Shown piece after piece: positions 1-43,332 of a stretch of DNA of 43,332 nt; the first letter of the stretch is position 1; each line of letters begins with the position of its first letter. The notes under the pieces were generated by a model, which saw only the letters and a list, made by a program, of their open reading frames with translations, searched no databases and was not told the DNA's origin. The translations under genes were made by a program, and so were the position numbers. The stretch is from Myxococcales bacterium. Lineage in GTDB: Bacteria > Myxococcota_A > Polyangia > Palsa-1104. The stretch covers positions 226 to 43,557 of the forward strand of contig PNAM01000032.1 of NCBI GenBank assembly GCA_003170275.1, written 5' to 3'.

Positions 1-925
1 TGCCGTCGGCGCGCGTCACGCCGAAGCCGAGCTCGAACGCGTGGTGCGAGTAGGGCGTCTCGCGCCCCAGCGTCTCCGGATCGAAGTCCGAGTAGCACCA
101 GCCGATCGCGCCGCACGCGCCGGTGCCGAGCGCCGCGAACACCGCCTCGCGCCAATACGCCGCCTGCTCGCGCTCGCCGGCCTGCGTGGTCGAGCAGCCG
201 AACTCCTCGAGCAGCACGGGCTTGCCGAGCGGCTGCAGCGAACGGATCGCCAAATCGATCTGCCACGCCTGGCGCAGCGGATCGAGATCGCCGTAGTACA
301 CGTGCGGCGCCACGTAGTCGACGAACGGCAAGAGCGCGCGCGTGGGAAAGCCGGCCATCGCGCCGTCGCCGGTGCCGATCGGCCGCGGCGGTGACGCTCC
401 CTCGGCCGCGCGGATCGCCGTGGTGAGCTGCTCGCACCAGGCGCGGATGTCCGTCTCGCTTCCCTGCGCCCATAGGGGCATTTCGTTGGACAGCACCCAG
501 CCGAGCACCGCGGGCGAATCGCGCAGCGCGCCGGCCAGCGCGCCGCACAGCGCGGCCTGCCACGCGCGCAGCTCGGGGTCGGCGTAGAGCGAGCGGCCCG
601 CCTGGCCGGGGAAGTCGTAGTTCTCGCCCGACATGTGCCCGACCAGCGCCGTCGGCAACAGCCCGATCCCTGCCTCGGCAGCCCAGCCTGCCAGCGAGGT
701 CAGCTGGCGCAGCGCTTCCGCCTCGACGGCAGGCGGGTGCTTGCAGAAGCTCGGCACGAACGCGAACATGCGGCAGCAATCGAGCCCGATCGCGCGCAGC
801 TGCGCGAGCTCGGCGCGCACCACGCCGGCGTCGAAGCGGTCCCACATGCGCGGCCCGCCGGCGCGCGACCAGTAGTTGACCCCGAGCAGGAACCGCCCGT
901 TGAACGCCTTCATTGGCGCCTTCAT
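1..925 (-). CDS. GH5-like glycoside hydrolase (cellulase/mannanase type), 3' end outside window
   Basis: Reverse-strand translation gives an open frame that starts MKAPMKAFNGRFLLGVNYW and runs through the left edge without a stop, so the C-terminus is missing. A TIM-barrel glycosidase of clan GH-A is indicated by the N-terminal LGVNYWSR strand, by LSNEMPLW (NE acid/base Glu) and by VLLEEFG (nucleophile Glu). This order is typical of GH5 endoglucanase and beta-mannanase relatives. No signal peptide is visible, so the protein may be cytoplasmic or exported by other means. The ATG at 925 overlaps the TGA of the upstream lipoprotein gene as ATGA, which implies translational coupling; a second ATG at 913 is the alternative. 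It is the last visible gene of the radical SAM/TolC/MlaC operon. Substrate cannot be deduced. Family assignment is fairly sure, subfamily is not. Confidence 0.85.
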   Translation of the reverse strand, partial: MKAPMKAFNGRFLLGVNYWSRAGGPRMWDRFDAGVVRAELAQLRAIGLDCCRMFAFVPSFCKHPPAVEAEALRQLTSLAGWAAEAGIGLLPTALVGHMSGENYDFPGQAGRSLYADPELRAWQAALCGALAGALRDSPAVLGWVLSNEMPLWAQGSETDIRAWCEQLTTAIRAAEGASPPRPIGTGDGAMAGFPTRALLPFVDYVAPHVYYGDLDPLRQAWQIDLAIRSLQPLGKPVLLEEFGCSTTQAGEREQAAYWREAVFAALGTGACGAIGWCYSDFDPETLGRETPYSHHAFELGFGVTRADG

Positions 926-2433
926 TGGCGCGCCGGCGCCGCCGAGCAGCGCCCTCCCACGCCCGGCAGCGTCGGGCAGTCGCCCTGGTACGACTGCACG
1001 TGACCCTCCACGTCCGTCGTCGGCGGCGAGTAGTACAGGCAGCTCGGGCGCCCACAGTCGCTGCCGCATTCGGACGCGACCACGTAGCGCGGGTAGGTGG
1101 TGCAGTCGGCGTCCGAGGCGCAGCGCGCGATGAAGCGCCCGTTCGGATAGTCGATCGTGCTCACCAGTCGCTTGAGGACCTCGGTGCCGATCACGCCTTC
1201 CACCGTCGCGTTGGACGGTCGCACGTCGGCGTTGATGGTCTGCAAGAGGGCCGAGGTGTCGTCGATCACGAAGGCGGTGAGCGGCTGGGTGAACTCCAGC
1301 ACCGCCGCCACCGGCGACTGCGTGTCGTCGCACACGATCGAGTCGTTGGTCTCCGAGCGGCACTGGTTGACGAGCAGATCGCCGCTCGACGGCGTGCGCA
1401 GGCAATTGGTCTCGAGCAGCCGCGGGTCGGCGCCGTTGGCGATCTGGAAGTTCGGTGGAACGCGCCGTTGACGCCGGCTGCGCGCCAGCTCGCCGCACGG
1501 TCCGTAGTAGCCTTCGCGCGACACCAGCGCGAGCGCCGACAGCTCGCTCGCTCCCAGCGTGGCCACGCCCGCGCGCAGTCCGACGGAGAGCGGCCCGTCG
1601 TCGCCCGGATCGGGCAGGTGAAGCTGGATCGCGTTCGGCCCGTCGATCAGCGCGCGCGCCGAGCCTGCGCCGCGCAGGCGATCGAACGCCGCGACGCCGA
1701 GCGCGAGGCCGGGAAAGCCGGTGGCCACCAGCAGCTTGGCCTCGACCCCGTGCGGCTGATAGCGCGGATCGGGCTGGGCCAGCGGGTCGGGAGCCTGGCC
1801 CGCGGCGGTGGGCGGCGCCGTGCACGGGATGTCTGCCGCCACCGGATCCGCCAGCGGCTCGAGGCACGCGTCGAGCACCACGCGGGTGGGCGGGTAGGAG
1901 AACAGGTCCCCGCCGATCGCCAGCGCCTCCTGCCCGCCCTGCAGCATGAACGGAAACACCGCCTGGCAGTCGTCCGCCAGCACGCACGAGCAGGTGGTGA
2001 TGATGTGCGTGAGCGACATCGTCGGTGTGTCGCGGTAGTCGAAGGTCGCGGCGAAGCGCTGCAGGTTGTCGCCGCCCAGCACCGCGCCGATCTGCACCGC
2101 CGCCGGCGCAGCGCCGAGCATGCGCAGCGGCGTGACGAACAGCTCGATGTCATCGATCTGCAAGCGCGGCACCGGTGGCTTCTCGGCCGACAAGAGCCGG
2201 AACTGCCCCATGCGCGCGCGCGTCAACCCCGATCCGTCGTCGTACGCGGTGAGCGGGGTCCCGGTATCGATCACCAGCGGAAGGGTCGCCGCCAGCCCGT
2301 CGAAACCGGCGCCGGCGGTGAGCGCTCCGCCGCCGAGCGCGAGCGGGATCGGCGCGGGATCGGCGAGCGTGGTGGGCACCGTACATCCGAGGCCGCCCGT
2401 CGCCAACAGGAACGCGCCGAACGCGCGCCTCAG
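922..2433 (-). CDS. Retropepsin-like aspartyl protease-type lipoprotein, probable CTG start
   Basis: The frame encodes about 503 residues if it begins at the CTG at 2433. That gives LRRAFGAFLLATGGLGC, a compact lipoprotein signal peptide with two Arg and a lipobox Cys near residue 17. Other in-frame starts (GTG at 2559) lie deep inside mlaC and would bury the signal. An AAGGAG box (2439-2444) sits five bases before the CTG, and CTG overlaps the mlaC TGA as CTGA. Two half-motifs resemble pepsin/retropepsin lobes: LVIDTGTPLTAYD (DTG) near residue 50, and a second lobe with FVIDDTSA followed by EGVIGTEVLKRLVSTIDY. In the second lobe the expected D[ST]G reads DDT, so catalysis is uncertain. Cys-rich C-terminal part. 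Likely periplasmic or outer-membrane anchored. Function unknown; a peptide- or envelope-related role is only suggested by the operon. Confidence 0.75.
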   Translation of the reverse strand: MRRAFGAFLLATGGLGCTVPTTLADPAPIPLALGGGALTAGAGFDGLAATLPLVIDTGTPLTAYDDGSGLTRARMGQFRLLSAEKPPVPRLQIDDIELFVTPLRMLGAAPAAVQIGAVLGGDNLQRFAATFDYRDTPTMSLTHIITTCSCVLADDCQAVFPFMLQGGQEALAIGGDLFSYPPTRVVLDACLEPLADPVAADIPCTAPPTAAGQAPDPLAQPDPRYQPHGVEAKLLVATGFPGLALGVAAFDRLRGAGSARALIDGPNAIQLHLPDPGDDGPLSVGLRAGVATLGASELSALALVSREGYYGPCGELARSRRQRRVPPNFQIANGADPRLLETNCLRTPSSGDLLVNQCRSETNDSIVCDDTQSPVAAVLEFTQPLTAFVIDDTSALLQTINADVRPSNATVEGVIGTEVLKRLVSTIDYPNGRFIARCASDADCTTYPRYVVASECGSDCGRPSCLYYSPPTTDVEGHVQSYQGDCPTLPGVGGRCSAAPARQ

Positions 2434-3068
2434 GCCGTCTCCTTCAGCTTCGACTTCATCTTCTCGAGCAGCTTGTCGTAGCCCTGCTCGGTGATGATGC
2501 GGTGGAACTGATTCTTGTAGTTGCGCAGCAGGCTGACCTCGTCGGTGATGATGTCCCACACCAGCCAGCGGTCACCGACCTTGTGCATCTTGTAGACGAC
2601 CTCCGCGTCGGTGCTCTTGCCCTTGGTCTTCACCTTGACCTCGGTCTTGACCGTCGCGTCCTCGCCCACCAGCTCTTCGGCCTCGTACTTGATCTGATAG
2701 TCCAGGTTCGAGCGCAGGTTCTTGACGTAGTTGTTCTCCAGCATTTGCTTGAAGGTGGTGGCGAACTCGTCGCGCTGCGCCGGCTTGAGCGTGTCCCAGT
2801 GCGCCGCCATCGAGCGCTTGGCCATGTCGCTGTAGTCGAGCAGGGTGGCGGCGAGGACCTTGATGTCCTCCTTCTGCTTCTTCTCCGCTGGCGAGTCCTT
2901 CTCCGGCTTCTGCGCGAGCAGCTTGTTCACGTCGCCGTTCTTCTGCTTCAACGTCGCCATCGGACCGCCGGCCGGCGCGGCGACCGCGAGCGAGGGGAGG
3001 ACCGACGAGGTGACCACGATCAGGGCGAGCAGCCTACGCATGTCGATTCGACGCCTCATGTCTCCCAT
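2430..3068 (-). CDS. mlaC: MlaC/Ttg2D-family periplasmic phospholipid-binding protein
   Basis: 212 residues, the usual size for MlaC (toluene tolerance Ttg2D) proteins. A signal peptide (MRRLLALIVVTSSVLPSLAVA) is followed by a charged coiled region and the MlaC core: DYSDMAKRSMAAHWDTL, EFATTFKQMLENNYVKNL, then a domain with DRWLVWDIITDEVSLLRNY and FHRIITEQGYDKLL, all typical of the family. MlaC shuttles phospholipid across the periplasm between the outer-membrane MlaA complex and the inner-membrane MlaFEDB ABC transporter. None of those partners is next to it; the neighbours are a TolC-like protein and a radical SAM enzyme, so the donor and acceptor here may be unusual. HpnM of hopanoid clusters is a related alternative. 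Start uncertain: ATGs at 3068, 3059 and 3044 are all possible; the one directly after the TolC stop was used. Confidence 0.85.
   Translation of the reverse strand: MGDMRRRIDMRRLLALIVVTSSVLPSLAVAAPAGGPMATLKQKNGDVNKLLAQKPEKDSPAEKKQKEDIKVLAATLLDYSDMAKRSMAAHWDTLKPAQRDEFATTFKQMLENNYVKNLRSNLDYQIKYEAEELVGEDATVKTEVKVKTKGKSTDAEVVYKMHKVGDRWLVWDIITDEVSLLRNYKNQFHRIITEQGYDKLLEKMKSKLKETA
2439..2444 (-). promoter_or_regulatory. Shine-Dalgarno AAGGAG that decides a CTG start
   Basis: On the minus strand AAGGAG is followed by five bases and then CTG, the only codon that gives the downstream gene a sensible lipoprotein signal peptide. The box lies inside the last codons of the mlaC-like gene, so the downstream start is coupled to termination of that gene. 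Confidence 0.6.
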
Positions 3069-4487
3069 TCATTCCACACCGGTGACGCGGTGCAACGCGC
3101 TGAGCGCCATGTTCGTGTCCAGGATCGCCTGCAAATGGCGGATCCGGAAGTCGAAATACGTACGCGCCGCGTCGGTGAGCTCGCGCGAATCGGTGGAGAT
3201 GGTGATCCCCTGCGACATGTTGCGGTCGACAATGTTGTACCAACCGCGCGCCACCTTCTCGCCGTGCCCGAGCGTCTTCTCGCGCTGGCGCGCCTCTTCA
3301 TAGTCCGCGTAGGCCTTGTTGATCTCGATGGAGATCCCGCCGAGCGCTTGCCGCCGCCGCTCGCGGAACGCTCGCTCGTCGGCCGCGGCCTGCGCCAGCC
3401 GCCCGAGCCGCACGCCAAAGTCGAGCGGCGAGTGCGCGACCAGCGCGAAGCTGGCGCCGAGCGTGTTGGCGTGGGCGAGAAAGCCGTTGGCCGGATTGTC
3501 GACGCTCGGCGCGTAACCATACGAGAACGAGCTCGCGATGCCGATGTCCGGCAGCATCTCGGAGAACTTCCAGCGCTTCCACCAATGCGCCGCTTGCGCG
3601 CCGGCGTCGAGCATGCGCGCCTCGGGCCGGTGCATGCGCGCGGCATCCTCGTAGTACTCGACCGGACGCGGCGTCGCCTCGGTGAGATCGAGCTCGCCTT
3701 CGTCGACGTCGGCCTGCGGATCGCCGGTGAGCACCTTCATGCCGGTCACCGCGACCGCCAGCCCGCGCTTGATGTCGAGCAGCACCACCTCGGCGTTGTC
3801 GAGCGCCACCTTGAGCCGCGCCAGATCGGCCTCGGTGTAGTTGCTCTTGTTGCTCGACTCCATCTCGTCTTCGACCTTGGTGACCCACTCCTTGAGCTTG
3901 GTGATCCCTTCCTCGAGCACGTCGCGGGCCGCGCGCGCCCACTTGAGCCCCCAGTACGCGCGGATGGCGTTGACGATCACGTCGGCCTTGGCGGCATCGA
4001 CCGCCCCCTTGGCCGCGTCGATGCCGGCCTTGGCCGCGCCCGCCGCGGCCTCCAGCTTGCCGAAGGTGTACAGCGGCTGCAGCATGCTCAAGCTGAAGTT
4101 GAGCGCGATGCCGTGCGTGGGCGCGATGTTGTCGAGCTGATCGGCGAGCGACAAGCCGGCGCCGCCGCCGTGAAGGTCGACGACGTTGGTGGTGATGCAG
4201 TTGGCCTCGCGCGTGGCCTTGTCGGGCGACGAGTAGCCCTTGGCGTCGGCGCAGCGCACGTTGCCCGCGCCGGTCATCCAGAAGTTGATGTCGCCGCTCG
4301 GCGCCCACGATCGCTGCGCCTGCGAGAGCTGCGCGCGCGCCGACTCCAGGCTCTCGCGCGCGGCCAGCACGCCCGGGTACTCGGCCGTCACCTTGGCGAT
4401 CAGCTGCTCGAGCGTGTAACGCGCGGCGTGCGCCTCGCCCGCAGAAAACAGGCTGAGCGCGGCGGCCACGACCGCGAGGCGACGCAT
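3069..4487 (-). CDS. TolC-family outer membrane protein
   Basis: 472 residues, matching TolC/OEP family length. A Sec signal (MRRLAVVAAALSLFSAGEAHA) is followed by YTLEQLIAKVTAEYPGV, the usual first helix of the outer membrane factor repeat. Long amphipathic helices rich in Ala/Glu/Lys occur in two halves, with an extended strand segment (DIGIASSFSYGYAP) that would form part of the barrel. Family members build trimeric outer-membrane channels that accept substrates from RND or ABC exporters through a membrane fusion protein; neither partner lies in the window. The gene sits 1 bp after the radical SAM gene and directly before mlaC, so co-transcription is almost certain. An export or lipid-trafficking role is inferred from this position. 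Confidence 0.88.
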   Translation of the reverse strand: MRRLAVVAAALSLFSAGEAHAARYTLEQLIAKVTAEYPGVLAARESLESARAQLSQAQRSWAPSGDINFWMTGAGNVRCADAKGYSSPDKATREANCITTNVVDLHGGGAGLSLADQLDNIAPTHGIALNFSLSMLQPLYTFGKLEAAAGAAKAGIDAAKGAVDAAKADVIVNAIRAYWGLKWARAARDVLEEGITKLKEWVTKVEDEMESSNKSNYTEADLARLKVALDNAEVVLLDIKRGLAVAVTGMKVLTGDPQADVDEGELDLTEATPRPVEYYEDAARMHRPEARMLDAGAQAAHWWKRWKFSEMLPDIGIASSFSYGYAPSVDNPANGFLAHANTLGASFALVAHSPLDFGVRLGRLAQAAADERAFRERRRQALGGISIEINKAYADYEEARQREKTLGHGEKVARGWYNIVDRNMSQGITISTDSRELTDAARTYFDFRIRHLQAILDTNMALSALHRVTGVE

Positions 4488-4488
4488 G

Positions 4489-5493
4489 CTAGCCGAGCAG
4501 CGCAGTGACCACGCCCTGCGCCGCGCGACGGGCAGCCAGGCTCCACTCGTTGGCCAGGTCCTCGGCGATCAGCCGCCGGTCCACCAGCGAGGCCAGGTAG
4601 AACGGCACCACGCAGCCGCAGCGATCGCAATCCGCCTTCGGTCCCATCATGCACTTCTCCTTCTGCGTCCCGTCTGGGCCGAGGGCGAAGGATTTCACCG
4701 AAAACAGGCAGTTGTCTGTGACTTGTTTACACACGTCGGACTTCATCAACCGGAAGACCCGCTCGGGCAGGATGAAGAACTCACCGTAGACCCGCTTGAG
4801 CTCGAGCAGCCGGTCGAGCACCCCGTCGCGCTCGTCGAGCGGCAGGAACAGCGGCTCCGCGTCATCGACGATGGTCTCGATCGGCGTGTAGAAGTCGAAG
4901 GTCATGCGCGACGCGCCCGCTTCCGCCCAGTCCTTCACCGCCTGCTCGATGCAGTGCACGTTCTGCCGGGTGATGCAGTACGCGATGGTGACCTCGAGCT
5001 CGGGGTGCTCGGCGATGTTGCGCATCGCGCGCTTGTAGATGCCCTTCTTGTTGCGGATGTGCTCGTGGGTCTCCTCGTCGCCGTCGATCGAGATGTAGAA
5101 ATGCACATCAGGCCAGTTCGGCAGCGGGATCGTGCCGTTGGTGACCACCGTGTTGTGGCGAAAATACTTCCGGCCGCGCTCGATCAGGTCCTTGCGGATG
5201 AGCGGCTCGCCCCCCACCCACGTGCACTGGAAGAACGGGTTTTCCGTTCGCGAGGTAGTTCGTTTCAGCTCTTCGAGCTTCTCGATCCACTGGTCGACCG
5301 AGAGCTCCCCCTGATAGTCCTGCTCGAAGAAGTAGCAGTGCTTGCAGCGCAGGTTGCATTCCTTGGACACGTCGATCGACCCAAACGCGTTCCGCGGGAA
5401 CCCGAACAGGAAGAAGCCAATCTTCGCCAGATCATAGGCCGTCGGGAGGCGGCGCGTCCGCAGCTTGGGCGGGGTATGATCGAGCTGGAGCAT
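4489..5493 (-). CDS. Radical SAM protein with SPASM-like C-terminal cysteines
   Basis: 334 residues. The radical SAM motif CxxxCxxC appears as C46-C50-C53 (ECNLRCKHCYF). It is followed by the WVGGEPLIR segment that contacts SAM and by the conserved YISIDGDEETHEHIRN strand. The C-terminus carries a Cys cluster (C281, C289, C292, C294) like the auxiliary Fe-S cluster (SPASM/twitch) domains of peptide- or lipid-modifying radical SAM enzymes. The substrate is not evident. It is first in a five-gene minus-strand operon with TolC-like, MlaC-like, lipoprotein and glycosidase genes, so an envelope lipid or glycan modification is a reasonable guess only. HpnH (hopanoid) was considered because MlaC-like HpnM co-occurs with it, but the sequence around the Cys motif does not read like HpnH. 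Confidence 0.85.
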   Translation of the reverse strand: MLQLDHTPPKLRTRRLPTAYDLAKIGFFLFGFPRNAFGSIDVSKECNLRCKHCYFFEQDYQGELSVDQWIEKLEELKRTTSRTENPFFQCTWVGGEPLIRKDLIERGRKYFRHNTVVTNGTIPLPNWPDVHFYISIDGDEETHEHIRNKKGIYKRAMRNIAEHPELEVTIAYCITRQNVHCIEQAVKDWAEAGASRMTFDFYTPIETIVDDAEPLFLPLDERDGVLDRLLELKRVYGEFFILPERVFRLMKSDVCKQVTDNCLFSVKSFALGPDGTQKEKCMMGPKADCDRCGCVVPFYLASLVDRRLIAEDLANEWSLAARRAAQGVVTALLG

Positions 5494-5538
5494 GCCGCGC
5501 TTTTACCATGCGGCACGACCGTTGCTCAACGAATTGGT

Positions 5539-5739
5539 ATGGGACGGAACGCATCGGTTGCCAAGGTCATCTGCTTCAGCTGCCGCGAGAGCACCTGCGG
5601 GTGTGTCGCGCAGCACAACCTCGGCCCGGCGAACGTGCCCGAACCGTCCCAGATCGCGCGCGCGGTCGCCTGGCTGGGCGGGGCGTGCGTGGCCGGCGGG
5701 GCCCTTGGCGGGGCGATCGCGTTCCTGCTCGGCGGTTGA
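5539..5739 (+). CDS. Small Cys-rich, single-TM hypothetical protein
   Basis: 66 residues from ATG 5539. The N-terminal part holds a CxxC...CxC pattern (ICFSCRESTCGCV) that could bind zinc or another metal. The C-terminal part (AVAWLGGACVAGGALGGAI...) is a glycine-zipper-like transmembrane helix ending at the stop. The gene lies 45 bp from the divergent radical SAM start and 30 bp before ygfZ, so it would be the first gene of the ygfZ transcript. No clear ribosome-binding site precedes the ATG, and I know no family for it. The coherent Cys motif plus TM segment, without long rare-codon runs, argues for a real gene. Confidence 0.45.
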   Translation: MGRNASVAKVICFSCRESTCGCVAQHNLGPANVPEPSQIARAVAWLGGACVAGGALGGAIAFLLGG

Positions 5740-5769
5740 CTTCCGCTGCAGGCATCGTAGGTTGCCCGT

Positions 5770-6669
5770 GTGGCCCTGGTCCGTAACCTGTCCGCGCGCG
5801 CGCGCTTCGTCCTGACCGGACCCGACCGGGTCCGTTTTCTCCACGGCATGGTCACCAACGACGTCGAGGGCCTGCAGCCAGGCATGGGCTGCCGCTCGGC
5901 GATGCTCACCGTCAAGGGCAAGACCCTCGCGGAGCTGATCATCTACGCCGACGAGGAGCAGCTGTTCCTCGAGCTCGATCCCGAGCAGCGCACCAAGATC
6001 AAGGACGTGCTGAACAAGCACATGATCATGGACGAGGTCGAGCTGGCGGACGTCACCGACGAGCTGCCCGAGCTCGGGGTGTACGGAGACGATGCGCGCG
6101 CGGCCGTCGAAGCGGCGCTGTCCGCACCGCTGGGCGAGCTCGCGCCGTATCACCACCGCCGTGTCGGCGCGGTGCGGGTGGCGGCGGCGCCCGAGCTGGG
6201 CGTGCCCGGCTATCACCTGTTTAGTGACGTGCAGGTGCCGGGACAGCCGATCGGCGACGAGGAGTGGGAGGTGCTGCGCGTCGAGGCGGGGCGGCCGCGC
6301 TACGGTGTCGACGTCGACGAGGAGCGCCTGATCCTCGAGGCCAACATGGACGACGCGGTGAGCCTGACCAAGGGCTGCTACCTCGGGCAGGAAGTGGTCG
6401 CTCGCGCCACCGCGCGCGGGCACATCAATCGCAAGCTGATGGGGCTGCTTCTCGACGGGACGCTGCCAGCCGCGCGCGGCGCCAAGCTGTCCGGGCCGGG
6501 CCGCGACGAGGCAGGCCTGGTGACCTCGTCGGTGGTGTCGCCACGGCTCGGCGCGATCGCGCTGGCCTACGTGCACCGGACGTTGTGGGGGGAGGGGACC
6601 GAGCTGGTGGTTCACGACCCGGCGGGCCCGCGCAAGGCGCGCGTGACCGCGCTGCCGTTCAAGCGCTAG
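5770..6669 (+). CDS. ygfZ: YgfZ/GcvT-family folate-binding protein
   Basis: 299 residues starting at a GTG, with an AGG-containing stretch eight bases upstream. The hallmark K-G-C-Y-x-G-Q-E motif is present as KGCYLGQEVV at residues 201-208 (Cys203). The N-terminal GcvT fold includes the RVRFLHGMVTNDV segment typical of aminomethyltransferase-like folate binders. YgfZ (Iba57 in eukaryotes) acts in assembly or repair of [4Fe-4S] clusters in enzymes such as MiaB, with tetrahydrofolate as cofactor, in the cytoplasm. Slightly shorter than E. coli YgfZ (326). It is convergent with the lipase-like gene, and the two stop codons overlap on the palindrome CTAG at 6666-6669. A role in supporting the neighbouring radical SAM enzyme is possible but unproven. 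Confidence 0.93.
   Translation: MALVRNLSARARFVLTGPDRVRFLHGMVTNDVEGLQPGMGCRSAMLTVKGKTLAELIIYADEEQLFLELDPEQRTKIKDVLNKHMIMDEVELADVTDELPELGVYGDDARAAVEAALSAPLGELAPYHHRRVGAVRVAAAPELGVPGYHLFSDVQVPGQPIGDEEWEVLRVEAGRPRYGVDVDEERLILEANMDDAVSLTKGCYLGQEVVARATARGHINRKLMGLLLDGTLPAARGAKLSGPGRDEAGLVTSSVVSPRLGAIALAYVHRTLWGEGTELVVHDPAGPRKARVTALPFKR
6666..6669. other. Convergent stop codons overlapping on CTAG
   Basis: The plus-strand ygfZ stop (TAG, 6667-6669) and the minus-strand lipase stop (TAG, reading 6668-6666) share the palindrome CTAG, so the two genes overlap tail to tail with no space for a separate terminator. The same arrangement recurs at 32693-32696. Confidence 0.9.
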
Positions 6670-8168
6670 TCGTTGGGCGGGATGGTGGCGCAGGTGGCGA
6701 GCATGCCGCTGCTCATGATCGACGTCTCGTTCTGCGCGCACGCCGCCGGCATGGTCGCGCCGAGCGTCTGCGCCGCGATCCAGTCGCCGACGTAATCGGC
6801 CTTGGCGCCGACGACGCCGCCGTGATCGACGCCCGGCGCCACGCACACCGTCAGCGCGACCCCGTCGCCCTTGAGGCGATCGATCGCGCAGGTGATGCGC
6901 TCGGGCGGGACGCTGGTGTCCGTGTCGCCCCACAACAGCAGGTTGGGCACCATCGCCTCGGTGGCCGTCAGGTGCGGGCGATCCGCCAGGTAGCGCGCCT
7001 TCCACGTCTGGCACAGCGGGCCGGTGGAGTCGGTGGGGCAGTCGGCGGCGAAGCCGGCCGCGTACTGGCCGATCGCATTGGTGAAGGAGGGATCGTAGAT
7101 ATCCGTCGCGGTCGAGCCGAGCGCGTACAGCGTCGCCCAGGGCGGAGTCCCGCTGTACCAGCCCGCGTTGTCGACGAAGTCCTTGATCGCGGCGCGCTTG
7201 GCCGGCAGGAACACGTCGCCGCCGTGGCCGGGCCCGTCGAGCAGCTCGCCGTGCGTGTAGTGGTACCAGATCGAGATCGCGTTGGCGCCCTCGGAGCCCA
7301 TGAACGGGAACGCCCCCGGCAAGGCGGTGATCGCTCCGTAGCTGCGCTGCGTGATCCAGGTGGGCGCGTAGGTGGCCACCGCGGCGAGCGTGCCGTCGGC
7401 GCCGTAGCTGTCGAACAGCGCGGCGGCGGAGAGCGCGGTGAAGCCGCCCTGCGAGTGGCCGACCAGCACGACCTTGTCGGTCAGGAGCGACGGGATCAGC
7501 TTGCGCAGCGCGCGCGCGCCGTCGAGGGTCGACTTGCCCACGTCGTCGGCGCTGTCGTAGGCGCTCGGCGGGTTGCCGGTCGCGCCGTAGTTCGCGTAGC
7601 CGGCCAGATCGGGCACCATGACCGCATACCCGTATCCCACCAGCGTGTAGACCTGCCGCTCGAAGTCGGGGTTCACTCCGACGTCGAACGGATCTTCCTT
7701 CGACGCCGCGCAGGTGGGGCACTGCCCGCGGCTGCCGTGCGAGGCCACCACCACCGGCAGCTTGGTCGCGCGCGGCGTATCGGGCAGGAGCACCAGCGCG
7801 CTCGAGTAGCCGGCCGTCGGCGGCACGGTGCCGCGCTCGGTGCGGTACAGGACGCGGTAGGCGTGCGAGCCGTTGGTCACCGCCCGGGCGGTGAACGGCA
7901 CGTCAGCCAGCAGCATGGTGTTGAGCTGCGAGGCGCTCAGGTATTTGTCCTTGGCGCAGCGGATGATCGCGCCCTTGTCGGCGGGCAGCGTCCCCGGATC
8001 CGCGTAGATCGAATCGATCGTGTCCGCGCAGGCGATCTCGATCGGCGGCCCGGTGGGCTCGGTGAGATCCGGGGTGCCCCCGTCCATGCCGCCGCCGCCG
8101 GGGTTGTCGCCGCAGCCAACGCCAACCAGGCCAATCAGGGCGCCGAACAGAATCATTATTCTAGTCAT
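6666..8168 (-). CDS. Secreted alpha/beta-hydrolase (lipase/esterase-like) lipoprotein
   Basis: 500 residues. The start was set at ATG 8168 because GGAG lies seven bases upstream; a TTG at 8180 is the alternative. The N-terminus MTRIMILFGALIGLVGVGC is a lipoprotein signal with a slightly poor lipobox (G-V-G-C), followed by a Gly/Asp/Pro linker. The hydrolase body shows VVVASHGSRG (oxyanion-hole strand), VVLVGHSQGG (nucleophile elbow, Ser near residue 237), LLLWGDTDTSVPPE (acid Asp strand) and a C-terminal VDHGG (catalytic His). This resembles fungal-type secretory lipases and large bacterial esterases. Likely exposed on the cell surface or in the periplasm. Substrate unknown. Confidence 0.88.
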   Translation of the reverse strand: MTRIMILFGALIGLVGVGCGDNPGGGGMDGGTPDLTEPTGPPIEIACADTIDSIYADPGTLPADKGAIIRCAKDKYLSASQLNTMLLADVPFTARAVTNGSHAYRVLYRTERGTVPPTAGYSSALVLLPDTPRATKLPVVVASHGSRGQCPTCAASKEDPFDVGVNPDFERQVYTLVGYGYAVMVPDLAGYANYGATGNPPSAYDSADDVGKSTLDGARALRKLIPSLLTDKVVLVGHSQGGFTALSAAALFDSYGADGTLAAVATYAPTWITQRSYGAITALPGAFPFMGSEGANAISIWYHYTHGELLDGPGHGGDVFLPAKRAAIKDFVDNAGWYSGTPPWATLYALGSTATDIYDPSFTNAIGQYAAGFAADCPTDSTGPLCQTWKARYLADRPHLTATEAMVPNLLLWGDTDTSVPPERITCAIDRLKGDGVALTVCVAPGVDHGGVVGAKADYVGDWIAAQTLGATMPAACAQNETSIMSSGMLATCATIPPND

Positions 8169-8221
8169 TGAATTCTCCAATCCATTCAGTCTACTGTGCC
8201 CCCTCTTTAGGAGGAAGAAAG

Positions 8222-8374
8222 ATGGGTCTGGGAGACAATCGTCGTTCGCCGAAGATGCGCCGCAAGATCAGCCAGCGCAAGCTGAAGGCGCGCATCAAGC
8301 GCCGCCGCGTTCGTGCCACCGAGGAGCGCGCCACCACCAAGGGCGCCACCAAAGCCACCAAGAAGAAATCGTAA
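8222..8374 (+). CDS. 50-residue strongly basic peptide
   Basis: The ATG at 8222 is preceded by an exceptionally good ribosome-binding site (AGGAGGAAGAAAG). The product reads MGLGDNRRSPKMRRKISQRK and continues with Lys/Arg-rich helix and a Thr/Lys/Ala tail ending KKKS. Close to half the residues are Lys or Arg, with no hydrophobic core, as in small ribosomal or ribosome-associated peptides (bTHX or COX24/mS38-like) or other RNA-binding peptides. It does not match any of these closely enough for a name. It is divergent from the lipase-like gene (53 bp between starts) and convergent with the histidine kinase gene. Strong translation signal and composition make it very likely real. Confidence 0.8.
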   Translation: MGLGDNRRSPKMRRKISQRKLKARIKRRRVRATEERATTKGATKATKKKS

Positions 8375-8397
8375 GGTTCCTCGGCGCGGCGCTGCCT

Positions 8398-10203
8398 TCA
8401 TGCGACGACCGATGCCGGCCTCTCGAGCGGGATCGACACGCGGAAGGTGGTGCCCGCTCCGGCCTTGGTCTCGTAGGTGATCCGCCCCTGGTGCTCGTCG
8501 ATGATCTTCTTGACGATTGCCAGGCCGAGCCCGGTGCCGTCGGCCTTGCCCGAGGTGGCGAACGCTTCGAACATGCGCCCCTGCACCGCCTCGGGCACAC
8601 CCTTGCCGGTATCCACGAAGGTCATCACCAGCTCGCCGCCGTCGGTGTCGACGATGATCTTGAAGGTGCCGTCGCCGTCCATCGCCTGCGACGCGTTGCG
8701 TGCCAGGTTGTGGATCACCCGGAAGATCTTGAGCTCGTCGAACGCCGCCGCGCCCTGGTAGCGCGCGTCGATCACCAGCTTGATGTTCTTGCCGGCGAAC
8801 TCGCGCTCGAGCTGCTCGACCACGTCCTCGACGAACTTCTGCACGTACACCTTGCGGATGAGCAGGTTCGACTGGCCGCGCGCGAACAGCAGCACCTCGC
8901 GCGTCATCGCCGACATCAGATCGAACTGCTTCAAGATCATGTCGGCGTACGCCCGGCGCGACTTTTCGTCGTCGTTCTGCGCCATCAGCTGCGCGTAACC
9001 GGAGACGATGGTCATCGGCGTCTTGAGATCGTGCATCACGCCCGACATCATCTGGCCGATCGACGCCAGCCGATCGGAGTTGAGCTTCTCCTCGCGGCTG
9101 CGCGCCAGGATGATCGCCTTGGCCGCCTGGCCGGCGATCAGCGTCAACAACTTGAGATCGCCGTCGTCGAAGCTCTTGGCGCCGCGCTTGTTGAGCACCT
9201 CGAACGCGCCCAGCGCATTGTCGTCGCCCGACGAGGCGTGCACCAGCGGCACCGCCAGGATGCTCTTGGCCGGCACGCCGATCTTCTCGGCGATGAACAG
9301 ATCGTGGCGCGCGTCGTGCGACGGGTCGTTCACCATCAGCGGCGTCTTGTGCAGCGCCACCCAGCCGACCACCCCCACGCCGGCAGGGATCTTCACGCGC
9401 CGCAGCGACTCGGATCCGGTGCCCATCGCCGAGCGAAAGAACAGCTCGCCCGAGTTGCGCTCGCGCAACAGCACCGAGCCCGCCTCGGAGTCGAGCAGCT
9501 GCATGGCGCGCATGAGCAGCCGGTCGAGGAACTCGTCGAGATCGAGCGACGCCGACGCCTCCTGCTCGATCTCGACCAGCAGATCGAGCTCGCGGATGCG
9601 CAGGCGCAGCTCCTCCTGCGCGTCGAGCAGCGCCTGGTTCTTCACCACCACCGACTGGTACAGCTTGGAGTTCTCGATGGTGATCCCGGCGTGCGCCGCG
9701 ACCGTGGCGAGCAACGCCTCGTCGTCGGGATCGAACGGGCGCGCGCGCTTGTTGAGCACCTGCACCACGCCGATGGTGCGCCCCTTGTGATCGGGCATGG
9801 GCATGCACAGGATCGAGCGCGTGCGGAAGCCGGACGACTTGTCGACGTCCTTGTTGAAGCGCGCGTCCGCGTAGGCGTCGGGGATGTTGACCGTGGCGCC
9901 GGACTGCGCGACCCAGCCGGCGATCCCGGTGCCGACCTTGAGCTTGATCGGCGCGATGGTGCCGCCCTGGGCCACCGTCGAGACCAGCTCCGTGCCGTCG
10001 TCGCTGACCAGGAAGATGGTGGCGCGCTCGGCGTCGAGGATCTCGGTGACCTTCTCGAGCAGCACCACCAGCAGCCGATCGAGATCGAGCGTGGCGCCGA
10101 GCACGCGCCCGAGCTCGCGCACGGCCTCGAGCTTGCGCGTCTCGACGCGTAGCCGTTGCTGCAGGTCCCCGAGCGCCAGCGCGCCTTCGGCAGAGCTCGT
10201 CAC
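8398..10203 (-). CDS. Soluble sensor histidine kinase, GAF-GAF-HisKA-HATPase
   Basis: 601 residues, GTG start. No transmembrane segment. Two GAF domains (about residues 40-190 and 215-375; each contains a V(G/A)W(V)A turn and a VLNKR strand) are joined by a short coiled coil. Then come HisKA with MHDLKTPMTIV (phospho-acceptor His391), an N-box with HNLARNASQAM, G1 with DTGKGVPE and G2 with GTGLGLAIVKKI. The domain order is that of cytoplasmic sensors that bind small molecules or cyclic nucleotides through GAF. No response regulator is adjacent, so it is an orphan kinase, as is common in myxobacteria. It lies 48 bp after the TPR-zincin gene and may belong to the polA transcript. Confidence 0.93.
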   Translation of the reverse strand: MTSSAEGALALGDLQQRLRVETRKLEAVRELGRVLGATLDLDRLLVVLLEKVTEILDAERATIFLVSDDGTELVSTVAQGGTIAPIKLKVGTGIAGWVAQSGATVNIPDAYADARFNKDVDKSSGFRTRSILCMPMPDHKGRTIGVVQVLNKRARPFDPDDEALLATVAAHAGITIENSKLYQSVVVKNQALLDAQEELRLRIRELDLLVEIEQEASASLDLDEFLDRLLMRAMQLLDSEAGSVLLRERNSGELFFRSAMGTGSESLRRVKIPAGVGVVGWVALHKTPLMVNDPSHDARHDLFIAEKIGVPAKSILAVPLVHASSGDDNALGAFEVLNKRGAKSFDDGDLKLLTLIAGQAAKAIILARSREEKLNSDRLASIGQMMSGVMHDLKTPMTIVSGYAQLMAQNDDEKSRRAYADMILKQFDLMSAMTREVLLFARGQSNLLIRKVYVQKFVEDVVEQLEREFAGKNIKLVIDARYQGAAAFDELKIFRVIHNLARNASQAMDGDGTFKIIVDTDGGELVMTFVDTGKGVPEAVQGRMFEAFATSGKADGTGLGLAIVKKIIDEHQGRITYETKAGAGTTFRVSIPLERPASVVA

Positions 10204-10251
10204 GGCGGCGACTTTATCAGGCCTGCCGCGGAAGCGCTACTCGGCGAAAGC

Positions 10252-11484
10252 CTACTCCAGGCCGCGCGCGCGCAGGGCTTCGTCGTCCTCGCCGCGCAGG
10301 TGGCCGAGCTCGTGCAGCAGCGTGGTGCGCACCTGCGCGACCAGCTCCTCACGCGAGGTGACCGCGCGCGCCAGGTTCTTGCGGTAGATGACGATCGCGC
10401 GCGCCTCGGTCTCGGGCGCCTCGCCGAGCGGCGCGCCGCGGAACAGGCCGAGGATGGTGGGCGCGAGCGGCGGCTCCTCGGCGGTCAGATCGGCCAGGTC
10501 GGGCAGATCCGCCGTCTCCAGGCGCACGCGCCGCAGATCGGTCTGCAGCTCGGGCGTCAGCTTCCTGGCCTCCGCGTCGACCAGCGAGCGGAACTCGGAG
10601 TCGGGCAGCTCGATCGGCAGCTTGAAGTCGGCCGGCGCCTCGGCGCGCGCGCGATTCAGCTCGCGCTCGGCGCCCTGCCCATCGCCCAGCCGCTCGAGCA
10701 CCAGCCCGAGGTGATGGTGCGCCCAGGCGTCCTTCGGATTCTTGTCGAGCACGTCGAGGAAGCCGCGCTTGGCGTCGGCGAAGCGGCACAGATCGAAGAG
10801 CGCGACCGCGCGCTCGTAGCGTGCGTGTTGATCCTCGGACGCGGCGGCCAGCGAGGCGTCGAGGCGCATCAGCGCTTCACGCGAGCGGCCCAGATCGTTG
10901 AGCGCCTGGCCCTCGAGCAGCGCGAGCCGCGCGGCCAGCGCGCGATCGGCCCGTGCGTGCGTGCGCTTGAGGCGGTGCGAGCCGCGCCGCGCGTACTCCA
11001 GGCCGGTCTCGGTGTGATCGTTCGACGGCGGCAGTCGGTTCACATACAGATCGGAAGCGCCCGCCAGTGTCTCCGGATCGTCCGGATCGAGCGCGAGCGC
11101 GCGCGCGAACGCCGCCGCCGCCTCGTCGAGCCGCTGCAGCTCTTGCAGCGCCGCGGCGCGATCGTGGTGCGCCTCGACGGAGCGCGGCTCGACGCGCGCG
11201 GCCTCTTCGGCGCACGCCAGCGAGCCGGCGAAGTCCGAGTGGTCGTAACGATCGGCGGCGCGATCGAGCAGCGCGTCGAGCGGCCGCGGCGGATCGCCTG
11301 ATGCGTCCTCGGCGAAACAGCGCTGCAGCGCGCGCGCCGAGGCGCCCGGATCGACCTTCTGCGTCGCGCGCATGGCCGAGCGCTGCGACTCGTCACCCGG
11401 CGCCGGCGCCGCGGGATCGGGCGACGGCTTCTTGCAGGCCGGAACGAACGCGAGACAAAAAACTCCCCAAAGGAGGGAACGCAT
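10252..11484 (-). CDS. Lipoprotein with TPR repeats fused to a C-terminal zincin domain
   Basis: 410 residues from ATG 11484 (TTG 11496 is the alternative). The signal MRSLLWGVFCLAFVPAC has a VPAC lipobox. Residues about 60-270 form TPR repeats (for example AHHDRAAALQELQRLDEAAAAF and HHHLGLVLERLGDGQGAERE). The last 130 residues match the minimal zincin family PF06262: a conserved FRSLVDAEARKLTPEL start, ILGLFRGAPLGE, AIVIYRKNL, and TLLHELGHLRGEDDE with Zn ligands H391 and H395, catalytic E392 and an acidic third ligand. PF06262 proteins are normally about 120-residue stand-alone cytosolic proteins, so fusion to a TPR lipoprotein is unusual. It follows polA by 22 bp. Probable role: envelope protein binding or processing; substrate unknown. 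Confidence 0.85.
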   Translation of the reverse strand: MRSLLWGVFCLAFVPACKKPSPDPAAPAPGDESQRSAMRATQKVDPGASARALQRCFAEDASGDPPRPLDALLDRAADRYDHSDFAGSLACAEEAARVEPRSVEAHHDRAAALQELQRLDEAAAAFARALALDPDDPETLAGASDLYVNRLPPSNDHTETGLEYARRGSHRLKRTHARADRALAARLALLEGQALNDLGRSREALMRLDASLAAASEDQHARYERAVALFDLCRFADAKRGFLDVLDKNPKDAWAHHHLGLVLERLGDGQGAERELNRARAEAPADFKLPIELPDSEFRSLVDAEARKLTPELQTDLRRVRLETADLPDLADLTAEEPPLAPTILGLFRGAPLGEAPETEARAIVIYRKNLARAVTSREELVAQVRTTLLHELGHLRGEDDEALRARGLE

Positions 11485-11506
11485 CGGATGGCCCAAGTAT
11501 ACCGTG

Positions 11507-14272
<2,766 letters not shown>

Positions 14273-14300
14273 CGCGCGCGAAGCCTAGCACTACGGACGT

Positions 14301-16679
14301 CTAGTTGATCGGGCCGTTCTTGATCACCGGCGGGATGAGGAAGAACACGTCGCGCGGCGTGCCGAGGTTGACCGTGTTGCCGCCGGTCACGCCCTTGACC
14401 TGAAGCTGCGCGCGGAAGAACTGCGGCTGATCGGTGTTCATGACCGTGTTGTTGGTGCGCGGCGTGATATCGAAGCAGATGCGATTGCCGCCGCCGACGC
14501 CCGGGAAGGTGTCGAGCGTGCCGTCTGGGCCGGCGGCCGCCTTGGGGCCGGTGAAGTTGTCCTGCAGCGGCGACGGCGTCATGGTGATGCACAGCGCCGC
14601 GCCGCCGAGCCCGCTCAGGTTCGGGATCAGCTTCTCGATGAAATTGTCGACGGTGCCCGGATCCACGTCGCTGGCCACCACATGGATGTCGAACTTGAGG
14701 CCGTTGGCGAGCGCGACGATCCCCGACACCACCGAGTCCGAGACGCCGCTGCCGGACGCGTCGTCGAAGGTATAGGACAGTGGGCACATGCCCGCGATCG
14801 GCGCTTCCCCGACGCCGTTGAGGCCGGTGCAGCACTGCGTAATCGCGCACGTCGCGGGCCGGACGCCGACCGCCCCGAAGTCCGCAGGTAGCACGACCGC
14901 GCCGGTGTCCTGCGCGAGCGCGACTGCGTGGCCCTTGGCGTTGCCGTTGGGATCGGCGCCGCCGTTGATCCCGGCGAGCCCCATCACGTGCGCGCCGATC
15001 GCCTGCAGTTGGGCCACGACAGTGGCGCGCGAGGGCACGCCGTTGCAGCCCGAGGAGCAATCGGTGCCGTTGATGCCGTAGTCGAACAGCCCGTTCTCGC
15101 CGCTGGTCGCGGTGCCGGGTCGATCGTGCCAGCCCGCGTCGGTCTCGGTCACCACGATCGGCACCGAGCCGGAGCGGAAGCCGGCGCCACCGATCGTGCC
15201 CTGCACCTCACCCGCGGGCGGCGTGGTCGGCGCGGTCGCCGCCAGGTTGAACCCGCTGTTCCAGGTGGTGCCGGACTGGCTGGTCGCCGACAGCGCCGGG
15301 CCACCGGCGATCGAGTAGAGCGCCTCCCATCCGGCCTCGGGATAGTCGTTGCCGCCGCCGGCGGTGAGCCCCTTGAGCGCGTTCTGCACCGCGGTCAGTC
15401 CGGCGGCGGTGTTCACGGAGGTGATCCGGTAATCGTATTTCACGACGTAGGTGTCGGTGAAGTCCTTGAAGTCGACTACCCCGAACGCGATGCTCTTTAC
15501 CTTGCTTTGGATGGTCGGCGTGTACCCGGCCAGGTTGTTGGCCAGGTTGGTCAGCGCGCCGCTCGTCGAGCCCGTGGTGTCGAGCGAGAAGATCACGTCC
15601 GCCTGGCTCACGTCGGTCGACAGATCGAGCGTCTCCACCGACGGCAGCGGCGGCTTCTGGTAGTCGACGACGAACACGAAGTCGCCGTGCGTCAGCGGGC
15701 TCGCCGCTGCGTTCGATCCGTCGCACAGGCACATGGTCTGCACCTGCACCAGCGGCGACTTGACCGCGCAGTCCTGGTACTCGATCAGATCGTTGACCAT
15801 GTCGCCGTCGGTGTCGGCCTTGAGTCGATCGGTCTCGCACACGTCGACGATGCCGTTGCAGTTCTTGTCTTCCTTGTCGTCGGTGAGCCCGTCGTTGTCC
15901 GAATCGCGGTCCTCGAAGTCCGGCGCGCCGTCGAGATCGGTGTCGACCGGCGGCGTGTTCGGGTCGGTATCGCCCGCCTCGGCCGAATCTGGCACGCAGT
16001 CCCCGTCAGAGTCGAGGTCGCGGTAGTTCGGCACCAGATCGCCGTCGGTGTCGATGATCCCCTCGTCCTTGTCCGAGATGGTGTCGTTGTCCGAGTCGGT
16101 GTCGAGGTAGTCGGGCACGCCGTCGCCGTCGGTGTCGGGCGCGGTCGCGTTGGTGATCGCGGCCACCGACATGCCCTGCGGGGTGAGCTCGAACTGATCG
16201 ATGATCCCGTCGCCGTCGTTGTCGTTGTCGGCGTAGTCGGGCAGCCCGTTGTGGTCGGTGTCGACCGGGTGCGTCGGATCCGGGCCGGCCTCTTCCTTGT
16301 CGGGCACGGTGGAGTCGGTCGGGCTGTCCGAGTCGAGGTCCTGGAAGTCGGGCTTGCCGTCGCCGTCCGAGTCGACCGGCGGGGTGCATGGGTTGCCGTT
16401 GCGTCCTTCGATCGCGTCGGGGATGCCGTCGTTGTCCGAATCCGGATCCATGTAGTCGGGGATGCCGTCGTGATCGGTGTCGCGCGGTGGCGACTCGTCG
16501 GCGCCCTCGGAGTGATCGCTGATCCCGTCGCCGTCGGTGTCGGGCGGCGGGTGAACGCAGCTCGAGCCGAGGTTGGAGAAATCGGGCCCGCCGTCGCGGT
16601 CGAACGGCTTGTTGAGGGTGCCCTGATCCGGGCCGCAGCCCAGGATCACGACGGCGAGGAGGGGCGCAATTGACTTCAT
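14301..16679 (-). CDS. Large lipoprotein: TSP type-3 calcium repeats plus von Willebrand A domain
   Basis: 792 residues. MKSIAPLLAVVILGCGPDQ is a short lipoprotein signal (lipobox ILGC). Residues about 45-320 consist of roughly a dozen thrombospondin type-3-like units of the form DTDGDGxxD (calcium-binding DxDxDG loops) spaced by Pro/Asp-rich turns. A VWA domain follows: IFSLDTTGSTSGAL holds a MIDAS-like DxTxSxS variant (DTTGSTS), with FGVVDFKDF and GGGNDYPEAGWEAL as later metal-site loops. The remaining part has Cys pairs and beta-rich sequence. Such proteins are cell-surface adhesion or matrix modules in delta-proteobacterial relatives. Expected to need Ca2+. Ligand unknown. It lies 28 bp upstream of polA in the same direction and is divergent from the kinase gene. 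Confidence 0.9.
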   Translation of the reverse strand: MKSIAPLLAVVILGCGPDQGTLNKPFDRDGGPDFSNLGSSCVHPPPDTDGDGISDHSEGADESPPRDTDHDGIPDYMDPDSDNDGIPDAIEGRNGNPCTPPVDSDGDGKPDFQDLDSDSPTDSTVPDKEEAGPDPTHPVDTDHNGLPDYADNDNDGDGIIDQFELTPQGMSVAAITNATAPDTDGDGVPDYLDTDSDNDTISDKDEGIIDTDGDLVPNYRDLDSDGDCVPDSAEAGDTDPNTPPVDTDLDGAPDFEDRDSDNDGLTDDKEDKNCNGIVDVCETDRLKADTDGDMVNDLIEYQDCAVKSPLVQVQTMCLCDGSNAAASPLTHGDFVFVVDYQKPPLPSVETLDLSTDVSQADVIFSLDTTGSTSGALTNLANNLAGYTPTIQSKVKSIAFGVVDFKDFTDTYVVKYDYRITSVNTAAGLTAVQNALKGLTAGGGNDYPEAGWEALYSIAGGPALSATSQSGTTWNSGFNLAATAPTTPPAGEVQGTIGGAGFRSGSVPIVVTETDAGWHDRPGTATSGENGLFDYGINGTDCSSGCNGVPSRATVVAQLQAIGAHVMGLAGINGGADPNGNAKGHAVALAQDTGAVVLPADFGAVGVRPATCAITQCCTGLNGVGEAPIAGMCPLSYTFDDASGSGVSDSVVSGIVALANGLKFDIHVVASDVDPGTVDNFIEKLIPNLSGLGGAALCITMTPSPLQDNFTGPKAAAGPDGTLDTFPGVGGGNRICFDITPRTNNTVMNTDQPQFFRAQLQVKGVTGGNTVNLGTPRDVFFLIPPVIKNGPIN

Positions 16680-16733
16680 CGTTGTGGTATTCCTGCCCCG
16701 GAGCGTAAGCCTGCGCTCCGTCGAGTGTCAACG

Positions 16734-19088
16734 ATGGGCCGTCTGCGGACATACGCGGTTTTCGCCGGGGTGGCGGCGCTCATCGGGCTGTCCCTGGCGT
16801 GTGCAGTATTTGCCCGCGGGCACGATCGGCCGTTTCCCGGGTTCCTGGTCTATCGCTCGGGCGCGGTGACCTCGCTGTGGCGCGCCGATTGGCCGGGCCG
16901 CCGCGCCGGCCTGCGCGTGCGCGACGTGGTCACCGAGCTCGACGGCGAGCCGGTGTCCGGCGGCTTCGCGGTCGACGCGGCGCTCGGCCGCCTCGCCGGT
17001 CGCCCGTCGGTGACGGTGACCGTGCGCGAGCCGGGCTCGCGGATGTGGCCGATTCCGGGCGGCCGCGAGCGAAAGGTCGAGGTCCCGCTCGGCCGGCTCG
17101 AGGCTGGCGACATCGCGTACACGCTGTACCTGCCGTTCTCGATCGGCCTGGTGTATCTGCTGCTCGGCGCGCTGCTCTATTGGGTCAAGCCGCGCCGCGA
17201 ATCCGCCGTCGCCGCCGCGCTGTGCCTGCTGGCTGCCGCGTTCTACGTCACCATGTACGACGCGCACACCACCTATCACTTCACGCGCGTGTGGCTGCTC
17301 TATCCGCTGCTCGGACCGCTCTCGATCCACCTGTTCGCGCTGTTCCCCGAGCGCCGGCCCGCGTGGGCGCGCCTGCGCGTGCTCCTGCCTTTGTACGTGA
17401 TGGGCGCGGGGGTGGTCGCGTGGCGCCAGGTGGTGATCGACGATCCGCTGGGGAGCGATCTGGCGTCGCTGGTCTCCTCGATCGTGCTGTCGTTCGAGTT
17501 CACCGCCGACCTCGGCCTGCTCGGCTACGGCATGCTGCGCGGCTCGTCGCCGGCGCTGCGCAACCGCGCCAAGTCGATCTTCATCGGCCTGGGGCTGACC
17601 TGCGGCGCGTCGGTGGCGTGGCAGTTCGCCTCGCGCATCGGCCCGCCGCACATCCCGATGAGCGCCGATCAGGCGATGGTGCTCTCGGCGCTGTTCCCGG
17701 TGCTGATCACCTACGCGATCCTCAAGCGCAACCTGTTCGACATCGACGCGGTGCTGCGCGCCAGCCTGAGCTACTTCATCACCACCGCGTTGGTGCTCGG
17801 CGTGTACTTCGCGATGGTGGCGCTGGCGGGCAACCTCGCCGCGCGACTGGCCGGCCACTCGACGGCGGTGGCCATCGGCTCGACCATGATCGCCGCGTTG
17901 TGCTTCCACCCGATCCGGCTGCGCGCGCAACGCATCGTCGATCGGCTGTGGTTCCGCGACAAGGAGCTGTTGCCGCAGCTGATCGCCGCGCTCGGCGCGC
18001 TGCCCGGCGCCGATGGAGTGCCCGCGCTGGCCGATGCCGCGCTCGGGCCGCTGCGCCAGCTCACCGGCGCGCGCGGGGCCGCGCTGTTCGTGCGCGTGCA
18101 CGGTCCGGTGTTCGAGCGTGCCGGCCGCGACGGCGTGATCGGCGAGCTGCAGCGCTTGCCGGCCGGCGGCGCGCTCGAGCAGGCGCTCTTGCGCACGAGC
18201 CGCCCGCAGGCGCCGAACGATCTGCCCGACGAGGCGCAGCGTGAGTGCGCGCCGCTCGCCGCCGAGCTGCTGGTGCCGCTCTCGTCCAAGGGCGCGCTGG
18301 TCGGCCTGATCGCGCTCGGCCGCGGCCGCGGCTATGGCTCGCAGCTGGTGCACGCGCTGGCCACGGTCGCGCCGCAGCTCGCGCTGTCGCTCGAGAACGC
18401 GATGCTGGTCGCCGAAGGCGTGCAGCGCGAGCGGCTGGCGGCGCTCGGCCAGCTCGCCGCGGTGATCGTGCACGAGGTGAAGAACCCGCTCGGCATCATC
18501 AAGGTCTCCGCCGGTGGCTTGCGCAAGCGCATGGAGATGGCCGGCGACGGCGCCTCGGCCGAGCTGGCCGCGTGCGTCGAGGACGAGGTCGATCGCATGG
18601 ACGCCACCGTGCGCCGCCTGCTCGATCTGGCGCGCCCGCAAGCTCCGTCGCTGCGCCCATGCGATCTCGCGGTGGTCATCCGCCAGACCCTCGATCGGCT
18701 GCAGCCCGATCTGGCCGCCGCCGGCATCCTGGTGCACGCCGAGCTCCCCGACAGCCCGTCGGTCTCCGCCGACGCCGAAGAGCTACGCCGCGCGCTGTTG
18801 AACCTGTTCCTCAACGCGCGCCAGGCCATGCCCACCGGCGGCACGCTGTCCGTGCGACTCCGCCCGCAGGCGGGCGCCGGCGTGGAGATCGACGTCGAGG
18901 ACACCGGGCACGGCATGGACGAAGCGACCAGGCGACACTTGTTCCGCCCGTTCTTCACGACCAGACACGGCGGGACCGGACTCGGGTTGGCGATCGTCAA
19001 GCGGGTGATCGAAGACCATCGCGGAGCGATCCACGTGGAGTCCAGGGTAGGGGAAGGATCGCGGTTTACGCTGACGCTGCCGGGCTGA
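16734..19088 (+). CDS. Membrane sensor histidine kinase: PDZ-like, multi-TM, GAF, HisKA, HATPase
   Basis: 784 residues from ATG 16734 (GTG 16725 possible). An N-terminal TM helix (YAVFAGVAALIGLSLACAVF) is followed by a periplasmic PDZ-like domain (GVxxG-type WPGRRAGLRVRDVVTELDG, residues 35-105). Seven or eight hydrophobic helices follow (about 125-400), ending in the NLFDIDAVLR linker seen in 7TM-type sensor kinases. A GAF domain lies at about 430-560. HisKA shows VIVHEVKNPLGII (His580), the N-box LLNLFLNARQAM, G1 DTGHGMDE and G2 GTGLGLAIVKRV. PDZ domains suggest sensing of unfolded or C-terminal peptide signals in the envelope. The NtrC-type regulator four genes on, with only tamB and the Omp85 gene between, is the likely partner. 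Confidence 0.93.
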   Translation: MGRLRTYAVFAGVAALIGLSLACAVFARGHDRPFPGFLVYRSGAVTSLWRADWPGRRAGLRVRDVVTELDGEPVSGGFAVDAALGRLAGRPSVTVTVREPGSRMWPIPGGRERKVEVPLGRLEAGDIAYTLYLPFSIGLVYLLLGALLYWVKPRRESAVAAALCLLAAAFYVTMYDAHTTYHFTRVWLLYPLLGPLSIHLFALFPERRPAWARLRVLLPLYVMGAGVVAWRQVVIDDPLGSDLASLVSSIVLSFEFTADLGLLGYGMLRGSSPALRNRAKSIFIGLGLTCGASVAWQFASRIGPPHIPMSADQAMVLSALFPVLITYAILKRNLFDIDAVLRASLSYFITTALVLGVYFAMVALAGNLAARLAGHSTAVAIGSTMIAALCFHPIRLRAQRIVDRLWFRDKELLPQLIAALGALPGADGVPALADAALGPLRQLTGARGAALFVRVHGPVFERAGRDGVIGELQRLPAGGALEQALLRTSRPQAPNDLPDEAQRECAPLAAELLVPLSSKGALVGLIALGRGRGYGSQLVHALATVAPQLALSLENAMLVAEGVQRERLAALGQLAAVIVHEVKNPLGIIKVSAGGLRKRMEMAGDGASAELAACVEDEVDRMDATVRRLLDLARPQAPSLRPCDLAVVIRQTLDRLQPDLAAAGILVHAELPDSPSVSADAEELRRALLNLFLNARQAMPTGGTLSVRLRPQAGAGVEIDVEDTGHGMDEATRRHLFRPFFTTRHGGTGLGLAIVKRVIEDHRGAIHVESRVGEGSRFTLTLPG

Positions 19089-19126
19089 CCGGTATTCGCC
19101 CGTCCCATCTGCCGGTGCTAAGGTAA

Positions 19127-22100
19127 ATGGGCGTGTTGCGGCTGGCGAAAAAGCTTCTAAAAATCGCCATGTGGGGAATGTCACTGTTCCTCGTCGCCTA
19201 CACGGTCGTCTACTACAAGTTCAACGATGCGGTGCTCGCGGACTTCATTTCGGACCGCGTGAATCGGGTCGAGCGCGGCAACTTCCGGCTCGGGATGGCG
19301 CACTTTCCATACTGGGGCGGGCTGTTCTCGGTGCTCTTCGACACGCGCGCGCATGTGGTCGGCGGGGACTTCGAGCTGCACGACCCCGACGGCAACCTGG
19401 TGCTGGCGGCGCCGTTCGCCGAGACCGACGCCTACCTGCAAGAGCTCGTGGTGTCGCTGGCCAAGTATGCGTTCACGCAAAAGTTCCACCTGAACCTGCA
19501 CTTCGCCAACGGGCACGTGCCGCGCGGGCTGGCGGTGATCGCGCCGACCCGCTCGACCTGGGGCAGCGACAAGTCCGAGGTCAACCTGGTCGCGGCGATG
19601 AGCCCGAAGAGGCCCAACCCGCCGGGCGGCAACCCGGGCGGAGAGTTCCGCATCCAGGTCGACGGCGTGCACCTCGACAACATCGACTTCGGGATCGGCT
19701 TTCCCAACCGTGAGGGGCGCGCGTCGTGGTGGGGCCGCGTGGTCGACTCCGAGGGCCAGGCGGATCTGGTCTACTCGTCGCGCGCGCAGCTCGAGAGCTC
19801 CGCCGGGCCGTACTTCTTCTTCAAGGTGCACGATCTGAGCGGCGCGCACGCCGAGCTGCGCCTGGGCGAGTACCTGATCCCTCTCGATTCGCTCAGACTC
19901 GCCGAGTTCGGGCCGAACGGCGACAAGCGCGAGGACATCGTGTTTCGCGCCACCACGTCCTCCGACGGCGCACCGATCGAGATCGAGGGCGCCCTGACCA
20001 ACAGCTACTCCAAGCAGCCGGGCGTCGCCATGTCGCTGGCGTTTCAGCACGCGGCGGGGCTGATGAAGATGCTGCCCAAGCCGCTGCCGGCGTGGCTGGG
20101 CGGCGATCCGCGCGGCAAGATTCGCTTCGACGGGCCGTTCACGCACGTGGTCATCGACGGCGCGGTCGAGGACGCCGAGGCCAACGTGCAGGGCCTCAAG
20201 ATCACCAAGCTCGGCAGCCGCCTGCACCTCGACGGCGAGCTGCTCACGCTCGAGCCGGAGGGCAACGTGGCCGGCGGGCGCGCGTCGGCCACCGCCGAGG
20301 TCGGGCTCGAGCGGCTGCCGTGGTGGCGCGCGCGGGTGCAGGTCAAGCACATCGATCCGGCGCTCATCCCGCAGGTCCCCGCGCCGCTCAAGGCGACGTT
20401 GGCCGGGCGGTTGGACGCGTCGCTGCGGATCGGCGGCAGCCTGGTGGCCAAGGACGTCGACACCATCTACGCGCAGGCGATCGAGGCCGAGCTCGAGCGC
20501 GCGCACCCGGGCCGGCTGCCGAAGCGCATCAAGCTGACCGGCGGCCTCGACTGGGCGCCGACGCGCGTCGAGCTCAAGAACCTGCGCGCCGACGGCGACG
20601 GGCTCGAGGTGTCGGCCAACGGCCAGGTCGATCCGCGCGACGGGCGGCTGGCCACCAATTTGCGCATCGACAGCAAGAAGGGCGCGAGCTGGCTCGATCA
20701 CGTCGGCGCGCCGCGCGGCCTCAAGGTCGGCGACGCGCACGCGACCGGCCTGCTGACGGGCACGCTCGGGCGGCCGGAGCTCGGCGCGCACGTGGCCATC
20801 TCGCAGGTGAGCTTTCGCGATCGCCTGGCCGAGAAGCTCGAGGCCGACGTGAAGCTGCACCACGGCATCCTGCGCGTCGAGAACCTGACCGGCGACGCGC
20901 TGGCGGCGACGCTCACCGGCGAGGGCGAGTTCGATCTGTTCCAGGACGGCGACGTGCTGCGGCTCAAGGCCGAGCCGACGCTCCAGCTGCGCGTGGCCGG
21001 GCGCGGGGTCAGCATCGCCAAGGCCACCGGGTGGGACGGCGTCGAGGGCGCGGCCGACGTGGCGCTCGACGTCGAGGGGCCGATCAAGGATCCGCGCGGC
21101 GCGATGACCCTCTCGCTCCCCAACTTCTCCATCAAGGGCGACCCGTACGAGAACGGCCGGCTGCACGTCGCGCTCGGCAACGGCGGCGCCGAGATCAAAC
21201 AGCTCAAGCTCACGCGCCATCGCGGCGGCACGCTCACCGGCTCGGGGCGCGTCGGCTGGGACGGCGCGCTCGAGCTGCAGCTCAAGCCGCACGACTTCCC
21301 GCTGGTGGCGATCCCCGCCATCTCGACCCTGCCGGTGGCGCTGGCCGGCACGCTCTCGGGAGACGTCGAGCTGAGCGGCGACGTCGACCACCTCGATCTC
21401 GGCGGGCAGATCTCACTGTTCGCCTTCAAGGTGCGCGACGTGCTGCTCGGCGACGGCAACCTCAAGCTCACGCCGGGCGCCGACGCGATCGCCATCAAGG
21501 GCAACCTGTTCAACAAGGTGCAGGTCGACGGCTACCTGACGCTGTTCCCCAAGTTCACCGTCGCCGGCTCGCTCAAGTTCAAGGACGTGGCGCTGGAAAA
21601 GATCTTGCCGGAGATGAAGAAGCTGGCCGAGGTGAGCGGCACCACCTCGGGCGAGGCGCGCATCACCTTCGACGCCGCCTCGGGCCTCACCTTCGCCGCG
21701 CTCACGCTCGACAAGCTAGCGATCTCGTTCGCCGGCACCGAAGAGGACGGCCGCAAGCGCACGCTGGTGGTGCACAACCAGGATCCGGTCAAGCTCTCCA
21801 CCGACGGGACCGTGCTGCGCGTCGATCGCTGCCACATGGTCTCGCCGCAGTTCGACTTCCACGTGATCGGCCAGGTCTCGGAGCACGACTCGAACGTGCA
21901 TCTGCACGGCGACATCGATCTGGTGCTGCTCGAATATTTCTTCCGCGGCGCGTTCGAGCACACACACGGCAAGTCGAACCTCGATCTGACCATCCAGGGC
22001 GATCTGTCGCGGCCCAAGATCGCCGGCTGGCTGAACATGGTCAACGCCGAGCTGCAGCCGCGCGGGCTCGAGCACCTGATCTCGGTGCCGACCGGGCGCG

Positions 22101-23620
22101 TGCTGTTCGCCGAGGACAAGATGACGCTCTCCAACTTCAGCCTGGTGATGGACAAGCAGCTCGCCCGCGCGTCGGGGTGGATCGAGCTCAAGCAGTGGGT
22201 GCCGAACCACATCTTCGGCGACGTGAGCGGCGAGCTGTCGCCGCGCCTCCTCCAGTGGTTTCTCGGCGAGCACGTCGGTGAGGCGTCGGGACAGCTCTCG
22301 GTGAACGTGCACTTCGCCGGCACCTGGACCAACCCCGAGTGGGTGGGCTCGGCCGAGATCAAGGGCGCGCAGGGCAAGCTGCGCAACTGGCCGCACGACC
22401 TGGGCATCCAGTCGGGCACGCTGAAGTTCTCGAACAGCGACATCGTGCTCGGCTGCCCGCGCGCGCGCGGCGTGCCCGGCTGCAAGACCATCGCCGGCAG
22501 CATCGACGGCAACCCGCTGTCGATCGACGGCACGGTGACGGTGGGCGGCCCGACCACCTTCCGCGCGCTCGATCTGCGCCTCGATGGCACCGAGCTGCGC
22601 CAGGCCTCGGAGGAGTACGCGATCACGTTCTCGCCGCACGTGGTGATCCAGGGCGACGGCGAGCGGCTGCGCGCCGAGGGCTCGATCGACATCAACGAGG
22701 GGCGCTACTTCCAGAACTTCGACTTCATCAACCAGGTGATCTTGAAGCCGCGCACCGTCGAGAAACAGGTCCCGTTCTGGACCGGCATCGCGCGGCTCGA
22801 GACCATGTCGCTGCAGGTGCACGCGCAGTCGACCGGGCCGATGTACATCAAGAACAACGTCGCCGACATCCAGATGCAGACCCAGCTCGACATCTCGGGC
22901 ACGCTGTCGGAGCCGCGCCTGAACGGCAACATCCACGTCGAGGAGGGCGGCCGGTTCACCATCCCCGGCTTCCGCGTGGCGTTCGACTCCGACGCGGGCA
23001 ACATCCTGTTCGACCCCGACAAGAAGCTGCCCGATCAGACGCCGACGCTCGACGTGGGCGGCAACGGCCTGTTCGTCGACGAGGACGACAACTCGCACAA
23101 GCTGTTCCTGCGCCTGATCGGCACCATCTCGAACCTGCAGCTCAAGCTGTGGTCGCAGGAGGGCTGGGATCAGGTCACCGTGCTGTCGGTGCTGTTCACC
23201 GGCAAGACGCCCGAGCAGATCCGCCGGCTGGGCGCAGGCGATCTGAACGGGCGCGGGGGCGGCGGCACCTCCGCGTCGGAGGGCGCGATCAAGACGCTCA
23301 CCGGGTACGGCGTGGGGCAGGTGGTGGCGGATCCGCTGCAGCGCTGGCTCAAGCTCGACTCCTCGAGCGTGGAGTTCGGCCCGTCCTCGTTCGACGTGCG
23401 GTTTTGCAAGCGCTTCTCCAGGCACCTCAAGACCTGCGGCTACGGCGAGGTCGGGTTCACCACCTCGAGCAAGGTCGAGGGCAGCCTGCAGCTGCGCGTC
23501 TCCGACTGGGTGTCGGCGGCCGGCAAGGTCGAGTATCTCAACCAGGGCATCGACACCTCGCAGGATTCCCTCACCCGCGGCCGGCTGGAGCTCAAGCTGC
23601 AGATCCCGCTCGGGTACTGA
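19127..23620 (+). CDS. tamB: TamB/YhdP-class AsmA-like bridge protein
   Basis: 1497 residues. An N-terminal signal anchor (IAMWGMSLFLVAYTVVYY) is followed by a very long stretch of short alternating beta-strands with the repeat pattern of AsmA/TamB lipid-groove proteins. The C-terminal DUF490 (TamB) region is clear: RFTIPGFRVAFDSDAGNILF, KLWSQEGWDQVTVLSVLFTGKTPEQ, and a final SLQLRVSDWVSAAGKVEYL beta hairpin. TamB spans the periplasm from inner membrane to the Omp85 partner; family members serve in autotransporter or outer-membrane protein insertion and in bulk phospholipid flow to the outer membrane. It stands directly before the Omp85 gene (22 bp), the standard tam pairing although here tamB comes first. 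It starts 38 bp after the kinase gene; AAGG precedes the ATG. Confidence 0.95.
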   Translation: MGVLRLAKKLLKIAMWGMSLFLVAYTVVYYKFNDAVLADFISDRVNRVERGNFRLGMAHFPYWGGLFSVLFDTRAHVVGGDFELHDPDGNLVLAAPFAETDAYLQELVVSLAKYAFTQKFHLNLHFANGHVPRGLAVIAPTRSTWGSDKSEVNLVAAMSPKRPNPPGGNPGGEFRIQVDGVHLDNIDFGIGFPNREGRASWWGRVVDSEGQADLVYSSRAQLESSAGPYFFFKVHDLSGAHAELRLGEYLIPLDSLRLAEFGPNGDKREDIVFRATTSSDGAPIEIEGALTNSYSKQPGVAMSLAFQHAAGLMKMLPKPLPAWLGGDPRGKIRFDGPFTHVVIDGAVEDAEANVQGLKITKLGSRLHLDGELLTLEPEGNVAGGRASATAEVGLERLPWWRARVQVKHIDPALIPQVPAPLKATLAGRLDASLRIGGSLVAKDVDTIYAQAIEAELERAHPGRLPKRIKLTGGLDWAPTRVELKNLRADGDGLEVSANGQVDPRDGRLATNLRIDSKKGASWLDHVGAPRGLKVGDAHATGLLTGTLGRPELGAHVAISQVSFRDRLAEKLEADVKLHHGILRVENLTGDALAATLTGEGEFDLFQDGDVLRLKAEPTLQLRVAGRGVSIAKATGWDGVEGAADVALDVEGPIKDPRGAMTLSLPNFSIKGDPYENGRLHVALGNGGAEIKQLKLTRHRGGTLTGSGRVGWDGALELQLKPHDFPLVAIPAISTLPVALAGTLSGDVELSGDVDHLDLGGQISLFAFKVRDVLLGDGNLKLTPGADAIAIKGNLFNKVQVDGYLTLFPKFTVAGSLKFKDVALEKILPEMKKLAEVSGTTSGEARITFDAASGLTFAALTLDKLAISFAGTEEDGRKRTLVVHNQDPVKLSTDGTVLRVDRCHMVSPQFDFHVIGQVSEHDSNVHLHGDIDLVLLEYFFRGAFEHTHGKSNLDLTIQGDLSRPKIAGWLNMVNAELQPRGLEHLISVPTGRVLFAEDKMTLSNFSLVMDKQLARASGWIELKQWVPNHIFGDVSGELSPRLLQWFLGEHVGEASGQLSVNVHFAGTWTNPEWVGSAEIKGAQGKLRNWPHDLGIQSGTLKFSNSDIVLGCPRARGVPGCKTIAGSIDGNPLSIDGTVTVGGPTTFRALDLRLDGTELRQASEEYAITFSPHVVIQGDGERLRAEGSIDINEGRYFQNFDFINQVILKPRTVEKQVPFWTGIARLETMSLQVHAQSTGPMYIKNNVADIQMQTQLDISGTLSEPRLNGNIHVEEGGRFTIPGFRVAFDSDAGNILFDPDKKLPDQTPTLDVGGNGLFVDEDDNSHKLFLRLIGTISNLQLKLWSQEGWDQVTVLSVLFTGKTPEQIRRLGAGDLNGRGGGGTSASEGAIKTLTGYGVGQVVADPLQRWLKLDSSSVEFGPSSFDVRFCKRFSRHLKTCGYGEVGFTTSSKVEGSLQLRVSDWVSAAGKVEYLNQGIDTSQDSLTRGRLELKLQIPLGY

Positions 23621-23642
23621 TATGCTCGCCGACGCCGCCTGA

Positions 23643-26600
23643 ATGCGCCGGCTCCTCACATTCCTCGCAGTCCTCTTCTTCGCCGCCGCGGCGCAGGCGG
23701 AGGGCAGGCGCGTCGAATCGGTGGAGATCGACGGCGCGGTGGTCGACGACAAGCAGAAGCTCTTGCGCTTCCTCGGCCTCAAGCCGGGCGTGCAGTTCGA
23801 CGCGCAGCTGCAGCAGCGCATCGGCGACGACCTCGACAAGCAGCTCGGCTACCACCTGGTGCGCGTGCTCATCGACGAGGGCAAACAGGGCATCAAGCTG
23901 CGGCTGCAGGTGGTGCCGGCGCGCGTGGTGCGCATCATCCGCGTGCACGGCAACTGGCCGCTGTTCGACGACGAGGTGATCCGCCACCTGACCGTGCGCT
24001 CCGGCACGCGCCTGGTGGCCGACGAGGTGCTCGCGCAGTTCCTCCTCGACGAGGGCAAGCGCGTGCACGACTTTCTGACGCGCGACGGATACTTCAACAA
24101 CAAGGTGACGGTGATCCCGCGCAAGGGACCGCGCGAGGAGTGGGTCGACATCGACGTCGATATCGAGCTCAACGGTTGGTACAAGCTGGCCGCGGTGCAG
24201 GTCGACGGCAACACCGCGGTGACCTCGCAGGAGGTGTTCGACTCGTTCGAGCACTGCTGTTTTCGCTGGGGGCGTTTTTCGCTGACGCAGATGCGCGAGG
24301 ACTCGCGCGCGGCGGAGAAGGCGCTGCGCGAGCGAGGCTATCCGTCGGCGCGCGTGATTCCGGAGTTCGACTTCGGCTCGGACGCGGACCAGAAGAGCCA
24401 CCGGGTGGTGCTGCCGATCAAGGTGGTGGAGAAGCGGCGCGTGGATGTGAGCTTCGTCGGCAACCGCACGCTCGGCGACAAGGAAATGCGCGAGCAGCTC
24501 ACCATCTTCTCCGCCGGCGCGTACGACGACATCGAGCTGGCCGAGAGCGCCAAGGCGATCCAGCGCGACTACCAGAAGCACGGCTTCTTCGAGGCGCGCG
24601 TCACCTTTTCGCGGCGCAAGAAGAGCGCCACCGTCGAGGAGATCACGTTTCTGGTGGTCGAGGGGCCGGAGCTCAAGGTGCGCGGCGTGGACTTCTCGTC
24701 GGAGTCGGGCGCGGCGCTGCACTTCGGCCAGGACGAGATCCGCGTCAAGGGGGGCGTGGAGACCAAGGTGTTCCCGCGGCTCGGGCTGGTGGGCCTGGGC
24801 GAGGGCGGCTACATCACCACCGTTCAGCTGCAGCAGGACGCCGATCGGATCGTCGACTTCTACCGGTCGCGCGGCTTTCCCGAGGTCAAGGCGCGGCCCG
24901 AGGTGGCGCGCGATCCGGCGGCGTTCGGCTCGCTCGGCGCGCTCGGCGCGGAGACCGCCGGCGGCAACGAGAACAAGAATGATCTGTTCGTGCGCTTCTT
25001 CGTCGAGGAGGGCCGGCAGGAGCTGGTCGAGCACCTCGAGATCGCGTTCGTCGGCCCGCACAAGAAGACCGAGAAGGACGTGCTGCGCGTGCTCAAGCTG
25101 GTCAACGCCCAGCCCTACACGCCGTCGGCGCTGCACGACGATCAGCAGCGCGTGGCCATCTTGTACAAGTCGTCCGCGCGCCCGTACGTGCTCGCCAAGT
25201 GGGATCGCTCGGGCTGGAACGACGCGCACGATCGGATCGTGATCCGCGTCGACATCTCGGAGGGACCCGAGGTGCGCTTCGGTGAGATCCTGGTGCGCGG
25301 CAACTTCAAGACCGCCGACCGGGTGATCCTGGCCGACCTGCCGTTCAAGCCCGGCGATCCGTTCGACTTCAAGCGCGTGGAGGAGGGCGAGCGAAATCTA
25401 CAAACGCACTTCGTGTTCACCTCGGCGCGCGTGGTGCCGCTGCTCTCGAATCTGGAGCAGACCGACGAGGAGAACTATCGCAACCCGGTGCCGGTGGTGG
25501 TCACCGTGCAGGAGCGCTACCTCGAGCGCTTCGGCTCGGCCGCGCTAGCCGCGGGCATCGCCACCGACAAGCTGCCCAACTACGCGTACGTCTCGGCGGG
25601 ATGGCTGTGGTCGAACTTCGCCGGGCTCGGCTCGCAGCTCGAGCTGCGCGCGGACTTCGGCTTCACCTTCACGCCGCCCTACGTGTGGGGCGCGAGCTTG
25701 CGTTACACCGATCTGCGCGCGTTCGGGCCGGGGTGGCGCTTCGATCTCACCGGCTTCTACCGGCAGGAGGTCACCAATCGCTTCGGCCCGGTCACCACCT
25801 ACGGCGCCGCGGTGGCGCTCACCCGTTACCTCACGCCGGCGCTGCGCACCTATCTGCGCTACGACAACTACCAGGCGCAGGTCTCGGTGCCTTTTTTGCG
25901 CGTCGACGGGCCGCACGACATCACCACCGTCCTCGACACCACGCACACCGCCAAGTTCACGCTCGGCCTGGTGTGGGATCGCCGCGTGGGCGCCGACGGG
26001 CTACCCAACCCGCTGCTCCCCTACAAGGGCTGGCTCCTCTCGGCCTCGCTCGGCTACGCGTTTCCCTCGTCGGTGGACACGCCGTTCGTCAACTTCTGGT
26101 CCTCCGAGCACCACTTCCTGGTCGCCTCGGGTCAGGCGCTCGGCATCCTGCCGTTCAAGATCCGCGGCGCGCCGTTCTCGATCATCACCAACCTGCGCTA
26201 CGATGAGGGCATCCCGATCGACGAGCCGGCCCTGCCGCTGGTGGAGCGCTTCTTCGCCGGCGGCGACACCACCACGCGCGGCTACGATCCGGATACGCTC
26301 AAGAGCGAGATCATCCGCGCCGACGTCACGCCGCTGTCAGGCGGGCAGGCCTTTCGCGTAGTCCCGCAAGGCGGCAACATTCGCGTCTTGTCGACGGTGG
26401 AGGTGCAGTTCCCGATCGCCAAGACCTTCATCGGGCTGCCCTGGCCGTGGGTGGGCGCGCTGTTCTGGGACGTGGGCGCGATCATCGACTCGCCCGCGCT
26501 GGTGCAGAAGGACGACTTCAAGCACGCGATCGGCGTGTCCCTGTTGCGCATCCTCACGCCGGTCGGGCCGCTGTCGCTCGAGTACGCCTATCCGCTCACG

Positions 26601-26699
26601 CAGAGCCTCGCCGAGGAGCGCTGGAAGACCAATCCGTGGTATTCGCACTATCCGGGTCGCATCCACTTCAACTGGGGCATCCCGCTCTCGAGGCTCTAA
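23643..26699 (+). CDS. tamA: Omp85-family outer membrane assembly protein (TamA/BamA type) with about seven POTRA-like repeats
   Basis: 1018 residues. A Sec signal (LLTFLAVLFFAAAAQA) is cleaved before EGRRVESVEIDG. Seven segments start with a POTRA-like beta strand: VESVEIDG, VVRIIRVHGNWP, LAAVQVDGNTAV, RVDVSFVGNRTL, LKVRGVDFSSES, VEHLEIAFVGPH and VRFGEILVRGNF. They fill about residues 20-620. The remainder is a 16-strand-type barrel with FAGGDTTTRGYDPDTL, the conserved (V)RG(F/Y) loop motif, and ends in strand IHFNWGIPLSRL. E. coli BamA has five POTRA domains and TamA three, so this one is unusually long. Placement after tamB supports TamA function; a BamA paralogue is the alternative. A six-codon mini-ORF (23622-23642) ends TGA directly before this ATG. 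Confidence 0.93.
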   Translation: MRRLLTFLAVLFFAAAAQAEGRRVESVEIDGAVVDDKQKLLRFLGLKPGVQFDAQLQQRIGDDLDKQLGYHLVRVLIDEGKQGIKLRLQVVPARVVRIIRVHGNWPLFDDEVIRHLTVRSGTRLVADEVLAQFLLDEGKRVHDFLTRDGYFNNKVTVIPRKGPREEWVDIDVDIELNGWYKLAAVQVDGNTAVTSQEVFDSFEHCCFRWGRFSLTQMREDSRAAEKALRERGYPSARVIPEFDFGSDADQKSHRVVLPIKVVEKRRVDVSFVGNRTLGDKEMREQLTIFSAGAYDDIELAESAKAIQRDYQKHGFFEARVTFSRRKKSATVEEITFLVVEGPELKVRGVDFSSESGAALHFGQDEIRVKGGVETKVFPRLGLVGLGEGGYITTVQLQQDADRIVDFYRSRGFPEVKARPEVARDPAAFGSLGALGAETAGGNENKNDLFVRFFVEEGRQELVEHLEIAFVGPHKKTEKDVLRVLKLVNAQPYTPSALHDDQQRVAILYKSSARPYVLAKWDRSGWNDAHDRIVIRVDISEGPEVRFGEILVRGNFKTADRVILADLPFKPGDPFDFKRVEEGERNLQTHFVFTSARVVPLLSNLEQTDEENYRNPVPVVVTVQERYLERFGSAALAAGIATDKLPNYAYVSAGWLWSNFAGLGSQLELRADFGFTFTPPYVWGASLRYTDLRAFGPGWRFDLTGFYRQEVTNRFGPVTTYGAAVALTRYLTPALRTYLRYDNYQAQVSVPFLRVDGPHDITTVLDTTHTAKFTLGLVWDRRVGADGLPNPLLPYKGWLLSASLGYAFPSSVDTPFVNFWSSEHHFLVASGQALGILPFKIRGAPFSIITNLRYDEGIPIDEPALPLVERFFAGGDTTTRGYDPDTLKSEIIRADVTPLSGGQAFRVVPQGGNIRVLSTVEVQFPIAKTFIGLPWPWVGALFWDVGAIIDSPALVQKDDFKHAIGVSLLRILTPVGPLSLEYAYPLTQSLAEERWKTNPWYSHYPGRIHFNWGIPLSRL

Positions 26700-26701
26700 G
26701 A

Positions 26702-28084
26702 ATGTTAAGGCCGCGCATCCTCATCATCGACGATGAGCCCAACATGGGGCGCTCGCTGTCGATCCTGCTCGGCGACGACGGGCAGCGCGAGGTGGTCACC
26801 GCGCGTTCGGGCGAAGAGGGCCTCGAGCGCCTCGACGACGACACGCAGGTGGTGCTGTGCGATCTGTCGATGCCGGGCATGGACGGCCTCGAGGTGCTGC
26901 GCCGCATCCGCGCGCGCGCGCCCGAGGTCGAGGTGATCCTGATGACCGCGTACTCGACGGTGCAGTCGGCCATCGAGGCCATGCGGCTGGGCGCGCACGA
27001 GTACCTGATCAAGCCGTTCACCAACGAAGAGGTGAGCGCCGCCGTCGAGAGCGCGCTGATGCTGGCGCGGCCGAGCCGGCGCTTGAAGCTTCGCGCGCGC
27101 GAGCCCGATCGCCTGTGCGAGCTGGTCGGGCGCTCCGAGCCGATGCAGCGCATGTTCCGCGTGATCGAGCGCGCCGCCGAGAGCGACGCCACCGTGCTGG
27201 TCACCGGCGAGTCGGGCACCGGCAAGGAGCTGATCGCGCGCGCGATCCACGATCTCGGCCCGCGCCGCGCCGGTCCGTTCGTCGCCGTCCACTGCGCTGC
27301 GCTCGCCGAGCAGCTCCTCGAGTCGGAGCTGTTCGGCCACGAGCGCGGCGCGTTCACCGGCGCGCACAAGACCAAGATCGGCCGCCTCGAGCAGGCCGAC
27401 CACGGCACCGTGTTCCTCGACGAGGTCGGCGAGATGTCGCCGGCGGTGCAGACCAAGCTGTTGCGCGCGCTCGCCGAGCGCTGCTTTCAGCGCGTGGGCG
27501 GGCTAGAGACCATCCGCGTCGATCTGCGCGTGGTCGCGGCGACCAACCGCAACCTCGAGACGATGATCCGCGAGGGCGGCTTCCGCGAAGATCTATTCTA
27601 CCGGCTCAACGTGGTCGCGGTCACCGCGCCGCCGCTGCGCGAACGGCCGGGCGACATCCGCCTGTTGGCCGAGCTGTTCCTCAAGGAGAAGGCCGCCGAG
27701 CTCGACGTGCCGCCGCGCCGGCTCTCGCCCGCCGCGTTGCTCGCCCTCGAGGCCTACCCCTTCCCGGGCAACGTCCGCGAGCTCGAGAACGTGATCGAGC
27801 GCGCGATGGTGTTCGCCGACGGCGAGCTGCTCGACACGGTCGATCTTCCACTCGGCGCCGCCGCGCGCCCGATGCCGACCTTCGAATCCCTGATCGGCCC
27901 CGCCGTGCAAAACGCCTGGCCGCGCCTCCAGGAGCTCGTAAAATCGCTCGAGCGCCAGCTCCTCACCCGCGCGCTGTCCGCCTACGCCGACCACCCCAAC
28001 GAAGAAATCGCCCGCCTGCTCGGCACCAGCCGCCGCATCCTCGAGCTCCGCCTCCAAGAATTCGCCCTCAAGAAGAAGACTTAA
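26702..28084 (+). CDS. NtrC-family sigma54-dependent response regulator
   Basis: 460 residues. The true start is ATG 26702, two bases after the Omp85 stop (TAAGAATG). A receiver domain (residues 5-115) has the acidic pair DDE, phospho-acceptor Asp54 ([11 protein letters not shown]), the MTAYST switch Thr and IKPF Lys. The AAA+ domain (about 140-375) has Walker A GESGTGKE, the sigma54 contact loop [10 protein letters not shown], Walker [12 protein letters not shown] and sensor [13 protein letters not shown]-terminal Fis-type helix-turn-helix ([21 protein letters not shown]) follows, so all parts needed to activate sigma54 promoters are present. The gene closes the kinase-tamB-tamA cluster and is probably phosphorylated by that kinase. 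No -24/-12 promoter was identified with confidence nearby. Confidence 0.95.
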
Positions 28085-28095
28085 GACCCCGGGGC

Positions 28096-29157
28096 CTAGA
28101 ACCGCGTCCGGTCCGGCACCGGCCCGCTGACGATCACCGCCACGTCGTGCGGCGCCACCGACACCTCACCGTCGGTGACGTGCCCGCCCATCAGATCGAG
28201 CGGGTTCATCGGCCCCTGCGGACGCACCGGCCACGGCGCCGCCGCCGCGTTCACCAGGATCGTCACCTCGTCGCCGCCGCGCGCCAGCACCAGCCCCAGC
28301 CGCCCCGGCTCGGACGACAGCACCCGGTGCGTCCCGGTTCGCAAGGCCGCGTGCCGCTTGCGCGCGCTGAGCAGCGGAAACGCGCTCTTGTCGACGATCG
28401 CCCCGCGCGGCGCGAGCAGCGCCAGCGTGCCCGCGATCAACCCCTTGCCCTCGACCACGCCGCCGGCCTGATCGAGCTTCCCCGAGTCCTCCGCCGACGC
28501 GCTCTCGGCCAGTTTCTCGAGCGCCACCGTGCCCGCCGGATCGAGCGTCAGCACGCGCGCCTCCGGAAAGCGCCGGTGCACCTCGGGCGGAATCGCGCCG
28601 CCCACCACGCCATCCGCCCCCGCCGTCTCGATCGCGCCGGCATCGCCCACCACGAACAGCCGCGCGCTCCGGACGTGCGCCGCCTCGGCGATCTCCTGCA
28701 GATCGGTCAACGCCGTCGCCGGATCGGCGATCACGCCATCCGCGCCCGCCTCGCTCGCTTCCTTGGCCTCGTCCGGCGATCGCACGCGCACCAGCACCGG
28801 CCGCTCCGGCCAGCTCCGCCCGACCACCACCGAGCGCCGCAACACCGCGCCCGGCAGTCGCAGCTCGACGGTGTGCCCGCCCGGAAACAGCCCGCGCAGC
28901 TCGCACCGCACGGTCAGCCCCGCGCGGTCGCAGTCGGGCCGCTCGCGCCCGTCGACCAGCAGCTCGGCCGAGCGCGCGTGGTCGTCGACTACGAACGACC
29001 AGCTCGCCTCGGTCGCTTGCGACGAGACATAGCGGAGCCGCGCCGCAACCGGCCCGCAGCCCGTGAGAATCGCGAGGAAGGGAACGAAGGAGAGAGCGCT
29101 CAGTCGCGAAGCCGGCGACGAAGCTGAACCAGGAGCCCGAGCCCGAAGAGCATGCAC
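28096..29157 (-). CDS. Hypothetical lipoprotein with degenerate alpha-amylase-like C-terminus
   Basis: 353 residues from GTG 29157; an alternative start is a CTG at 29103 forming a CTGA overlap with the upstream stop. The hydrophobic stretch LSALSFVPFLAILTGC ends in a good lipobox (LTGC). The middle has TIM-barrel-like pieces (EASEAGADGVIADP, AIETAGADGVVGG). The end (ALLAPRGAIVDKSAFPLL, RKRHAALRTGTHRVLSS, LVLARGGDEVTILVNAAA) resembles the last barrel strand and C-terminal beta-domain of GH13 enzymes, where a patient Arg/His stretch is followed by a VLVVVN strand. No GH13 catalytic triad is visible. It may be an inactive amylase relative. It follows the QExxH lipoprotein gene and shares its transcript, overlapping it by 58 bp at the chosen start. 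Confidence 0.7.
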   Translation of the reverse strand: MHALRARAPGSASSPASRLSALSFVPFLAILTGCGPVAARLRYVSSQATEASWSFVVDDHARSAELLVDGRERPDCDRAGLTVRCELRGLFPGGHTVELRLPGAVLRRSVVVGRSWPERPVLVRVRSPDEAKEASEAGADGVIADPATALTDLQEIAEAAHVRSARLFVVGDAGAIETAGADGVVGGAIPPEVHRRFPEARVLTLDPAGTVALEKLAESASAEDSGKLDQAGGVVEGKGLIAGTLALLAPRGAIVDKSAFPLLSARKRHAALRTGTHRVLSSEPGRLGLVLARGGDEVTILVNAAAAPWPVRPQGPMNPLDLMGGHVTDGEVSVAPHDVAVIVSGPVPDRTRF

Positions 29158-30677
29158 AGCGCGAGTATAGTCTCGGACTGCGGCGCGCGACCGGGGATCG
29201 CGCTGCAGCCGACGCCGCTGCCGCCGCCCGCGTTGTTCGGCTGGCAGATGTGATCCGTGCCCGCCGCCACGCAGCTATTGCCGCTCGGGCAGCTCGACGC
29301 GTTCGCCGGATCGCAGGTCGCGGTGCAGAAGTGCTGGCTGCCGAGCATCGCGCACAGCCCGCTGTTGCACTGGCTGCCGTCGGTGCAGTTGGCGCCGATC
29401 TCGCCCGGCGCCGGTCCGGTGGTGCCGCCGTCGCCGCTACCGCTGCCGTTGGGCTTGCAGGTGCCGTCCGCCTGGCAGGTCTGGCCCGTGGGGCAGGGCT
29501 GCGCGCAGGTCGGGCCGGTCGAGGTGACGCACATGCCGCTCACGCAATCTTCGCCGGTGTTGCACTCGGCCTTGGTCAGGCACTCGGTGGTCTGCGGCGG
29601 CGCGCCCGCTTGCGCGGTGAAGTTGATGCTCGCCGACTGCAGATTGCCGGCGCTGTCGTACGCCACCGCGGTGAGCTGGTAGGTCCCGGCGCTGGGCGCG
29701 GTGACCGTAGTCTTGAACGGCGCCGAGGTCAGCGACGCGACGGTCTGCCCGCCCGAGGTGATGTCGATCTTGCTGATGGTCCCGCCGGTCTCCGACGCCG
29801 CGATCACGATGTCGAAGGTGAGCGGCACGGTCGAGCCGTCGGTCGGCGTGACCCACTGAACGGTCGGGGTCGGCCCGGTCATCATCATGCCGTTCGACGC
29901 GCCGATGACCATCTTCAACATTGCAGCCGAGTCCTGTTGGGTGGCGCCCTGTCCGGAGCACATGCCAGAACCGTCCTGCTGCAACGTGGACAGCCCGCCG
30001 AAGCCGGTCACCTGTGGGCTGAGCTGCGGGTACATCACGTCGGACGTGTTGGTCGTGTGCCCGAGGCCGTACCCGTGCGCGCTCTCCTGCGCGCAGGTGG
30101 TCGCGATCGCCTTGAGCGACTCGGTGGTCGAGCCGGTGTTGTTGGGCGTGAGCACCAGGGAGAACGCATAGACCACGTTCGACTCTTCCTGATTGCCGCA
30201 ATCGAGCGGCGCGATGCCCGCTGGGCCATTACCGAGACCGAGTGCGTTTAGCAACGGAGCCTTGCCGGGATCGCCGCCGACGAGGCACATCGAGTAGCGA
30301 CCGCTGGTCGGCCGCGTGGTGACGATTTCCGCGTTGAACGGCGCGTAGTATCCCTTCAGATAGCCGGCGATCGCGTTGATGGTGGCGGCGCGGCCCATGC
30401 CGTATGGCGTGTCGTCGAATGCTGGGTACGCGACGTTGGTCTGGGCGATCCACGAGGTGTTGGTGGTCGCGTCGTCGTTGCCGGCGATGAGCGCGACGCC
30501 GTCGAAGTTCATGAAGATCACGTGCGCGCCATTCGGCCCGTCGCCCACGGTGACCGCCTCGCGACGCGCCGCGACCTGACCGGCCGGCGGCAGGAATACG
30601 TCGCCGCCCACCACCGTGCCTCCCGGAGCCTGACAGCCCACAGCGCCGAGCAGTACAGCGAACGCCAGCGTCTTCAT
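29100..30677 (-). CDS. Zincin-like lipoprotein with QExxHxxGxxH and MYXO-CTERM-like tail
   Basis: 525 residues from ATG 30677, chosen because GGAGG sits five bases upstream. The lipoprotein signal is MKTLAFAVLLGAVGC. Residues 197-207 read QESAHGYGLGH, the metzincin motif HExxHxxGxxH with its first His replaced by Gln (codon CAG); DVMYP at 213-217 looks like a Met-turn. An Ig-like domain (VQWVTPTDGSTV to SINFTAQ) follows, then three Cys-rich EGF-like repeats. The end shows a Cys motif (GVGCSAIPG), a TM helix and RRRLRD, the plan of MYXO-CTERM sorting signals. Having both a lipobox and such a tail is odd. Activity is doubtful unless Gln can take part in metal binding, which would be unusual. 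Surface location is likely. Confidence 0.82.
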   Translation of the reverse strand: MKTLAFAVLLGAVGCQAPGGTVVGGDVFLPPAGQVAARREAVTVGDGPNGAHVIFMNFDGVALIAGNDDATTNTSWIAQTNVAYPAFDDTPYGMGRAATINAIAGYLKGYYAPFNAEIVTTRPTSGRYSMCLVGGDPGKAPLLNALGLGNGPAGIAPLDCGNQEESNVVYAFSLVLTPNNTGSTTESLKAIATTCAQESAHGYGLGHTTNTSDVMYPQLSPQVTGFGGLSTLQQDGSGMCSGQGATQQDSAAMLKMVIGASNGMMMTGPTPTVQWVTPTDGSTVPLTFDIVIAASETGGTISKIDITSGGQTVASLTSAPFKTTVTAPSAGTYQLTAVAYDSAGNLQSASINFTAQAGAPPQTTECLTKAECNTGEDCVSGMCVTSTGPTCAQPCPTGQTCQADGTCKPNGSGSGDGGTTGPAPGEIGANCTDGSQCNSGLCAMLGSQHFCTATCDPANASSCPSGNSCVAAGTDHICQPNNAGGGSGVGCSAIPGRAPQSETILALCMLFGLGLLVQLRRRLRD

Positions 30678-30905
30678 CAGGCCTCCAGTTTCCATCTGCG
30701 AGACTTGTTCCTAGCAACCGCCGGACCGTCGTTCCTGTGGTCTTTCGCCCCCACGTCAACCAACGAAATTAACTACGGATTCGTCGAATGCGCACAGCCT
30801 TTAGCAGGCCACTGGAGACTGGGCCCCCGCGGCGCGCCGCCGCGCGATTGGGGCGGTCCGCCACGGCATGTCCGGGGGCCACCTTTTGGTAGGGAGGCCC
30901 ACCTT
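30678..30905. other. Non-coding gap between two minus-strand lipoprotein genes
   Basis: This gap must hold the promoter of the QExxH lipoprotein. On the minus strand the left part contains GGGCctcccTACCAAAAGGTgGCCC (written without the exact loop pairing), a hairpin with a ACC-AAAA-GGT tip that could end transcription of the gene at 30906-32069, but no T-run follows it. Nothing else was recognised. Confidence 0.4.
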
Positions 30906-32069
30906 TCACTCGACCTTCAGGTAGGTGAGGCCGTTGCGCGACAAGTATACCAGTCGCGGACGCGGCTCGGGCAGCGCGGTGAGGATGAATTGGTTGGCCG
31001 CGGCGCCGGGCGCGATCGGCGCCGGGCGAAAGTCCGCCGCCGCGTCGACCACGCCGACGGCGAGCTCGCCCAACCCGTTCGGCAGCCCGCGCGTCTCGAG
31101 CCCGATCGTACACGCGCCGGGCGCCGGACCGCAGGCGAGCTTCGTCACCCGCAAGGCCGCGCCGTCGGTGAGCTCGGTCCAGCCGCCCACCGGCGGAAGG
31201 CTGGCGGTCAGCTTCGCGAGCGCCTCCAGCTTGGCGTGCGCCCACGCCTCCTCGAGCCCCTTGAGCCGGGCCAGCCGCTCCTGCATGAGCGGGTGCTCCC
31301 AGCCGATGAACCCGGCCGGGTAGCGAAACGTCTCTCCGCCGTAGTTGCCCTTCACCCACGAGATCCCGGCCGGCGTGTCGATGCCCCAGTTGATCGCGTG
31401 CGGGTCGGGCTCGGCGCGAATGCGATCGAGCGCCAGGTCGAGCGAGCGCAGGCGCGGCTTGGCGCCCTCGATCGCCTGCGCCTCGCTCATCGTGCGGCAC
31501 TCCACGTCCAGGTAGTCGATCGCGTCTTTCGTATACTTCAAGTGAATTGGGAAAGTGCCGTCGAACGTAATGACTACAAAGCCAATTTCAGTCTTGCTCG
31601 AGACGTCTCGATCCCACGCGCGCAGCCCGATCACGTCGCCGCGGGCGAGCGTCACGCGCGGCACCGAGACGTACATGCGCCAGTGATCTTCCGGCCCCCA
31701 CAGCCGCACCGGCGGCGCGTGGCCGAGGCTGAGCTCGAACAGCAGGTCGGGACCGAAGAAGCCGTCCCACTGCACCTGATCGGTCACCTGCGCGTGGCAC
31801 AGGAGCAGGGCGTTCTCGATCCGCTCGACCGCCAGCGGCGCCTCGAGCGTCTTCCACAGCTTGGCGCCATCGGGCACCTTGGGCGCGCGCCGCTCCTGCG
31901 GCAGGCAAAAATCGGGCGTCAGCGCGAGCGTCTCGCCCCACGGCCCGATCGTCGGCGGCGCAGCCGGCGCGGCCGCGACCACCGGCGGCTTCGGCGCAGG
32001 CGTCTGCTCCTTTTCCCGCGGGCAGGCCGCGAGCCCGAGCAGCAACAGCAGCGACGCGCGAAGGCCCAT
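30906..32069 (-). CDS. Hypothetical lipoprotein with possible C2-like domain
   Basis: 387 residues. MGLRASLLLLLGLAAC is a good lipoprotein signal (LAAC), followed by a Pro/Ala linker. The part at about 90-175 (WRMYVSVPRVTLARGDVIGLRAWDRDV, then GFVVITFDG) has the strand order and WDRD turn of C2-type beta-sandwiches; this is a weak match. The rest shows many Trp, Arg and Leu-rich helices (LARLKGLEEAWAHAKLEAL) and a final beta-rich region. No enzyme motif. The ATG overlaps the upstream release factor-like stop by one base (TGATG), so the two are co-translated despite unrelated products. Function unknown. Confidence 0.8.
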   Translation of the reverse strand: MGLRASLLLLLGLAACPREKEQTPAPKPPVVAAAPAAPPTIGPWGETLALTPDFCLPQERRAPKVPDGAKLWKTLEAPLAVERIENALLLCHAQVTDQVQWDGFFGPDLLFELSLGHAPPVRLWGPEDHWRMYVSVPRVTLARGDVIGLRAWDRDVSSKTEIGFVVITFDGTFPIHLKYTKDAIDYLDVECRTMSEAQAIEGAKPRLRSLDLALDRIRAEPDPHAINWGIDTPAGISWVKGNYGGETFRYPAGFIGWEHPLMQERLARLKGLEEAWAHAKLEALAKLTASLPPVGGWTELTDGAALRVTKLACGPAPGACTIGLETRGLPNGLGELAVGVVDAAADFRPAPIAPGAAANQFILTALPEPRPRLVYLSRNGLTYLKVE

Positions 32070-32431
32070 CAGTCATCCCGCACCGGCCGGCGCGCCGACT
32101 TGATCTTCTTGTCGCGCCCCTTTTGCTGCAGCCGGCGCTCCTTGGAGCCGCGCGTCGGCCGGGTGGGACGGCGCGGCTTGTCGACGTGGTTGAGCGCGCG
32201 CAGCCGCAGGACCAGCCGCTCGAACGCCGCCTGACGGTTGGCCTCCAGGCTGCGCCGTTCGGTGGCGGTGATGATCACGCCGCTCGGCGCGTGGTACAGC
32301 CGCACCGCGTTTTGCGTCTTGTTGCGGTGCTGTCCGCCCGGCCCGCCGCCCGTGAACACCTCGTAGCGGGTCTCCGCTTCGAGCGTGCGCTCATCGGTCG
32401 AGTAGGGCGGCGGCCGCTCCGGGGCAGGCAT
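32069..32431 (-). CDS. MTRFR/ArfB-type peptide chain release factor-like protein
   Basis: 120 residues from ATG 32431 (upstream GTG 32470 possible). GGGPGGQHRNKTQNAVRLYH carries the catalytic GGQ of class-I release factors, followed by HAPSGVIITATERRSLEANR, the usual second half of the domain. Codon-recognition domains are missing. The tail is strongly basic (SKERRLQQKGRDKKIKSARR), as in ArfB and mitochondrial MTRFR/C12orf65, which use it to enter an empty or obstructed ribosome and hydrolyse peptidyl-tRNA. A ribosome-rescue role is therefore likely. The start lies in GCATGC, 28 bp from the divergent 2TM gene. It is coupled to the downstream lipoprotein gene by a TGATG overlap. Confidence 0.88.
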   Translation of the reverse strand: MPAPERPPPYSTDERTLEAETRYEVFTGGGPGGQHRNKTQNAVRLYHAPSGVIITATERRSLEANRQAAFERLVLRLRALNHVDKPRRPTRPTRGSKERRLQQKGRDKKIKSARRPVRDD

Positions 32432-32459
32432 GCAGAGAGGATATGCTAGGCTGCCGCCG

Positions 32460-32696
32460 ATGGCACGCATCGGCCCTTCGCGCGCGTTTCAGAAGCGCGA
32501 CTTCCATCGCCGCGCGCTGTCGCTGCACTTCGTCGGTTGGCTGTTGGTGCTGGTGGCGGCGTTCGCGGTCAATCGCCACTACACGCCGGAGGTCTTCTGG
32601 ATGCAGTGGGTGGCGTTGGCGGCCGGGATTGTGCTGGCGGTGCACGGCGCGATCTTCGCGCGCTCCACGCTCTCGACGATGGGCGGCGGGGACTAG
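32460..32696 (+). CDS. 2TM-domain small membrane protein
   Basis: 78 residues from ATG 32460; ATG 32430 would add ten residues. The sequence SRAFQKRDFHRRALSLHFVGWLLVL contains the first helix and EVFWMQWVALAAGIVLAVHGAIF the second, the layout of the 2TM domain (PF13239), which occurs alone or in front of bacterial LytTR histidine kinases. No kinase is attached. Tail to tail with the copper monooxygenase gene: both stops lie in CTAG at 32693-32696. Function unknown. Confidence 0.75.
   Translation: MARIGPSRAFQKRDFHRRALSLHFVGWLLVLVAAFAVNRHYTPEVFWMQWVALAAGIVLAVHGAIFARSTLSTMGGGD
32693..32696. other. Second CTAG overlap of convergent stop codons
   Basis: The 2TM gene ends TAG at 32694-32696 and the monooxygenase gene ends TAG reading 32695-32693. 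The palindrome CTAG serves both strands, as at 6666-6669. Confidence 0.9.
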
Positions 32697-33763
32697 TTCG
32701 CCCAGCAGTCCGTTGTGCTGATGAAGCGGCCCACCGACGGGAAGTAGTAGGCCCAGATGAAGCACATCTCGTTGGTCGCGGCCGACTCCCCGAAGTACAG
32801 CGTCTTGTTGCTGGGATTGTTGGTCATGTTGTTGTCGTAGCTGCACTGCCACTGGAGGCCCTCGCCAGGACCAAACGAGAGCAGGTTGTTGTCGGTGTAG
32901 CTCTGCAGCGGCGGGTTGTCCCACGATGGGTTGTCGAACAGCGGCGCGGCGGGGTTGGGGTCGGTGTTGGCTGCTGACTTCCACACCTTGACGTCGGTGC
33001 CGCGCGAGTGCTCGTGCGAGGTGAAGGCGAACACCTTCAGCTTGGTGAAGTCGACGTTGCCGCCGCCGTTGTAGAAGCCGGCCGGCAGCGTGCTCTGGCC
33101 GACCGGCACGCCCTGGAACGGCTTGGTCAACGACTTGACGCTGCCGCACATCATGATGTCCGCGGCCTGGTAGGTCACGCCCGTCGGACCGGGCGAGAAC
33201 TGCACCGACCCCATGCCCATGACCGCGTTCGGCGAAGAGTTGAGGTAGTGCGCTTCGAGCCGCACGAACGAGCCGGCGGTGAGGTGATAGGCCACCGCGG
33301 TCGGCAGCTGCATCGTCGACGAGGCCGACTCGGCGATGAAGATCGGCGCCTCGCCCTTTTGCACGCCGTCGAACGAGCTGCACGCTGTGGGCGCCGCCTC
33401 GGCCGTCGCCGCTGAACGATAGACGATCAAATGGTGGCTGCCTGGCGCGAGCGTGGTCTGGATGCGCACCACGTCCACGTCCGTGCTGATCGGCAGCTTG
33501 ACGATCGAGCACATCGTGAGCTCTTGACCCGCAGCCAGCGCGAACGGTCCGATGCTCACGCTGAAGGTGCCCGGCGCGACGGCCATGTCACCGCCGCCGC
33601 CACCGCCACCGTCGCCACCACCGCCGCCACCGCCACCGTCGCCACCACCGCCGCCGCCGTCGCCGCCGCCTCCACCACCGTCGCCGCCGGTTCCGGCGTT
33701 GTTACCGCAAGCTGCGCCCGACGAGAGTACCGCGAGCAAAAGGAGACGGAGACCGTAACGCAT
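32693..33763 (-). CDS. Type II copper, PHM/DBM-like monooxygenase lipoprotein
   Basis: 356 residues from ATG 33763, with GGAGG (33770-33774) six bases upstream. Signal with Cys19, then a 40-residue Gly/Asp linker. All six copper ligands of the peptidylglycine monooxygenase fold can be placed in order: CuH site H110-H111 (GSHHLIVYR) and H172 (EAHYLN); CuM site H250-x-H252 (SHEHSRG) and Met333 (NEMCFIW). Disulfide Cys are present. Family members hydroxylate a substrate C-H bond with O2 and ascorbate-type electrons; bacterial substrates are unknown. The enzyme would act on the cell surface or in the periplasm. Expressed divergently from the TPR-CNBD gene, 121 bp apart. Confidence 0.85.
   Translation of the reverse strand: MRYGLRLLLLAVLSSGAACGNNAGTGGDGGGGGGDGGGGGGDGGGGGGGGDGGGGGGGDMAVAPGTFSVSIGPFALAAGQELTMCSIVKLPISTDVDVVRIQTTLAPGSHHLIVYRSAATAEAAPTACSSFDGVQKGEAPIFIAESASSTMQLPTAVAYHLTAGSFVRLEAHYLNSSPNAVMGMGSVQFSPGPTGVTYQAADIMMCGSVKSLTKPFQGVPVGQSTLPAGFYNGGGNVDFTKLKVFAFTSHEHSRGTDVKVWKSAANTDPNPAAPLFDNPSWDNPPLQSYTDNNLLSFGPGEGLQWQCSYDNNMTNNPSNKTLYFGESAATNEMCFIWAYYFPSVGRFISTTDCWAN
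33591..33690 (-). repeat. Gly/Asp-rich low-complexity coding repeat
   Basis: About 100 bp made of CCGCCGCCA-type triplets (plus strand) encode runs of five to eight Gly separated by single Asp in the linker of the monooxygenase lipoprotein. The unit count is likely to vary by slippage, and it forms a flexible tether between lipid anchor and enzyme. Confidence 0.85.
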
Positions 33764-33884
33764 CGTGTTCCTCCAAACCCCCGGCACATAGTAGCCGACG
33801 TTTATCAGTCACGCGAGCCGCAAGGTGGGGACAACCCCCCCAATCCTTTCCTGCCGGCGCCGACTCTGGTACGGTTCCAGAGGG

Positions 33885-35762
33885 ATGGCCAAGACCCCCG
33901 ATCTGCGCTCGATCAAGGACAAAGCCGCCAAGGCGATCGAGAAGCGCAACTACGCCAAGGCTGCGGAGTTGTACTTGGAGATCGCCCAGCACGAGGACGA
34001 TCCCGACTGGCGCCAGCGAGCCGGCGAGGCCCTGCGCAAGGCCAACAAGAACCCGGAGGCGGCGGAGCAATTCACCATGGCCGCCGAGGGTTATGCGCGC
34101 GACGGCTTCCTGCTCAAGGCGATCGCGGTGTGCAAGGTGGTCCTACAAATTGATCCTCGTCACACCGCGACCCAGAGCATGCTCGCCGGGCTGTACGCGC
34201 AACGAGACGGCTCTACGCGACTCGCGAACGGCGAAGTGGCGTTGGTCACCGACTCGATGCGCCGGCGACCCGAGCCGGTTCAGGCGACGCCGACGCCGCC
34301 GCTGCTTCCGCAGCAGAAGGTCGCGCCCGTTCCGACGCCGATGGAGGAGCTGGCCAGCCCGCCGGCGCCCCGCCCGGCGCGCGAGCACCTCGACGCCTTG
34401 CCGGTCTCGTCGCGGCCGCGCGTCGATGATCTGGCGATGGACACGGTCTCGCTGTCCGACGCGCCGGGCACGCCGGCGGGGCCGCTCGACGCGCTGCCGC
34501 TCGCGAACATGCTCAACAGCCGTCGCAGCCAACAGTTTCCTGCGGTCAAACCCGGGCAGTATGGCGGCAATCTCGACGGTGCGGCCTACGAGATCTCGCT
34601 CGACGAAGGCGACCTGCACGACGCCTTCAACGCTGAGCCCGAGGGTCCGCAGCTCGAAGCGCTGCCGCTCGCGCGCGACGAATCGGCGCCAATCGAGATC
34701 AGCATGGAGGCCGAGCCGACCCGCCCACCGTCGCCGCTGCCCGCCGACGAGCTCGATTTCTCCGACGTGATGGACGAGCCGCGCCGCCCGGCGCCCGCGC
34801 CGATTCCCGTCGCACAGCCGCCGCGCGCGGCGCCGCCGCCACCGCCGCGCGTGGTGGTGCCGCCACCGCCGCGCGTGGTGGTGCCGCCGCCGCCGCCCGT
34901 GGACGAGCTCGATTTCTCGTCGGTGATGGAAGAAGCGGTTACCGCGCCAAGGGCCGCGCCGCCGCTGCCGCGCATCCCACTATTCTCCTCGCTCACCGCT
35001 GCCGAGCTGATGCAGGTCATCCAGGGCGTCGAGGTGCGCGAGTTCGCGGCCGGCGAGACCATCGTCAAGCAGGGCGACCGCGGCGTGGCGCTGTACGTGA
35101 TCGTGCGCGGTCAGGTCGAGGTGGTGCTCGAGGGCCCGCCGCGCCGCGAGGTGGCGACGCTCACCGAGGGCGCGTTCTTCGGCGAGCTCGCGCTGCTCAC
35201 CGATTTCCCGCGCTCGGCCACCGTGATCGCGCAGGAAGACACGCAGGTGCTCGAGATCTCGCGCGAGCTGATCGCCAGTGTGATCGCCGACTCGCCCGAG
35301 GTCCTCAAGGTCCTGCTCCGTTTCTTCCGCGATCGCATGCTCGACCGGATGCTCTCGAGCTCCCAGGTGTTCTCGAAGTTCAGCCCCGAAGACGCGCGCG
35401 CGATCGTGCAGCGCTTCAAGTTCCTCGAGCTCGATCCGCGCATGCGCGTGGTGAGCGAGGGCGAGCGGGCCCCGGGCCTGTTCCTGCTCTTGTGCGGCGA
35501 GGCCTACGTGGTGCAGGGCCACAAGAAGATCGCGCAGATCGTTCCAGGCGACATGTTCGGCGAGATGTCGCTCCTGAACCGCGGGCCGGCGATGGCGAGC
35601 ATCGACACCGAGACCAAGTGCTGGGTGCTCGAGCTGGTGCGCCAGGACTTCCAGGAGATCATGCTGACCTATCCGCAGCTCCTCGAGTTCGTGAGCGATC
35701 TCGCCGACCAGCGGCGCGCGAGCAACATCCAGGGCCCGGACGATCGCGTAGAATTCCTCTAG
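33885..35762 (+). CDS. TPR protein with two cyclic nucleotide-binding domains
   Basis: 625 residues from ATG 33885. An N-terminal TPR-like part (10-95; KRNYAKAAELYLEIAQHEDD) is followed by a long Pro/Ala linker with PPPPRVVV repeats and two copies of DELDFSxVM(D/E)E (about 287-298 and 339-350). CNBD1 (about 363-485) has an intact phosphate-binding cassette, FGELALLTDFPRSATV, with the Arg that binds the cyclic phosphate. CNBD2 (about 494-620) reads FGEMSLLNRGPAMAS and lacks that Arg, so it probably does not bind. No DNA-binding or catalytic domain is seen. A scaffold that changes partner binding with cAMP, cGMP or a related ligand fits best. It lies two bases before msrP, so shared transcription is likely. 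Confidence 0.9.
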   Translation: MAKTPDLRSIKDKAAKAIEKRNYAKAAELYLEIAQHEDDPDWRQRAGEALRKANKNPEAAEQFTMAAEGYARDGFLLKAIAVCKVVLQIDPRHTATQSMLAGLYAQRDGSTRLANGEVALVTDSMRRRPEPVQATPTPPLLPQQKVAPVPTPMEELASPPAPRPAREHLDALPVSSRPRVDDLAMDTVSLSDAPGTPAGPLDALPLANMLNSRRSQQFPAVKPGQYGGNLDGAAYEISLDEGDLHDAFNAEPEGPQLEALPLARDESAPIEISMEAEPTRPPSPLPADELDFSDVMDEPRRPAPAPIPVAQPPRAAPPPPPRVVVPPPPRVVVPPPPPVDELDFSSVMEEAVTAPRAAPPLPRIPLFSSLTAAELMQVIQGVEVREFAAGETIVKQGDRGVALYVIVRGQVEVVLEGPPRREVATLTEGAFFGELALLTDFPRSATVIAQEDTQVLEISRELIASVIADSPEVLKVLLRFFRDRMLDRMLSSSQVFSKFSPEDARAIVQRFKFLELDPRMRVVSEGERAPGLFLLLCGEAYVVQGHKKIAQIVPGDMFGEMSLLNRGPAMASIDTETKCWVLELVRQDFQEIMLTYPQLLEFVSDLADQRRASNIQGPDDRVEFL

Positions 35763-35764
35763 CC

Positions 35765-36727
35765 ATGTCGATTCGGATTCGTCCGCGCTGGTACCTGCCC
35801 GAACGCGAGGTCACGCCCGAGTCGCAGTACCTCGGTCGTCGCGACTTCCTCAAGGGAGTGGGCGCCGGGCTGTTGTCGGTCGGCGCGGCGTCCGCCGGTC
35901 TGCTCGGCTGCATGCGCTCCGGTTATACCGCGGCGCCGCCGACGCATCTGTTGACCGGTGGGGCCAGGCGCAACCCGAAGTACACGCTCGATCGGCCGCT
36001 CACCGACGAGAAGGTGGCCGCCACCTACAACAACTACTACGAGTTCACCACCGACAAGGAAGGGGTCGCCGACGCGGCCAAGGACTTCAAGACGCTGCCC
36101 TGGTCGATCGAGGTGGGCGGCCTGTGCGCCAAGCCGCGCAAATGGGACCTCACCGAGCTGGTCAAGGCGATGCCCATCGAAGAGCGCGTGTACCGGCACC
36201 GCTGCGTGGAGGCCTGGTCGATGGCAGTGCCGTGGACCGGCTTCCAGCTCTCGCACCTGCTCAAGTTGGCCGAGCCGCAATCGACCGCGCGGTTCGTTCG
36301 CCTGGTCAGCGTCGATCGCCCCAACGAGATGATCGGGATGCGCGAGCAGAAGTGGTACCCGTGGCCCTACTTCGAGGGCCTCCGGTTGGACGAGGCGATG
36401 AACGAGCTCGCGTTCCTGGTCACCGGCATCTACGGGCACGACCTGCCGCCGCAGCACGGCGCGCCCCTGCGGCTCGCGATGCCCTGGAAGTACGGCTACA
36501 AGAGCCCGAAGGCGATCGTGAAGATCGAGCTCTCCGCGACGCAGCCGCCGACGTTCTGGAATTCGCTGTCGGCCGCCGAGTATGGTTTCGAATCGAACGT
36601 GGACCCGAAGAAGCCGCACCCGCGCTGGTCGCAAGCCCACGAGCGGGTGATTGGTTCGGGCGAGCGGCGCGCCACGCTCCTATATAATGGATACGCGGAG
36701 TACGTGGCCTCGCTCTACAAGGGCTGA
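35765..36727 (+). CDS. msrP: MsrP/YedY-type molybdopterin methionine sulfoxide reductase, Tat lipoprotein-like
   Basis: 320 residues, close to E. coli MsrP (334). The Tat motif RRDFLKG (residues 25-31) is followed by a hydrophobic stretch ending LLGC with Cys49, a good lipobox that E. coli MsrP lacks. The molybdenum ligand is Cys147 in YRHRCVEAWSMAVPW. Further family blocks are EGLRLDEAMNEL, YGHDLPPQHGAP, MPWKYGYKSPKAIV, HPRWSQAHERVIGSG and the end GYAEYVASLYKG. MsrP repairs methionine sulfoxide in periplasmic proteins with electrons from the membrane heme protein MsrQ. No msrQ lies next to it, so the electron donor is elsewhere or different. It is followed after 2 bp by a small gene. Confidence 0.95.
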   Translation: MSIRIRPRWYLPEREVTPESQYLGRRDFLKGVGAGLLSVGAASAGLLGCMRSGYTAAPPTHLLTGGARRNPKYTLDRPLTDEKVAATYNNYYEFTTDKEGVADAAKDFKTLPWSIEVGGLCAKPRKWDLTELVKAMPIEERVYRHRCVEAWSMAVPWTGFQLSHLLKLAEPQSTARFVRLVSVDRPNEMIGMREQKWYPWPYFEGLRLDEAMNELAFLVTGIYGHDLPPQHGAPLRLAMPWKYGYKSPKAIVKIELSATQPPTFWNSLSAAEYGFESNVDPKKPHPRWSQAHERVIGSGERRATLLYNGYAEYVASLYKG

Positions 36728-36729
36728 CG

Positions 36730-37107
36730 ATGGGACTGTTCTCCAAGATCTTCGGCGGAAAATCGGATCCGGCGCCACCGGCCGCGGACCCGGCGGTGGT
36801 CGCGGACGCGCCCGATCACCCGGATGTCGCCGTGATCCTGCGTCGCGGAATGAACGTTCCTTCCGCGGAGTACCTCGAGCAGGTCGTGGCGCGCGCGTTT
36901 CCCGAAGGCCTGCCCGCGTCGGTGCCACGCGTCGGGCTCTCGCAGCCGACCTGGTTCAAGACCGAGGAGGTCGCCGACGCGATCGCCGCCAGCGCGGTCG
37001 AAACCTTCGGCAAGAAGTACAACCTCGAGGAGCCGAGCTCGCGGCGCCGCGTGATCGAGGGCCCCGACGGCTGCCCGAACCTGTTGGTCGAGCTGCGCCG
37101 CGGTTGA
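36730..37107 (+). CDS. Conserved-looking hypothetical cytosolic protein
   Basis: 125 residues starting 2 bp after msrP (TGACG-ATG). The N-terminus MGLFSKIFGGKSDP is an amphipathic peptide followed by a Pro/Ala/Asp linker; the body (DVAVILRRGMNVPSAEYLEQV to CPNLLVELRRG) is a mixed alpha/beta fold. No signal peptide, metal motif or known domain was recognised. Position suggests co-transcription with the CNBD and msrP genes, but no link in function can be drawn. Confidence 0.75.
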   Translation: MGLFSKIFGGKSDPAPPAADPAVVADAPDHPDVAVILRRGMNVPSAEYLEQVVARAFPEGLPASVPRVGLSQPTWFKTEEVADAIAASAVETFGKKYNLEEPSSRRRVIEGPDGCPNLLVELRRG

Positions 37108-37228
37108 TCTGCAGAGTCTCTGTCCTGCCACGCGACACCACCTTCAACCGTCCTGTGCGAAGACACGCGCACGCCAAGCGCGCGAAACTCTGTGGTCACC
37201 CGACCCGCAGCAACAGGCTACCCACTCG

Positions 37229-37291
37229 TTATCCACAATTCATGTAGCGACTCACAGCACATCACAGAGGAGCCCACAGGGTTTTCCACAG
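37229..37291 (+). promoter_or_regulatory. Phased CACAG array with DnaA-box-like 9-mers, upstream of structured RNA copy 1
   Basis: TTATCCACA at 37229-37237 is a perfect DnaA-box consensus, and TTTTCCACA (37282-37290) differs at one position. Four CACAG motifs begin at 37253, 37263, 37275 and 37287 (spacing 10, 12, 12), on one helix face or nearly so. The same spacing is found before copy 2. The last motif lies 72 bp before the strongly conserved RNA core. It may be a binding array for an activator or DnaA; a promoter was not located. Confidence 0.55.
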
Positions 37292-37343
37292 GGATAACTG
37301 TCGAGAAAGATACGATCTCGACGAAGATCGGCGCTTTGATCCG

Positions 37344-38339
37344 GTTGGTACGGGCAGTGCAAAGTGATTGAATCCGTAAGAAGAAACGGTCGGCGGTCGA
37401 AGGGACCGCAGGGAATGAGCGGGCCTCGTCGCAGCGCAACTGGGGAAACTCAGAGGTGCTCGGCAGGCAGAAACCTCGAGCAGGTCGGCGGCGTCGGGAG
37501 ACGCAAGCCGGGCTTCTCACCGGCAACACGACGTAGGTTGGCGAAGAGTACGACTGCGACGGATTCTTCGCGAAGGCCATGGTCGGAAGAGGGCATGAGA
37601 GTGCTCTCGACGGTGGGAAGAGGGAAGACCTGGAGGAGGACGAAGCCCACGAGGGGAACGGGCGGCGCGTCGGGTAACACCGGCGTGCACGCAACGGACT
37701 CTCGGCATGGAGTAAAGCCCTGAGGGCGGGGCTGTGGGAGCTGGCGCGAACGGGCAACCGTTCGTAGGCGACTACAGCCAACCGACGAGAGGGCACGAGC
37801 CGGTGACGAACCGGTTCGGCTGTGCCGGGAGGGGAACACCCTGAAGGGTAGAACCCTGGACGCGGCAGCGGGGTGAAATAAACCCGCAAGGCCTGTAGCG
37901 GAGCAAACCGTCGAGGGCGTGCGAAACGCCGAGGACGGACAGCGTCGGGGATGGAAGCCCGATGCAAGACGCTGCAGGCTGATGTCGCGAAGAGGGAAGC
38001 CAACCCCGAGGAAGGAGCTCTGGACCGAGAGGATCCAGGGCGGGCACGGAACGGGAGGACTCTGTAGAGGCGTAAAGCTTACGAGAGGATGAACCCGGTT
38101 TCGCAAGACTCCGGGGGACGGCAGCCGGTGCAAACCGTTCTCTCCGCCAGAAATGGCGAGGGCACGACGGGAGTGGAGAACCAATCATCCACCAGCCGGT
38201 TGCATACAAGACTCTGAAAAGCAGCGAACCTCACGAGAGGCAACTTCACTGGCGGCGACGCCGGCGAAGAACCCCGCTCGAGCCTGAAGCCTTCGAAGGG
38301 GAGCACGCATCGCCCTGCAGTTCGCTTGGATCGCTGACC
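37344..38339 (+). ncRNA. Large structured non-coding RNA, copy 1 (about 996 nt)
   Basis: No conserved protein frame exists here, yet the sequence aligns end to end with 39109-40105. Hairpins are kept: GCGTC-ggga-GACGC (37491-37504), GAACGG-gcaa-CCGTTC, CAGCGTC with an inner CGGG/CCCG (37940-37974), CTGGA...TCCAG (38020-38038), GTAA-agc-TTAC (38072-38082), GGCG-gcga-CGCC (38251-38262) and a terminal CAG...CTG (38318-38336). Many loops are GNRA, which only makes sense for plus-strand RNA. A 77-nt block (37359-37435) is identical in both copies. No group II domain V or reverse transcriptase is evident. I do not recognise the family; it has the look of the giant ornate RNAs (OLE, GOLLD, ROOL). 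Confidence 0.75.
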
Positions 38340-38436
38340 CCGAGATGCGAGCACGAGCGCCGATATCGGCCTCGCGCTCGCTTTTCGCGTTCCGGATCTC
38401 GTCGGTTCCTCCGACGCTCTGTACTAAGCTCCGCTC

Positions 38437-38883
38437 ATGTCGCTCTTGATTCGCCCCGCGTTCGATTCGGATCGCGAGCTGGCCGCTCGTCTCCTCACCG
38501 CCCAACTCGTCGAGCACGATCTTCCAGCTGACGCGGCAGGCGTGGCGCGCGGCATCGAGCTGGCGCTCGCGCCTCATTCCCCCGCGTGGCTCCTGCTCGC
38601 GTTTCGCGGTGAGGAGCCGGTCGGGATCTTTCTCGCCAACTTGATCGTCAGCGTCGAAAAATCGGGTCATGCGTTGTGGGTCGAGGAGCTATACGTCGTG
38701 CCGTCCGCCCGGCGGGGCGGCGTGGCGCGCGCGATCCTCGCGCACGTCGTGGCGAAGGGACGCGAGCTCGGCGTGCGTGGGATCGATCTCGAAGTCGTGC
38801 CCACCCAGGCCGCTGCGTTCGCGCTCTATCGTGCGCTCGGATTCAAAGACGTGAACCGCCAGCGGATGTCGTTCGAGCTCTGA
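38437..38883 (+). CDS. GNAT-family N-acetyltransferase
   Basis: 148 residues. MSLLIRPAFDSDRELAARLL is the usual first strand and helix of the fold. LWVEELYVVPSARRGGVARAIL holds motif A with the acetyl-CoA-binding R-x-x-G-x-A loop (RRGGVA), followed by VRGIDLEVVPTQAAAFALYRALGF, the standard motif B. It would acetylate an amine from acetyl-CoA; the substrate is unknown. The gene sits alone between the two structured RNA copies, same strand, with 97 bp before it. No ribosome-binding site was seen at the ATG. Its position raises the possibility that it belongs to the same mobile or functional unit as the RNAs. Confidence 0.88.
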   Translation: MSLLIRPAFDSDRELAARLLTAQLVEHDLPADAAGVARGIELALAPHSPAWLLLAFRGEEPVGIFLANLIVSVEKSGHALWVEELYVVPSARRGGVARAILAHVVAKGRELGVRGIDLEVVPTQAAAFALYRALGFKDVNRQRMSFEL

Positions 38884-38984
38884 AGGCCGACCGAACTTCC
38901 GACACGCCCAAAACTGTCGCAAGCCGCTACACACAGCGGCCAACTCTTCTGAATCACGAGGCCTGATTGATCTCGCTACACAGG

Positions 38985-39057
38985 TTATCCATCACATATC
39001 CACAAGAGCGTCCTAACTCACAGCAGTTCACAGAGGAGTCCACAGGGTTTCACACAG
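38985..39057 (+). promoter_or_regulatory. Phased CACAG array with DnaA-box-like 9-mers, upstream of structured RNA copy 2
   Basis: TTATCCATC (38985-38993) and ATATCCACA (38996-39004) approximate the DnaA box. CACAG motifs begin at 39019, 39029, 39041 and 39053, again spaced 10, 12, 12. The flanks CAGAGGAGYCCACAGGGTTT match copy 1, and the core RNA block begins 71 bp after the last motif. The region between the array and the RNA is much less similar, so the array itself seems to be under selection. Confidence 0.55.
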
Positions 39058-39108
39058 ACTTAACTCATTGGAAACACGCAATTCACCGTCGCTGAGCAGT
39101 TTCGGCGC

Positions 39109-40105
39109 GTTGGTACGAGCGATGCAAAGTGATTGAATCCGTAAGAAGAAACGGTCGGCGGTCGAAGGGACCGCAGGGAATGAGCGGGCCTCGTCGCAGC
39201 ACTGCTGGGGCAACTCGGCGGTGGTCGGCAGGCAGGAACCTCGGGCAGGTCGGCGACCTCGAGAGAGGCAAGCCGGGCTCCAGACTGGCAACACGCTGTA
39301 GGCCGGCGAAGAGGACTCACGAAATCTTCGCCAAGGTCATGAGCGGAAGAGGGCATGAAGGTGCTCTCGACGGTGTGGAGAGGGAAAACCTGGAGGAGGA
39401 GCAAGCCCAGGAGGGAATCGGGCGGTGCGTCGGGTAACACTGGCGTAAGCGCAACGGACTCTTGGCACGGAGAAAGCCCTGAGGGCGGGGCTGTGGAAGC
39501 TGGCGCGGGCGGGCAACCGTTCGTAGGCGACTACAGCCAACCGACGAGAGGGCACGGACCGGTGAAGAATCGGTTCGGCTGTGCCGGGAGGGGAAATCCC
39601 TGAAGGGTGGAACCCTGGACGTGGCAGCGGGGTGAAATAAACCCGCAAGGCCGGTAGCGGATCAAACCGTCGAGGGCGTGCGAAACGCCGAGGACGGAAG
39701 GCGACGAGGCTGGGACCTCGTTGTAACGATGCCGCTGGCTGATGTCGCGATGAGGGACGGCAACCCCAAGGAAGGCGCTCGGAGACTGAAAGGTCTCGGG
39801 GCAGGTTTGGGACGGGAGCACTCTGAAGAGGCGTGAAGCGCACGAGAGGATGAACCCGGTTTCGAAAGAGACCGGGGGACGGCATCGGGAATGAAACCGT
39901 CAGTCCCGCCAGAAATGGCGAGGGCACGACGGGAGTGGGTAACCCAATAGGCGCCCACGAGCCCGGTGCATATCAAAACTCTGAAGCGTGGCGAACCTCA
40001 TGAGAGGCAGCCTTGGCGACGGTGACGTCGTCGAGGACCCCGCTCGAGCCTCGAACCTTCGAAGGGGAGCACGCATCGCCCTGCGGTACACTTGGACAGC
40101 CGACC
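39109..40105 (+). ncRNA. Large structured non-coding RNA, copy 2 (about 997 nt)
   Basis: Direct repeat of the element at 37344-38339 with the offset starting at 1765 bp and almost equal length. Differences preserve pairing: CCTC-gaga-GAGG (39257-39268) replaces a different stem, GAGAC...GTCTC (39782-39797) replaces CTGGA...TCCAG, ACGAGG...CCTCGT (39704-39721) replaces CGGG/CCCG, GTG...CAC (39833-39843) replaces GTAA/TTAC, GACG-gtga-CGTC (40018-40029) replaces GGCG-gcga-CGCC, and the last stem changes from CAG/CTG to CGG/CCG. GNRA loops exchange with other GNRA loops. The antisense open frames in both copies differ in length and frame and are judged spurious. Confidence 0.75.
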
Positions 40106-40117
40106 GTTTTTCGTTTT
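40084..40117 (+). terminator. Possible intrinsic terminator of RNA copy 2
   Basis: A weak stem (CGG...CCG/ACC around 40084-40105) is followed by CGTTTTTCGTTTTT. The T-runs fit Rho-independent termination of the structured RNA. Copy 1 has the matching stem but no T-run. Confidence 0.4.
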
Positions 40118-40168
40118 TCCCGCCTCATCGCTCCCGCGATGGAACCCGCCTTCGGCGCAAGGAAGGCT

Positions 40169-41266
40169 TCACCCCACCTCGACCACCAATGTCTGCACCG
40201 CGTTGTTTCCGTATCCATATCGATTGAAGCGGCACCATTCGGGCTGACGATTGCCGGCGGCGTCGAGCGCGCGGGCGCGAATCGTGTGGCGGCCGGGCTC
40301 CTCGATGCGGCAGGTGAGCTTCCAGGCGCGCCAGGCGTAACGGCCGAGCGGCTCGTCGAGCTGCGCCGCCTGCCACTGCTCGGAGCCATCGATCGAGATC
40401 TCCACGCCCGCCACCTCGGCGCTCCCCGACCACGCCCAGCCGCGGATCGGCAGGCTGCCGCGCCGCAGGATCGCGCCCGGCTCGGGCCGCGTCACGATCG
40501 ACTTGCAGCGCATCTCCGCGACCGGCTCGGTCGGCTGATCGTCCCCGTGGGCGTACACGTAGCGGTCGTCCTGAAACCACCCCTCGAACGGATCGCGCAG
40601 CACCTCGATGCGCTCGAGCCACTTCACGCTGGCCATCCCGTACCAGCCGGGAACGATCAAGCGTAGCGGCGCGCCGTGGCGTTCCGGAATCGGCGCGCCG
40701 TTCATCTCCAGCGCGAGCAGGGTGTCCGGATCGAGCGCCTTTTCGATCGGCAGTGCGCGCTGGAACGCGATCCCGTGCGGTGCGCCCTCCCCGTCGGGAG
40801 TCCCGCGATCGGCGCCTTCGAAGGCGACCTGCACCGCGTCGGGCGCGAGGCCCGCCCGCTCGAGCACCGCGGCGAGCGACACCCCGGCCCAGCGCGCGGT
40901 CGACAACGCGCCTTCGTGCCAGGGCTCGCCGGGCGGTAGGGGTGACATGTCGAGCCGGTTGTTGCCGGCGCACTCGAGCGTCACCGTGAGCTCGCGCCGG
41001 CCGAACGTCTTGAGTTGATCGAGCGTGAGCCGCAGCGCGCGTTTCACCTCGCCGCCGATTTGGAGACGATGGGCACGCCGCAGCGCCGGCACGCCAAAGT
41101 GCGCGCGCACGAAGTGCGGCTCGGTGATCTCCGCACGCAGCGCGGGGCGCGCAGCCTCGGCGTTGAAGGGGTCGGCCTTGACGATGATCAGTCGATGACC
41201 GGGCTGTATCAGGCTGGTTTCGGTGTCCTTCTCCACACTAATCAGGAGTGCAAGTTGACGGCCCAT
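40169..41266 (-). CDS. Sulfite oxidase-family molybdopterin enzyme without signal peptide
   Basis: 365 residues. The Mo-cofactor domain contains Cys99 in LECAGNNR, preceded by FVRAHFGVP and followed by WAGVSLAAVL, GIAFQRALPIEKAL and GAPLRLIVPGWYGMASVKWL, all characteristic of the SUOX/SorA family. The C-terminal Mo-co dimerisation domain (IRGWAWSGSAEVAGVEISIDG to FNRYGYGNNAVQ) is complete. No Tat or Sec signal and no heme b5 domain are present, so it would be cytoplasmic unless exported with a partner. Sulfite or another small oxoanion is the probable substrate. A GTG a few codons in (VEKDTE) is an alternative start. Only 37 bp separate it from divergent purF. Confidence 0.9.
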   Translation of the reverse strand: MGRQLALLISVEKDTETSLIQPGHRLIIVKADPFNAEAARPALRAEITEPHFVRAHFGVPALRRAHRLQIGGEVKRALRLTLDQLKTFGRRELTVTLECAGNNRLDMSPLPPGEPWHEGALSTARWAGVSLAAVLERAGLAPDAVQVAFEGADRGTPDGEGAPHGIAFQRALPIEKALDPDTLLALEMNGAPIPERHGAPLRLIVPGWYGMASVKWLERIEVLRDPFEGWFQDDRYVYAHGDDQPTEPVAEMRCKSIVTRPEPGAILRRGSLPIRGWAWSGSAEVAGVEISIDGSEQWQAAQLDEPLGRYAWRAWKLTCRIEEPGRHTIRARALDAAGNRQPEWCRFNRYGYGNNAVQTLVVEVG

Positions 41267-41303
41267 ATGCTAAAAACTCAACTCCCAGCGAGGTATCCAA
41301 TAG

Positions 41304-42710
41304 ATGTGCGGCATCGTCGGTGTCTACGGCCATTCCGAGGCGGCGAACATCACCTATCTCGGGCTGCACGCGCTGCAACACCGCGGGCAGGAAGCGGCCG
41401 GAATTGTGACCAGCGACGGTGACAAGTTCCACCTCTCGAAGCGCGAGGGGTTGGTCGGCGACGCGTTCAGCCGCGGAGAGCTCGAGGGCCTGCCGGGTCA
41501 CCTGGCGATCGGCCACGTGCGCTATTCGACCGCCGGCGACTCGTCGCTGCGCAACGCGCAACCGTTCGCCGTCGAATACGCGCACGGCTCGCTCGCCGTG
41601 GCGCACAACGGGAACCTGGTCAACGCCGCCGAGCTGCGCCGCCGCCTGGAGATGGACGGCTCGATCTTTCAGTCGAGCACCGACTCCGAGGTGATCGTAC
41701 ACCTGCTCGCGCGCGGTCGCGAGCCGGACATCGAGACCCGCATCGTGAACGCGCTGCGCCAGGTCGAAGGCGCCTATTCGCTGGTCTTCCTCGCCGAGTC
41801 GAAGCTGATCGCCGCGCGCGATCCGCGTGGGTTCCGCCCGCTGCTCCTCGGCCGACTCAAGGACGCGTTCGTGTTTGCGTCCGAGAGCGTCGCGTTCGAT
41901 CTGATCGAGGCGGAGTTCATCCGCGAGGTCGAGCCGGGCGAAGTGGTGGTGGTCGACGCCAAGGGGTTGCGCTCGTTCAAGCCGTGGACCGAGGAGTCCA
42001 AGCGCTTCTGCGTGTTCGAGCATGTGTACTTCGCGCGCCCCGACTCGTTCATCGACGGGCGGTCGGTCTACCGCGTGCGCATGCAGCTCGGCGCGACGCT
42101 GGCCAAGGAGCACCCGGTCGAGGCGGACGTGGTCGTGCCGGTGCCGGACTCGGGCACCGCGGCGGCCATCGGCTTCGCGCGCGCGAGCGGAATTCCCTAC
42201 GATCAGGGGCTGATCCGATCGCACTACGTGGGGCGCACGTTCATCGAGCCGCAGCAATCGATCCGCCACTTCGGCGTCAAGCTCAAGCTCAACGCGGTGC
42301 GCGACGTGGTCTCGGGCAAGCGCGTGGTGATCATCGACGACTCGATCGTGCGCGGCACCACGTCGCGCAAGATCGTCAAGATGATCCGCAACGCCGGCGC
42401 CAAGGAGGTGCACGTGCGCATCTCGTCGCCGCCGACCACGCATCCGTGCTTCTACGGCATCGACACGCCGACCCGCTCGGAGCTGATCGCGTCTTCGCAC
42501 ACGCCCGACGAGATCGCGCGCTACATCACCTGCGACTCGCTCGGCTACCTGTCGCGCGATGGGATGATGGACGCGGTGGCTTCCGCAGGTCCGCCGCAGA
42601 GCGGAAAAGCGCTGCCCGGCGCGAGCTACTGTGACGCGTGCTTCACCGGCCACTACCCGATCGAGTTCAAGCCGGGCACCATTTCGTCCTTGAAGCGCGT
42701 CGTCAACTAG
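41304..42710 (+). CDS. purF: Amidophosphoribosyltransferase
   Basis: 468 residues. [12 protein letters not shown] puts the Ntn nucleophile Cys directly after Met with no propeptide. The glutaminase domain shows [25 protein letters not shown] and [13 protein letters not shown]; the phosphoribosyl domain has the PRPP loop [13 protein letters not shown]. Cys236, Cys382 (HPCFYGID), Cys443 and Cys446 (CDAC) match the four [4Fe-4S] ligands of Bacillus PurF, so this is the Fe-S type. It catalyses the first committed step of purine synthesis, PRPP plus glutamine to phosphoribosylamine. The upstream divergent space is only 37 bp. GAGG is ten bases before the ATG. Confidence 0.97.
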
Positions 42711-42729
42711 GCGACACCTTTGTGCGCTG

Positions 42730-43332
42730 ATGGACACCAAGCCAATCAAGGACCGCATCTCCGCCCTGCAGGGGAAGCTCGATGTCCTAAGGGGGCATCT
42801 TTGACGTCGACGGCTCGCTGAAGCGCGCCGCGGCGATCGACGAGCTGGCCGGCGCCCCCGATTTCTGGAACGATCAGAACAAAGCGCAGACGCTGCTCAA
42901 GGAGCAGGCGCAGAAGCGTTCGTCCGCCGAAGGGTGGCACAAGCAGCGCGCGGCGCTCGAAGACGCGCAGGTGCTGCTCGAGCTGGCGGTGGAAGCCACC
43001 GACGAGGCGACGCTCAAGGAAGCCGATCAGGCCTCGCTCGCGGTCGAGCTCGCGGTCGCGAAGATGGAGTTCGCGCGCATGCTGTCGGGCGAGCACGATC
43101 GCTCAAGCGCGCTGATCTCGATCAACGCGGGCGCCGGCGGCACCGACGCGCAGGACTGGGCCGAGATGTTGATGCGCATGTACGTGCGCTGGTGCGAGCG
43201 GCGCGGCTTCCGCACCGAGGTGCTCGATCAGCAGCCGGGTGAAGAGGCCGGGATCAAGAGCGTCTCGTTCACGGTCGAAGGCGAGTGGGCGTTCGGTTAC
43301 CTGCGCGCCGAGCGCGGCGTGCACCGGCTGGT
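42730..43332 (+). CDS. prfB: Peptide chain release factor 2 (programmed +1 frameshift), 3' end outside window
   Basis: ATG 42730 opens a 24-codon frame ending in TGA at 42802-42804. Reading continues one base later (42803, GAC GTC GAC) as LDVDGSLKRAAAIDELAGAP, then INAGAGGTDAQDWAEMLMRM, a hallmark of RF2. The fused product recognises UGA and UAA stops; low RF2 permits the shift, so the protein controls its own synthesis. The product is cut by the right edge before the GGQ motif. It starts 19 bp after purF and may be co-transcribed with it. Confidence 0.97.
42789..42805 (+). promoter_or_regulatory. RF2 +1 frameshift site
   Basis: AAGGGGGCATCTTTGAC: an internal Shine-Dalgarno (AGGGGG) lies three bases before CTT TGA C, the slippery codon-stop-C context known from E. 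coli prfB (AGGGGGTATCTTTGAC). The ribosome slips from CTT to TTT at the in-frame UGA. Only the base pair before the slip codon differs from E. coli. Confidence 0.97.

Follow-up and report, generated by a model that had tools for sequence, protein, structure and literature searches.

Two neighbouring stretches of DNA in a Myxococcales bacterium, of about 970 bases each, almost certainly encode copies of a large folded non-coding RNA, as judged by comparison with their homologues. Both lie on the plus strand of the window, the 43,332-nucleotide stretch of contig PNAM01000032.1 that we analyzed. The full homology spans, promoters included, run from 37344 to 38340 for copy A (997 bases) and from 39110 to 40105 for copy B (996 bases). 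They align end to end with 84% identity, so the initial annotation was right to describe two alignable copies of nearly equal length. It had taken 37344..40105 as two RNA elements. Both copies do lie inside this span, but it also holds a GNAT acetyltransferase gene between them (38437-38883, plus strand), and 37344-37371 and 39110-39136 are promoter. The transcripts are therefore predicted to start at about 37372 and 39137. Copy A of the RNA, recognized by homologues and covariation, would occupy 37372..38340 (~969 nt), with its 5' end predicted from the promoter and its 3' end placed at the limit of homology. Copy B, recognized by similarity to A and by homologues, would occupy 39137..40105 (~969 nt). 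Covariation, together with the absence of a matching Rfam family and of a coding frame, supports the reading of the copies as a new large structured RNA. Three things are new beyond that reading: a sigma-54 promoter, a phylum-wide distribution and a repeated A.A/G.G module. Like other large ornate bacterial non-coding RNAs, the element exceeds 500 nt, is intergenic and non-coding, and has an extensive covarying structure.

Protein coding was ruled out, as no frame is conserved. The 165 substitutions between A and B are distributed over the codon phases as 57/53/55, without codon periodicity, and the lengths of 9 of the 10 indels are not divisible by three. Stops occur in every plus frame of all 22 aligned copies. 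These results bear out the earlier statement that the copies have no common protein frame. On the minus strand, the longest open runs of the 22 copies reach 99-291 aa, which U-poor DNA would yield (A and B contain 12-13% T and 37-38% G). Since there is no codon phase and the indels are non-triplet, coding on the minus strand is disfavoured too. Meanwhile, G-U combinations far outnumber A-C combinations in the paired columns (664 vs 154), confirming the plus strand as that of the RNA.

A known RNA family was also ruled out. We searched Rfam 15 (4227 families, which we take to include OLE, GOLLD, ROOL and introns) with covariance models (cmscan). At the gathering score, the whole window has no match, and in the region 37200-40200 none of the 4227 families matches at E<=5. 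Across 20 homologous loci, the sole match at E<=0.1 is mir-4743 (E 0.07, far under its gathering score), so nothing rises above chance. The initial annotation had been unable to name a family, and the comparison with Rfam leaves it so, as neither group I/II introns nor any other family gave a match.

Full-length relatives of the two copies occur across their class. By nucleotide search, 18 of 96 genomes, that of the window among them, contain matches, of which some are short, and a profile search extends many of the homologues to full length. We built a covariance model, R1, of domain 4 of the RNA from 16 sequences (37845-38018 and relatives, copy B included). At E<=0.01, R1 has matches in 27 of the 317 genomes examined from the class, or 12 of 178 when high-quality genomes are considered, and in 69 of the 377 genomes sampled from the phylum, or 38 of 235 by the same standard; the own genome is counted in both. 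A single genome has as many as 6 matches, and the weakest of the phylum-wide matches score only 31-36 bits. A and B are the sole copies found in their own 8.17-Mb genome, both by nucleotide search and by R1. Domain 4 of copy B (39610-39779), itself among the building sequences of R1, is matched at E 4.5e-36. The internal order of the element is conserved in some copies from other classes, for example L126 (profile 52-974) and L127 (36-989); some of these copies contain insertions, and many give short matches only. One strict domain-4 pattern finds 15 stretches among named genome contigs, all of them metagenome-assembled and labelled Myxococcales (9), Kofleriaceae (3) or Deltaproteobacteria (3), which points to Myxococcota; the class would be Polyangia.

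The fold was derived from a full-length alignment of 22 close copies with a mean identity of 60%. Its consensus has 53 helices, a number that includes fragments of 1-3 bp, and 270 pairs in total, 200 of which show double-sided changes. One helix falls in the promoter and lacks covariation, as expected of a DNA signal. For covariation we used a null that preserves phylogeny, in a script of our own modelled on the idea of R-scape and distinct from R-scape itself. Restricted to the structure, the test finds 30 of the 270 pairs significant and none when the partners are slid. With all 540,280 column pairs allowed, the test is underpowered and yields 2 pairs at E<0.05, both in the structure; the full-length support therefore depends on the structure-restricted tests. 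The fairest of the full-length tests is a split one, in which the structure was predicted from 7 sequences (families f1 and f3) and tested on the 15 others (f11 and f14), the alignment itself having been built from all 22 copies together. Here 15 of 289 pairs are significant at E<0.05 (slid controls 0) and 66 at p<0.01 (slid controls 1-7). The structure holds 10 of the top 50 among 536,130 column pairs, where 0.027 would be expected.

Domain 4 could be followed across the phylum. Of 84 R1 matches, we removed the 5 weakest (<31 bits) and tested the remaining 79 copies. Among 14,706 pairs, 23 are significant (20 canonical, 2 homopurine and 1 other), and 19 of these lie inside the 37-pair model of R1. 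A MAFFT alignment based on sequence only gives 16 significant pairs (15 canonical and 1 homopurine), and one simulated null alignment gave 0 in each case. Over all 84 copies, 93.5% of the cells pair in the structure-fitted alignment, against 40-46% when slid. Covariation among homologues, the check proposed with the earlier reading, is thus significant under a phylogeny-preserving null, both for the full length, restricted to the structure, and for domain 4. Of the outcomes named beforehand as refuting that reading, none was observed.

Compensatory changes between A and B, reported earlier for individual stems, are also seen over the structure as a whole. In a structure derived from 20 homologues, with both window copies excluded, 16 of 276 pairs have changed on both sides between A and B and still pair, compared with 0-3 for slid partners. 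Pairs that are non-standard in A or B number 49 of 276 in this structure and 45 of 270 in the 22-copy structure. The exchange of loops within the GNRA class stands for three loops, at 37495, 38149 and 38254 of copy A, which are GNRA in 21, 20 and 22 of the 22 copies; of the remaining 15 hairpin loops, the majority fall outside this class.

The predicted structure of copy A is divided into five domains and a terminal hairpin. Domain 1 (37392..37468) consists of two helices and is the least conserved, with double-sided changes at 7 of 13 pairs. Domains 2-5 follow consecutively, and the stem that closes each of them has 4 bp, then a 3x3 internal loop and then a further 4-6 bp. The inner helix has 4 bp in domain 2 (37474..37639), 5 bp in domain 3 (37645..37850), whose closing 4 bp contain one bulge, 6 bp in domain 4 (37854..37996), the basis of R1, and 5 bp in domain 5 (38004..38301). 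The hairpin at the 3' end has 9 bp (38315..38336), with double-sided changes at 4 bp. We found no canonical or intrinsic terminator at the ends of either RNA. One intrinsic terminator, on the minus strand, is predicted at 37313-37330, which is fewer than in shuffles.

The base loops of domains 2-5 are 3x3 in 21-22 of the 22 copies, and the same kind of loop recurs within the domains. In all, the structure has nine such loops, each of them 3x3 in 15-22 of the 22 copies (189 of 198 instances). We picked the nine by eye from the predicted structure and left out a tenth candidate of 2x3 shape as a misfit. Of the 378 outer mismatches in these instances, 364 are A.A or G.G, whereas 2000 shuffles gave a mean of 328 and a maximum of 341. 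Beyond the 22 copies, two domain-4 loops were counted. In the arm of domain 4, 155 of 156 outer mismatches are of these two kinds over 78 of the 79 phylum-wide copies (shuffle maximum 120). In its base loop, the count is 113 of 134, taken over 67 of the 79 copies (the shuffles reached 83 at most). Tested on the tree, both outer pairs of the arm reach significance when the alignment is fitted to the model (E 0.002 and 0.03); when it is based on sequence only, one of them does. Judging from these alignments, the nine loops are a covarying non-canonical module in which A.A and G.G exchange in concert. Single covarying G-G/A-A homopurine pairs have been predicted before in riboswitches (PMC2258182). 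We found no description of nine covarying homopurine modules in one RNA in the literature searched. The module offers a testable structural rule, that non-canonical pairs exchange in concert, and in one loop this rule is nearly without exception across the whole phylum.

A promoter element of the sigma-54 type lies directly before the RNA. The sigma-54 consensus is TGGCACG-N4-TTGC. The -24/-12 element of copy A (TGGTACGGGCAGTGCA, 37346..37361, plus strand) has the form GG-N10-GC and matches the consensus at 10 of 12 positions, and that of copy B (TGGTACGAGCGATGCA, 39111..39126, plus strand) matches at 9 or more of 12. TGG-N10-GC with at least 9/12 matches occurs at the matching position in 23 of 23 close copies; these span four families and include one copy truncated at a contig end (L095). 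A shortened copy outside the 23 (L099) likewise has 9/12 matches. When at least 10/12 matches are demanded, the element is present in 28 of 67 loci, 250-1100 bases before domain 4, comprising 16 of 18 close loci compared with 12 of 49 distant ones. The controls are low, with 1 of 67 loci when the reverse strand is scanned, 2.7% for regions with shuffled letters and 0.04 per 850 bases in more remote upstream DNA. Before 37 of the 49 distant copies, no element was found at 10/12, so either sigma-54 does not control every copy or these copies have a different 5' end. The genome itself has rpoN (PF04552, E 1.4e-63), and a search for a sigma-70 promoter found none. It is very probable, as far as these motifs can tell, that the window copies are under sigma-54 control.

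Upstream of this element we notice repeated sites, which form a candidate enhancer for a sigma-54 activator. In copy A, they extend over 37229..37291 on the plus strand and consist of a site of the TTRTNCACA type (TTATCCACA, 37229-37237) and four CACAG boxes at 37253, 37263, 37275 and 37287, with spacers of 5, 7 and 7. Copy B has a CACAG array at 39019..39057, also on the plus strand. Four CACAG-like boxes with a spacing of 10-12 bases are present in several f1 copies, including A and B. TTRTNCACA occurs within 300 nt upstream in 17 of the 23 close copies, compared with 22 of 2010 random windows. It is absent from the 300 bases upstream of copy B, and both f3 copies also lack it. Its distance to the element is 83-84 bases in 12 of 15 f11/f14 copies and 63-64 bases in four f1 copies; the 117 bases of copy A are unlike these usual distances. 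The three-box CACAG pattern has exact matches in the own genome at the two copies only. When up to one mismatch is tolerated, its 3 occurrences do not exceed the 7 of its reversed control. TTRTNCACA resembles the DnaA box consensus, and the upstream sites might be read as DnaA boxes because of this similarity. The CACA repeats, however, have helical spacing and stand at fixed distances from the -24 element, so an activator site is a better fit. By eye, copies from some other classes (L155, L157, L158) have upstream palindromes such as TGGGAA-N6-TTCCCA instead.

No gene accompanies the RNA widely. By neighbour clustering, the most widely common neighbour is near only 10 of 67 loci, and among 32 wide loci no neighbour is common to more than 11. 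The common neighbours reflect synteny at the family level, with lipoprotein-like and HD-domain genes in f11/f14 and a cNMP-binding protein in f1; except for cNMP/TPR, these names come from reading the translations. In the window, molybdopterin oxidoreductase-domain genes flank the pair of copies, which the GNAT gene separates. Genes of this kind were not recognized among the common neighbours, whose names come from sequence only. The window contains no tRNA, and among 60 related loci 52 have none and 8 have one or two. With no widely common neighbour and few tRNAs, we read the RNA as stand-alone.

Several known RNAs invite comparison. GlmY and GlmZ are small RNAs that can use sigma-54 promoters. 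The present RNA resembles them as a stand-alone non-coding RNA that likely depends on sigma-54 and an activator. GlmY and GlmZ, however, are small base-pairing or decoy RNAs, whereas the present RNA has ~970 nt and a conserved multi-domain fold. OLE RNA has the gene of a conserved partner protein, OapA, nearby, whereas neighbour clustering showed no conserved partner gene adjoining the present RNA. It also differs from OLE in its length (~970 nt), in its occurrence in Myxococcota rather than Bacillota, in the absence of a cmscan match, and in having a sigma-54 element and nine A.A/G.G 3x3 modules. The likeness is that OLE is large (~600 nt), ornate and non-coding, with no precisely known function (PMC9723947; PMC12054373; PMC12286853). 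GOLLD (often >800 nt) and ROOL are similar in size class, ornate fold and unknown function, and they are described as encoded by phages and prophages, often near tRNA islands (PMC12286853). In contrast, the present RNA has a sigma-54 element, we found no tRNA islands and, with one strict pattern, no viral match for it, and it matches them in neither sequence nor structure. OLE, GOLLD and ROOL form RNA-only complexes, and few bacterial RNAs so large and conserved are known, with poorly understood functions (PMC12286853). As far as can be said, and by analogy, the present RNA may work like OLE, GOLLD and ROOL, although neither its sequence nor its structure places it in any of these families. 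Pxr of Myxococcus is likewise a non-coding RNA of the Myxococcota, but it is small, with three predicted stem loops, and unlike the present RNA in size and architecture (PMC5684412). We found no earlier account of a large Myxococcota RNA in the literature searched, from which most subscription papers are absent, and term searches in three further papers gave no mention of the Myxococcota names sought (PMC11109978; PMC8632094; PMC2864571).

We propose that the RNA, likely made on demand, acts in trans as a structural scaffold or by self-assembly, a proposal for which we regard the balance as even. An activator (enhancer-binding) protein would occupy the CACAG/TTRTNCACA sites and open the sigma-54 polymerase, so that the RNA would be made under some signal only. 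The 3x3 modules between 4-bp helices would stack into long regular rods, and these would either pack together with further copies of the RNA or serve several copies of one protein as docking places. The outcome would be a particle or platform acting in trans, and not an antisense regulator. This scaffold step is drawn by analogy. More tentatively, one might envisage a sigma-54-switched RNA machine throughout the phylum, in which the repeated 3x3 A.A/G.G block builds rods that assemble into an RNA-only particle. If this is true, the RNA would represent a new class of large RNAs, and its recurrent module would be new as well and readable from the sequence by itself; it would also be an ornate RNA whose inducible promoter is defined. 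The promoter type, sigma-54 with an activator, predicts when the RNA is made; together with the upstream sites, by which the activator may be found, it therefore gives an experimental handle.

The main rival to the scaffold reading is a protein sponge, which we consider rather unlikely. CsrB-type RNAs titrate CsrA in this way. A regulatory protein would be titrated by binding to the 3x3 modules, one copy per module, with sigma-54 as the signal input. Nine near-equivalent modules in one RNA would suit such a role, and the extra copies would fit an effect of dosage, as at least two R1 matches are present in 23 of the 69 positive genomes. A sponge would need the repeats only, however, whereas here they are internal loops within a large conserved fold, and the conservation of domain 4 extends past its 3x3 loops. 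The lack of a common partner gene also argues against it.

The remaining alternatives are improbable to differing degrees. A large RNA of the GOLLD/ROOL sort, derived from a phage or satellite and retained by the host, would agree with the size class, the ornate structure and the variable copy number. We give it little credence: no Rfam match rises above chance, the window has no tRNA and none of the 60 related loci has more than two, the one strict domain-4 pattern finds no viral contig (0), and the neighbours common within families are chromosomal. A ribozyme or a degenerate self-splicing or mobile intron could likewise be large, ornate and multi-copy, with some GNRA loops. It is slightly harder still to credit, as no intron model matches in the region 37200-40200 or in the 20 homologous loci, no internal frame is conserved, and in the close copies a conserved promoter precedes the RNA at a constant position. 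Many group II introns, it is true, encode no reverse transcriptase. Least probable is a cis-acting leader of a downstream gene, such as the GNAT gene, which is on the same strand and starts 97 bases 3' of copy A; no downstream gene is widely common across loci, and the gene after copy B (40169-41266, minus strand) is convergent with it.

In domain 4 of the large RNA, columns 25 and 34 of A2 co-vary significantly (E = 0.002) in the model-fitted alignment of 79 phylum-wide copies, but not significantly when the alignment is based on sequence only. The pair, which is neither canonical nor homopurine, lies in the UGAAAYAR loop (window 37874-37881) and perhaps represents a contact inside this loop.

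At loci L155, L157 and L158, inspection by eye revealed that the CACAG boxes, the candidate activator-binding sites upstream of the sigma-54 element, are replaced by TGGGAA-N6-TTCCCA-like palindromes, and it looks as though the activator had been swapped. Loci L089, L090 and L093, all from one genus, form a subfamily that has diverged from the others and has another 5' region; no sigma-54 element was found at these loci. In the relative G006, a truncated copy (L099:2145-2425) fuses profile positions 64-165 almost directly to 928-1107. This short copy retains the sigma-54 element with 9 of 12 consensus matches, and no CACAG sites were seen at it. The copy may have decayed, may be a mini-RNA, or may stem from an error in the assembly.

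Genome G319 contains six matches to R1, the covariance model of domain 4, each on a separate contig (for example, L134-L137).

Among the neighboring genes, a lipoprotein-like gene of unknown function accompanies the RNA in families f11 and f14 (L070, L071, L074-L079, L083, L084 and L088), and an HD-domain gene is also nearby in some of these loci. In the window, two genes with molybdopterin oxidoreductase domains (35492-36727 and 40169-41266) locate one on each side of the RNA pair. Elsewhere, the interval 19127-26699 carries two genes in succession: a large one that resembles TamB weakly, then a BamA/TamA-like one, both matches falling under the curated cut-offs.
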